From Porpolomopsis calyptriformis (taxonomy: Eukaryota; Basidiomycota; Agaricomycetes; Agaricales; Hygrophoraceae), in contig OX621166.1 of assembly GCA_951640195.1 (NCBI GenBank), positions 558,001 through 622,000 on the forward strand: 64,000 bases of DNA. Direction: 5' to 3'. Numbering within the stretch: the first letter of the stretch is position 1; every line of letters starts with the position of its first letter. Below, one piece after another: positions 1 through 64,000 of the stretch. Position numbers and translations under genes: made by a program. The notes under the pieces are model-generated. The model searched no databases and was not told where the DNA came from. It worked only from the letters and a program-made list of their open reading frames with translations.

Positions 1-2266
1 GGGGACGCCCATATTACAATGGGACAATGCACTCTCATACGTTGCCTACTTCATATTCGTGTGGTGGATCTGGGCCTCCCAAGTGTGCTACAACATACGG
101 TTTCGACAACCCGATTGGCTTCATCGTATATGGGTATTCGCTCAGCTCATTATCTTCAGTGCATTGGCTGCGTTCACTAAAGATTTCGATATCACCAAGG
201 GGCTAATCACCCCAAACGACGCCAATGAGGCTCGTCTGCTACAATTGCAGTCCGAGTTTGGAGGTGATAAATCTAGCTTTGACGCCGCCAATTTTCGGGA
301 ACTGCGCTTGCCGCGGTTGAATGCCAGAGGTATTTCGTTGGTCTTGGCACTTAGTAGGCTGCTGCTGTTGGCGCAATACGGTGTAGGTCAGTAAGCTAAT
401 CCACTTCAAGCCGCGAATTTATTATTTTAATGTTTTGTTGCCTGGCGTGGTACCAGTCTTCTACCACGCGAAACACATTAAACGATGGTCACTTTGGGCC
501 CATATGATCCCTCTTATCTTTTCCTCGATCTGCTACATGGCTGCCTTTGGGGTACTCGGCATTCTTAATACCAGTGGTTCACCCTCGAAACCTCTGTCAA
601 TCGTAAAACTATTCCTGTGGTACTTTCCGATTCTTCTGGAAATTGTCAGCCATTATGTTGCCCTCCATTTAACTCATTTTGTTCGATATTCCAAAAAGTC
701 CATCCATGATCGGAATAGTACCCTCTTCCTCATTATCCTCGGTGCAGGTCTAGACAGGATTACTGGTGGATTCAAGTCCATTGTTGGAAATGCTGGACTG
801 GACACCGACGGTGCCCCCATTTTCATCGCAGCGTCTGTGATATTCATTGGTTATTTTGCGCTGTATTTCGCTACTCCTGGGACAGCAAGCAAACTGGGGA
901 AAAAGCGCGTGTTGTCGTGTTTTTTCGCAGAGTTTTTCTTCCTGTCTGCTTTGATTATAACTCTACAAGGCTCGTATTAACGATCTTTATCTTTACCCTT
1001 GTGGGAGCGATGCTGATTGAAATTTCTACTCACATGTTTACAGGTATCGCAACCACCCTTCGATTCGCGGTAAGGCTGAGAGTGGAGAACATTAGCCGCA
1101 AAGCTAACGTTCATAAATTCAGAATTTCAACTCAGCCGTAAAGAAGGGTAATGATGCGTTAACCCCCTTATTCGATTTTATGTACTCGAATCCGGGTGTC
1201 AACTTGACAGCCTCCCAATTCCCATCCTCAGACCAGGAATCCAGTAAACTGGGCGTATCACCGGACGACGTAGTGGCTTATTTGAACACCGTTGTGGTAG
1301 GGACTGGTCTAATCCCTAACGCGAAAATGCAGCTGGATATAATCCTTCAAGATGTTATACTGCAAGTGAGTAATGCGGCTCCTGTGCACTTTGGAGAGAT
1401 TCATTCATTATCTTCCAGAACCTTGAAGCCAGCCCTAATCCCGGAAGTTTGCTTTTCGGCGAAATGCTGGTCTTTGAAAACGCGAATTTGACTGACGTCA
1501 ATGCAACCGATTACAATAACATAAGGGATAGTCTAATGAAGGACCGTGGGTCTTCTGCCCTGTGGTTTTATCCCGCCGCTGTAGGTTTGCACCACTTATT
1601 GCTTTTCGCTAGATTTGACTGGCTACGTTAGGGATCCGCGATACTTGCTTTGGTTTTGAGGTCTTTCATCAAAGGTTGGCCTGGAGGTGGGTCGAATCTA
1701 CTCCCCATTTTAACTTAATCCGCAACCTTATATTTTGTCCCAGACAATTGGGAATGGGGAATGATCATCAACCGACTCTCCTTTGGCACTAGCATCCTAT
1801 TGCTTGGTTTGCTAGACATGGGAGAATCAAAGCCTATTTACGATAGCAACGGAAATTACACGAACTCTCTGATTTGGAGGCTTGCCCTTTCAAAGGGCCA
1901 ACTGCTGTGAGCATGTTTCTAGTTATCTTAGACGAGCAACAATCTACTCACTCGATTGAAACCAAATCAGGCTGATTATCATGGCAATTGCAATGACACT
2001 ATTATTGATGATAGAACGGGTTAGTAACGTTCGCGTTGACTACCAGCTATGCCTTGGTTGATTTCACATGGCAGATACTTGCATACCTGGCGTTCCGCTC
2101 CATTCACTCCGTCGATCCATGGAGTGGCATACCTCTGGTCAAAAACCACGAAGTCAAAGCGATCGACATGAAAGTGAGGCTAGCTACCATGTCCTCGCCG
2201 TCATACGGATTGCCCTACTCAGGCCTTGGCCAGGTATACGACCCTTATGATGCCTACCCAGTGTGA
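1..2266 (+). pseudogene. LtrA-like multi-pass membrane protein, copy 1 (5'-truncated by window edge, decayed)
   Basis: First of three copies of one gene; the window opens inside the exon matching 20533-20921 of the intact copy. The family resembles low-temperature-requirement A (LtrA) proteins, multi-pass membrane proteins of unclear biochemical role. Support: the segment VWWIWASQVCYNIRF followed by a helical stretch, and the later GAGLDRITGGF segment matching the conserved mid-domain of LtrA. Exon ends are visible at 386/457 and at the GC-AG intron after about 972. In the exon near 1455-1900 the frame that stays open in copy 3 carries TAG (1629-1631) and a further TAA near 1716, plus a net 3-nt length change made of +1 and -4 indels. 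The C-terminal part therefore cannot be translated as in copy 3. Either a pseudogene or a gene ending early. Confidence 0.65.
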
Positions 2267-2440
2267 GCAATAAAGTGAGAAAATTGGATGTGGCATGTAC
2301 GGCGTTCCATATGCACCTTATTAGTTTGTGGTATTGTGCAGCTCTGACTTGATCGCGCAATGCCAGGTTAACGGTTTTTGCCTCGGTTTGTGGTTTAGTA
2401 AATCAGTTGCACCCCTCCAAACACCGCCAGTAAATCCTCC

Positions 2441-3346
2441 GTGGGCTCGCGAATCATCTACACTAAGGGGTGTTCGAGTTCCGTGTACAAGGCTGTGCAA
2501 AACAAGGATCAGCACGCTCTTCTCAGCGGGTCGAGACCTCGTGGAAGAACACCCCACGCAGTCTTCTGCGCCGTGCGTCGGTTCAAGTGTACCTGGAATC
2601 TAGGCCCAGATTGCTATGATTGGATCGATGACCCGAAATTGAATGAAATTATGGATGTGGCCGAACCGGACGGGCTATACATCGGTCCAGCTGCAGTTGA
2701 TATTAATCCCGATCCTGAGGGCGAGATATATTAGGGGATGGATGATGGCCACCACCCGCTGTGACTATTTCCATCATGTGTGTAATAAATCTTTGTATGA
2801 CCCTCGAGACGTCTCAACTGACAAATGTTGCCGCAGAATCGGAGTGCCAGATGCCACCGCCAACTAGAATCTGACAAAAACGCACTTGTTTCTGGCCATA
2901 TGGTCAAGTTGCGCCGATATCTATTTTACTTTGAGGTGTGTTACGTATGTTCACCAAGCCAAACACTTACCTCAAGGTTTATTTCTACGTGCTGAATGCA
3001 ATCGGTCGCACCTTCTACTGCAATACTGGTGGGGGGCAAATATTCCATGTTTTTTGCGCCGTGCAGGTTTGGCATAGTATTCGTGGTGATAGGGTTTGAA
3101 ACGGTATATTTTCTCTAGAAAAGTAAGGCGCACCTTGGTTTTGTGGCCTCGCTGGTGGAAATCCAAGGGTATCTCGACCAATTTGTCATCCCAAGTTTAC
3201 CATCTTCCTGGAAAGCAACGCCTCTAACAGGGAGAGACTTATGGACATGTTATTGGGAAAGCGATCTACTTCCAGACCCTGATGGTGACATCAGTGGCCA
3301 TGTCGGTCACTGGCTTCAAATTGTTAATGCAACACGCCTCAAGTAG
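2441..3346 (+). other. Unassigned coding-looking segments
   Basis: No family recognised. Three stretches look protein-like but do not assemble into one clean model. (1) 2580-2734 encodes an acidic segment with CYDWIDDPKLNEI and NPDPEGE. (2) About 2972-3064 reads VYFYVLNAIGRTFYCNTGGG after a plausible acceptor (ctcaag) that follows a donor (gaggtgtg) at 2934. (3) 3143-3346 contains LLPDPDGDISGHV. The repeated PDPxGxI pattern in segments 1 and 3 hints that they belong to the same gene or to a decayed duplicate. No convincing start codon was found. It could be a degraded gene, or a multi-exon gene whose splice sites I cannot place. Confidence 0.25.
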
Positions 3347-3730
3347 ATGGCTGGGTCGACGATCGCAGGTGATGGCGTGCCTTCAAGGCGACGAAATGGT
3401 TTCAATTTTGGTCGGGGAGATGAAGGCTTTCGGGAACAGCTGGACAATGTAATGCTACAACAGCGGCTGGAGGTTGTAATTCGTGAGAGGAATGAAGCCC
3501 GGAAGGAGTTAGAGAGTATGAGAAAGGAACAGGAGAAGATTTCTTCAAATCCAGCATTATCTTATGAGTGCACGGGCATGGTGTATCAACGAGGTAAGCG
3601 GGCGCTAAGACGCATCATCTAAACGCAATCTGATGGATTGCTAGTCTCTCAAACGAAAGGTGCTTTCATTAATCCACTCGCTATCCGACAATTGCTGTTG
3701 TTGTGCGGATTATACTGCCGCAAGAAATAA
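3347..3730 (+). CDS. Small predicted coiled-coil protein, unrecognised
   Basis: Two-exon model: 3347-3593, a 51-nt intron (gtaagc...ttgctag), then 3645-3730, giving 110 aa. The central part (about residues 24-66) is charged and heptad-like, with runs such as RLEVVIRERNEARKELE, so a coiled coil is likely. The C-terminal exon is hydrophobic and ends in basic residues. The start codon directly follows an in-frame TAG at 3344-3346 that may itself belong to an intron end, so the true 5' end may lie further upstream in the 2441-3346 segments. Its last 21 nt overlap the 3' end of the convergent gene at 3710-4511. No family assigned. Confidence 0.35.
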
Positions 3731-4511
3731 AAACGGCCTATCAGGTGTGAACCTGGCCCGTAGGAGTGCCAGGGAAAACATAAGAATAAACACAAGAATA
3801 ATGGCATACGGAATGGGTAATCTTCGGAATTTTGGGACTGTTGCGAGAGTCACCACACCTGCAGCAGCAGCTAAGCCGGTAAGAATCACCAGCGCACGGA
3901 ATAGGCGGTATTGAAACGGAGCCGGTTTAACTACAGGATGTTATGTCCGACAGCAAGGTTTAGAACTTAAGACAACTCACGGTAAATATCAATTTCGGCA
4001 ATGCGACCTTCAACGAGTGCACCAGTTGCATCAATCAACTGGGCTGCGATGGTGGACCAGGATAAATGTGCTGGAATGCATCTGATTTGACCATTGAGGA
4101 TCATCTGCCATGTCATGAATATATTCAGAACAAGTCGACGATAAAATATTCAATACTCACGAATGTGCATCCGCTACAAATGTCCTCTCCCATCAGCAGA
4201 GGCATGTACAGCCTCAGACGGATGGTGTCCTCTGATATTTTCTGCGACTTGCTGTAATCCGTCCATCTCTTGATCGTCACCATACTGATTGGAGGTTATT
4301 TAGACATAATCTGAAACCTAAACACATGGTGGACCTACATGTTTTGGGAAGAAGCCTGCGCGTCACTTCCAGATGGTTGGGGATCAGGCATTGCAGACGG
4401 TTGGAGAGTATTTAATTCGAGCGGATCTTCGACCCCTTGAAGGGGAGAGGGTGCGGCTGTGGCTGCAGGCTGAATTGAAGCGGCGGAGGGTGTATCAAGA
4501 TGAGTTGACAT
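3710..4511 (-). CDS. Small two-helix membrane protein, unrecognised
   Basis: Four-exon model on the minus strand: 4339-4511, 4161-4284, 3981-4104 and 3710-3930. All introns are GT-AG (50-56 nt) and the frame is continuous for 213 aa. The N-terminal 57 residues are Pro/Ser/Gln/Ala-rich low complexity. A conserved-looking middle follows, with TIRLRLYMPLLMGEDICSGC and a second cysteine-containing exon. The C-terminal exon has two hydrophobic helices (about 150-170 and 180-198) separated by PKFRRLPIPY. The last residues are FLFLAAV, then stop. No domain is recognised; it probably sits in an internal membrane with a cytosolic N-terminus. The exons are too short to stand out as ORFs, so the support is the agreement of all splice phases. 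Confidence 0.55.
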
Positions 4512-4817
4512 GAATGAAAGCGAGGTTTTGGGAAGGAGGGATGGGCCTTGTTGATTCCCATTGAGAAATTGGGTTATTTATATTGAATTTCATGACACAA
4601 TTTAAATTGTCGTCGATTCAGCGGTGTATTAGATAATGTAATTACCATTTTGAGAGAAGCTGTTGCCATTTTGGGCGGGGCATGAACGAAGAAGTATATT
4701 CAGTATTGGCTGGCGCTGGTTGTCTTCTCGGTTCGAACATTGGTTATGTCTTGCATAATTGAAACCGATTAATACATTCCAACACTCAGAGAAGCTCCGT
4801 ACAGTTTGAATAATGTC

Positions 4818-6628
4818 TCAATTGCTGATGAGGACGAGAAAACGCGAGCCTGCGATTATCCCATAATCGCTCATGGTATCCTTCCTTGCTAATGTACGCT
4901 TGCCTGAGCAACTTCCATCTGGACATTCAAGCAGTACCAAGTTCGCTCTATAAGTGAAGTGGTAAGCACGTTCACATCACACGGTAAATAATCCAGGCTT
5001 ACTTCTCGTAGTCAAGACTAAAGAATCTGCAGACACCATTGAGCACCTTTTCAACCCGATGTCGGGGGCGTGTCCTGAAGAAGGAATGTTGTCCAGAAGG
5101 GATGTGTGAGACCTCGACGAGGTACCTGTCATCTTCATCTGGTGGTTCAGACAGTTGTGAATTGGCGGCATCTGAATGATAATCAGATGTTAACAGTTGG
5201 GTAGTTAGATGTCAAAGCATACCCTCCAGTGAAGCTGACTGTGGTTCAACCGTGGACTCTACCAGAATGTCAGTCGTTGGTGTAAAAGATGTCTCTTTTA
5301 CATGTTCTGGTTAAGCAGCTGAATGTAAGAAAAGCAAGGCTAAGCTAACGCGTCATTTTAGATGGGCTTTACCTTTCTCCAGTGAATCAACAACACTACA
5401 CTTGATATCTGCATCTTGCGGCTCGTCCTTCACAAGATTACGCAGTTCCAAGTCAAAATCACTATGATCTGCATCCATTGTCTTCGAGAGGTCTATAGTG
5501 AAGGTCGCATCTGGATCATCCGCGTCTCCGTGGTCAAGCATGGATGAGTCCCCCTCTTCTGGGAGATATATATCCTCGTCATCGTCATCATCCGATTCCA
5601 GTTTTGGATGAGAATCACTGGTGCCCTCCAAGGGTGTGGTGCCGCAGTCTCTCTCTTCAACATTGCTCACATCCTTCCAGTCATCTTCCAATCTATCATG
5701 GTCCTCCTTGCTCTGCCGATTGTCACTTGTCCCTTCTGCAACATGGGCGCGCTCGCTAACACAAGTGAAGGGTTCAGTGATTCCAATATGTCTAGTCTTA
5801 CCCTGGTCATGGTCTTTTCCTTGGCGATTAGTACTTGTGTGAGAGATTATTGCTTCAACATAAAACGAACCTGAATCGTGGCATTCTGAGCTGACCATGG
5901 TGACAGTGACGAGATCCAGAAATGGGTGGACCAGACTCCATGCGCCCTCATCAATCTCAACACTCATTCCTTGACAAGCATCAAGACTGGTGGTTGAAAA
6001 AATCACCGGCCGCCGGTCTCCAAGCCTGAATTTTTCCCTGGCAAGAATTTCCATGTCCTAGTGGCGGATGTGTACCCAAGTTCACAAACAAAACAAGGTG
6101 CACAAACTGAATTGAGACTCACATGGTACTCCAGGGGTGTACGGATGAGTACACGTTTTTGTCCATGAACCAACACCACAAGTGGGTGTCTCTCAGAGTT
6201 AGCTCTCACATAAAAATACATCACAAAAGCTGCGTGAAGGAGTTGTCTTTGTTCGCGGTGGTCACGGTCATGGGAATGTGACCCTGGTGGAACTTCGTCA
6301 CGTAAGTTAATCACTTGATGCTTTAACTCTTCACCAGGCAGTTCTCCTTCGACAGGCAATTGTAGAAGGTTCAACATGGGATTCCGAACTTCAAAGGTTG
6401 CCTGGAAGACCTGATTGTTGAAGAGGGGATTAATTAGGTGTGTTTCTTAAATGGATCTGGCCTCTTCAGTTGTTGTTGACAGACGAAGAAAACTCAAGGG
6501 AGGGAGGACGAACAATCCCTCTACTTTTCGCGAGGCAAATGTATAGCTCAAGTTCGAACTCGAGTCAATTAACGTCCCGTGCTCCGCGTTCATACCTGGA
6601 CTTCATATGATGCTGCAAACCAACGCAT
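4818..6628 (-). CDS. Uncharacterised protein with acidic linker and SUMO/ubiquitin-like C-terminus
   Basis: Six-exon model: 6596-6628, 6123-6410, 5373-6057, 5223-5306, 5003-5171 and 4818-4947. All introns are GT-AG with consistent phases; the product is 462 aa. The N-terminal ~180 residues form an unrecognised, probably globular region. A long acidic Ser/Asp/Glu-rich linker follows, including an ESDDDDDEDIYLPEEGD run. The last ~85 residues read like a beta-grasp fold of the SUMO/Rad60-SLD type: an initial strand YLVEVS, then FFRTRP, a helix with RVEKVLNGVCRFFSLDY, then KRTLARKDTMSDYGI before a final hydrophobic strand. This is inferred from pattern, not from a database. It ends in SN with no diglycine, so it is a ubiquitin-like domain protein rather than a conjugated modifier. 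A role in SUMO or DNA-repair biology is speculative. The first intron (about 185 nt) is longer than usual, so exon 1 is the least certain part. Confidence 0.55.
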
Positions 6629-7200
6629 AAACGCCAATATTGTCACTCGCCAGTTGTGAAAACAGGATGTGGAATGAAACCCTGCTGAGGCCAATATATC
6701 AAGTATACAACATTGTCGTTGGAAAACAGTACACAGAGATCTGTATACTGTTTTCCAACGAATGGAAATTTTGAGATTCCGCGAACATTCTGAAAAGGTA
6801 AGATGGTACGGCGTGATGAGGCGGACGAGAGAACGCGTCGAAAACCGACCAGCGTGGATAGTTTTGGGGTTAGTTAAGTTTCCACGTTGCGTCTTATACT
6901 GTAACCGCTGTGAAGACTCGACTTCTCGTTTAGGAAAAAATGACCTGTGGGCGCCTCTTTGTGGACTGTGAGAATTTGATAGGGAGTAGGTGCGATTCGC
7001 TCCACACCTTCCTTCTCCTTCAGAAACGGAAAAGGCTCTTGGAAGAATGTCGCTGGCTCCAAATAATCGTAAGCGTAACTCTCGTAAACGCCGAAAGGTG
7101 CGTGAGGAAATTCATCATTGATATCTTTCACAAAAAGATTGAGGTGCACCCATAGGGTAAACGGGGAGGAGGGGGAGGACCAAGCCAGTCCGAGAATCGA
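6629..7200. other. Intergenic, nothing recognised apart from the palindrome at 6717-6760
   Basis: Lies between the minus-strand SUMO-like gene and the plus-strand gene at 7201. A minus-strand open frame at 6874-7206 has protein-like composition, but no homology or splice support could be found. It is probably the 5' region of both neighbours. Confidence 0.3.
6717..6760. repeat. 44-nt near-perfect palindrome
   Basis: A 15-bp perfect inverted repeat (CGTTGGAAAACAGTA and its complement) flanks a 14-nt centre that itself contains ACAG/CTGT. A single strand could fold into a long hairpin. It lies about 90 bp upstream of the start of the SUMO-like gene and about 440 bp upstream of the gene at 7201. 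It may be a binding-site dyad, a foldback element relic or a cruciform-prone site. Confidence 0.85.
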
Positions 7201-7779
7201 ATGCACGGATCGTATCTCGACCTGTTTTTTGCTCAGTATCCTTTATTCCCCTACGACCGGACGGCTTCGGTAATGTCGGAGTTCTACCGCATGTGCGATT
7301 TCTTTTCCTGGCGCAGAGACAATGCGGAAAGAGAGGAGGCCCGAGAGGCCCTCAACGATGCCATGGCCCAACAATTTAACGAGATTTATGGAACGGATTT
7401 GAACGATTTGAGTTGCTGGCAGAACCTGTGCCAAGTCTTAAGGATTTCGCCGGTTCCAGACAACTTAGAGGAATGTCGAGAGATGCGTGCGGGATGATAA
7501 GCTGTCGCCTCCCACGACATCGCCACTGATGAGTTCGAAGTAAAGGCGGTCGGCCAAGCCCATGTCAACCTTGTCGATCTCGTTGATATACGCAACACTC
7601 GCAAGCCCGTGCATATGTTCAGGACCGAGGTGGAACTCAGCGAGTACACCATAAAAAATGGGAAATTCTTCCCAAAAGAGAACGCGTATGCCGGTGGGGT
7701 GCTAAGGTACCTGCTTCGTAACATCATGAATCCGTCCGCGACGAGGGGATCACACGTTCAACGTCGACGTCGACGTTGA
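7201..7779 (+). CDS. Conserved fungal protein of unknown function
   Basis: Two exons, 7201-7486 and 7541-7779, encode 174 aa. The frame is interrupted by consecutive TGA and TAA codons (7495-7500). These fall in a 54-nt intron (gtgcgg...cgaag, with a CTGAT branch-like site), and removing it keeps phase. The spliced protein has the pattern of a widespread fungal family whose function I do not know: an N-terminal FFAQYPLFPYDRTASVMSEF, a central QQFNEIYGTDLND, and after the intron AHVNLVDLVD and FFPKENAYAGGVLRYLLR. In that family the segment before the intron joins directly to the segment after it, which supports the splice. The donor GTGCGG is weak, so some unspliced transcript ending at 7497 is plausible. 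The C-terminus ends in a run of arginines from a CGACGT repeat. Confidence 0.6.
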
Positions 7780-7962
7780 CCTCGACTTTGGCAACGCTGA
7801 GGACAGATGCTAGTTCGATTTCTTTGACGATTCTGTAAATTTATGTAAGCCATAGTTGCGATGTAAACGTTTCATTGAAAAACGGCCTTCACTTTATCAT
7901 ACACGGCATCTAGCACTAAGAACACACTAGGCCCATATACAAAAAAATACATACGTTGTCGT

Positions 7963-9397
7963 TTACGTCGAACTCAAAGCAGTATGCATGAACGAATCAT
8001 AGTTGATCTGAATCACCCCATCGTTATCCGTATCCAACCGCCTGAATGCATCCGTGAGCTGCTTGATATGCACGCAAGCGCAGATAAAATGGTCGAAGGA
8101 TATGCCGGGAGGTCCGTGACGAGGGTTCGTTGAAGCTGCTTTTGCACCCGCCACAGAAAAGTCATTAAAAGAGATGTGGATATCAATATGCATGTCGCAC
8201 GAAAAAGGAAAAGACAGGAATGAGCGCACAGTATTTCTTTTCGAGCAAGTCGATGAGTTGGGGCGAGAAGCCCGTGTATCTATCCAGGACTCTTGTCAAA
8301 CGGGCGAAGGTGATAGATAGAAGGAGGTAGAATGCATACCCAAATCTCTCCAAGGCCTTCCTCAGTTCCCTTCCGTCAATCGTGCCGGAGCGGTCTTGGT
8401 CGAAGAAACTGAACACGCCGAGCCAGTCCTAAATAATGGGTTGGAAGGCAAGAACGCTGGGAGTTGCATAGGACTGACCTTGATATATTTGTAAAGACCA
8501 ACAAACTACAGGGATGCATTGAGCTAACATAGACAGGAGCGACGGGGAGAAAAACTTGACCTCGGTAAAATCGATGGTTCCGTTGCGTTGGACGTCCTGA
8601 GAAGCGTGAGTGTCTGAAACTGCAGCGATAAAAGAAAGAACGTACAAAGATAGACATTAGAAGTTTAATAGTGTCAATGTCGAATTCTGCGAATGTAGCC
8701 ACTCAGAATAGGGGGAGACCATGGGTCATGGATGATACACACGGCTTTGCCTGTCGGTCGAATCATTGAGAAGCACGCTCTCTAAACGGCATTATCGAAT
8801 CAACCGGCAGATAAGGGGAAAAAAGGGGGAGACATACGTAGTTCAAATGCAGTCACCACGCCAGAACTATTCCTGTCCACCCGGGTAAACAGCTCCCATA
8901 CTCTGAACAAAAAAAAAAAAAGTGTGTTCCGCGATCAGCAACACCGAAAGTTCGCCAAAAAAAAAAAAAAAAAAGAAGTTGAACAGGTTCGCTTCGGACG
9001 TACTCGGGATCTGCACCAGGCGGCGGAGGGCGTGCAGCAGCCCCAAATCCACCACCGCCATACGTTTGCGCCCCTCCATATCCACCCTGGGCGCCATATC
9101 CTCCTCCCTGGGCGCCGTACCCCCCTGTTTGGGCGCCATACCCCCCTGTTTGGGCGCCATACCCTCCTGTTGGTGCACCGTATCCCCCACCGTAACCTCC
9201 TCCCCCGTAACCTCCAGGCGGTCCACCCTGAGGCGGGCCATAGCCAGATTGAGGTGCTCCACTGTAAGATGCGTTGTATCCAGTACCACCAGACTGAGGC
9301 GGGCCTCCGTACTGGAAATCAGACAGGTTATATGAGTAAATTGAAATCAGATACAAACCCTTGCACGCTAGGTGGAAACACGCACTCCGTACGACAT
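7963..9397 (-). CDS. PEF1: Penta-EF-hand calcium-binding protein (PEF1/ALG-2 type)
   Basis: Nine-exon model: 9386-9397, 9004-9311, 8838-8902, 8646-8701, 8561-8596, 8479-8505, 8340-8428, 8230-8279 and 7963-8138. It gives 272 aa with all phases consistent. The N-terminal ~105 residues are Gly/Tyr/Pro/Gln-rich, with GGYGAQT-type repeats as in peflin and ALG-2-interacting PEF proteins. Five EF-hand-like units follow: DRNSSGVVTAFE, the DVQRNGTIDFTE loop, DQDRSGTIDGRE, a fourth degenerate unit around HGPPGISFDHF, and DTDNDGVIQINYDSF. Loops 1 and 3 have the canonical acidic spacing; loop 2 begins D-x-Q. PEF proteins dimerise through the fifth hand and act in calcium-dependent membrane and ESCRT-linked events. 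The intron after exon 2 holds two long homopolymers on the plus strand (A13 at 8909-8921, A18 at 8957-8974), unusual for an intron of about 100 nt. Confidence 0.9.
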
Positions 9398-9803
9398 GAG
9401 TGTGATAAAGATGAATTTATTAATAATAATAAATTTATCTTCGCGCTGACAATGAAAGAGTCACACCCTCGAGTCACGTTCACTGTCAAAGATTCTACTT
9501 TCAAATCAAAAGTATACAGGGGAAAAACACGGAGACCACAAAACCAGAGAGGGAAGAGCGATGAGGAAGGTGGAAGAAAAGAAGGGGCTGGTATAGCTAG
9601 ACATAGTATTGCTTTCGATACACATTGTTTGGAATTATGCGGAGAGGTGAGTTTGATGTTGGACGGACAGTGATGCATGCAGGCGTGAATATCGACATGA
9701 ACAAAGATGGGATAGATTGTAGCCCGATTAATGAGGTTTTCGTGAGGATTGAGAGTTTAAGGAAGAATGCTTGCCGACCGCAAGGAGATCGAACCAGCGA
9801 CGA
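9398..9803. other. Intergenic between CDH1 3' end and PEF1 5' end
   Basis: AT-rich promoter-side region of the PEF gene with no gene recognised. It contains a perfect 9-bp inverted repeat with a 4-nt loop at 9414-9435 (AATTTATTA...TAATAAATT), only 17 bp upstream of the PEF start codon. Confidence 0.5.
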
Positions 9804-11694
9804 TCACCGAATAAGCCGACTATAATCCATTTTACTCTCTCCTTTAGACTCCATGGCCTCTCTCTTCGGGAAAGCATTCCAGAATCGGAGGGTCTCATCC
9901 CCGGCACCTGTCACGATCGTTTCCCCGTCAGGACTCATGGCAAGATATAGCACGCGGTTCGTGTGTCCCGTCAGCGATGCCACCATGTTCAGCATGGGAT
10001 ATCTCCAAATGCAGATCTGGTTTTGTGCAGTGGTGGATGAGAAACCATGGGTTGAGACCAGTTCGTGTGATGTGAGTGACCAAATAAGGTTGCAGACCTA
10101 CCGCGCCAAGTCAATCTCTGGCACGTGGAGGAAAGTGAAGGCCAAAACATACTTGACTGCCGGTATCCAGCTGAGTAAGCATGGACCCATGAGTAACATT
10201 CCAGAATCGAATATGCTTATCCTGCGTTCCTCCACCTGTGGCAAGTACACCTGAAACGTGCGGATCCCAAGCAAGGGCTTTAACCGCCGCAGTATGCTCG
10301 TGGAACTTCCAGAGAGGCGCATCTCCTGGACCACCTTCCTCCCCCGCACTCCCACTAGCGCTGCCAGCCGACCTTCCTCTTGCGGTTCCCGACCCTCCGA
10401 GGCCGGCAGCCTGTCTTGATCCCCGAAGGTCCCAAATGCACACCTTGTTGTCATTTCCACCGCTCGCAAGTGTTGCAGCCTGTGGCCCGCCGTCACCACT
10501 CCATTTGAGCCCACACACCTCTTGCCGATGTCCGGTGCATCGCTTGAATGGTCGTACAGTAGCCTCACGCACGTCACGATGGTGTACCATGCGATCGCGG
10601 GACCCGGAGCTCAGAACATGCGTGTTCCACGCGAGTGCGCCGATTCGTTGCGTGTGTGCCTGTAGGTACGTCCTTTGGAGCTGGAGGGTGCTGGCATCAT
10701 AGATATGAATGCGGCCGGCAACCGTACCCACTGCCAGTGTTGTGCCCTAAAGTTGAGTTAGAACGGGGTCAGAGAGTTGTTGTTGTTCCGAGACGTACCT
10801 TTTGCACCCATGAGACAGAACTGATCTTGTCAGTTGAGCTCGCAAGGTCACATAATTTTGAGACGGCAGCGTTGTGTGCGGTCCACAGGTAAACGCACGA
10901 GGCTAGTCCTACACCAAGGACATTTGTACTCGACCAATCAACAAGGTTTAGGTAGAAATCATCGGCAAGATCTGGAGCGTCAAGGACTCGGTATGGAGTC
11001 TTGCACACATTACGTAAGTCTCGCCGTGGGCTCTCTAGCAGCTGACGGCTCTCTGGACGGACGGGGCTCATTGAATACGCTTCATCGGTGGGAGCGTCGA
11101 GCCGGCGAGTGGGAGTGGCGGGGGTGGAAGCAGAGGGGGTGTTGTATACAAAGATTCGTTTTCGGTTTGGTGTTGAGGGAGGGATGGCTGATGTCGATGC
11201 AACTGGCTGAGGACGGGTGGGTGATGCAGGGCGACAGGGGGAAGCTGGTGTGACTTCGGTATGAAGAACAGAGTTAAAGATGGCGTTAGCTTGTTCTGTG
11301 AAAAAAAACGTACATCAGAAAGCGAGGTAGACGGGGAAAGTTGTGATATACCTTTTAGTGCGTCGGATTCTGAGGGGATGATTCTATTCTTTGAGGGCGT
11401 CGGGGGATCGACATCGTCCATGAGATGATAGGCTGTTCGGATGTCGCCTGTATCTCTCGAAGGAAGGAATCTGTCGCCATAATCTTTCCCGGCTCGTGAG
11501 CGCTCGACAGGAGACTCGGGTGGGCCACCATTGTCGACAGCCGGAGCATCGAGTTGTGGGGCGGAAACGGAGATGGGAGCGACGCCAAATATTGGATTTA
11601 TGCGTGGACGGCTCTGGTCCGGAGGATCGTCTGCAGGATCCTGATGTGATGCGAGCAAACGTTTGCCGAAATGTGAATTTTTGAGACCGGCCAT
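9804..11694 (-). CDS. CDH1: APC/C activator CDH1 (fizzy-related WD40 protein)
   Basis: Four exons, 11352-11694, 10799-11295, 10153-10746 and 9804-10097, encode 575 aa. Cdh1 recruits substrates to the anaphase-promoting complex in late mitosis and G1. The N-terminal region has the C-box GDRFLPSR (about residue 75), needed to bind APC/C, followed by a disordered Ser/Pro-rich stretch. The signature [20 protein letters not shown] then leads into the seven-bladed WD40 propeller ([20 protein letters not shown] ... [13 protein letters not shown] ... [10 protein letters not shown]). The protein ends in MDYSRLIR, the Ile-Arg tail that docks on Cdc27. An Arg/Gly/Ser-rich insert lies between two blades (about 400-425). 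Its start is 214 bp from the divergent VPS22 start. Confidence 0.95.
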
Positions 11695-11908
11695 AGAGAT
11701 GGTTCAAGAAGGGGCTTTGAGGTTGATTGAGAGCGTAACGCGAGCAAAATTAGTTAGAAATCAGAACTGGTAGCGTTCATGAACGGTTGTGGCAGCGAGC
11801 AAACTGCTGGTCGGGATGGAGGAGGGACAAAAGGGAACTGACGCGACGCGTGCTGTTTTATTATATAATAAAATCAAAAAAAATAAATTCCTTTTCAAAC
11901 GTCGGTCA
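11695..11908. promoter_or_regulatory. Divergent promoter shared by CDH1 and VPS22
   Basis: 214 bp separate the start codons of CDH1 (minus) and VPS22 (plus). It contains an A-rich tract at about 11862-11890, typical of nucleosome-poor fungal promoters. No TATA box or specific motif is assigned. Confidence 0.5.
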
Positions 11909-12664
11909 ATGCATCGACTGGGTGGAGCTGGCTTGGCCGCTTTCGAGCGTCACGAACGGTCAAAGCGGTCTTTCGCTCAGCTCTCGACGGTGATATCTCA
12001 AACGCAAGTCGAGAATTTGACTTCCCAGCTCAACCAGTTCCGAGCTGCTTTGTCTCATTTCGCAGCAACACACCGACAGTCTATCAGAAGCGATCCGACG
12101 TTTAGGCGTGCGTTTCAACAGATGTGCTCTTCTATTGGCGTAGATCCACTCGCCGGCCCTCGCAAGGGCGGCTGGTGGGCCGAGATGCTCGGCATGTCCG
12201 ATTGGCAGTACGAGCTTGGCGTGCAGATCGTCGATGTTTGCGTCAGCACCAGGGAGCGGAACGGGGGACTGATCGAGATGAGCGAGTTGATCAGGCTCGT
12301 GAGCAAGTTGCGGGGCGTCGCCGGCGGGGCCATAACAGAGGACGACGTGATGAGGAGCATCAAGACCCTTCAGCCGTTGGGCGCCGGTTACCAGGTGATC
12401 GACGTTGGCCGCGGACAGAAGATGGTAAGGAGCGTGGTAAAGGAGTTGAATGAGGACCAAGCCGTGGTGCTCGCCATGGCCCAAGAGGAAGGTGGTCGGA
12501 TCGTGAGCGATATCTTGGTGGAACGCCACGGCTGGACTCGGGAGCGGGCACATGCTGCGTTGGACAATATGTTAGTCAACGACGGTCTTTGTTGGTTGGA
12601 CGAGCAGGACGAGCGATGCGGCACAGCGTATTGGGTGCCTTCTGCAATGCATTGGGATGAATAA
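11909..12664 (+). CDS. SNF8: ESCRT-II subunit VPS22/SNF8
   Basis: Single-exon gene, 251 aa, the usual size for Snf8/Vps22 (EAP30). ESCRT-II acts on endosomes to sort ubiquitinated cargo into multivesicular bodies; Vps22 bridges Vps36 and the two Vps25 copies. The N-terminus MHRLGGAGLAAFERHERSK is the conserved start. A coiled-coil segment follows (QTQVENLTSQLNQFRAALSHF), then FRRAFQQMCSSIGVDPLA, and winged-helix domains with EMSELIRLVSKLRG and a C-terminal GTAYWVPSA. The frame stays open upstream to 11789, but the ATG at 11909 matches the family start. Confidence 0.95.
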   Translation: MHRLGGAGLAAFERHERSKRSFAQLSTVISQTQVENLTSQLNQFRAALSHFAATHRQSIRSDPTFRRAFQQMCSSIGVDPLAGPRKGGWWAEMLGMSDWQYELGVQIVDVCVSTRERNGGLIEMSELIRLVSKLRGVAGGAITEDDVMRSIKTLQPLGAGYQVIDVGRGQKMVRSVVKELNEDQAVVLAMAQEEGGRIVSDILVERHGWTRERAHAALDNMLVNDGLCWLDEQDERCGTAYWVPSAMHWDE

Positions 12665-12907
12665 TTCCAAGTCGCGCACTCGTCGTTGAACCGATCATCG
12701 CGCTCACTTCTCGTGTCGACTCCATCCCCGGTGTCGGTGCTTGTGCCTTGATCGTCGAGGCCAGTCCTCGACCTCGACCTCCTCCTCCTCCTCCCCCCAG
12801 TAGTTAACCGGCATTTTCCGATAGTTTTAATCGGAGCTTTAAATTAACCACCTTTTGAGTGAATTATCTTTGAATCACAATTTCAATGCATTGAGCCACT
12901 CGCCGCA

Positions 12908-15900
12908 ATGAACGTGAGCGGAACCCACCATCCAGCCTCCATTTCGCTTACATTTCGCCCTACAGAATCTCCTGAGAACACTGACCGAGAGTCAGGTCAA
13001 GTTCTCCTCAAATACTGATCTCAAGCTCTTGTTAACGACCGTCAAGGAAGCCCGGGTAAGGTCTACCTGATTTCTTAAACACAATTCGATGACGTCTCCG
13101 CCCAGCGCCAGAGCTGCGATGCTAAGCTATCGGATCCATTCTACGACTCCCTTGAAGGTCTTCTGCTTGACCTCCGAACCATTACAATGGTACTTGCCCA
13201 TCCTTCGCGTGCCACACCGTACTCAACTGTGCCACCAGGATAATCGCGATGCGGAAGCGTTCCTGAAGCCCGTGTCGAGAGCGGACGTGCCGGATTACTA
13301 CGATGGTAAAGCTCAGCTCCTCGTAGCGGACAGGACTAACCTTCGCTCAGTCATCTCCCGTCCAATGGATCTCCAGACGATGCTCAAGAAAGTGAAGCAA
13401 AAGCAATACAAGTCAAAGCAGGAATTTATGGCCGACCTGGATTTAATCTGGAATAACTGTTTCACTTATAATGCCACGGAGGCAGGTCCACTTAGCGTAA
13501 TTTATACATCATACTCATCATGCATTATCAGAATCACCCCCTTCGACTTTGCGCAACCCGTCTACAAGCAAAATCTCAGAAATTAATCAAGTATATTACC
13601 GACCGCAAGGAACGCATGGATCCCTTAATACCATCAGACCTCGGAAGGATGCAGCCGAAGGTGAACGGATTAGTGAATGGATATTCAAACCATTGTACAC
13701 CCTCCTCCACACTGGGAACCCCCATCATGAAGAATCTCTCAAAACCAAGACGAAATATCGATTTCGGGGACACACCGGCAATCATCCGAACACCCTCCGG
13801 TATGACCACCTTTTTGCAGCTGGATCGCGAAATGGATAGAGCTACTCTCTCGAAATCTGCCCGTAACACTGGCCAAATCCAATTGGCTCAACGACTCAAA
13901 GATCTCATACCTCCTATTGAATGCGAAAGTGATAGCGATGCCGTCTCCTCTGGAGGCGAGTCTCTCGCTATGGATGGCGAAATTGGCGAGAAGCGTAAAC
14001 TGTCTGTCTTTTCCCTTGACTCTCATTTTCTTGTCCCTTGATACAAATCCTTTTTGGCAGAAATGGAATCTCTGATAATCGGGTCCGTAAAAGACCACGT
14101 TTTACCACACAAATGCAAGCTACGGACGTAGATCAAGATATTACAGACCTTTGGTGGCAAGCAGTTCACTCAGATACCCTAATGGCAAACGGCATTCCGG
14201 TTATACGATACGCATCCTCACGACAACCTTCTTCCATTCAAAAAGTACCACGAAAGCCCACGAAAGCCAAGTCCAAGAAACGGAAGCAAAGCAACAAAAG
14301 CGTGCCTCCCCAAAAATCTCTCCTCACCCTCATGAATAATAACATCCGGACCATGAAGCGTGTTCGTCGTACGCATGCCAAATTCGCGGCGCTGAATGCA
14401 AATGTGAGTAATGAAGATGGGGAGGCCTATATGGCACCTCCAGAGGCTCTCGCAGGAGATGAAGTCGACGATGTGGTGGATGAGCGACCCTGGAAGGCCC
14501 GCAGGTCAGGTATTGAATTGGGCGCCGAGAATGCCGAGAAATGTATCAACTGGATGGGTAGGAAAGTCTTAGAACATGCCGGCTTCCAAGGTCTACGCCT
14601 TTTGACGTGCAAAGCAATTCCCATCTCAACTAATCATTTGTTCTACAGGAACATCCAAAGTGGCACTTGACGTGCTCGCTGGGGTGACATCGGAATACCT
14701 GCTGAACGTAGGGCGGACGATTCGGTTTCTTTGCGACAAGTATTCGAATAGCATGACGGCCGAGGTAAAAAGAATATTTCCGTGTTACTTGAGTTGTGCT
14801 GGACCTATGTCGTTTCACAGGAAATCATCCTTCACACGCTATTCGAAAGCGGAACGTCGAGAATTCAAGATCTTGAACGGTACATCAAGGATGATGTTAT
14901 TCGATACGGATCGCGGTTGGGTGATCTTGAGAAAAAACTTGTCGGTGCCTATCGCGAGCCTGTAAGCAATTCAACTCTTTTGTATACAAACTCGCGCTCA
15001 CTATTGTGGTTATTGCAGACCGTTGACGAAGCTTTGGACGATGAGGCCCTGTTCCGAGACGAAGAGGATGAAGACAGTGCTTTTGTCACGTACGCTGTTT
15101 TGCATTACTTCCTACTTGGTCAGGTTTGACACCATTGCTAGCGGTGGTTTCACGGAGAGCTTCGGGGACGACTTCTTTGGCCTCCGCGATCTGGGTATTG
15201 CAGAAGAACTCGGTTTAGCCAGTCTCAGTGTTCCAAAGAGACTGTGGACTGGGAAGAGGAAGGGCGAAAACAAAAACACCTCCTCAACGTACGTGCAATC
15301 CACATTGTCATTGACCTTCAGCTATAATTAATTCTTGCTGCCGAGCAGCGTAAACCCGGCCGAACCGCCGCCACCCTTCCCACCACCACCACCATTCATC
15401 CCATTGAACTCGACCAAGGTGGATGACCAAATTGGCTTACTGAAACCTCTCTATCAGCAGCGTTTTGCTGCTTTATCAGCCTCTACCCCTGCCGCCGTGC
15501 CGCCCCCGCCGCCAACTACCACCATCAACGCCAATGTCGGTGCTACTGCTCTGCTTAGCGTCCCGACGGCCGTCACGCCTGCAGTTTCACCTCCAGAAAC
15601 TGCCCCTATCGTTCTCCCTGATGACCAGCCCAATCCCTTGCGTATTAAGATGGGCCCACTTGGTCAAATCACGAAGGGAACGTCTTCGGCTAACGCATCG
15701 AAGAAGAAAGGGAAGAGGAAGGATATGGCTGATGGCGAGGCGGTTGTGCCTTCGGGACCTGGCCCCGGAGAACCTGCGGCGAAAAAGAAGAAGACCACGG
15801 GGAATCCGAGCGGAGGTGCTGGTGGTGCGGGTGGTGGTGCTAAGAAGAAAGTGAAGATAGCTGGGCCATTACCGCCTGTGTTCGCGGCGAGTACAGGACT

Positions 15901-15913
15901 CACTGTACGATAA
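12908..15913 (+). CDS. SPT7: SAGA subunit SPT7 (bromodomain and histone-fold protein)
   Basis: Twelve-exon model: 12908-12913, 12966-13055, 13106-13189, 13239-13305, 13351-13481, 13532-14001, 14061-14590, 14649-14764, 14821-14961, 15019-15089, 15124-15288 and 15349-15913. It encodes 811 aa with every phase consistent. Spt7 is a scaffold of the SAGA coactivator. Residues about 60-170 are a bromodomain: FLKPVSRADVPDYYDVISRP, MDLQTMLKKVK, then IWNNCFTYNATE. Residues about 490-560 form the histone-fold (bromodomain-associated) region that pairs with Taf10, including VALDVLAGVTSEYLLNVGRT. An acidic segment and a Pro/Ala- and Lys-rich tail follow. The bromodomain is split by an intron starting GCAGGT (13482), a GC-AG intron; the alternative GT four bases later breaks the frame. 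The first coding exon is only six bases. Confidence 0.9.
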
Positions 15914-16711
15914 AGGGGATGGTGTCTGTATGTTCTTTTTCCTTTTTTCTTCCTTTATTATTATAATGTAGCATTTGCTTTGTTACCGCTCTTGGGAATC
16001 GTTTGTAGCATTATGCTAATTTATGTACAGTACGGTACTGTGTAGAACAACAATCAATTACTAGCGGAGATAATTTGTTCTTTTTCTGTAGCGTGCCACT
16101 ACTGTCTGAAGGGCGTTGAGAAGCCAATGAACTCACATGGGATACAAGCTGGTCCAGCGCAAAAATGAATATGTAGCTCCTAAGCGGCCCATTCGACCCT
16201 TAGTCGCTCTCGTGTATTGGGCTTCCCCCTTGCGATCTCGTCTTTGTGTTCGACAGAGATACGCAAGGTCACTTGCCATGATGGATCCCGAGCGAGTTGA
16301 CCTTCATGCTTCTCCTGGTCCGATTTTTCTGTATTGTGCTTCAGCCACAGAAGGGTTCGTTTGAATTCACATTTCAGAGTTGATACTAACCTCAATTTGA
16401 TGTTGAATTACCACGTTGATCGTCGCCGCTAGTTGTCCAGCCCAGCCTTAGCCCAGCCCAAACTGCTGCATACGACATTCGTCATATCGTTTACAACATC
16501 GGGATTCACGGGGTAATAATATTTCGATGATGATGCTACCGTCGGCCCTCCACCCATATTAGGATAAGGTCTATCACATCACCATGGGTGCCCGATCATC
16601 GGGGTGAGTGTTCAACTCATCAATGGATGGCGGTGCCAATTGCACAACCTACCACTGGCATCCACTCCCTCGCCGCGAGCCCTTCAACTTGACACCCTCA
16701 AAATACAAGAC
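15914..16711. repeat. 5' flank of LtrA copy 2; contains duplicated block 16091-16370
   Basis: No gene recognised. 16091-16370 matches 19467-19750 along most of its length with scattered substitutions and small indels, so the tandem duplication includes upstream sequence. A run at 16583-16612 resembles a short 5' exon (an ATG followed by gtgagt), but the corresponding ATG in copy 3 is ACG, so it is not used as the start here. Confidence 0.7.
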
Positions 16712-19391
16712 ATGTTGACGCCGCGGGAGTCTGACCAGAATTTCTTAGAAAAAGAGCGGGCATCTGATGTATACGAATTTTCTGTTTCCCCCTTCAAAAA
16801 TGCGCTGGCCGTACCAGAGAGAGAGGGAGAGGGAAAAGATTCAAGCCGGGTATGAATATCTTTCTTAAGACTTTGGCTGATGTTAAAGCCCTTTCCTTCG
16901 CAGAGACTTTCGAAAAATGAAGTGAGAGTGAAGGCCCCACAAGAGGTACCTTGGATAGGTCTGTTTCGCTGTCAAGAATTCCAGTCAAGGGTACGCTCAT
17001 ATCCTTGATTAACTAGACTTGCTCCTCGATGTTGCCATGACCACATCTTTCACGAGCTTAACGTGAGTATATTGCTCCCTCAGGTTCAGGTTTTCTTTTG
17101 GGCTGATCGCTCGACTACTCCTACAATAGTGAGGGGACGCCCATATTACAATGGGACAATGCACTCTCATACGTTGCCTACTTCATATTCGTGTGGTGGA
17201 TCTGGGCCTCACAAGTGTGCTACAACATACGATTTCGACAACCCGATTGGCTTCATCGCATATGGGTATTCGCTCAGCTCATTATCTTCAGTGCATTGGC
17301 TGCGTTCACTAAAGATTTCGATATCACGAATGGACTAATCCCCCCAAACGACGCCGACGAGGCTCTTCTGCTACAATTACAATCCTTGTTGGGACACGAT
17401 AAATCTGGCTTTGACGCCTACAAATTTCGGGAACAGCGCTTGCCGCGGTTGAATGCCAGAGGTGTTTCGTTGGTCTTGGCATTCAGTAGGCTGCTGTTGT
17501 TGGCGCAATACGGTGTAGGTCAGTAAGCTACTCCACTTCAATCCACGAATTGATGCCTTACGTGGTATCAGTCTTCTACCGCGCGAGAAACATTAAACGA
17601 TGGTCACTTTTGGCCCATATGATCCCTCTTATCTTTTCCTCAATCTGCTATATGGCCGCCTTTGGGATACTCTCCACTATTAATACCAGTGGTTCACCCT
17701 CGAAAACTCTGTCAATCGTAAAACTGGTCCTGTGGTACTTCCCGATTTTGCTGGAAATTGTCAGCCATTATGTTGCCCTCCATTTACCTCATTTCGTTCG
17801 ATACACGGAAGAGTCCATCTATGATCGGGGTAGTACCGTCTTCCTCATTATTCTCGGCGCAGGTTTAGACAGAATTACTGGTGGATTCAAGTCCATTGTC
17901 GGAAATGCTGGACTGGGCATCGACGGTGTCCCCATTTTCATCGCAGCTTCTGTGATATTCATTGGTTTTTTTGCGGTGCATTTCACTACTTCTGGGAGAA
18001 CAAGCAAAGTGGGGAAAAAGCGCGTTTTGTCGTTTTTCTTTGCCAAGTTTTTCTTCCTGTCCGCTTTGATCGTGACTCTTCAAGGCTCGCATTAACAATT
18101 TTTTATCTTTGTGGCGGCAAATGCTAATTGAATTTTCTAGGTATCGCAACCAATCTTCGATTCGCGGTAAGGCTGGGAGTAGAGAACATTGGTCGCAAAG
18201 CTAACGTTTGTAAATTCAGAACTTCAACTCAGCTGTAAAGAAGAGTGATGATGCGATATCCCCCTTATACGATTTTATGAACACAAATCCAGGCGTCAAC
18301 TTGACAGCCTCCGACTTCCCATCCTCAAATCAGGAATTCAGTAAACTGGGCGTATCACTGGAGGACGTCGTGGATTATTTGAACACCTTTGTTGTAGGGA
18401 CCGAGCTAGTGGATAACGCCGCAATGCAGCTGGATGTGACCCTTCAAGATATTATACTGCAAGTGAGTAATGCGGCCCCTGTGCACTTTGGAGAGATCCG
18501 TTTATTTTCTTCCAGAACCTTGAAGCCAGCCCTGATCCCACAGGGTTGCTAGCTGCTAAAATGGCTGTCTTTGAGGGAGAGGACTTGACTCTCGTCAATC
18601 AAACCGATTACAATGACATAAGAGATAGGATAATAAAGGACCGTGGGTCTTCTGCCCTGTGGTTTTACCCCGCCGCTGTAGGTTTGCACCACTTATTGCT
18701 TTTCACTAGAATTGACTGGCTACATTCGTTAGGGATCTGCAATACTTGCTTTGGTTATGATGTGTTTTATCAGAGGTTGGCCTCGAGGTGCGTGGAATCG
18801 ACTCCCTATTCTAACTTAATCCGCAACCTTATATTTTGTTCCAGACAAATGGGAATGGGGAATGATCATCAACCGACTCTTCTTTGGCACTAGCATCCTA
18901 TTGCTTGGTTTTCTAGACATCGGAGAATTACAGCCTATTTACGATAGCAACGGAAATTACACGAACTCTCTGATTTGGAGGCTTGTCCTTTCAAAGGGCC
19001 AACTGCTGTGAGCATATTCTTGGTTATCTTAGCCGAGCGACAATCTACTCACTTGATTTAAACTAAATCAGGCTGATTATCATGGCAGTTGCAATGGCAC
19101 TATTATTAACGGTGGAGCATGTCAGTATCGTTCACGTTGACTACCAGCTATGCCTTGGTTGATTTTACATGGCAGATACTTGCATACCTGGCGTCCCGCT
19201 CCGTTTTCTCCTTCAATCTATGGAGTGGTGCACCTCTGGATGAAAATCACGAAGCAAAAGTAATCGACATGGATGCGAAGCTAGCTGCCACGCGCTTGCC
19301 ATCACACGGATTACCCCGCTCAGGCCAAGCCAAGTTAGGCCCTGTATACGACTCTTATAATACCTACCAGAGCCTCAGAGAGATGAGTTAG
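16712..19391 (+). pseudogene. LtrA-like membrane protein, copy 2 (frameshifted)
   Basis: Same exon plan as the intact copy 3: 16712-16849, 16904-16958, 17017-17062, 17130-17518, 17572 to about 18084, then further exons to 19391. The early exons code normally, including the LtrA-like LLLDVAMTTSFTSLTEG junction created by splicing. In the exon near 18520-19010 there is one extra base in the TTTTC run around 18704. Even after discounting it, TAG at 18730-18732 and TAA at 18817-18819 interrupt the frame that copy 3 keeps open. Copy 1 carries the same two stops. The last exon (19192-19391) is still open. The protein would be truncated after about 460 residues, or the locus is a pseudogene. Confidence 0.7.
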
Positions 19392-20108
19392 AGTTAGATA
19401 TAGTGCTTAGCATAAGATTGACGATTCTTTCGTTTCACGAGTAATTAGTGACGTAATCAATACTCAGCGTGCCACTACCATGAGAAGGGCGCTGAGTAGC
19501 CAATGAACTCGTGCATGGGATACAAGCTGGTCCATCGCAAAAATGGATATACATAGCCTCTAAACGGCCCTTTCGACCCTTTGTTCGCTCTCCTGTATTG
19601 GGCTTCCCCCTTGCTATCTCGTTTTTGTGTTCGACAGAGATGTGCAAGGTCACTTGCCATGATGGATCCCGAGCGAGTTGACCTTCATACTTCTCCTGGT
19701 TCGATTGTTCTGTATTGTGCTTCAGTCACAGAAGGGTTCGTTTGAATTCATATTCCAGAGTTCCTGACCTCAATTTGAATTAATATTTTGATCGTCTCCG
19801 ATAGTTGTCCAGACTAGCCATGACTCAACCCAAACCGCATCATTCGTACAGTACTCATCATGTTTTGAGTTTACTGTATCATGGCTAAACAAGGGTCTGG
19901 ATTTACAGAGTAAACATATTTCGGCATTGAATCAACGCCGTTGATCTGTCTAGGCCTCCACCATATTAGGCTAAGCTCCCTGTCACAATCACAACGGGCG
20001 CTCCGGTATCGGGGTAAGTGCTCAGCACATCACTTGAGGTGCCGGTTGCGCAACCTACCGCTAGCATCTACTCCCTTCATCTTGATACGCCCTCAAGAGT
20101 TGCAAGAA
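19392..20108. repeat. Inter-copy spacer with duplicated upstream block 19467-19750
   Basis: 19467-19750 is the second copy of the block at 16091-16370. The unit repeats with a period of about 3.4 kb: 17191 in copy 2 corresponds to 20594 in copy 3. No separate gene is seen; this should be the promoter region of copy 3. Confidence 0.75.
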
Positions 20109-22780
20109 ATGTTGACGCCGCCGGAATCTGACCAGAATGCCTTGGAAAAAGAGCGAGCATCCAGGATATACGAATTTTCTATTTCCCCCTTCAAACCTGG
20201 ACACGCCGTACCAGAGGAAGAGGGAGAAGGAGAAGGAGAAGAATCAAGCCGGGTATGAATATCTTTCTTAAGACTTTGGCTGATTTCAAAGCCCATTCCT
20301 TCGCAGAGACTTTCGAAAAATGAAGTGAGAGTGAAGGCTCCAAAAGAAGTACCTTGGATAGGTCTGTTTCGCTGTCAAGAATTCCAGTCAAGGGTATGCT
20401 CATATTCTTGATTAACTAGACTTGCTCCTCGATGTTGCCATGACCACATCTTTCACGAGCTTAACGTGAGTATATTGCTCCCTCAGGTTCAGGTTTTCTT
20501 TTGGGCTGATCGCTCGACTACTCCTACAATAGTGAGGGGACGCCCATATTACAATGGGACAATGCACTCTCATACGTTGCCTACTTCATATTCGTGTGGT
20601 GGATCTGGGCCTCACAAGTGTGCTACAACATACGATTTCGACAACCCGATTGGCTTCATCGCATATGGGTATTCGCTCAGCTCATTGTTTTCAGTGCATT
20701 GGCTGCGTTCACTAAAGATTTCGATATCACGAATGGACTAATCCCCCCAAACGACGCCGAAGAGGCTCGTCTGGTACAACTGCAGTCCTTGTTGGGAAAT
20801 GATCAATCTGGCTTCGACGCCTCCAAATTTCGGGAACAGCGCTTGCCGCGGTTGAATGCCAGAGGTGTTTCGTTGGTCTTGGCATTCAGTAGGCTGCTGT
20901 TGTTGGCGCAATACGGTGTAGGTCAGTAAGCTAATCCACTTCAAGCCGCGAATTTGTTATTTAATGTTTTGATGCCTTGCGTGGTATCAGTCTTCTACCA
21001 CGCGAGAAACATTAACCGACGGTCACTTTGGGCCCATATGATCCCTCTTATTTTTTCCTCAATCTGCTACATGGCCGCCTTTGGACTACTCGGCATTCTT
21101 AATACCACTGGTTCGCCCTCGAAAGCTTTGTCAATCTTAAAACTATTCCTGTGGTACTTTCCGATTCTTCTGGAAATTGTCAGCCATTATGTTGCCCTCC
21201 AATTACCTCGTTTCGTTCGATACTCCAAAGAGGCCGTCTATGCTCGGAATAGTACCGTCTTCCTCATTATTCTCGGTGCAGGTTTAGACAGGATTACTGG
21301 TGGATTCAAGTCCATTGTTGGAAATGCTGGACTGGGCGCCAACGGTGTCCCCATTTTCATCGCAGCATCTGTGATATTCATTGGTTATTTTGCACTGTAT
21401 TTCGCTACTCCTGGGAGAACGACCCGACTGGGGAAAAAGCGTGTTTTATCGTGTTTTTTTGCCAAGTTTTTCTTCCTGTCCTCTTTGATCGTAACTCTAC
21501 AAGGCTCGTATTGACGATCTTTATCCTTGCGGGTGCAATGCTAATTGAAATTTCTAGGCATTGCAACCACCCTTCGATTCGCGGTAAGGCTGAGAGTGGA
21601 GAAATTGGCCGTAAAGCTAACGTTTGCTAAATTCAGAACTTCAACTCGGCCGCAAAAAGGGGTGGTGATGCGTTAGCCCCCTTATACGATTTTATGAACT
21701 CGAATCCAGGCGTCAATTTGACAGCCTCCGACTTCCCATCCTCAAATCAGGAATTCATTAAACTGGGCATATCACTGCAGGACGTAATGGATTTTTATTT
21801 GAGCTTCGTTGGGCCTGGTCAACTCCCTGAGGCGGAAATGCAGCTGGATATAATCCTTCAAGATTATATACTGCAAGTGAGTAATGCGGCTCCTGTGCGC
21901 TTTGGAGAGATTCATTCATTCTCTTCCAGACCCTTGAGGCCAGCCCTGATCCCGCAAGCTTGCTAGCTGCTGAAATGGCGGTCTTTGAGAACCAGGACTT
22001 CAGTAACGTCACTGCGGCTGATTACAATGAAATAAGGGATGGGATAATAAAGGACCTAGGATCTTCTGCCCTGTGGTTTTATCCCGCCGCTGTAGGTTTG
22101 CACCACTTATTGCTTTTACTAGAATTGACTGGCTACATTCGTCAGGGATCTGCAATACTTGCTTTGGTTTTGATGTCTTTTATCAGAGGTTGGCCTCGAG
22201 GTGCGTGGAATCGACTCTCCATTCTAACTCAATCTGCAACCTTATATTTTGTTCCAGACCATTGGGAATGGGCTCTGATCATCAACCGACTCGTTGCTGG
22301 CACCGGCATCCTATCTCTTGGTTTTCTGGACATCGGAGAATTACAGCCTATTTACGATAGCAACGGAAATTACACGAACTCTCTGATTTGGAGGCTTGTC
22401 CTTTCAAAGGGCCAACTGCTGTGAGCATATTCTTAGTTATCTTAGCCGAGCGACAATCTACTCACTTGATTGAAACTAAATCAGGCTGATTATCATGGCA
22501 GCTGCAATGGCACTATTATTACTGGTGGAGAATGTCAGTATCATCCACATTGACTACCAGCTATGCCTTGGCTGATTTTACATGACAGTTGCTTGCATAC
22601 CTGGCGTCCCGCTCCGTTTACTCCGTCAGCGGATGGAGTGCACCTGTGGCTGAAAATTATGAAGCAAAAGCAATGAAACTGGATGTGAGGCCAGCTGCCA
22701 CGCACTTGCATACGCACTCATCAGGTCAACCAATGTTGGGCCCTGTATACGAACCTTACGATGCCTACCAGAGAGAGTGA
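20109..22780 (+). CDS. LtrA-like multi-pass membrane protein, copy 3 (intact)
   Basis: Ten-exon model: 20109-20252, 20307-20361, 20420-20465, 20533-20921, 20991-21503, 21558-21583, 21637-21876, 21930-22420, 22485-22533 and 22589-22780. It encodes 714 aa with consistent phases. The N-terminal ~60 residues are charged and cytosolic. The LtrA-like domain starts at about residue 65 with WIDLLLDVAMTTSF and has repeated hydrophobic helices and the mid-domain motif RNSTVFLIILGAGLDRITGG. A soluble loop of about 120 residues, predicted glycosylated (NLTAS, NVTAA), separates it from a further helical set including LHHLLLLLELTGYI. LtrA was named from Listeria low-temperature growth; its molecular function is unsettled. 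Intron 5 starts GC (CAAG|gctcgt) and ends AG. ATG 20109 was chosen because copies 2 and 3 share it. It is the only copy without disabling changes. Confidence 0.75.
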
Positions 22781-22969
22781 GCGACGAGATGAGGTAAATT
22801 TGGATGTGGAGCTTGGCATAAGATTCACGATTCTTTTGTTTCAAACGTTTGAATAAAATCTAATGTGATTAGTGATATATGCAAAATGATGGTGGTTATG
22901 GTTATGAATACACAAGAGTGTGCGATTATTGTACATCCAATGTTTCGTAGTTGCCAATCCCTGATATTT

Positions 22970-24265
22970 TCATTTTAGAGATAAATGACCGCCAAATTTC
23001 TTTTGCACCATCGAATCTACCTTCTTCTTTACATTTCGAAAAGCCCTCCACCAAGCCTTCCCAATAAACTCCGGAGTCATCGCATCTTTTCGTTCTAACT
23101 GATCCTTATCTTCGGTGCCATCTTCGCAATTCTCCCACAAACCCCAATGCTTCCTTAGCAGCACCAACCACCACTTTATCGCCCGCACTGCATTCTCCAT
23201 CCCAACATCGGTCGACCGTGAACTGTCCACACTCTGTACCAGAAACTTTGTAAAACTATCCACGTCTTGTGCATTGGGTGGACACTCCCTGAAGCTTTCC
23301 ACCCAAACTTCAATTACCCGCTGCACATCTTCCGCTTCGCTAAAACAGATCATTTCTCCCTTCTCCTTTCCCCGTTGTTTTAACAAGGGTGGCGAAGGAT
23401 AGTTTGCCTTTGGGGGAGGGTGGCGGTAAATGGAAGCCGAAGACTGTAGTTTGTTGTAGGGCTTAATCACTATCCGCTGGACAAGCTTGATAGGTGGGAC
23501 ACCCGCAGCCTTCGCTTGTCGGGCTAATCCAAGTTGTTCTCGCTGGACATCCACAGGAAGATCGCCAAACACCGCGGGATCTATGTCAAGCTTGCGGAGC
23601 TCGGCATCGGAAACGTGCACCGTGGATGGCCCTGCTTGCTTTGTGAAGAGTCGGTTACTTCGGGGAGATGTCATTACAGGTCTATTCCTTGGAGCGAGTT
23701 GTTGTGTGATCCGTTTAAAGTTCGTACGCTTGGCCGAAATCCTGGATTGGGGTTTGGTGACATGTGCAATCCGCATAGGATTGGTACCTTTAACAGTGAT
23801 TTTGAACTCGGGTTTGGCGACTGTTGGCACGAGAAACCACTGAAACTGAGTATCGTAAAGTGGGTCGGTGCGTATGGGACACTTACCAGGAGTTGGTGCC
23901 TGCACAAGGATGTGAAGGTGGCCATACTGGGGAGGTTCAGGGAAGTACTGATCAAGCGTGTGCATCGACTTCATTCGTTGGGCACTTTTAATTCCTCCAA
24001 AATCTTCCACGTCCTGTAGTATCGTTTTGAGATCTTCGTCGGCGATAGATACCTATCAGACAACTGTCAGCCTTGAGGATTAGCAAAAGCCAAAACCTCT
24101 CACAAGTTGAAGATCGAGAGTGTCGGCATCAGCGGATTCAAGCCCATGTTTATTCTGCTCCTTGATCCTTCTTCTTAGAGTACTAACGGCCTCCGTCTTG
24201 TCGATCTTGACTGAAAAGACACTTGTTGGAGGATCACCGTAGCACAGGCAGTTCAGCTCGAGCAT
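22970..24265 (-). CDS. Chimeric protein: Crinkler-type N-terminus fused to REV1 UBM and C-terminal domain
   Basis: Three exons, 24104-24265, 23887-24052 and 22970-23820, encode 392 aa (414 if the 66-nt second intron is retained; it is in frame). Residues 1-109 look like a Crinkler/CRN header, the ubiquitin-like N-terminal domain: it starts MLELNCLCYGDPPTSVFSVK, then TLRRRIKEQNKHGLESADAD, and ends YGHLHILVQAPTP. From residue 110 the sequence follows the end of translesion polymerase REV1: a ubiquitin-binding motif at 189-207 (IDPAVFGDLPVDVQREQL), a basic linker, and the REV1 C-terminal domain at about 274-392 (FTKFLVQSVDSSRSTD, RAIKWWLVLLRKHWG, ending KKFGGHLSLK). The BRCT, catalytic fingers/palm and PAD parts of REV1 are absent. 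The junction coincides with the second intron. Family patterns are recalled, not searched. It may act as a decoy or targeting factor on ubiquitin and Y-family docking sites. Confidence 0.7.
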
Positions 24266-25041
24266 GGCATGTTTGAGATAAAGGCGGGGATGCCTAAGAG
24301 TCGGTAAAATGAGAACCTAGCAAATTATTGTGCTCGATGCGTAACTGACTGGCAACTCCGACTCTCGAATTCAACTGCTTGCGTCTTCGTGATCTCCTTG
24401 AGAATGACTTCACTATCAAGATTGATGGGGAGTGGGACTCCAGAGGTTTGAGAAAGATGACCAAGGAAAGGAAGAAATCTTTACTCGATCGCCTTTCTTT
24501 CGACTCGCTCTCCCTTTTCCTTGGTGAGGGGTTTTGACTTTTGCTAGTTCTACAGGCTGGCGGTCGTCTGACAGGTGTCCATCCCTTACAATGAGATCGA
24601 AGCGAGTGTACAAGATGTTAACGGTCTGGCGGCAATCCCGGGGGGCTTGGCCAATGCGTCCTTTTGACGAGCCGTTTACTTTCACATCCTTGTGGGAGTG
24701 CCCGCTAGGTCTGGATCAGCTGCTTTGCTTTCCATTATACAAGGTTTGACCTCTTCGGTGATGATGAAGAAAATACAAATGTATAATGCGCAACGTGCTT
24801 GCTGATACATACAAGGCTGCGAGGTTGCCCGACGAGGGCCATCGGTAGCTGGGTCCTTCTCCACGCAATCTTTCACGTATTGCTCACGAAGCAGGACTGG
24901 GCACCCAACTTTTCACATTTTTTTTGGAAAGTCAACTCGTTTTCACTTTGGTTTTATCTGATAATCGCCCGCTCGGCGATTGCCCAATTTAACTTCACCG
25001 TTGCTGCAGCGCAGCCGTCTGCCTTGCGTTCAGTTTGCGCC
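24266..25041. other. Region between CRN-REV1 chimera and DUF4238 gene; unassigned minus-strand ORFs
   Basis: Two minus-strand frames look weakly protein-like: 24682-24876, and 24416-24685 containing GQAPRDCRQTVNILYTRFDL and RDGHLSDDRQPVEL. No family was recognised and no clean splice joins them. They may be exons of a small gene or a decayed one. The remainder is presumably the divergent promoter of the flanking genes. Confidence 0.3.
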
Positions 25042-27264
25042 ATGTCCTTACCACCGCAGCGTGCGATGAAGCAACAGTCTCACCACTTTATTCCAAGGTT
25101 CATTTTGCGTCGCTTTGGGATCGAAGGAGAGCCATTAAAGTGATGCTGTCTCCCTGTACTTCGTTTTGATGAGAGGCTCAATCTTCTGCTTAGAACAAGC
25201 AAGGAGCGGAAGAGGGCATTCCGAAAAACTGGGAATTGCCAAGAGGACGTTCTCGTTTACGACCTTTCCAGCGGCTGCCTTGAGAGGCGCCCCATCAGTG
25301 ATGTCTTTTGCCTGAAGGACCTTTACGGGGACATCAAGGGGCTTCGAAATGTTTACAATCTGGAGACAAAGCTCTCTCTCCTAGAGAACTATGCGGCTCG
25401 TTTAACCAATGAATTACTTTCATCCTTGCCATCCGGCAATTTCAAGGTTAGGCGAAAGGATTTGAATCAGCTTCGGAAATTCATGTTCGTGATGCATTAT
25501 CGGCAACCTGGATTATCTTCCACATACTTTAAAGAAGACCACCCCGAAAATCTGCCAATTGGCAAGTGGATTGTCAGATATCGCGAACGGCATGCCTTGG
25601 GATCCACCGCAGAGATGTGGTTGCACGTCCTTCGCTACCATCTTGATACCCCCCACCACCAAATTCTCCTAGACGCACAGAAAAGCATAGAGAAGTATGG
25701 CGACTTATATGCGCTGGAGTTGAGGATCTCATCCTCCGGCGTGGACCCTGAAGATGAGCACTATCGTGCCCTCGCCTACGAATCGCAAGCAAACCGATAC
25801 TTTCTCTGCATATGGGAGGCTGCAGACGGGGAGGAATTTGTTCTGGGCGAGAACTCATTTGGGCTTTGGGAAGGCTCTCTATTATCAAGCACTGGTCTTC
25901 ATCGAGTCTTCGTGGTCAGCCCAAAAGTGGTTATCGTCCTTAGGCTCAACTTTGCTAGGCCAGACATCCTTCCTGGATTCGAACCCGTCATTCGAAGCGA
26001 TCTCCTCGACATCAAACAGGAAGCGCCCACCATTGCATACTCCAACAACCAACCGCAGCTTTCAATCACCGATCCACGGAAATTGGCCGAATACAGGGCC
26101 ACGAAAGCTGCGCAACGTGATGAATTAGACTTCAAGATCACTAAACTTACCTCAAAACAAACGTATGCAGTTAATCGCATCCTGTTGGAGAATGTTCAAG
26201 ATACCGGTTCCATTACATTCTCTTCAAAGACAGCAGTCTTGAAGACATTGCGTCAATACTGCAGCGATTTCCAGCAACCTAACCGAACCAAATTCATCCC
26301 TCTTCTTACTCGGCTGGAGAATAAACCCGCGTCGACGGTAGATTCCCAAAGTGCAGTTGCCCCCGACGAATTTGTGGATATCCCTCTATTTCACCTCCTC
26401 GTCGATATCTTATCTGGAGTCACGGTGTATGCAACTTGGTTTGATCGCGCAACTACCATTCTGCGGCACTTGAAACGCGATGGATCATTGCCCACATCCT
26501 TTTCGTTAGACTTCGGTTATACCTCCGCCTCACTCGTCATATTATTCTCCGCGAACCTCGGACAGACACCTCGACGATCCCACGCGGAGGTGGAAGAGCT
26601 CATGGGTAAGATCCCAACCGCAATGTCCAGACGTTATCGAGAAAATATTATTTGTCTGGGAGAGAGATGCGGTTTGAAGACCGTGACCGATCCGCTGGAC
26701 ATCTTGGTCAACGAGGTGGCTATTGTTGCACTTCTCGACTGGGTTGCTAGATACGAGCCTGATATCTATCAGAGCCTTCTTGAGGGTAGTCACCCCTTCT
26801 TCTGTCCACCGCAGCCTGACGAAGAAATAGAGATCCCCCTGTCCCTCGACGATCTAATGCGAGCAGTGATCATGGGTGATGCATTGAATTTTCCATCCCC
26901 GTATGACAGGGCACTGTTCCTCTTCGAATTGTCTCAAAAGGTCGACAACCCGTGCTCCAAGGACTGTTCGCGAATGGTGGCAGAACTTGTCAATCGTTTC
27001 AGCCATCTCCTGAAGCCACTGCCTAGCGGGACGACAATCGAACCGTTAAAGCTAGTCAAGTCACTTACGAAAGAACAATCCAAAATTTTGTTCATACTAT
27101 CGGATGAACTCACGGCTTATATGGGGCTTCAGAAATCAGAGAAACCTTGGGGTGCCATTATAAACGAGACAGCCACTGTTGGATTTTTGTCGTGGTGTGC
27201 AGAAAATAGGTCAGATTGCCTTCAATCTCTCTTTTCGAATCTTGGCTTTCAGGTTCTTGTATAG
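25042..27264 (+). CDS. DUF4238-domain protein
   Basis: Two exons, 25042-25139 and 25194-27264, encode 722 aa. The N-terminus carries the family signature SHHFIPRFILRRFGIEGE (about residues 13-30), followed after the 54-nt intron by a charged segment and LSLLENYAARLTNELLSS, matching the layout of DUF4238. The function of DUF4238 is unknown; in bacteria it is often found in accessory regions. The remaining ~450 residues are not recognised and are probably alpha-helical, with no transmembrane segment seen. It is divergently arranged with the Crinkler-REV1 gene (776 bp between starts) and upstream of the first NACHT receptor, so it sits in the accessory block. The start codon was chosen because the HHFIPR motif begins a few residues later. 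Confidence 0.7.
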
Positions 27265-27616
27265 TGAGAACTCATTACGGTAGTTCTACTACTTGTTCGT
27301 TTGGTGTTCATTTGATACAAAGAGTATTGTTTCCCTGAGAATGTTATTGCGCACATTATGCTTTCAAATCCCTTTATAATAAGACGGAGCGATGTTATCG
27401 TTTCGGGGTTAGAAAACCAGCATTGACCTTGGTTTTGCTTATCTCTTTTATTCGCCGGGCTGCTCTAAGCATTTTGTTCTAATTAGTCTTGTCCGCGCAC
27501 TCGATTATCCGTCCATCCCGATTATCCGTCCATCCCAAAGCTGAATTGAATCCATGTGCGCAACGAGGCTCATTGTTCTAGTGATTCACTGACTGATTCA
27601 CCCACAGAAATACAGT
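27265..27616. other. Intergenic; 17-bp tandem duplication at 27503-27536
   Basis: No gene recognised. Contains two adjacent copies of GATTATCCGTCCATCCC about 80 bp before the NACHT-ankyrin start codon. It could be a regulatory direct repeat or simple slippage. Confidence 0.6.
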
Positions 27617-30600
27617 ATGGACACGATAAGCGCCTCGACGCTGAACATTAACTCGGTGGGTGGGAATCAGATTAACAATTACTTTGGCTCCAATTTAGAC
27701 CCTGGTGAGTCGTCAAACTAGTGCTAGTCCACTCTGGTAATTCCGTATTCGCTAATGTTCGAATGACAAGGCCAAGGACGTCGCAACGTCATACAGTGGC
27801 TCTCGAATCTCAACTTCAAACTGTCTCAAAGCGAGTTCCTCCAGACACATGAAAAAGGGACCGGCAATTGGCTACTCGAATCTCCAACATTCCAGGACTG
27901 GCGAGATGGGGTGTCACAGACATTATGGTGCCCTGGAAATCGTAAGATTTTTGTCCCATTGTTGATATCGATCTCATCAGCTACCTAGCTGGCGCAGGAA
28001 AGACTATTCTTGCGTAATTACATCCCCTAAGTTGTTCATCAATTCAAAGCTGATGGCTGATCTCGCCAGATCTATTGTTGTGAACCACCTTCAGAAATTG
28101 TTCAAAGGCAACAACATCGGGATAACATGCATCTATTGCAATTATAAAGAACAGACCCTGCAGACAGCCACTAACCTCATCGCCAGTCTACTTAAGCAAC
28201 TGGTCCAAGACTCTCCAACGATTTCCGACAACGTTCAGTCACTCTACAATCATCACCAAAATCAAAGCACCTTCCCCACCCTCGACGAGTTTACCACAGC
28301 ATTGGAGACAGAAATCGAGACATACGCCAAAGTTTTCATTGTTGTCGATGCTCTAGACGAATGTCCCGAAAGCAATGGATGTCGGGTAAAATTATTGAGG
28401 GCCTTTCAGTCTTTATCTGGGCCTGTCAACCTCATGGTGACCTCGCGCAACCTTCCCTCAATCGAACAACGCTTTCAGGGAGCGTTGCACCTCCACATTC
28501 GTGCGACTGATGAGGATGTAACGAAATATATTCAAAGCCAGCTTGTCGACTATCCTGACCTGGCTGAGTTACAAGACACCATCATAACCAAAGTTGTCCG
28601 CATTGTCGGAGGCATGTAAGCATCTATATCACACAAGTCTATCAACTTTTGTATCTGATGAGCTGGCAAGGTTTCTACTGGCGCGCTTACACATGAACAT
28701 GCTAGTGCAGCAGCACAGCGCCGCAGGGATCATAACAGCTCTCGATAGTCTACCAAATGATATGGATGGAATCTACGACCAAGCTATGGAACGAATTGAC
28801 CGACAACCAAAACCCGACAAAGAGCTAGCCAAACAGGTTCTCTCGTGGATTACTTATGCTCGTCGACCATTGAGTGTTAAAGAGCTCCAACATGCTCTTG
28901 CTGTTTCACCTGGGATGACCAAGATGAACCCTACCGCTCTTGTCTTCAAATCAAAGCTGACCTCCGTCTGCGCTGGATTGGTTGTCATTAATGAGGAACA
29001 AAAAACATTTCGTCTTGCTCGTGAGTGAAACGCATATTTAATCTGACAACATGTAAAGTGTGCATTATGTGCAGACCATACCACTCAGCAGTATATCGAA
29101 AATCAGCGCGAATCCAGATTTCCAAATGCTGAGACCGAGATGGCAGCCACATGCCTCAGATACCTTTCATTTGACATATTTGCGCGTGGATACTGCGATG
29201 ACGATGATGTGTTCAACTCCCTTTTAGAAGACAACCCCTTTCTTCATTACGCTGCGAACAATTGGGGTCATCATGCACGTCAACACCAAGAGGGCGTCGG
29301 AGACCTGGCTATGGATTTTCTTCGAGATGATTTAAAGGTTGCGTGCGCTAGTCAAGTTATGTTCGCACTTCCACAACTTTGGGAGAATTCCGGTCAAGAA
29401 TTTCCAAGAAATTTCGGGCGAGTCCATATTTCTGCTTTCTTTGGGCTAGAACGGATTGTCCATCATCAGCTGGAAAATGGGGCGGATATGAACAAGATCG
29501 ATGGAAATGGTCTCACGCCGATCTGGTACGCCACTAGCCATGGGTATGAGGGTGTGGTAAAGCTACTCGTTGCCTGTGACAACATAAACCCCAACCCAGG
29601 AGACAAATATGGTCGAACGCCACTTTCGTGTGCGGCTACTACAGGGTACGAGGCAATGGTGAAGCTGCTACTTGGGTGTCACGACATTAAACCAGACTTG
29701 AAGGACATAACTGCCCGAACTCCACTCTCATACGCTGCTGAGTATGGGCACGACCGAGTTGTGAAACTGCTGCTCACACGCGATGACGTTGAAGTGAACT
29801 CGGAAAATGACATGGGTCGGGCGCCACTCTCATGTGCAGCTGAGTATGGGCATGATGGAGTGGTGAAACTGCTGCTCGCGTGCGATGTCATTGCAGTGAA
29901 CTCAAAGGACAACTTTGGTCAAACGCCGCTCTCTCGTGCAGCTTGGTATGGGAATGAGAGTGTCGTGAAGCTTTTAATCAGACGGGACGATATTGAAAGA
30001 GACTCAAAGGATAACGCTGGTCGAACGCCCCTCTCGCTTGCCGCAGAGTCTGGTCATCAGAGTGTCGTCAACCTATTACTCACATGTGACGATGTTGATA
30101 GGAACTCGGAGGACAAGAATGGTCGAACACCACTTATGTATGCATCTATGAAAGGGTGTGATGCAGTGATCAAGCTCCTACTTGCCTGTGATAAGATCGA
30201 GGCAGCCTCGACCAATGAACACGGTCGGACAGCTCTGTCATATGCCGCTGAGTATGGGAACGAGGATGGCGTGAAACTGCTGGTTGCGCGCCATGACACG
30301 GAGGTGAACGTGAAGGACAAGTATGGCCAAACGCCACTTGCGTATGCAGCTATAGAAGGACACGAGGCAGTGGTGAAGCTGCTACTTGCCTGCGATAACA
30401 TCACGGCGGACTTGATCAACAAAGATGGCCGAACGCCTCTCTCGTACGCGGCTGAGTGTGGGCACGAGAGTGTCACGAAGCTGCTGATTGCATGCAACGA
30501 CGTTGACGTGAACTCAAAGGACAAGTATGGTCGAGTACCTCTCTCGTATCCAGCTGAATACGGGCACGAGCGTGTTGTGAAGGCGCTATTCCTGCGTGGT

Positions 30601-31551
30601 GACGTTGATGTGAACTCCAGGAATGTGTATGGTCAGACGCCACTCTCGTATGCGGCAATGAAAGGGCATGATGCGCTGGTGAAGTTGTTGCTTGCGCACG
30701 ATGATATCAGGTCGGACTTGATCGCCGAAAATGGTCGAGCGCCTCTCTCGTATGCAGCTGAGTATGGGCATGAGAGTATTGTGAAGCTGCTGTCTACATG
30801 CGGCGATCTTGGCCCGAACCTAAAGGACGAGTACGGTCGAGTGCCCCTCTCATATGCAGCCGAGTATGGGCACAGTGGTGTCGTGGAGGTGCTACTCCTG
30901 CATGTTGACATTGACGTGAACTCAAGGAATGCGTATGGCCGGACACCACTCTCGTATGCGGCTATGAAAGGACACGAGGGAGTGGTGAAGCTATTGCTTG
31001 GACATGATAACATCAAGGCAGATTTTACGAACGATTATAGCCGAACACCTTTATCGTACGCGGCTGAATATGGGCATGAGGGTGTCGTGGATCTGTTGCT
31101 CTTGCTTGATGTCGACGTGAACTCGAAGAATGAATCTGGTCGAACGCCGTTGTCGTATGCAGCTATGAAAGGGCGCGAAGCAGTGGTGAAGCAACTGCTT
31201 ACACGTGACGATATTGAGGAGAACTTCAGGGACAAAGATGGATTAACGCCCCTCTCGTATGCAGCCAAGTATGGTCACGAGAGCGTCATAAAGCTGCTGG
31301 TTGCGCGCACCAACGTCGAGCCAAACTCAAAGGACAATGCCGGTCGAACGCCACTCTCGTATGCGGTTGACTATGGGCATGAGGGAGTGGTGAAGTTGCT
31401 GCTCCTGCGTGACGACATTGAAATAAATTCGAGGGACAAGCATTCTCGAACGCCACTTTCGTATGCTGCTATGAAAAGGCGCAAGGCAATCTTGGAGCTG
31501 CTGGTTGCGCATGGCGGTGTTGATGCAGACTTGAGGAATGAAGTTGGTTAA
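27617..31551 (+). CDS. NACHT NTPase with about 21 ankyrin repeats (fungal NLR-like receptor)
   Basis: Six exons, 27617-27704, 27771-27941, 27989-28013, 28070-28615, 28671-29020 and 29075-31551, encode 1218 aa. A short N-terminal Asn/Gly segment (INSVGGNQINNYFG) is typical of mushroom NACHT proteins and precedes a ~65-residue region. The NACHT domain begins with the P-loop GNPGAGKTILASIVV, which spans three exons and is restored only by splicing. It continues through the Walker B-like FIVVDALDECPE and NLMVTSRN. A winged-helix-like LARLHMNMLV ... LSWITYARRPLSVKELQHAL follows. The C-terminal ~700 residues are about 21 ankyrin repeats of 34 residues (TPLSYAAEYGHE.VVKLLL). Such STAND proteins oligomerise after ligand sensing and are linked to non-self recognition and programmed cell death in fungi. 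Confidence 0.9.
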
Positions 31552-32534
31552 GGACATCTGTCGCATTCTATTTGGTATAAACTTAAGGTGTTGTGAAATT
31601 AACGCAGACATTTGGGACCAACTTTTTTCCTGTATGTGTTTGGAAAACTTCAATGTGGTTGATCGATCGGGAACGATGTAACATCACATATTGACGCCGA
31701 CTAATACAGCCCGCACTTCGTGACGAACTGAACCGATCACCCAACTAAGAGGTAGTCGTCAATGCAAAATCTCAACAAGTTGAGCCAACGGTCACTAACA
31801 GGAACCGACCCATCCAACAAGATATCTGCATTAGCCATTGCAACGATAGCCACAATAGCCTGTGCGCTCACCAAGTGGGTCACTTTCGCAGAGGGCTATC
31901 ATTTGTTCTTGAATGAAAACCCTACTTGAATTTGTACTGTATAATTCAAATAATTCGTCCCCACATGTCCAGGACCTGTAGCATAAAGGGTGCCATCATT
32001 TCCTCGGTGAAATGGGCGCGGTCATTACTGGCCCCTCGTCGAACGTCACTCTCCTCTCTATGTCTGAACGATTTGGTGACGTCTTTTCTTTCTGGGCTTC
32101 CCCGGTCCAAGACTTGATCAGATGCCCCCGGAGTCCGTGAATGATTATCATACTGCCAAGCGTTAGTCATTCCTTGGAGTAGGATATCAGGAGCCTTACT
32201 TCACGCTTATGGGCGCCTCCCTATCAGAGATAGTGTATCTCGGGTGACTTTCTGAGGGAAGGGTTGAATAATGGTGCTTGCCTGGTTCGGATTACGAACA
32301 TTAATACTGGGCCGCAGCTGCGAACCCGGGGCGCCACACAAACGTCACACCAGACACTCAATCCATCAGCAGCGCAAACACACCTAGCGGATCAAGTTTC
32401 GTGACTATGAAAACACTCGTAAAACAACTTACTGTAACCTGATCCCTCTCCACTTCAAGTTGGATGTCACGTTTTGTGAACAGAGTTACCAGCTAATGAA
32501 ATGATCAAGTATCAATTGAGTACGCATGGGTCAC
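31552..32534. other. Intergenic, no gene supported
   Basis: Lies between the NACHT-ankyrin gene and the convergent RRN5-like gene. A 55-codon plus-strand ORF at 31762-31929 has a hydrophobic core (SALAIATIATIACAL) but lacks other support. A minus-strand frame at 31946-32170 also looks charged and protein-like without any recognised family. Confidence 0.4.
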
Positions 32535-34481
32535 CTACACTTCAGCACTACCTTCCCACAGCTCTGCTTCATAAAGCCGGTCCAGCTCCCGATCATTCTC
32601 ATCTAGCTGTTCTTCTTCAAGCAGCTCATTTATCAAGGCGTCCTCATCCATCCCCAGAGGAATCAACTCAGAGTTCGGTGACATAGAAGTCCCGGGTAAC
32701 AACCGCACGAGAGGTGTGTAAATTTGGCGGTGGAGTGAAAGGGTCTTAAGGGGATCTGATTGGCCCTCGGTCCCAGATTCCTCATCCTTGCCCTCGTCTT
32801 CGCCATCTTCCTTCGTCTCCATGCTTTCGCTTGTAAGAAACTCTGTCCGCGACTTTTTTTGCGCACGCACGCACCCTTTTCCCATTCCTGTTTTGAGCTT
32901 TCTCTCGTGGCATAATTCGCCAAAACCCATCATCTCCAACGCATGGCTGACATTCCCTACCATGATCTAAATGTAAAACAAAGGTCTTAAACCAGCTTCC
33001 TTCGACGGTGCTGAAGGACGCACCTGGTCCTTCACAAATCGCCACGCCTTCGTAGAAGTCTTGCGTATGGCCTCCTGTTCACGTGAAGCAATCACGAGCC
33101 GGATGAGAGTTATCGTGAACCGCACGATGATGTTTTCAAGCATGCGGATGGTATTTGCTGATATCGTCATGTTCACTTCGTTGTCTGTAGAAATGGATCT
33201 GTGAAGGCCGCGTTTAGACATCACCGATAGAAGGAAGGAAAGAAACTGACCTCATGAGTCGCCACAGTGCAGCCGTGTGGATCAGCCCTAGACCCTCGTC
33301 CTGTAAAATCCTGTCGTCCACACCGAGACGCGCAAAGTCCCCCTTGAGGCGGCGGGATGGTTGGAGACCGCTCACGATCACATCACGGTTCCGGTGGTGA
33401 TTGTCTTGGTCACTGTCTTTGCCTTAGTAGATAGTTTTGTAGGACGAAATTGTAATCCATACCTATTAATCGCGTCATCCTCATTACTACCTGACACACA
33501 TTTCTCCTCCCCAGGGTCACATTCGTTGCTATCTTCGATCACTTCCCTATTCCAAACATTGGTCTCCTCGACCCAACTCCCACCCGGGCGGCAGGGTGAT
33601 GACTCCTTGCCACTCCGACCATTTCTTCTCCGTCCTGGCTTTAGTTTCCCAATGTCTGTAATGACAGCCTTTCCCGTTTGCGTCGCACGTTTACGACGCA
33701 TGTATAGGCGCTTGTAATACCGGCGACGAGAAGCGGGAGAAAGGGCCCCTGGGTCATCTAGTTGTTCCGCGTCTAGAGGGGGGGATGGTGTAGCTGTAGG
33801 ACTTGTATTAACAGCAGTACTTGGAGTCTCGAAGTGATCACGATCGCGCATCCCGGGAAGAGCTGACTTGTGCTCTGCTGCCCTAATGAGCGAATCGATG
33901 ACTTTCAAATGTGTTTCCCCAAGGCGGCACAAGAAGTCCTCCCTCTCCCAGTGTATTTCCCTCTCCTTAAGTAGACTTTCCAACTCCTCCCCAGACGTCA
34001 AGCCACTGGATTGAGTGTCGTTTTTGCCAGCTTTCAGTGCGAGAAGTTCCTTTGCCCGCTCTTCCAAGACGGCATCTCGTTCCCAAAGAGACTCAACGAC
34101 AGCGAGAGACGCGGCTTCCTCCTCCTCGCGCTCTACCCATTCATCAGAAACCTCAATTGCATGCGGAAACCCCCGTCTTGCGTCGCCATTGGGCGGAGCA
34201 ACAAGTGAAGACGCGACTTCAAGGGCATCGATGTACGCGCAGACGTCGACGACAGTTTTGCTGGGTACACAGGCAGCAATAAGGTCTGGACGAAGACGTG
34301 AATGAACGGAGAGCGCGTGAAAGAAAAGGCCCTTTTCGGATGGAGACCAGTAGCCTGTTGGGGGGATATATGACGGTGGGAGCAATAAACTGTCTGCACC
34401 AATAAGATAATCCTGGGTAGCAGCGAGATGCCTACGGTAGTCAGTTGTGTAGAATGGGTTTGGGGACAATTCGTTCGACAT
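32535..34481 (-). CDS. RRN5: RRN5-like RNA polymerase I upstream activation factor subunit
   Basis: Four exons, 33463-34481, 33251-33412, 33024-33198 and 32535-32966, encode 595 aa with consistent phases. Residues about 45-100 contain a SANT/Myb-type segment, TGYWSPSEKGLFFHALSVHS then RLRPDLIAACVPSKTVVDV, of the kind seen in fungal Rrn5. A coiled, charged middle follows, then a basic block (RRRYYKRLYMRRKRA). After it comes a histone-fold-like region at about 385-480: EGLGLIHTAALWRLMR, TISANTIRMLENIIVRFTIT and VGNVSHALEMMGFGEL. The C-terminus is very acidic. Rrn5 belongs to the upstream activation factor that promotes rDNA transcription with histones H3/H4. The assignment rests on recalled motif order; another SANT/histone-fold nuclear factor is possible. 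Confidence 0.55.
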
Positions 34482-34514
34482 CCATGAGATAATAAAAAAG
34501 AAAAAAGATATCGA

Positions 34515-34592
34515 GGTGCTACCAGGGTTCGAACCTGGGTTTCGGGAAATCCGTCTCAAAATCCCGAGTGATAACCACTACACTATAGCACC
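34515..34592 (-). tRNA. tRNA-Gln (anticodon TTG) with a ~7-nt intron
   Basis: On the minus strand the sequence folds as a cloverleaf. The acceptor stem is GGTGCTA with TAGCACC, and the D arm is GTGTAGTGGTTATCAC. The anticodon stem CGGGA/TCCCG encloses a 14-nt loop beginning TTTTGA, which fits anticodon TTG followed by a short intron. The T arm is CCAGG TTCGAAC CCTGG. The D-arm sequence is the type seen in fungal tRNA-Gln. It lies 33 bp upstream of the RRN5-like start codon and 94 bp before the NACHT-WD40 start. Confidence 0.85.
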
Positions 34593-34686
34593 AAACAAAC
34601 TTGGGTTGTTTCCAGGCATATATAATCACGAATGAGGCGTCTAATAGCCAACACGGCGGCACGCGTCTATACTCATAACTCTATCG

Positions 34687-37600
34687 ATGTTCCGCTCAAT
34701 TAAAGCAAGGCCAGAGAACAAAGAGAGGCTGAAGCAGGCGTGTTCCACTGCTGTTAGTGCACTGCAAACAACTCTCCAAATAGTCGAAAAGACTACGGGG
34801 GATACTGGTGTGCCTAGACTGCAAGCAGGCATAAGCGGGCTTGTATTCGTATTGAACGCTATAAAGGTATATTGCCACACTGTGTATTTCAATCGTGTTT
34901 TCTAATAAATTATACAGGAAACATCTCAAAACGCCAGGGACATCGAGAATCTCTCGAAGCAGATCGAAGAACTCAACCAAGTCCTTGAAAATTCCAAGAA
35001 TGGAGGAACACTTTCCCCCGAGGCCATTGACCGGATAGATCGACTGTTCAGGTATGCTTTCCTTACATTACAATGAGCTAGTCTGATCTGTGTTTCCCAG
35101 TACCTCGAGTGCCGCCTTAGAAGAACTTAGAAAAATACTTTCTCATTCTGCCGTAAAGCGATTTTTTAAACACGACGATGACGCCCGGTTGATCAGCAGG
35201 CACATTCAGTCGATTATGTCGTCATTCCAAAACTTTACGGTATGTCTGTCCGTTACCAGGGTGCCTTTTGAATGATATCGGGATTGGTGCAGGTAGAGAC
35301 TATGCTCGCCATTGAATCTGCATTTGACGTGTGTCAATTGCTCACTATTTTAATGGAATCACCGCTGACGAACTCTTAGGAACATGCTGTCGGGATCCGA
35401 GAAGACATCGGCGACCTTCGCAAAACTACGGCGAGTGGATTTCAGGTATGATTATGAATTCGTGACCATGGCTTTGCTCTTACTTTATCCTTTCCAGGAA
35501 TTGAACACAAGAGTGGACACGAAAGGTGATAATCAATTAGTTATTGACAATGATAAAACGACTTAGGCTTCCTAGATGTGCGTCCACCATATGCCAAATT
35601 GTCTCCGTTCGACTCCAAAGATCGGGCGGGGTGTTTGGAAGGCACAAGGACAGATATCCTTGATCAGATTTTTCGTTGGATTGGAACCAGCGATTCACAA
35701 CTTCAAGCCCGTCACGCTTCAAAAGGAAAATCGACAGAAGCCAATCCTATTCCAGAGAATACCTGTATATTTTGGATTAACGGAGGTGCTGGCACAGGGA
35801 AAACGACGATTGCTTACACCATTTCTGAAGTTTGTAGAAGATGCAACGTTCTTGGGGCGAGCTTCTTCTGCTCACGCGACGATGCGGATTGCAGCAACCC
35901 TCGTCTGATCTTCACGACCATCGCATACCAACTGGGGAACTTGAACGCTTTATTCAGGGCCGAGGTTTCTCACGTAATGGAATCGAATCCGGATATCGGC
36001 TACTCGAGCACTTCGTATCAACTTGAACAGCTCATCATAAATCCTCTTCGCACATTTGGAAGCTCATTCTCTCCATGCGTCATTGTGTTGGATGCACTCG
36101 ATGAGTGCAAGGAGGGTGGATCCACATCCGCCATTTTGTCATCACTTTCTCTTTATGCCAATGAACTCTTTCCGCTCAGGTTCTTGGTCACGAGCCGTCC
36201 GGAAAATCATATTACCACCATCTTTAAATCCAGCGAATTGAACGCGGTGACTCGGAGATGTGTTTTACACGAAGTGGAATTAGGCGTCGTGCAGAGCGAT
36301 ATCGAACACTATCTGTCAACAAAACTCGCTTTGACGAGAGATTCTTATCGTCTTGAAACCGAGTGGCCCTCTGCGGAAGATATTCATGCACTGACACGAA
36401 TGTCTTTTGGCCTTTTCATCTTCGCGTCAACATCAGTCAGATTCGTCGAAGATCGAAACTATTGTGACCCGAAAGATCAACTTGGGCGTCTCCTATGTAA
36501 TGCACCCACGGCAACGGAAGACTCGTCTCCACATTATAACCTCGATCGGTTATACGCTCAAGTATTGAACAACGCATTTCCTAACATATCCCCTGCTCTT
36601 TCGGGCCGACTGAAGATGATCCTAGGTACAATCGTTCTCCTCCGAGACCCCCTCTCATCTGCTGCTCTTGAACGATTACTCGGAGTGCCATCAAGAACAG
36701 TGGGAGTGACCCTTCAGCATCTGCATTCAGTGGTCATGGTGCCTGATGATGATAGCAAAGTTATTCGAATCCTTCATCCATCCTTCTCTGACTTCATTAC
36801 AAGCTCGGTCCGATGTCACAATCCGAAATTTGTTGTTGACCCTGGAACCCAGCATGCTCTACTCGGGCGTGCCTGTCTAGAAGTTATGAAAGGCCTGAAG
36901 CGAGATATGTGTAGGATAAGAAACCCATCGGTGCTCAATAACGAAGTGGACGACCTTCCAGCACGTATCGTGACATGCATTTCACCTGAACTGCAGTATG
37001 CCTGTCGACACTGGGTTTGGCACCTATCAAATGCAAAGTTCTCTGCGATCCTCCTTGATCTCGTTGAGGAGTTTTGTTCGAGACATCTACTCTATTGGGT
37101 TGAAGTACTGAGTCTAAGTGGAGATCTTCGAAATGGCCTCCTTGCCTTGGATACCGCACAACGCGCTATTGCTGTTCGTTATTTTCCCTCTCGGCAATGC
37201 GCGAGACTGATCAAGTTCGATAGAAAGCAGACAGAAACATGACTGATATCATGATTTTACTCCGTGATTGCGAGCGATTTACCCTCGAATTTTTCTCGAT
37301 CATCAGCACTTGTTCCCTTCAAGTATATCACTCTGCGTTACTGTTCACTCCCGAAAACACCTTACTTAAGAAGACATATAGGAGAGAGTTGGACATCCCG
37401 ATTAAAATCTACAATGGATTGGATGAGAGATGGAATTCGTGCATACGGACAATAGAAGGACATTCCAATTCAGTGGAGTCAGTAGCATTTTCCCAAGATG
37501 GTGCGCGTATTGTGTCTGGATCCTACGATAATACTCTTCGTCTATGGGACGCAGTCAGCGGTGCGCATCTGAATACTTTCAAGGGTCATTCCAGTTCAGT

Positions 37601-39503
37601 AAATTCGGTTGCATTTTCCCCCGATGGTACTCGTATTGCTTCTGGATCCGACGACAAAACTGTTCGGCTGTGGGATGCAGTCAATGGTTCACATCTGGGC
37701 ACTTTCAAGGGTCATTCTAATTGGGTAAATTCGGTTGCATTTTCCCCCGATGGCACGCGTATCGCTTCTGGGTCCGATGACAAAACTGTTCAGCTGTTGG
37801 ACGTGGTCAGCGGTAGACGGCTGAACGTTTTCGTCGGACATTCCAACTGGGTAAATTCGGTCGCATTTTCTCCCGATGGCAGGCGTATTGTTTCTGGATC
37901 TGAAGACAAAACTGTTCGGTTGTGGGACGCGGTCAGCGGTGCACATCTGAATACTTTCATGGGACATTCTAATTTGGTCAATTCTGTCGCATTTTCTCCC
38001 GATGGTACCCGTATCGCTTCTGGATCCCTCGACAAAACTGTTCGGCTGTGGGACGCAGTCAGCGGCGTGCATCTGAATACCTTCGTGGGATATTCCAGCT
38101 ATGTAAAATCAGTTTCATTTTCCCTCGACAGCCAACGTATAATTTCTGGATCCAACGACAATACTCTTCGTCTGTGGGACGCAGTCAGCGGTGCACATCT
38201 GAACACTTTCAAAGGACATTCCAGTTCAGTAAAATCGGTGGCATTTTCCCCTGATGGCAGACGTATCGTTTCTGGATCCACCGACAAAACTGTTCGGCTG
38301 TGGGACGCAGTGAGCGGTGCACACCTGAACACTTCCATGAGACGTTCCAGTTCAGTAAAATCGGTCGTATTTTCCCCTGATGGCACGCGCGTTGTTTCTC
38401 GATCCGACAACAAAACTGTCCGTCTGTGGGACGCAGGTAGTGGTGCACATCTGAACACTTTCGAGGGACATTCCAGTTCAGTAAAATCTGCCTCATTTTC
38501 CCCCGATGGCACACGTATCGTTTCTGGATCTGACGACAAAACCGTTCGGTTGTGGAACGCAGACAACGGTGTACAGCTGAAAACATTCAAGGGACATTCC
38601 AATTTGGTAAATTCGGTCGCATTTTCCCCCGATGGCACGCGTATCGCTTCAGGATCCGAAGACCATACTCTTCGGCTGTGGGACGCAGTCAGCGGTGCAC
38701 ATCTGAACATTTTCAGGGGCCATTCCAGTTCGATATATTCAGTTGCATTTTCCCCCGATGGCACACGTATCATTTCTGGATCCCATGACTGTACTCTTTG
38801 CCTGTGGGACGCAGACAGCGGTGCACATCGGAACGTTCCCGAGAGATATCTTAGTTCGGTAAATTCGGTCACATCTTCCCCAGATGACAGACGTATCGTT
38901 TCTGTGGTTCCCTCCAAACCTGGCCGGCTGTTACGCACAGTGAGCGGCGCACATCTAAAGACTTTCAGGGGACATTCCAGTTCCATAAAGTCGGTCGCAT
39001 TTTCCCCCGATGGCATGCGTATTGTTTCTGGATCCTTTGACAAAACCGTTCGGCTATGGGATGCAGTCGATGGTGCATGTCTCAAGACTTTAATCGGGCA
39101 TTCCAATTGGGTAAATTTGGTTTCGTTTTCCCTCGATGGCACCTACATCATTTCTGGATCTGACGACAACACTGTTCGGCTATGGGACGCAGTCAGTGGT
39201 GCACATCTAAAGACCCTCGATGGAAATTTCATCAATGTTGAATCGATCGCGCGATCTTATTGCTCATCTACGAACTCGTTATCCACTGATGGCCTGAACC
39301 CAACTAGTCCAATATTTGGTTATTTCGCAGCGGACGGCTGGGTGCACTCCCTCACTCGGAATCGACGTATTTGTTGGGTGCCGGTCTCTTGCAGACCGGA
39401 GAGTTTGGCCGCAAACGGAGCTCGTGCGGTTTTTGGCACAGGTGATGACCGTGTCATTATCCTCGATTTTACGGGCATGGACGCCTATCTTCGTAACCTC
39501 TAG
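34687..39503 (+). CDS. NACHT NTPase with 14 WD40 repeats (fungal NLR-like receptor)
   Basis: Eight exons: 34687-34866, 34918-35051, 35101-35239, 35293-35328, 35380-35445, 35498-35525, 35567-37173 and 37224-39503; 1489 aa. The NACHT frame appears to stop at 37242 and a WD40 frame to start at 37239. A 50-nt intron (gttcgt...gatag) removes the clash and restores the conserved ALDTAQRAIA-to-LLRDCERFTLEFF junction, so this is one gene. The N-terminal ~195 residues are a helical bundle of the HeLo/MLKL-like kind common in these proteins (inferred). The NACHT domain has P-loop NGGAGTGKTTIAYTI, Walker B-like CVIVLDALDEC and LRFLVTSRPE. The C-terminus has 14 WD40 units of 42 residues (GHSSSVKSVAFSPDGTRI ... 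LWDAVSGAHLNTF), enough for two seven-bladed propellers. Units 8 and 12 are degenerate. A role in non-self sensing with regulated cell death is inferred from the architecture. Confidence 0.9.
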
Positions 39504-40237
39504 CATTTCCTAACCTGGCTATCGTCCTATGGCCTCACCGCTAAGGTTGTTTCCTGTGTTTGTGGATATAAACTTCCGCTTGTCACGATATTAGCGCCAT
39601 TTTCCAACTTTCTTACAGTTTTCTGAGCACACCCTTAAAGACGGTTTTTTGCATTGAACGCGTGCTGTCTTATTGTAAGCTCGAAAGCATCCGGTTTTAT
39701 AAGGTGTTGGAGTATGGTGCCACTAGGATAATATAATTATTTTGACAACCGTGTACGCAAAGGGGAGTGGTCTTGGAGCACTTTCCCCTCGAATTTCATT
39801 TCACCTTGCTTTCGAGTTTTTCTCTCACAGCAATTTAAAACCAATCGCTCCATAAGCCAGTGGTACATATACCTCGATGGTAATTATACAATTGTAATTT
39901 ATCATCACGGCTAGACGATACACGGGTGTTATACATCGTCGAAAACCCCATTAATACATCTGGTCTTACTGATTCGTGTCCTGTTCATTTCGAGTTTCCA
40001 ATGAACACGAAGGAAAGCAAGACAGATGCGAAAGCATACAGATTTCGGGTATTCCGCGCCATCTCACTCCCATCCTCACCACCACCCCTTACTACATGAT
40101 ACAATCGACTGTGGGACAAGGAGATCCTGCATCGAGGGGGGCCAGAATACCTATCGTTCGCGTAGCTTTGATGCCAATCTACCGGCAATCCGTATCGCAG
40201 AACCAAATGAACGAAACCGTGGTGCTGTCATTCACAT
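39504..40237. other. Intergenic, nothing recognised
   Basis: Lies between the convergent 3' ends of the NACHT-WD40 gene and the bromodomain gene. Open frames here do not look protein-like and overlap the antisense of the bromodomain gene's 3' end. Confidence 0.5.
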
Positions 40238-42839
40238 TCAAGCGCCCTTCTCGAGCGTTGGCACGTAATGCCGAATATGCTCAGGAACCAGGTCAGCAGG
40301 AAGGCGAGCAATCTTGTCCAACGGCGCACGCTTCGCCAGCGCAAGCAAGTTCAACCGGAGGTCTTGAAGAAGGGGATCTTCAGGAGCCTGTTCCGGAACT
40401 GGATGATCATCCCATGTCACACCTTCCTCCACTTCTTCAAACTTTCTTTTGAGAGAGGAAGTGTCTTGCCGTGCCAAATCTTCGGTGTGGCGTTCTTCCA
40501 AACCAGCGGGTGATCTGGAGCGAATCCCTCGGTCAAGCGCCTCGATCACACCGGCAGAGTAGTCCAAGACGTGCGATAGCATGTCTGTACCTTCGTACGA
40601 CATCCCACCCTCATCCTTTTCACTCTCTTCCTCGCTCTTCACCCGACCCTCATCAATGTCTGCACCCTCCGCCTTCAGCCTCTCCACTCTTCTCCTTTTC
40701 CACTCACGCCCAGCCCATGCCTTCTCGCTCCCGAAGAGTTCCTCTGGATCACGAATCAAGGTCCCCATATCAACCTGATGTGTCTCGATCTGACGCAGGG
40801 ACCTCAGATTTTTGGCCACGGTCGGGTAAACATCAAGAGAAAGAGAGACTTGCTGACGAATGGTGTCGTAGTGTGACGAGGAAGTGTCAGTCGACGGTGG
40901 GGGAAAAAAGAACTGAGTAGTATCACGCAGGAGAGAGTGCCGCGCGCCAGTTAAGGGGTTGACAAGAATCTTGTCAACCCATTCCACAAGGGGAATCCCT
41001 AAGGCCGACGTTCGCCCGTCATTGGGCTACCAGGAATCATAAATAAATGTCATGAAACAATAATAAGAAACGAGACAAACCCTGTCGGCCACGAACTCGG
41101 CCAAACTGCGCACATAAGCAAAGCCATCTACACCGCTGTACACAACATCCCGTACATACGCTTCCGCTTCCTCCGCTCGCGCGAGTGAGAAGTACTCTGG
41201 CGTGTCGTCCGGAGCGGCATCCTTCTCAGACTCCACACTTTCCCGAATGACATCAAACAACTTTTCCTGCTCAATTCTCTCCACTCCATAACCTCTCTTG
41301 TCCATCTCTTCCCGAAGCACACCCTCAAGCACTGCCAACGCGCCCCAATCAACCACCTGCACTTCCCGCCAGTTTTCCCATGAAATACTACTGCTGTCAT
41401 CGTCATCGCGGTCTTTGAGCTTCGTGCGGGCAGGTGCGTTCCGCGTGATGGTCCAATGATAGCGTTTGCCTGGTGGGTTGGTGGTCGTAGATGCAGCACG
41501 GAGTTCGGGCAATGGTCGGGCATCAGGAAACGGCAGAGTGACGGGGGAGTGGAGAGGGGTGTCGGCCGGCTCTTTGAAAGGGTAAAGGGGTGTAAGATGC
41601 AGCGGAGAGTGTGTATCAGGGACGAAGACAGAAAAGACGGAGAATGGGTCCTCCACTGTGAACAGAAAGAAATATGAAAAAGCGATTTAAAAATGAAATC
41701 AGCATGGCTCATACCTTCAGCGTAATTTAAGCTTCCATCAACTCGATAAGGTGGTCCCCCCTTTTCGATGCGCATCCGTTCCTTTTTTGTTCGGTAGCGC
41801 TTTCCTGCAAGTCGGTTTAGACCAACAATGAATAGAAGAGATCGATTAGTGACCTTTGATTTTCAGGGCAAGCATCAACTTGGCCAAGTCTGACCCAGGC
41901 GGGAACGCGCCCAATCCATCGCGAGAACCGGGAAGCCGTCCTTCTGCATCGATGCTTTCTGAAATTGTATTTGTATTTGTGTTTGGGACCTTTTTTTGAT
42001 ATGGTCCTCGTGTTGCTCTCCTCCCTGAGGCGGTACTGAGCCTGCCGTGGGCTGAAGAAATGGAAGGCGCGTGATCATCGATGTCTATTGGCGTCCCAGA
42101 TTGATGACGGTCCTCGTCAATATGTGCATTATCGCGGTCAGGCCGATCGTCAAAATCCCGCTCGACGTCAATGTTCCAGTCGGTCTCGTACTCAATGACA
42201 GTTAGGGCGGCCTTAGCAATGTGGTCTAGGGACCAGGTCTCAATGCGGTCGGCTTCGGTATAATAGATCGAATCAGGGGGATTGAAGAGCTTGGCGTTTC
42301 CAGTGACGAGGCGGAGATCGGACTATGTGGGATTTATCAACGATTCCAAGTCACAGTACGGACAGGGACTTACAGTGAAGTCCTCAAGTGAACGGTATCG
42401 CCCTCTGGCAACTTTGGTGGTCATGGTCCCGAAATCCATCGGATGTTTGATAACATCAGAGTACCCCAGCACTTGGGTAACGTCCACTGGTGACAAAAAG
42501 AACGCGTAGTCATCTTTCCTGCACAGCGTCAGACATACTCCTAGAGCTTGGCATGGCCAGGATGAAACCGAACTTTTTTATCTGGGCAATTAGCTTTGAC
42601 AAAACCTCCTTCAAGGGTTTGAGCTTCACGGGGCGTGGAATCTTTTTAACTTCTCCAGTTCCTTCTAGCAAGGATTGTGGCAAGGTTGACTTTGACTTTG
42701 ACTTCTTTGATCCATTCTGTTGCTTGAGTGCACTCAGGGCGGGTAAAACGAGGGTAAGACCGGACGACGATAGTTTGTTTGCATTTGAGGTGTGTGCGGA
42801 GGAGTGGTCCTCTGTCGCTGGTTCCAATTTTTCGTCCAT
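40238..42839 (-). CDS. Bromodomain protein of BRD7/BRD9 type
   Basis: Six exons, 42574-42839, 42374-42518, 41854-42322, 41715-41804, 41081-41655 and 40238-41026, encode 777 aa. Residues about 75-180 form the bromodomain: LKEVLSKLIAQIKKKDDYAF, then GYSDVIKHPMDFGTMTTK, RYRSLEDFTSDL and TGNAKLFNPPDSIYYTEAD. The YSDVIKHPMDFGTM segment and the Asn in NAKLFN are the acetyl-lysine-binding elements. A long disordered Asp-rich region follows, then a conserved-looking module with EAEAYVRDVVYSGVDGFAYV and WVDKILVNPLTGARHSLLRD. These features are shared by fungal BRD7/9-like proteins, which in animals belong to SWI/SNF-type remodellers. The ATG at 42839 was chosen; the frame is open slightly further upstream. 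Confidence 0.8.
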
Positions 42840-43031
42840 GCTTTTCTGAGTGTGAGATAACACGTGATCTATTCCATTTTGACGACTGAGACAAGTCAAG
42901 GGTAAAGTTCCTATCACTAGTCCTAGTCAATTTGCCCAATCCCATTCGCAACCTGATCGTACACAATCGAAGCAGGGCCCCTGTAAAATGTATAAACTTA
43001 ACGAGGCTTCTTTGTTAATATTGTCAATGAC

Positions 43032-45347
43032 CTACCGCATTTCCTTGCCCTACGTCAGACCATGTCAATACAGCTTCGAACAAGCCGAGGCGAAAAACGT
43101 ACATTTTCCATCCAGCTAATTTGCGCCTTCAGCTCTGTCAGCCCAAATAACAAGGCGAGGCTAAATTTTTGTTCATAGTATGGACCTCTGCCTCCTATCT
43201 GTTGGTCTCTGGTGACATGGGAAGTGTCAGCAGAGACGATGCATAACGTGGAGAATTTTGCTACAAGCCGATGAGTTCTGCGTCAAAAAATAGATTGGAT
43301 GAAACGCACAACGTTCTCTGTCTGTCCACTCGGGGCAGGAGTCACCATCTCGGTAACACAGAATCGGCGCGCTGATGGTGTTGAGAACAAGTGAGGAGGG
43401 GCTCTGGGTGACATATTGTCGATCGAACTCTGTCTCTTCAGATACCTTGGTCCCCTAAATGGTATATTAGCTCGGTCCCCCTAATTCTCAAAGCTTCTCA
43501 GGAACCTTTGCGAGAATCGTGTCGAATTTGTGAGGAATCATATAGGTTCCAGATGGATCGATGTACTTCGTATGATCCCGTTGTCTGTGCTCTGGATTGC
43601 TACCGTAGTAGTGGGTAGAACACTCTGTCCCATATGTGAATCTTGACACCCGAGCGGATACTATATGATCCAAGTAAAACGAAACAGCGCCATCGGCAAC
43701 CGCTTTGTTGCTAGACCCACATGGTATGAGCACTCCGAAATTGCACATATTCATTTGACATGGCGTACACGTTAGCATCAGGACGACAGAAGTCTAGTCC
43801 CATGGGTTCAAGATGTTCCTGAAGTTTCAAAAACAGCCAGTCACTCGCAGCGAACCCACCGACCAGAAAGACGGTCTACTGGACCCATGAGCCATTCGAC
43901 AATCCTAGATTAATTGAGAACCCACCGTGATGGGCATTTGAGCAACTTGAGATTGTTTCGTAATGGCCTCAATAATGGCTTCGATCGATGGCTGAAATAA
44001 CTTTGCAACGTCCGCACTAAATATAATGTTTGCCTCAGTGAATTTTCGTTGATTCAGAAACAAACATACCCGGGTAGTTTCATCTGACCAGAACGAATGT
44101 CAACCGAAGGATCCCTGTCGCGCGCCGTACCAAATCTTATGTACGAAGGTTCTTCTGAATCCCGGAAGGTTAACTTCGTCGATTTGTCAAAACATTGAGT
44201 TATGTGGACGAGATCCTCGATATACCGGGAGCGCCGCAATCGTTCTAAAAGATTCGTGGATAAACTGCATCAGAAGAACAAACAATAACCTAACCTTCCA
44301 GGTATGCTCGGGCACGCCGACTCACAAGCACAGAACCCTGTAACAGACCTAGGCATAAAGTTGGTTACCCGGATCAAAGAGGTCGTTTTGTCTAACTCAC
44401 ATTCTGCGGGTGCGATTTCCTCAAAGGAAGAGGGAGACAGCGTCATGAAATAAGCACTTAAATCAATTGTTCCTCCTCCAGCGTCGACGATCACAATGCC
44501 TTGGCCATCCTATAGGATGGGGTTTACAAGTGATGATATAAAAAGAGAAGCAATTATTCGCACCTTCATGGCATCCGTAGCAAGACCGTTACTGATGCAA
44601 AAGTGGAGACTTGCTTCCCCTTCCGTCACCAATTGAAGTCTTGATTGACCACCTTGATCATCAGGAATAAGGCCTGCCAGAACCGCAGCCTGTCGCATCA
44701 GGCTCTGCTGGGCGCCTTCCCAGCCGTTCGGATGACTCAAAATGAACTCTATGCGATTTTCCACCGACTTCAAGAGGTCAGCTCCACTGGCATGCGTAGT
44801 TTCGATATAATTTCTTGCGCATTGATACAAATACCGCAAAAAATCGGAGAACGCTTTCACCGGTGTGACATTTGAGGGAAGTGGAAGAATGTCTTGGTCA
44901 GTGATATGAGTCTGCGAAAGGCCTTTGGGACGGAGATGCAGTTTGAACCTTGAATACGGACTGCATTAGACACGGATAGAGGGCAGAACATAGTCATGAC
45001 AAAACCATTCCACTCTTATCCAACCTTTATCCTCGGCTTTTTCAATCGTGCTCCCTTGTGATGTTTCAGCGCCAACAGCGCGAACGGCCCCGCTTTCGTC
45101 GTAATAAAGGATGGATGGTATCTTCGAGCTCCCCCCGACGCCTTCTTGGGCAGGATATCTGAGGCGCGATGAACATGAACCATTTAACTGGAACGACAAG
45201 AATTACACACCGTGTGACACCCTTGATAACAGGAACTACGCCTGGGTCGAGAACACTGTATGATACCCCACTGAATGTTGTACCGACATCAAAAGCCAGA
45301 ACAAGTTTTCGTTGTAATCCTTGAAATGGTTGCCGCGCTTGCATGGT
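43032..45347 (-). CDS. HSPA12-like Hsp70-family ATPase
   Basis: Multi-exon minus-strand gene; exons were traced by frame continuity but not every boundary is certain. The Hsp70/actin-type ATPase fold shows as phosphate-1 loop LVLAFDVGTTFSGVSYSVLD near the N-terminus, phosphate-2 loop GIVIVDAGGGTIDLSAY, and the adenosine motif VFLVGGFAASDWLFLKLQEH, followed by NKAVADGAVSFYLD. The C-terminal part ends KAQISWMEN then GKEMR. The short, divergent substrate region and the absence of an EEVD or HDEL tail are typical of the large fungal HSPA12-type family rather than a general chaperone. Typical fungal members are about 550-600 aa. Stop is at 43032-43034 after a splice at about 43090. Function in fungi is unknown; links to self/non-self or stress responses are only suggested by family expansion. 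Confidence 0.8.
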
Positions 45348-45663
45348 GAAGAGCAAAACTTCTAGAAGTTACCGTCTTGCGGAATGATTGTCACCTTATA
45401 TCCCGAGTACATACCAAAGAGGAAGCGCAGATCCACAACTGCGGTCAAAGATCGATCGTTCGAGACGTGAATTCACATTCAACGACTCGCTGCGCAATAA
45501 AACGAACATGCGTCTGAAGCATTTCCCCGTCGCAGTCGCGAATACACGAGGTGCGTGAAGAGGTATACCCATAATATGAGTTCCTTGCTGCCACCTCGAG
45601 GCGGGGAAGCCAGAACCAACCAAAATCGATTCAGGTGCACGAGTACCGTAAACAGACTGAACA
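45348..45663. promoter_or_regulatory. Divergent promoter between the HSPA12-like gene and the coiled-coil membrane gene
   Basis: 316 bp between divergent start codons. No specific element was identified. Confidence 0.4.
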
Positions 45664-47182
45664 ATGTCTCAACTCCAAAGTCTCTTCCTTTGGGCCACTA
45701 TTCTGGGTCTGGTTGCCTTAGCCTTTCTCGGTGTTCTAAAGGTGTCCTCAACACCCGGAAGCGACAAAAATCAGATGGACAAGCACCTCCTTGCGAACCT
45801 CCAGTCAGAGGTGGACAAGATGCGACGAGACGGGAAAAGAAAAGACGATGAATTGGCCTGGCAAAGGCGAGAAAGGAGTAATGCGAATGAAGAGGGGAAG
45901 AAGATGAACCGCACGCTAACCCAGCTCCAAGGTGAACTATCCAAAACGCGGGAAAGAACGAGGGGGCTGGAGGCGGAGCTTGAGGAAGCAAAGGAGATGA
46001 GCGGCACGCTAACCCAACTCCGGGGTGAACTATCTCAAACGCAGAAAAGAACGAGAGAGCTGGAGGAGGAGCTGGAAGGCTGGCGCCGCGAAACGATGTC
46101 ACAAGCAGACCAACTTCACCGCCAATCCGTTGAGTTAAAGGCCGCAGCTGACGAGTCCTGTGTCCTAAAGGTCCAACATAGCCAGACGCTCGAATTACTG
46201 AAGACCAGGACGTCGGAACTCAATGGCGCTCAGGCATTCCTGGACAGAGCGGATGTGTTGTCTGGTGCTGACGTGATGGCAATGGTAGCCAACCTGAACA
46301 TGGAGATTTCTCAAACCGCAGCTATCATGGTGGATTCCTTCCAGTATGGAAGGAGAGGGGTGAAAACCTTGGACGTCACAGAGGCTTCTAAGCATGCCCG
46401 CCCAATCATCGGAAACAGAATGACCCATCTACTGCGATCGACTGACCATAGCGACGACCCGATGATGATACAAATGGCACTGCAAACAGCCATGCTAGGG
46501 ATTTCTGAGTGGATTATCAATGCATGGTTGTTCGAAAAGGAAATGAGCAATTTCCTCCACGCTCTATACTTCCAACTCCAAAGGAACGGTTTGTACCTGT
46601 TTAACCCCTCATGGAAGAGATATCGCTGAAAAAGAAACTACAGAAGATCAAGCCGTGGCCGGTAGATGGCGAGCGTTGACACGACGCCATGTCAGAATGA
46701 TGGTTGGGGATGAGTCGCAAAGTCTCGAATTGATAGTACCCCGTTTCGTACAAGACATCGGCATCATACTCGCGATCGCGGGTTGCAAGCAAACCATTCT
46801 GCGTATTCGGGAGATCATCATGACCAATTTCCTAAAGAGGTTGAGGGTAATTGGTGGATTGGCCCTTCGCATCAACAAGGCGACATGGGAAGACATCACA
46901 TCAAGCGAGATGGAGATCGCCTTCCTAGACCCCGACACGATCTTCGATTCTTCCAAGATGGACGACGCCTTCGGAAAAAAGGATATGGGGGCTGCCGACG
47001 GGAAAGAGAAGATTCTTTGTACGACGGAATTGGGGCTGGCGTGTGGTGTGAAGGAGGAGGGGGATGAAGGAGCTCGATGGATGGGACCAATCCTGGTGAA
47101 GCCGCGTGTTCTCCTTGAGTCGGAGATGCGAAACACGGAAGCCCAAACGGTCACGCCAGTTAGGAGTGCCAATAGACGGTAG
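45664..47182 (+). CDS. Membrane-anchored coiled-coil protein of unknown function
   Basis: Two exons, 45664-46588 and 46635-47182, encode 490 aa. The frame appears to end at 46629, but a 46-nt intron (gtttgt...aaaaag) joins it to GRWRALTRRHVRMMVGD in the next exon. One N-terminal membrane anchor (LFLWATILGLVALAFLGVL, residues 8-26) is followed by a coiled coil of about 150 residues with two related LTQL.GELS.T..RTR.LE.ELE units (residues about 80-140). A conserved-looking C-terminal domain follows, with MQTAMLGISEWIINAWLF-like helices and MSNFLHALYFQLQRNG. The layout recalls a recurrent mushroom-specific family of unknown function. A short related motif, LTQLQGELSKTRERT/LTQLRGELSQTQKRT, shows internal duplication of 23 codons or so. 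Confidence 0.65.
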
Positions 47183-47260
47183 TTGCGGACGCTTCAGATA
47201 GCACCAGCGGCGCGCGTATTTTAATCTGGTGGAGTTATTGTGTCGACCGAGGTAGTCTCA

Positions 47261-47716
47261 TTAGAGATTCTCGAGCTTGTACACATCGTACGCCACTTCC
47301 TCGTAAGGATGAACCTATACAATCCTTCAGATATGAGAAAAGCGATGGAAAGAAAGTGGCATGTACGGATCTGAGCTCCTTGATCGCGTCCTTGATCTCT
47401 TCGTTGTTTCCCCGGTCATGCACTAAAACTTCAACCCTGTCTTCCTGGACATACTCCATCTCCCCTACTGTCCCGATGGTTGGTTGGGCGGAAGGTCCCG
47501 GCTTGAACTGACCTGGTCGCAAAATTTATAAGACTCATGAGATCATATACATGGATATTGTAGCTGACCAGTTCCAGGAGTTACAAACGCGCAACGCTCA
47601 TAGTCCCCTATTCTCCCGACTGTTTCCGGGAATCGTTGGAATAGATGATTTAAGACGTCGCGAGTGGACGACCTGGGGGAAAAGAACACAAGTTTGAAGC
47701 GGGAAGCGAACGACAT
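47261..47716 (-). CDS. Small YqfO/NIF3-like (PII-fold) protein
   Basis: Three exons, 47569-47716, 47367-47512 and 47261-47314, encode 115 aa with consistent phases. The pattern matches the PII-like domain inserted in bacterial YqfO and found alone in fungi. It starts with a beta-strand and helix (KLVFFSPRSSTRDVLNHLFQ), then GRIGDYERCAFVTPGTGQFK, PTIGTVGEMEYVQEDRVEVL, and ends HPYEEVAYDVYKLENL. The HPYEE and GxVG elements are the family hallmarks. Biochemical role unknown; NIF3-type proteins bind divalent metals, but this solo domain lacks the catalytic NIF3 core. The last exon is 54 nt and is seen only after splicing. Confidence 0.8.
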
Positions 47717-48801
47717 TGACCGTGGGAAAGGTAGATAAGTTTATGGAGAAGTGCTTAGGTTGCACTACCTCATCCAAAACCCTTGAGCAGCAGGTGCTCA
47801 ACAATGAATTCTGTACCCTCAAACTATCCGGTAATGTAGACTTCGAGAGGATGAACGGGTGATTCGGGTTTGAATTCAAATGAGTTACGTATGACGGGCT
47901 GGCGATGTTCCAGCTGACAGTTCGGGTTGTCTCTAGTTCACAGCGAGGCGCCTCCAATACGGCTTACACGATCGCTTCCAGTTGTCTGGCGATGTGCCTC
48001 AGTAAGGCAATTCTTTTTGTGCGATGATAACGGTCGACACGGATAGGTAATCCCCGTTGAATTGGTTCTCGTACTAGCTGATGGCTCGTTCTCGTACTGG
48101 CTAACAGCTCGTGTCGGCATTCTCGTGCTACAATGGCGACGGTCGACTCAGTTGTTGGCCCATTCGGCTGTATATGGAGAATTGGCCTTCGGCCGCAGTT
48201 ATAGCATTCGTCTTGATACGTGGCTTTCCTTGGGGTGTTTTGGGGGTTGGTGCACTCCTTCCGCTTACCGTTGGGCTTTAGCGCGATTTGTCGTCGGAGG
48301 CGTTGCGGAGGCTGTTTCGACAGCCGTCTTTGCAGATAATCTTGGCAATGAGGTTGGCGGAGGAGTTGTCAAGAGATCCAATAACGGGTGTCGATGGGTT
48401 CGGAAGGAGATGATGAGCATCCGGTCATCGATGGTAGCGCCAGCAATGACGGCTTTGTTCCGGAGTTCGCACAGCTTGTTGATCGGGCATATTATTCCCG
48501 TTGGAGTGTTTCTTGTCCCAGAACGCTTGGATCGCAACAGATTGAACGACTAAGCCCTTTGGTTGGAATTCGGCCAAAATTGCTGTCCAGGCTTTGTGTG
48601 AGTTCTCGGCTTGTTCGATGAGACAGGCTATCAGCCACGTTAAGCGTAATTTGAGCGCAGATGATATCTTAGGTTTTGTCTCTGTGTCAGTTGTATCTTC
48701 GGAGTGCCATGAGGTTTGCGGGAACAGCAGTCAGTTAGTACTCAGCATGGAAGTAAAGACTGACCTGAGTATGTGCAAATAAATACCAACACTGATCATA
48801 G
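47717..48801. other. Intergenic with decayed retroelement fragment
   Basis: Besides the copia-gag-like remnant (48120-48640, separate entry) no gene is recognised. 48070-48120 contains short repeated phrases (CTCGTACT.GCT, CTCGT.CTGGCTAA), probably mutated local duplications. Confidence 0.4.
48120..48640 (-). mobile_element. Decayed Ty1/copia-type gag fragment
   Basis: On the minus strand the segments INKLCELRNKAVIAGATIDD, then in a shifted frame PVIGSLDNSSANLIAKIIC, and further down DECYNCG, recall the gag polyprotein of copia retrotransposons: a spacer helix, the ATI.DRD..MI..SLP region, and a CX2C start of a zinc knuckle. Several frameshifts and stops break it, and no LTRs or pol gene are visible within the window. 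Assignment is by recalled pattern only. Confidence 0.45.
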
Positions 48802-49475
48802 ATGAATCTGTCGCTATACTGCATAGATGCTTTTATCATCCTCGACACCGAAGGCCAGCGTGTGCTTGCTAAGTATTACAGACCAGCCAACAACCCAAAT
48901 GGCCAGCAGGGAGGTCTGCTCACACTGAAAGAACAACGGGCTTTCGAAAAGGGACTATGGCAGAAGACCAAAAAACCCGGAGGTTCTTTTTGTTTTAGTC
49001 GATTCCCGTACTTGACGATAATCTCATCCGACTTCTTAGGCGACATTATTCTGTACGACTCGCATTTGGCGGTCTACAAGCACTCATTGGACCTCATTCT
49101 CTACCTGATCGCTGGCCAGGCAGAAAATGAGCTGATGCTCTCACATTCCCTCCACGCGCTTTCTGATGCGCTGACCATGCTTCTCCGAAACCAACTGGAG
49201 AAGCGGGGCGTGCTAGAGAATCTTGATCTTGTAGTTTTGTGTTTGGACGAGACGATCGACGACGGGTTCGTGTCTCTGCCCGTCCGCGCTGAATTCTTTG
49301 TCTGCTCACTCTGCGTGTATGAAGGATCGTCATGGACACCGATGCCACGGCAATTGCATCGCGGGTGAGCCGGCCCAAGGCGGACACGACAGAGATCGTG
49401 CTGAACGAACAGACGATTATGAATGCGTATAACACAGTAAAGGAGAAGGTCCAACAGAGAATGGCCCAGTATTAA
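48802..49475 (+). CDS. RET3: Coatomer subunit zeta (COPI)
   Basis: Three exons, 48802-48982, 49040-49265 and 49325-49475, encode 185 aa, the normal length for zeta-COP. It is the small longin-domain subunit of the COPI coat for retrograde Golgi-to-ER traffic. Signature segments: MNLSLYCIDAFIILDTEGQR and VLAKYYRPANN, then DIILYDSHLAVYKHSLDL, and after the second intron IVMDTDATAIASRVSRPK, ending VQQRMAQY. The downstream part is readable only after removing introns of 57 and 59 nt. Confidence 0.95.
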
Positions 49476-50832
49476 TGCCAGTACTCGCACGCTCCGAACG
49501 TCGAATGAAATACTACATAAAGTTACAATTTGACCGGTTAATTATGCAGGCTGAAAAAATACACTCCAGGGTGTCTGCACCTCCGCCATTACAACGAGTA
49601 TGCTCCCAAACTGATACACCTCGTTCAAAAAAATCGTAAGAATCATAAAATCCGGGACGTAAATGCGAATGCTAGCGGTGGATCATACTGAAGATCCCTC
49701 AGCTTCACCCCCCCCCCAGAGTCAGTCGGAGCACGCACCTCTCTTGCAGAAACAACAGCGACCTTGAATTCGTGATGGTCGTTGTGGAGTGCAAAAGGAA
49801 GAGAATCGCCACCACAACGACGAGTGCCAGGACACTCAAGGAAGCACAAACTACCCTGTTCCCCCGCGGTCCATCCTCTTGCGAAAAATCCGGGTGTTCA
49901 TATAGCGCGACGGTGGCTCGCATATCACTTCGTCAGAGATGAACTCTGTTTGCCAGCGGGGTAGGTGAAATTTCCTGCAACCTCAAGTACAATGTGTGGG
50001 CCTAATACTGAGGCGAAATGATGTGGCGCATTTGTTGAAGAAGAAGATTTTAAGCCCTGGCAAACAATCGCGAGGTAGCAAAAGGGGTTAGTATGTAACC
50101 CATCAGATCCGGTATGTTGCATTTTAGATTCAGTGTGTCCAGAGCCTGATTGTGGTTTTTTGACAATTGACCTTGTCCAGGAATAATCCTCACTGAAACG
50201 GATCCAGGCTCCTGACAATTACAGCAAATGGTTGCATTTACTCAATCTCACTTCCACATGTGCTAATCGAAATCGGCATAGTCGAGACACGATGCATTTT
50301 ATGTGCCGAGCAATACTCTATCTTATACTCGTCCAGGTGATTCGCTTGATCTCCCGTTTATCCGCTGTCAAGACGGACTGATGCTTGGTTTTCTCAGAAC
50401 CGACTCGGATCATGAATTCAAAGGGATTACATTTACGAGCGAGCGTTTGTATTCTCCGAACAGGCGCTGGTAGGGTTTTGTCGCGTATCACTTGCGATTT
50501 GCGGCGATCGCCTTTTCCCGCTAACTCTTTGCCAGTGATTCTGAGTGTTGGGAAGATGTTTCCCCCTACTAGGCGAGGTTGTTGCACTTCGAGGCACGAG
50601 CCAATGTTTTCCGAGAGGGTGTTTTGATCATCATTGGCTTCCTCATACATTCCGCCAGTCACCGAAAAATCAAAGCGACACATTCAATTACTCCGGAGAC
50701 ATTCCTTAAGCCGGGACCCTGATCTACCTCAGGTCGTCCAGCCGAGAGAGGACAGCACTATTTCCGCCTCCTCGAGGCTGAAAAAAACATCCACAGCAGA
50801 CATCAACCCCCCCCCCCCCCCCCCACCATCAT
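49476..50832. other. Intergenic with two weak minus-strand ORFs
   Basis: 49705-49923 (minus) encodes 72 residues with one strong hydrophobic helix (ASLSVLALVVVVAILFLL) after a charged N-terminus, a possible small membrane protein. 50318-50683 (minus) encodes 121 residues, charged and soluble in character, unrecognised. Neither has splice or family support. The stretch also contains the C18 run at 50807-50824. Confidence 0.3.
50807..50824. repeat. Homopolymer of 18 cytosines
   Basis: An uninterrupted run of C ending 8 nt from the stop codon of the minus-strand gene at 50833. Length may be unreliable because such runs are prone to sequencing and assembly error. Confidence 0.9.
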
Positions 50833-51547
50833 TCACAACGCAGCAATCATCCACGCCTCGTGCCGGAAAGCCACCACCGCCTCAGAATCTCCGTCCCGAT
50901 CCGCCCGCCAGGCCCTCTTCTCCAGCACACCTGCCATATCACTGAACCCTCTTGCGCACGAACGGTGTCTAGGCGGGTCCGCGTTGAACACCTCCCGATG
51001 CGTAAAGATCACCTCCAGGTACTCGCACCCTGTGGTTTGGTAACTTTCGAATTGAGCCTGGATAGCCCGGAGATAGACGCATCCGATCGGTCCGTCCTCG
51101 TCCTCGACCTCGTCGTCGTCGTCCTCGGTAGAGGTTGGCGGTGAGGCTGAGTTGCCCCAGGCAGCCCACTGGGCCGTAAAGCGGATAAGCGATCGGGCCG
51201 TCACAGATGACGAGGAAGTGATGAAAAGTTTACCTGGTAAGTTGCATTTCCTATCATGTCGAAGTCTTGAGCGCCGGAGTTTGGCCGTAAAGACGTGGCA
51301 TCGGATCCTCCTGCTTCCTTTCTCCAAGAGACGGACGAACGACGGTTATCACCACCATTCGGGTATGTGTTCATACATAACAGACTCACCTTTCTGCCAG
51401 TCGTACATCCTCCATCAAGTTTCATGCTTTGCAGGACACGACACAGATTCGTTTCGATCTGATATACGGAGGAGGGAGGGGCGTATGCCTCTTTGACTAC
51501 CCTCGTAAACGGTATAGTTAGAGTTCGAGGCTTACCTCCATGTCCAT
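50833..51547 (-). CDS. Small unrecognised protein with acidic segment
   Basis: Four-exon model: 51536-51547, 51390-51458, 51234-51317 and 50833-51168, encoding 166 aa. All introns are GT-AG in phase 0. The N-terminus MDMEIETNLCRVLQSMKLDG is followed by a Gly/Ser-rich stretch, an acidic run (EDDDDEVEDEDG), and a region that looks folded (GCVYLRAIQAQFESYQTTGC, then YLEVIFTHREVFNAD). No family recognised. The first exon is four codons long, so the true start is uncertain; the last exon is the best supported. Confidence 0.45.
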
Positions 51548-52121
51548 GATCAAATGGTGAGTTGCTGTCATGTCAGAATGGGAGTGGTACATGCAGGGGG
51601 GTGAGAGGATCAACTTTCGTTTTATATCTCGATGGTATACACCATCCTCTTACGGGTCTGCATCACATGAGGTAGCCTTGAGGCTTGAGGTGGTGGGCAT
51701 AAGCTGCATCGATTGATGACATACGTGGTGCTCCTCATTAATCATGCATATGAATCTAGAGGACATTTAGATTGTAACAACGAAGACCTTGCAGCTTAAC
51801 ATCAACATATTCTCTTCACGGCCCATCCCAATTCAATTCGAAACGATTTCGAAGGTACATAGTGTCAGTATGTACAAAACTCCAGAAAGCACTATGTACG
51901 GTGCATACATCGAATATATCCGGGATAAAAGAGAAAGAGATCCGCGATCGCCTACTCTCGAAACTAGGAATATCAGAACAGCGTGAATGTCCTTTCCGTG
52001 AACACCAAGAGAATGTTTCACGGACGCTTGGGAAGAAAAGGGACAAAAAAAAAGAAAGAAAAAAAAAAAAAGAAACACGTAAAACTGAAGGAAAAAAGAG
52101 GCGTAAAGCTCAACGATCCAC
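51548..52121. other. Intergenic, nothing recognised
   Basis: 3' flank of the F-BAR gene and 5' flank of the small acidic-protein gene. Contains an A-rich stretch with runs of 8-11 A at about 52045-52100. Confidence 0.5.
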
Positions 52122-55065
52122 TCAGAACAGACACACAAAATTGCTCGGGAAAACATGTCGGCCAGGCTGTCTCCTGGCTTCATCGAGCAGTTCTCCGCTC
52201 CACCACCCATCTTCCGGCGTGGATGTCACGGCGATGATATCTCCAGTTTGGAAATCAAATTCCTCGTCAATAGTGGCGTTATAATCGTAAAGTGCTTTCA
52301 CTAAGCAGATTTAAAAAGTAAGGACACTTGCATTTCGAGAAAGGCGAGGCACATCACAAACCGTAGAACAGGATACCAGCACCCTCTTCCGTTGTTTGGC
52401 CAGTAGGTGGAGCACCCTGCGGCGGGAGAGGGGAAGGTGCCCTCGCCCCTGATGGGCTCGGGGCTCGGTATCCACCACCATATGCTCCATGTTGATGTGA
52501 ATTAATGGCTGATGTGGGAGGGGCATACTGCCCAGGATGAGACTTCAGTGGGTAACCATGTTGCTGGGAAGGTTGTGTATACTGGGAGGGCGCCTGATTG
52601 TACGTTGGCATGTATGACGGAGTCTGGGGAGGTGGTTGATACCCAGGGTTTGAAGGCCCTAAGATACCGTATGGCGGTTGCGAACCCATGGAACTGTTGG
52701 TACTGATACTCGTTTGGCGTTGCGGGCCTTGATTATTGTAATGGTGAGGTGGCATTTGTTGGAATTTATCCGCCATTTCGTCCCGGATGACTTCCCCATT
52801 AGGACCGAGGACGATGCCGACTCGACTGGGACTGGGGTTACGTGGGGGAGCTGAGCCATACCCAGCCCCTCCGTGTGGTGGAGGGACAAAGTTGGATGCG
52901 TTACCGGGAGCGGGACTTCCGGATCTCGAGATCGGATGTGGACTACTTCTGCCGTATGCGCCAATACCAGGATGTCCCCCCCTTGGCGGAGCCACGAAAC
53001 TCTGGCTTGGAGTGTGATTATGACCGCGTGTGCTCGGCGTACCTTGGTTCGATGGGGCATCACTGTGACTTCCTTGTCGGCTGCTGGGCCTACTGACAGT
53101 TTTATGCTCGCCAGGAAGAGACGCGGAATAGTCGGCGAGTACGTTTCCAACGTCGACAGAGGAAGGAGGGCCTCCTTGTTGTGGCGGACGCATGAAGGAA
53201 GGCGAGGGAGGATTGGGCGACGAAGGGCGTGACGTGGATGGATGCGGGCCCACTACAAATTCGGCTGACTTACGGTAGTCGATGGACTTTCCTTGAGAGC
53301 CAGAAGCGTTGGCACTTGAGGACGGAGGAGTCAATGATGGACCGGTCGTTGAATCCACAGTCCCCTTTCTGGAAGATTGTCCAGGTCGTTGATCTGATTG
53401 TTTCCAATTGCCACTCCTTCGCACCGATCCCGTGGCCGCATTTTTCAGGTTTTCCATCTGCTCGGCTAGCGGATCGCTACCCTTCGGACCCTGCTGCAAA
53501 GAAGAGGATCCGGCTGGACGGGTAGGATTCTGTTGGGGATCGTTGGCTAGATCTACCTTGTATGCATTGGAACCTACTCTAATGTAAGTGTCCGCGGTGG
53601 GATCAATAGTTTCCGCGGGCTGATCCTGCGAAGGCTTGGTGGGGCGTCTCGAAGACGATGACGAGGTGGTCACGCCATTGACTGAACTTCCGTTAACCTG
53701 AGTAGGGCCGCGTTCGCGCGAGGTACTTTGATTTGCGGTAGGCCTGCGGTGGAGGGCTGCGTCAGGCTGTTGATCTCCCTTCCTACCGCCACCGGCTCCA
53801 ACGCCAGCCGCGTTAGTCGTGGGTTCTTCGTCCACTGGGGGAGAGCGTGAGGGTGGTGGCCTCTGAGAGGTTCGGGTGAACTGCGCCAATCGGGTAGTTG
53901 GGCGCGACGGGGGTGCTTCGCCAGTTGCGTAGTTAACAAAGGGAGGAGGGTCTGGGATCTGATTTCCGGTGCCATAGTCTCTGACGAAATTCTCCATGTC
54001 CTTTTCGGCTTCCATTTGTTCGAGAGCGAGGCGGATCCTCTCACATGACTGTGGGTTCAAATTTGAGTATGGTTTGTCTGGCTAATGGGATCGATTAATA
54101 ACTTACCTCATCATCACTCACACAGACGGTGGAAAGAGCATTGGCATAACCCCACATGTTATCCCTCATGAACTCTAACCGCTCCTCTTCCAGATCTTGG
54201 CATGTGTCACAAAAAGCCCTCCAGTCGTGCTCCCACTTTTGGGCGGTATCCTGCAAGGCCTTGGCAAAATTAGCAAAATCTCTTTCGTTCGCTTGAACGG
54301 TCTGCTGTGCGCGCTCCAGCTTGAGTTGGATCTTGTCAAAATCTTTCCCCTGTACTAGAGTGGACTGGGCGGTATAGGAATTGATACGGACACAATCCGC
54401 CTCGTATTTTTCGCGGGCCGTGTTGACGTACGACTCCTGGGTCTGTTTGGCCCTAAATTCTTTCTCGATGGAGGATTGATAGGATTTCTTATGATGAGCC
54501 TGTTTGGCATTGAAAGCGGCGGCCTGGGTTTGGAGATCTGTTCGAATTTGGTGTGCGAGCGCAAAATGATGGCCAGCTTGCTTGTCAGTTTCCAGCCTGA
54601 TTGTGTCCAGCGAATTGCGCAGCTCTCTATAAATGCAATCAGCGAATGCGAGAACATAGAAGGACCGATTGGGAAAACGGCTCGTGGGATGCTCAAGCCT
54701 CCGGCTGGGGTTGCATTGGAGAGGCGAAGGGCGGGCTTACCCAATCTCATCCCTTCCTAGAGCGACCTTTGCGAGCTTTGTTAAGCGCTTTGCATAATCT
54801 TCCTCGATTATTGCTCTAGGTTCGAGGGATGTGAGTCTGATCGGGAAGAGGAGAGTGGTAGGACACACCTCTCTTTCCAGTAATTCTTCATTTCCTCCAT
54901 GGTGCGTGCAGCACCTCGCATACGTGTGAAGAGAACTTCGACACCACCATCAGCGATACCCCAAAAGGCGTTGCAAAAATTGGAGGGATGGTTTGAAGCG
55001 GCGGAGGGTGTGGTACGAGCATACTTTGACAAGGATGTCGTAGAAGCCTGCCGCCTTGCAGACAT
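52122..55065 (-). CDS. F-BAR and SH3 cytokinesis protein (Cdc15/Imp2/Hof1 family)
   Basis: Five or more exons; roughly 900 aa. The N-terminus has the FCH/F-BAR start FCNAFWGIADGGVEVLFTRM and TMEEMKNYWKE, then IIEEDYAKRLTKLAKVALG after the first intron. A long coiled-coil F-BAR body follows (KSYQSSIEKEFRAKQTQESY, RLEFMRDNMWGYANALSTVC). From 54060 a disordered Pro/Ser/Gln/Tyr-rich linker of about 550 residues carries many SP/TP sites. After a final intron comes the SH3 domain: VKALYDYNATIDEEFDFQTG, DGWWSGEL, then HVFPSNFVCLF. F-BAR/SH3 proteins of this family bend membrane and anchor formins and septum-building enzymes at the contractile ring. The stop is at 52122-52124. The linker probably mediates phospho-regulated assembly. 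Confidence 0.9.
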
Positions 55066-55439
55066 TTTTTTGACCCAAGACTGAAATCACTGAAATCACT
55101 GTTCAACTGATGATGGAACCTTGACTCGGCCCCGACCGTGATGTTACCGTAACGTTGGACGTGACAGTCTCAACCGTCGAGCGACGACGCTCTCACCGAA
55201 CGATTCTCACATTGAAACATCCGCGCGGTCTCAAACAGCGCTCAGCCTTCAATTGGGAGTGAACGGCGACTTGTCGAATTCTCACTCGCAGATAATCGTT
55301 GTCAACCCCCGTCGTCAGGAAGGATAGCAGGGGTTTCATACGTCTATGTGGTACGTCTATGTGGTTTGAAGGAACAACCTTTCCCGGTAGAGTTTGGCGC
55401 TGCAATGGAATCATAGCGCTGTACAGCATCCAATTGTAG
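55066..55439. other. Promoter side of the F-BAR gene
   Basis: Contains two adjacent copies of ACGTCTATGTGGT (55339-55364) and a doubled GAAATCACT (55083-55100). No gene. Confidence 0.5.
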
Positions 55440-55988
55440 TCACTTTTTTGTTGTACCATCACCGCCTTGAATGCCTTCTTCCGTATTCTCTCCTCCGTCC
55501 ATCTTCATCATTTGCACCAACCACTTGGCACCTTCTTCCCACCCTGCGGACTCCGCTTCTCCTAGGGGTGACCGTCCCACCGCATTCTTCACATCAATTA
55601 GATCGATCCCCGGCCCTCCACGAAATTCAATCAGCCTTTGGACCACTGCCAAGTGCGTGTTAACCACTGCCCAGTGCAACGGAGTCGATCCGGAATGGTT
55701 TTGCACCGCAAGCAGTGGGCACGAGACGAGTGGAAGTAGATACTCTACGACTTCTGTACGACGTCTCGACGAGTTAAATAACACATTTGGGATCCAACCG
55801 TACTCACCAACGTGTCCGTTCCCAGCTGCCATATGCAAGATAGAATTTCCGTTCTCGTCTCGCACATTCGAGAGTGGATCTTGTCCGAATGTTGTCACAA
55901 ACTGCTTGACGTCTTCAAGATCACCATATCGACAAGCAACCAGGACATCTTCGTTGTCACCTTCAGAGGGTAAAACAGTCGTTGACAT
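55440..55988 (-). CDS. Small ankyrin-repeat protein (Yar1-like)
   Basis: Two exons, 55808-55988 and 55440-55753, encode 164 aa. Ankyrin units: DVLVACRYGDLEDVKQFVTT, ENGNSILHMAAGNGHVEVVE (completed by the splice), GSTPLHWAVVNTHLAVVQRL and VGRSPLGEAESAGWEEGAKW. Size and the opening VLVACRYGDLEDVK resemble Yar1, the yeast chaperone of ribosomal protein S3, and its fission-yeast counterpart. The ortholog call is tentative because small ankyrin proteins look alike. MSTTVLPSEGDN was taken as the start; an upstream in-frame ATG at 56015 adds nine residues. Confidence 0.7.
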   Translation of the reverse strand: MSTTVLPSEGDNEDVLVACRYGDLEDVKQFVTTFGQDPLSNVRDENGNSILHMAAGNGHVGEYGWIPNVLFNSSRRRTEVVEYLLPLVSCPLLAVQNHSGSTPLHWAVVNTHLAVVQRLIEFRGGPGIDLIDVKNAVGRSPLGEAESAGWEEGAKWLVQMMKMDGGENTEEGIQGGDGTTKK

Positions 55989-56751
55989 CGACCTGTCGAG
56001 CGTCTGCAGCCTCAAGTTTGGGCTGAAGCGGTAGACGTTTCAAGGTGAATATTTGCAAATCAAAGATCGTCTCTCCTTAACGATCGACTCTGGGGAACTT
56101 TCTTGCTCGTTCAGGTCCTTATTGGCTCTATCTTGATCGCCTTCTTACCCTCATCACCGCCCAATTCACATGCAGGTTTAAGGAAGTCGCCTCCTGATAA
56201 TCACCGATAAGGCATATCGGGAACTCTCCGTCTCCGGATGGAGCTCAATGGGAACAGCCCCACCGGCCGTTCGGCAGCAAGTGGACCCGTTTGGGCAACC
56301 ATCATCCAATCCAAGATCCACGCTGAGATCCATCTCAACTCTGCAGCACATGCGCTCACCCATTTTTCAACGCTGACTCGCATGGGACCTTGATCGCAAT
56401 GGTTGTGCTGAGATCTTACTCAGATACCTGCCTAGCTCACTCCTCGTCCCCCACATTCTCTTCCAAGTAGAAAACTCTCGAAGAGTTTCTGAATTCTGGA
56501 AGGCGCTAGAGACGGACAAAGATTGGAGTCACCTGCATCGCCCACCGCTTTGTAGATCGAGGTATTTTCAAAACGTTCTATTTTCATGCGATCCGGCTAA
56601 GTTCACCTGCCGCCATCATCGATCAATCACTAGGGAAGACCTCATATAGAAAAAACGGTGTCAACCTCCATACCTCACTCCTTGACCCTATCCTTCGCCT
56701 CGCCGGCTCGAGTTTCTTGACACTCGTTTTTCTCTCCACCGACTTCCACAC
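55989..56751. other. Divergent intergenic region, nothing recognised
   Basis: 763 bp between the Yar1-like gene and the membrane-protein gene. Open frames here overlap on both strands and show no protein character. Pyrimidine-rich just upstream of 56752. Confidence 0.5.
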
Positions 56752-58809
56752 ATGTCCCATACGTCGCCTGCGAGTTTTCTGGTTTGGTCCGTCCTCTCAA
56801 CTCTGGTACCCATCCCCCAGTTCCCCCCCCCGATCTGTGCTCATACTCTGCTTTACAGCTGGGAATCTTTCTCCTTTTTCACTTGTGGTCATTCGACCGA
56901 TTCAAATGTCTCAAGTGAGTGGAATGACCGAGGACTAAAGGCCATGGCTGACTGGACTTAGGTGGAATAATGGTCCCTACTCTGGCGCCTTTAAGCGTGT
57001 CATGACTGTGAGTTGGTCTCCTAGTCAGAGTGACCAAACTAATGGTTCTCCCTAGTATTCTTATCTGATATCAATACCTTTAATTATGGCATATTCTATC
57101 GGATTTGCGGTTATCAAGTACAGTGAGGGTTTCCTGTTCCTTAACGGCTTTGGCGGTGAGTTTAAGCACCATATCCCCGAATTTTTCTCACTATCACCAT
57201 CACTGGCAGCTGTCCCCGCCCCCTTCCCTCTGTGGAGTGAAAGATCAAGAAGTGCGATATTTCCTATGTATCTATTATTCTCAACTGCATGGAGTTTCGA
57301 GATGTATGGTGTTCAATGACTAAATGCGATTCTTAGCTCTGATATATATAATTTACAGGGTTACCCACTTAGAAGGTGGCTATCTACGGACTGGTGTCAC
57401 CTATTTCTGACTTTCTCTGCAGAGTTGTGCTTCTGGCTGTTCCTTGTCAACGCGGGTTCGGCTCAGCAGGACTGGTTCCGAAGCTTATACTTCAGGACCT
57501 GGGCGTTCGGCTCATTGCTGGCAGTAACGTACATGCCACTCGTGACTATATTCACTCGTTCAGATCCATTGAAGGTATGTCAGTCATCACGAGCGATGCT
57601 ATCTGCCACTAATTATTTTATGATAGTGTGAGGCGTACACATTCCTTGCTGGGAGCCTTGGCAGCTTCTCGCTAACTCTCTGGTTTACGCCCATCTTGTG
57701 AGACCCCTTGAAGCCTCTCCACGTCCCAGTTACTGAAAACCTCAATCCCAGGTGGACTTTCCCGTCATTCTTAAGAAACCTCGTACGTTGATTCCGCAAA
57801 ATCATAAAACACCTTGTATTTACTCACAATTTCTCAGCGAAGAGAAGGCGTTGACACTGCTACCATTGTGCGTTTGACGAAATTCCACGAGCTGAACGTA
57901 CGCACAACAATTGCAAAAAAAACAAAACAGAGCTACCGGAACTAACTAGCCAAACTCACGTAGACTCTTCGGGTCATTTTCCGTTTCATTTTCTGCGTCC
58001 CCCTGATCATCCTTGGAGTTGACGGTGTTCGGCCCCATGTACACATCAATGAAAGCATGTTTTGGACTGGTAAGCGTTCTTTATGGCAAGGCTGTGTTCC
58101 CTTAGCGGGTTGCCTTATCAAATATCAAACTTAGACCTCCTCGCCATGGTGGCTGCTGTCGGCTGTGTGGTCTCTTCTGGCATCACTCTCGTGGTCAGCA
58201 TCTACATTTGTCTAAAACTCTCACATAAGTTAAAATGAATTACTTCTACAGATCTTCTTCCCTCGTTCAATTGAAGGCGAAATCGCCGCACGCGATGCAG
58301 CACGCGAAAGGAAGCTGGACGCTAGCCGACAAAAAACGATGAGCATGCTTGAAACTACCTTGTCGCATTCCGCAAATGGTGGTGGCACGTACCTTTTGAC
58401 GTCGTCACCTGTGAGGCAGAACTTCAGTGAAGCGGGGCTTGACGGCGGGGGAGAATCTTCGCCATTGTCTCCGCAGAAAGCCTGGTTGGAACCAAGAGAA
58501 TCGGGTTCTCTCGTCCCGCCGCCGCGGCATCATCGGCCGAGCGGCAAGCCGATGAGATCGCAAAGAAGGCACGGAAGCGACGTTGAGATGGGTGGAATGG
58601 GCGGCCAACTGACTGAACGAAATTTATCGAGACACAATTTGAGAACGTCAAGATTCAACCCGATGGTGCACAATTTTACTTCCCCGATTGGTGCGTGGCT
58701 TTATCAGGTTTCACTCAGAGTTTTGAGCTTGACTTGTTGGTTCCTAGATCTTGCGAATTATTTTCAATCTAACGAACCAGAGGGAAAGTTTACCTCTCTT
58801 CGATTCTAG
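56752..58809 (+). CDS. Conserved fungal multi-pass membrane protein, function unknown
   Basis: Many small exons, beginning 56752-56805 and 56859-56914 and ending at 58809. The protein begins MSHTSPASFLVWSVLSTL, and after a 53-nt intron that contains the C9 run it continues LGIFLLFHLWSFDRFKCLKW. Further conserved segments include GAFKRVMTYSYLISIPLIMA, IGFAVIKYSEGFLFLNGFG, ELCFWLFLVNAGSAQQDWF, YMPLVTIFTRSDPLKCEAYT, TATIVRLTKFHELNTLRVIF, and a last hydrophobic set ending LVIFFPRSIEGEIAARDA. About seven or eight membrane helices precede a ~170-residue Ser/Gly/Arg-rich cytosolic tail. The architecture is receptor-like, but I know no function for the family. It is not a Ste3 pheromone receptor by pattern. 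Confidence 0.75.
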
Positions 58810-59846
58810 GACACTCATTGGACTGTACTTGCTTACGATACCGTTTCTTTTTCTTTTTTTTTTTTTTTTGCATTTCCATTTATACGAGTATAACGTCGAT
58901 TAGCAAGCGCCGCTGAGCAGTTGGTAATAATATTACTGAATGGATTTCGGTTCTAACTCGGAGGAATCGTGGCGACGTGACGTCCCAGACGAACTGTTTG
59001 TCATCTTCGCGACGTTCGCTCAAGCTTAACGGGACCAGAGCATTCAAGTTTGTAGTTTTTTTCCCGGGCGGAAATGAGGAATAATGGTGTCTGTATACTG
59101 TATGGGCGGGGTGAATGGAATAACTGCAACGGAACTTCATGGCGCCTTTGTTTCGTGTTAGGCCTATTTTAGGCCGCCGTCAAGCTCGCCGTCAAACGGT
59201 GAGAATTCTGGCTTTTGAGGCTTCGAGACCTCCCAATCAGATACGAAGTTCAGTCACGATCTGTGCATCGTGTTCGGGGTGCGTGTCTACGCGGTACCTG
59301 TCACTCTCGGTTGAACATCACCTGAGGAAGAACAAACAGAGTGATGTATTTTTTTTCTTTGTTTTTCGCTCGTTGATGACAGTGAGCTAAACTTGAAGGT
59401 TTTAGACAGCGATGACTACGTACGTGCGTTCGACCCGGAGAGCCAAATTTCCGAGAAGAAACTGGGACTTGATGGCGCTGTTCCGAGGGTGAGAATTACT
59501 CAACGTTCTCGACACTCGGTGACATTGCCATCGATGAATTTTTTCCCTCCCTTGCTTCCCAACTCAGTGATTCAGTCCCAAACGACGGTACGTCCAGAGG
59601 CTGGATCGGACTATCCCTCAATCCGCTCCCGTCCAGACGTCCTTGACTTGATCCGATTATGGAATGAGCCATCCTCCTCTCAGGCGCCACCCCACCCCTG
59701 AGCGCAAGTTGAACCGCCGCGTTATTAGTCAAGGAGCGATGTGCCGAACAAAACCCGAAACCTCTTCGCCCTCACTCCTTTCTTTTTCCTTAAATACCGG
59801 ATCCACCCACCCACTCACCCCACCCTATCATCGCGTCCGGCAAATC
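58810..59846. other. Intergenic, no supported gene
   Basis: T-rich run of 12 at about 58858-58869 just after the membrane-protein gene. Open frames at 59139-59390 and 59393-59701 were considered but lack family or splice support. The end of the region should be the MFS promoter. Confidence 0.45.
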
Positions 59847-61957
59847 ATGGCAGACGGGCCACTCCTGATGCCATCCGAAGAGACCCCTCTACTGCTCTCG
59901 CCTGACAACGAAGCGAAGCAAAGACACGATGCGGTCTACTCGCGGTTTTCCAGTCGCAGGAAGAAGGTGATATTGGCAGTCGTTTCTTGGACGGGTCTCC
60001 TTCCCAGTACGTTCTTTCTCCACAACCGTTCTGGATGCCCCTAAAGCTGACCACTTGAAACAGTGTTGGTCGCTGGCTCTTTCGTGCCATTGATTCCTCA
60101 GATTGCAATGGAGTTGAACTCAACGGGGCCAATCGTCAGGTGGGTTCCCCATTCTCAAACTCAACTGGATCCATGTCCTTTAGAGGTCTGATTCTCTTCA
60201 ACGATGCCTAGCTTGGCGGTCAGTCTGTCAATATTTGCCACTGCAATCGGAACCATGTCCTTCGCTACGTATTCAGGTTTTTGTAAGTTTCTGTCCCCAT
60301 CACTCCCTCTCGATCGTCACACGCCTTTTTCTTAGATGGCCGAAGACCTACCTATCTCTACGGGCTTCCTGTTCTGTGCATCGGATCCTTGGGTGTTGCA
60401 CTTTCACTAAACATCCACCAACTCATGATCTGGCGCTTTTTGCAAGCTTTCGGTGCCTCTGGTGGCATTTCTGTGGGAACAGGGGTCATCGGGGACATCT
60501 ACAAGCTGGAGGAACGCGGGACCGCCGTGGGGATCTTCTTCGCGGTTAGTTTAAAGGACCATCAACAATTTATCATGTTTATGATCGTTAACAGGCAATC
60601 CTTCTTGGCCCTGCGTTAGCGCCTCTCTTCGGAGGTATGTTGATGCCACACTGTCATCTAAATTTCCATCTCGTTCAACTCTTCTGCAGGCTTGGTCGCG
60701 CACTATTCTTCATGGCGATACATGCAATGCATGCTGTTTTTTTCGGGACTTTTAGCTTTCGTGCTTGTCATGTTTTTCCTCCCTGAAACGAGTCATCCGA
60801 ATTCAAGAGGTGTAGACAAGATATTAGAAACATCAAAAGAACGTCCTCAGCATCCAAAATGGGTTTGGCTAAATCCATTCAACACTCTTTGGTTACTTCG
60901 CAGTCCCAATCTTTTCGCAGTGGCACGTTTACCCCCCTCATCTGTCCCGTTGGTATACTTACTATATTTGACCTGGAGTCTAGGCGCTCGCGGGAGCTTG
61001 CACCCTGCTCACAGACTATGGTGAGTTCTCAATTTTGGGGGTATGTGATACCTCAGGTTGACCGCTGTTCTGCACATGTAGTTTTACTCGTACCTCTCGC
61101 TTACACTATCGTAAGACTGGGCATTTGCGTTGAGATCATATATTAACTGCAATATAGGGTGTCCGTTACAACATCACCAACGAAGTGATGATCGGGGCTT
61201 GTTTTTTACCTCTTGGGGTCGGGAATATTAGTTAGTATGATTGAAGTTACCTCGGATTCCATCTGAACGAAATGTCTTCTAGTCGGGGCACCTTTGGCAG
61301 GCTGGTTATCCGATCGTACAATTGTGGCATGGCGGGAGAAGAGAGGTGGGAAGTGGGTCCCAGAAGATAGACTGAGGACTACCCTTTGGGGAGCTGCGTC
61401 TCTTGTCCCGCTTTCTGTTCTCTTCTCCGGTCTGATCACGCAGTATGTCGGAGGGACAGCTGGCGTTGTTTTAAATATGATCTGCCTCTTCTTAAATGGC
61501 ATAGGGGTAGGTGTTTCCACGCATCGGTTGCCCCATCTACTGATCTACTTTCATAGGTTGATCTCGTATTGAGTCCTGCTGCTGCATATAGCGTGGATGT
61601 CATGCAATCTCGAAGTGCAGAGGTTATGGCTGCCACCCAGTATGTGACGGCTAGTTTGCAGACTCAATTGGTTATGTGACGAAGGACAATTGCCATTTCT
61701 AGCGGTCTTCGTAACACACTCTTGGCCGTGGCCGTTTCCGGCGTGCTCCCGCTCATCAACCTAATTGGTGTCGCCGGGACAAATGCGATTTCGGCTCTTA
61801 TTGCATGGATCGGCTTTTTGTATGAACCTTATCTTGCATTCTGTACAACATCTAACATCCCTTTCTATTTTCTAGCATATTGTGGTGCACGGTTCGGTAT
61901 GGCGAGAGGATGAGAGCGTGGGTTGATGTTGGCTATTCGACCGATGAAAACAATTGA
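59847..61957 (+). CDS. Major facilitator superfamily transporter (DHA1, drug:H+ antiporter type)
   Basis: Multi-exon gene; boundaries partly traced. N-terminus MADGPLLMPSEETPLLLSPD is cytosolic. Helix 1 is VILAVVSWTGLLP followed by VAGSFVPLIPQIAMELNS. The loop 2-3 motif appears as FYGRRPTYLYGLP. Helices 4-5 contain LMIWRFLQAFGASGGISVGT, GVIGDIYKLEERGTAVGIFF and LLGPALAPLFGGLV; this last one is the proline- and glycine-rich motif C typical of antiporters. The second half has GNIIGAPLAGWLSDRTIV and a C-terminal cytosolic tail ending in DVGYSTDENN. That tail is found only if an intron after GFF is removed; otherwise the frame ends early at 61913. The substrate cannot be predicted; such genes are commonly drug or metabolite exporters. 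Confidence 0.85.
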
Positions 61958-62482
61958 TAATTTTATGAGGTATGAAGCGTGTTTATCTCCCCCTGCGGCG
62001 CCGTTTCGACTAAAAGAGGTCCTCCGCTAGTTTAAGGGTTCCAAAACTTTGGCTTCAAAAGCATGACAGATTCACATCCCTACATCCACAACCTCGACCC
62101 AGCACATTCTACGCAAACCATCTAAACTCGCCTCGAAACCTTATTTCGTTTTTGTTTCCTGTTTTTTTTTGTGAGGCCGGTTTGGGCTTCGGAAATTCGC
62201 AAAACTTAGAGCACGTACGGCAAAAAAGGAAGTCATCACTTCTAGCCTAATGTACTTACAATACAAATAAAAATAATGAAATATCAAGAGCGTGCCAGAA
62301 GTGAATACATTACCGTAACTCGGACAGTATCTGGACTGGGCTCATTATGAGGCATTCAACCTTTACCCAAAGACAGAAAACCTAATGGTAGAATGCATAT
62401 GTATGAAGTGTAATGATCCTATGAAATTCTCGAGATACGGAACTGTGTATTTACATGCGGTGAAGAAATTGGATTGGAAGGT
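61958..62482. other. Intergenic, nothing recognised
   Basis: Shared 3' region of the MFS gene and the convergent IFI27-like gene. AT-rich with a T9 run near 62162. No gene supported. Confidence 0.5.
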
Positions 62483-63345
62483 TCAGTCTGCGTTTTCGAT
62501 CTCATCGACAAGCTTGTCCGACGGAACGAAATCAGAGGGCCACCTCAGACGGTTTACAGATTCTGTTCCGTTGACTGCTGCACCTACGCCGGCTGCTGTT
62601 GCTGCCGTGGCAGTGGTCAATGCCACCCCAGCGGCAGCCGCCTCCACCGTCGCAAGGGCACCCCCTCCCATTGCCATGGATTGAGCAATAGCAAATAGAG
62701 AACCGCTTGATACTGCACCCCCATAGAAGACCGATTGAATTGCTGCTGCCGCTGAGCCTATATTCACAGACGTCAGGCTACGAGCACTCGAATAGATGCA
62801 AAGAAGAAGAGGAAACACTTGCCTGCAACAGGCCCCACAGCAGAAAAACCCAACAAGCCTAGGCCGCCAACGATAGCTACAGGAGCTAGAACAGCAGCAC
62901 CCGCGGCAACTCCGAGGCCGATGGCAAGATTTCTCAGTCCATGTCCTTCAGTATCTAGCATAGGATGAAGCAAATTCAAAAGAGATGACGGTTCTGACAG
63001 ACCTTTTCTCGACATTTCCTCTGTGCGATAATGTCAAAGCTGTGACAAGAGTGATAGAAATATCGCGACTGACTTTCCAAGAGCTCTTCTGCAATAAATA
63101 TCAAGGTTAAGTCAATAAGGGACGGAACCCTCAACGCATGGCTTACTTTCAATTACGAGGAGGGCCGTTTTGACAGCCTTCCGAGTCCACTTCCAATCCT
63201 GACTGCTTACCCTTCTCCCTATCGAATCAAGAATGTCATTGACATTGCAGTCCAAATAGGATTTCATATCAAAAGATGCGGGATATTTGGCTTCAAATTC
63301 ATTGATCCAGGTTTGAGCGACTTGGGTTCCGTTGAAGAGATTCAT
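62483..63345 (-). CDS. IFI6/IFI27-like small membrane protein with N-terminal extension
   Basis: Minus-strand gene of at least four exons. The C-terminal half is a Gly/Ala-rich hydrophobic region of the IFI6/IFI27 (ISG12) type: NLAIGLGVAAGAAVLAPVAI, GGLGLLGFSAVGPVAG, then SAAAAIQSVFYGGAVSSGSL. It is joined by an intron with a GC donor (GCAG|gcaagt). The N-terminal exons encode a soluble segment, MNLFNGTQVAQTWINEFEAK and CNVNDILDSIGRR. In animals ISG12 proteins are interferon-induced and act on mitochondria in apoptosis; fungal members are numerous and uncharacterised. The second splice (after GAAAAGGTCT) is the least certain. Confidence 0.65.
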
Positions 63346-63423
63346 GTTCAATATGAGTACGCGGTAATGTTGAAATGAATTGGTTTTCAAGTTGTTGGCT
63401 CAAGCTATAAGAATGGAGACAAT

Positions 63424-63682
63424 AGGCTTCGATTACAGACGTCTGATGCCACGCATTAGCATGCAGGCAAAGGGTACAGCAGCCCATATGTGGAAACTAA
63501 TGCTCACCGTGACGTGTGAAGAAAGTGATTAGCACAGTGAATGTGAATTGGTGGTAAGGTTGAAGTGCTTGTTGGGGCGGTAGGCTTCGATTATGGGCGT
63601 CCAATGCAACGCACTGGCATGGAGACAAAGCGTTCAGACCCTCATATAATGCTCACCGCGAAATGTGAAGAAAGTGATTAGC
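63424..63682 (+). repeat. Diverged direct repeat, ~100-nt units
   Basis: 63424-63533 and 63582-63682 share a beginning (AGGCTTCGATTA..GGCGTC/AGACGTC...) and an end (TGTGAAGAAAGTGATTAGC). Internal similarity is clear, with several substitutions and small gaps. Likely an old local duplication upstream of the IFI27-like gene. Confidence 0.75.
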
Positions 63683-64000
63683 TTTGACGCACGGGTTCCT
63701 AAGACCACTTGCTATAACCTTGGTTCGAGACCAAGCCATGGTACTATCTACCTTCGGCCTTATCTTCGGAGACGGCCGACTGCCAGTAAGTACTTGGCCT
63801 CGATGCATACAAGCTGGGGTAGACGGGTCCTTCCTTTGGAAGTGATTCCCTGGGAAGGAAGGCAGGCAGCCGCTCATCATTATGAGTTGTCCAATATGGA
63901 TGTGTGTAAGACAGGGTAGCGTCCCACACATCCAGGCTACGCCCTCATTGACCATCCACCTATTTGGAGTCAAGGGTGCTCAGCGACTGTGGGTTCAATA
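63683..64000. other. Window edge, no gene supported
   Basis: Overlapping open frames on both strands, none with recognisable family features. A T-arm-like TTCGAGA with a 5-bp stem at 63718-63734 is not part of a complete tRNA. Confidence 0.4.

Follow-up and report, generated by a model that had tools for sequence, protein, structure and literature searches.

A Crinkler header joined in frame to a putative second ubiquitin-binding motif and the C-terminal domain of REV1 in Porpolomopsis calyptriformis

REV1 is a deoxycytidyl transferase of the Y family that also serves as a translesion scaffold. Most eukaryotes retain it, yet many tests show no need for its polymerase activity. C-terminal fragments of Rev1 have been made in the laboratory, although our literature search gave no paper on them. 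In the available portions of two reviews, the second ubiquitin-binding motif (UBM2) of REV1 binds ubiquitinated PCNA, the C-terminal domain (CTD) uses one face for Rev7 and its other face for the RIR motifs found in Y-family polymerases and POLD3, and yeast Rev1 also contacts PCNA via its BRCT and PAD (PMC6895278, PMC8468184). According to the excerpted text of PMC5289972, Crinkler (CRN) proteins carry a header that has a ubiquitin-like fold and whose terminal motif is regarded as a hot spot for recombination. Modular CRN proteins and REV1 are each known, but a CRN-headed polymerase-free REV1 was not found in the literature searched, where, in the portions available, Crinkler and REV1 co-occur in three papers, each word once per paper; this agrees with the sequence-only reading of this DNA, which knew of no described CRN-REV1 chimera. 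On loss of REV1 in fungi, the same kind of search gave nothing usable, including the accessible part of PMC11061109.

The gene described here lies on the minus strand of a 64,000-nucleotide stretch of the P. calyptriformis assembly (the window; Table 1). It shares a putative second UBM and the complete CTD with REV1, whereas the BRCT, polymerase and first UBM of REV1 are missing and a CRN header stands in their place; compared with the described scaffold it keeps the contact residues of UBM2 and the CTD and loses the BRCT and PAD contacts (PMC6895278, PMC8468184, as far as their available text goes). With CRN proteins (PF20147) it shares the header, the intron position and the HVLVxxP-type end, and it differs from them in having a DNA-repair docking domain as its C-terminal part. 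Fungal NLR proteins that begin with a Crinkler domain, in the accessible text of PMC9815663, likewise use it as the N-terminal module of an intracellular fungal protein. Two NACHT-type genes lie near the chimera, which carries neither a NACHT nor a repeat domain of its own. Like the laboratory Rev1 fragments it is a tail without polymerase; unlike them it is natural, carries a putative UBM and a CRN header, and no full-length REV1 was found beside it.

Table 1. Positions of the chimeric gene, its parts and its neighbours in the window
Feature	Position	Strand	Basis or remark
Exon 1: first half of CRN ubiquitin-like header	24104..24265	-	54 residues; PF20147 50.2 bits, profile 1-49; closest of 29 other headers 55% identical
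Intron 1, 51 nt, GTGAGA...TAG	24053..24103	-	In-frame stops; position shared by the 15 other CRN loci read, 11 of which have 51 nt (analyst's cut)
Exon 2: second half of CRN header	23887..24052	-	53.4 bits (E 2e-16) with the CRN profile built from this genome; end of PF20147 at 15.1 bits, under its cut-off
Header-end motif HLHILVQAP (CRN HVLVxxP type)	23894..23920	-	Resembles other headers
Possible intron 2, 66 nt, GTAAGT...CAG, holds joint	23821..23886	-	Open in frame
REV1-derived part: linker, UBM, C-terminal domain, stop	22970..23820	-	BLASTP homology; 69% identity to P0001
Putative second (C-terminal) UBM of REV1	23504..23611	-	Six contact residues at human spacing and model helices; Pfam UBM silent
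REV1 C-terminal domain, four-helix bundle, ends KKFGGHLSLK	22973..23350	-	REV1_C match
Decayed CRN header relic, head to head with chimera, not part of it	24364..24705	+	Internal stop, frame changes; inverted repeats
706-codon open frame, DUF4238, adjoins decayed header	25144-27264	+	58.7 bits
NACHT-type (NPHP3_N) frame, then long ankyrin-repeat frame: NLR-like gene	27966-31548	+	
tRNA gene at edge of unassigned 399-codon frame (33381-34577)	34514-34592	-	58.1 bits
NACHT-type frame, then WD40 repeats	35557-39500	+	

The limits of the gene given by the sequence-only reading, 22970..24265 on the minus strand, hold, with the start ATG at 24265 and the stop codon at 22970-22972. An open frame of 360 codons (24052..22970) exists without any splicing and contains both the header's end and the REV1 tail, its residues 1-53 being the remainder of the CRN header. 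Only the first half of the header requires splicing, since intron 1, at the 24104/24052 junction proposed earlier, holds in-frame stops. At the other proposed junction, 23887/23820, the GT-AG stretch is present and carries no in-frame stop, so that header and tail remain fused with or without its removal. Both splice borders have GT and AG. An ordinary CRN gene beside a separate REV1 gene was rejected because one open frame spans both sides of the joint. Tandem Repeats Finder and a direct-repeat check at the joint gave nothing informative.

The CRN nature of the header, claimed earlier for residues 1-109, was confirmed for both of its halves. The exon 24265..24104 matched PF20147 well above the cut-off of 24.6 bits (E 4.7e-13), the 360-aa frame alone matched just the end of the profile (positions 76-106), and the whole header scored 71.4 bits in a six-frame genome search, third by bits among 45 CRN places. 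For the second half, a profile was built from this genome's other CRN genes alone (of the 29 other loci, 15 were readable, L029 among them with two stops, and 14 were not parsed); its match to the header part of the frame (Table 1) compares with a best E of 2.1 against 153 REV1 relatives. Because this match lies within the open frame, the chimera is independent of the splice guess. The header stands apart from its family: in exon 1, none of the 29 others compared exceeds 55% identity to it, so no recent copy of it survives among them. By the same measure, 24 of the 29 others have a neighbour at ≥70% identity, and three others diverge more than that of the chimera. No separate signal peptide was seen by eye, and exon 1 starts straight in a ubiquitin-like strand.

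At least 45 Crinkler places were found in the genome at E≤0.01 by six-frame search, at least 43 of them over the cut-off, the chimera included. Many members are 75-98% alike in exon 1, which indicates a large, recently expanded family. All 15 CRN loci read have an intron at the chimera's intron-1 position and a terminal AG; it starts with GTGAG or GTAAG in 13, and in the other two the fixed cut seems off the true start. In several family members the 51-nt intron contains no in-frame stop. By eye, 12 of the 15 also have G|GT in the same phase within about five codons past the header's end, and few of these sites resemble good donors; the chimera has G|GTAAGT. Downstream of other CRN headers, scanned in one frame each at 20 of 29 loci irrespective of whether the match belongs to the same gene, three gave AAA-type ATPase matches (one over the cut-off), one a kinase below the cut-off and 16 none, and REV1 was not found at any of the 20. 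In the chimera, no known CRN-type C-terminal domain (NTPase, nuclease, kinase) appears, and for the 360-codon frame Pfam at E≤1 gives REV1_C and the header's end alone.

On the other side of the joint, REV1_C was matched over all 91 profile positions at frame residues 242-357 (79 bits, E 4e-22), as the earlier claim of a REV1 C-terminal domain would have it. For the claimed UBM, Pfam UBM was not reported at E≤1, but the contact positions of human UBM2, V, F, L, P, L and E in the available text of PMC8468184, are found at human spacing as V161, F162, L165, P166, V169 and E172, and a structure model places helices at 149-154, 159-163 and 167-183 at this site. Pol iota likewise has V in place of L. 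The first UBM was not seen in the frame by eye against relatives, and Pfam found neither a BRCT nor a Y-family polymerase domain in either exon, as the sequence-only reading had said. A PDB search with the single frame gave no match. These results support a CRN header joined to a putative UBM and the CTD of REV1, with the joint at the header's own end. For 101 of the 153 relatives, BLASTP homology begins between frame residues 88 and 104. The REV1 linker looks doubled in the protein (frame residues 78-97 and 98-115, window about 23708-23821, minus strand) and no DNA repeat was found behind it, so REV1 homology may start at residue 78 or at 98.

The tail is 69-72% identical to its nearest relatives (P0001 69%, P0002 72%). 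In an alignment of 154 sequences including the query, 147 span ≥80% of the query's tail and seven were dropped. Of 36 columns that are ≥95% conserved among the 146 relatives, the chimera keeps 35, its single departure lying in the linker; 62 of the 146 have at least one departure (median 0). In a FastTree tree (145 sequences, 249 columns) the chimera pairs with P0001 (support 0.65), its branch is 0.213 against 0.245 for P0001, and its root-to-tip distance is 2.956 against a median of 2.935. Its group consists of environmental sequences near Pisolithus and Astraeus, which are Boletales. One profile matched the heads of REV1 relatives and was uninformative on the chimera, and the matches of another fell mostly on the first UBM, absent from the chimera. 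Residues 1-28 of P0002, from a source whose longest contig is 1,566 bases, are unlike other REV1 linkers and faintly like a header's end, but the own-genome header profile gave E 6.4 and P0002 was rejected as a second chimera. For P0072 (Mycena sanguinolenta), BRCT, UBM and REV1_C are listed with no polymerase domain, either from a gene-model error or as a second polymerase-free REV1.

REV1_C occurs once in the genome, in the chimera. A reciprocal search for full-length REV1, proposed with the sequence-only reading, was run with REV1_C, relatives' proteins and polymerase-family profiles, and no other REV1 sequence was found in the assembly. P0016 and P0089 matched the chimera tail alone. P0091 matched it and four weak places, two of which were read as other proteins (a UBM in another frame, and a BRCT gene with helix-hairpin-helix that by eye resembles polymerase X) and two of which have E 0.9-1.0. 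A BRCT at C4:1091988 was rejected as that of REV1 after the locus was read, and no REV1 BRCT was found elsewhere in the assembly. The polymerase family PF00817 has two loci, which by eye look like Pol eta (UBZ, FF end) and Pol kappa (UBZ), neither being REV1-like.

The same searches recovered 14 replication, repair and meiosis loci, i.e. these two Y-family genes, four of the B family, REV7, a HOP1-like HORMA gene at C7:1858706 (by eye) and six MCM genes. The B-family loci are REV3 (REV3_N, a C4 zinc finger, Pol zeta as nearest solved structure), Pol epsilon and two others. REV7, at C2:2237127, is below the HORMA cut-off and matches MAD2B at 4e-12 versus MAD2A at 0.05; the six MCM loci are strong and a seventh is weak. 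MAD2, though expected, was not found in an exon-wise HORMA search of the genome, PF21999 had no match at all in it, and two REV1 genome searches scored one candidate each; thus the exon-wise search can miss genes. As the REV1 head is long and strongly conserved in the alignment, such a miss is less likely yet possible.

With no other REV1 found, the chimera seems to be REV1 itself in altered form and not an additional copy, and it is apparently the last REV1 in this genome. This changes the earlier picture of an added activity or decoy. We suppose that a rearrangement fused a CRN gene, just past the end of its ubiquitin-like header, with about the final 260-280 codons of REV1, and that the BRCT and polymerase of REV1 were lost, leaving a polymerase-free product. 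If this picture holds, a single tail without a head, and a header without a close copy, agree better with a rearrangement that broke both genes than with a duplication. Exon shuffling, suggested earlier, fits the CRN side. On the REV1 side, the predicted proteins of relatives, P0001, P0003 and P0004 among them, continue past the joint without a break. Hence the splice acceptor probably falls within a former REV1 exon. The neighbouring header was rejected as a source by recent inverted copy (exon 1 38% identical).

We give slightly better than even weight to the explanation that the chimera is a polymerase-free REV1 scaffold with a new N-terminal module, which arose by CRN-REV1 rearrangement. 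Its basis in sequence is the header, the CTD, the contact residues of the second UBM, the open frame across the joint, the conserved tail, the absence of any other REV1 sequence from the results of the assembly searches and the presence of candidate partners, i.e. REV3, REV7 and the Pol eta-like and Pol kappa-like genes. The protein would act in the fungal nucleus as a docking scaffold, with the UBM holding ubiquitinated PCNA, the two faces of the CTD occupied by Rev7/Pol zeta and by Y-family polymerases respectively, and a CRN header replacing BRCT as the N-terminal module. That the fungus replaced REV1 with this version and may run its translesion synthesis on it is a further step, to which we give a little less than even weight. 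In an alternative that we consider unlikely, an intact REV1 lies in an assembly gap, was missed or sits in the second nucleus of a dikaryon, and the chimera is an extra copy that competes as a decoy for Rev7, Pol zeta and ubiquitinated PCNA. Such competition would be likely for a REV1 tail on its own, a pattern search found no telomere repeats in the assembly, and MAD2 escaped the exon-wise search; yet no piece of a REV1 head came up among searches that recovered the 14 loci, and a gap would have to conceal an entire intact REV1, tail included.

REV1 is not essential for yeast growth, and a CRN header about 100 bases away has already decayed, so the fusion could instead be a by-product of rearrangement, little expressed and heading for decay; against this, 360 codons are open, the tail is as conserved and its branch as ordinary as described above, and the splice borders are intact, and we regard debris as quite unlikely. 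More doubtful still is an effector, secreted or translocated, whose header delivers the REV1 tail into another cell and sequesters the host translesion machinery. CRN headers of oomycetes and an arbuscular mycorrhizal fungus have been linked to delivery and nuclear action in the accessible text of PMC5289972 and PMC6131194, and most Rhizophagus CRN proteins have no signal peptide and might act within the fungus or exit by another route (PMC6131194, same portion); the lack of a visible signal peptide in exon 1 counts against this explanation, and exporting the sole REV1 tail found would deprive Pol zeta of its dock. An assembly error joining two unrelated loci is very improbable, as a false join would need to preserve the reading frame just after the header, and the REV1 head lost from it ought to be present at some other place in the assembly, where it was not found.

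A genome with the docking tail only would, if the scaffold explanation is true, be a natural deletion experiment on how much of REV1 a genome needs, one that separates docking from the catalytic and BRCT roles and could show which half the cell needs. It would also mean that a core DNA-repair protein took over a header best known from delivery or effector roles, which is relevant to the proposal that CRN proteins may act within the producing cell.

The decayed CRN header next to the chimera is linked to it by inverted repeats (24009-24103/24524-24618 and 23903-23919/24678-24694) and was unlisted by the six-frame CRN family search. Further along the window, the WD40 repeats of the second NACHT-type gene form a 126-nt tandem array of 13.9 copies (37458-39208), and this gene resembles fungal incompatibility NLR genes.
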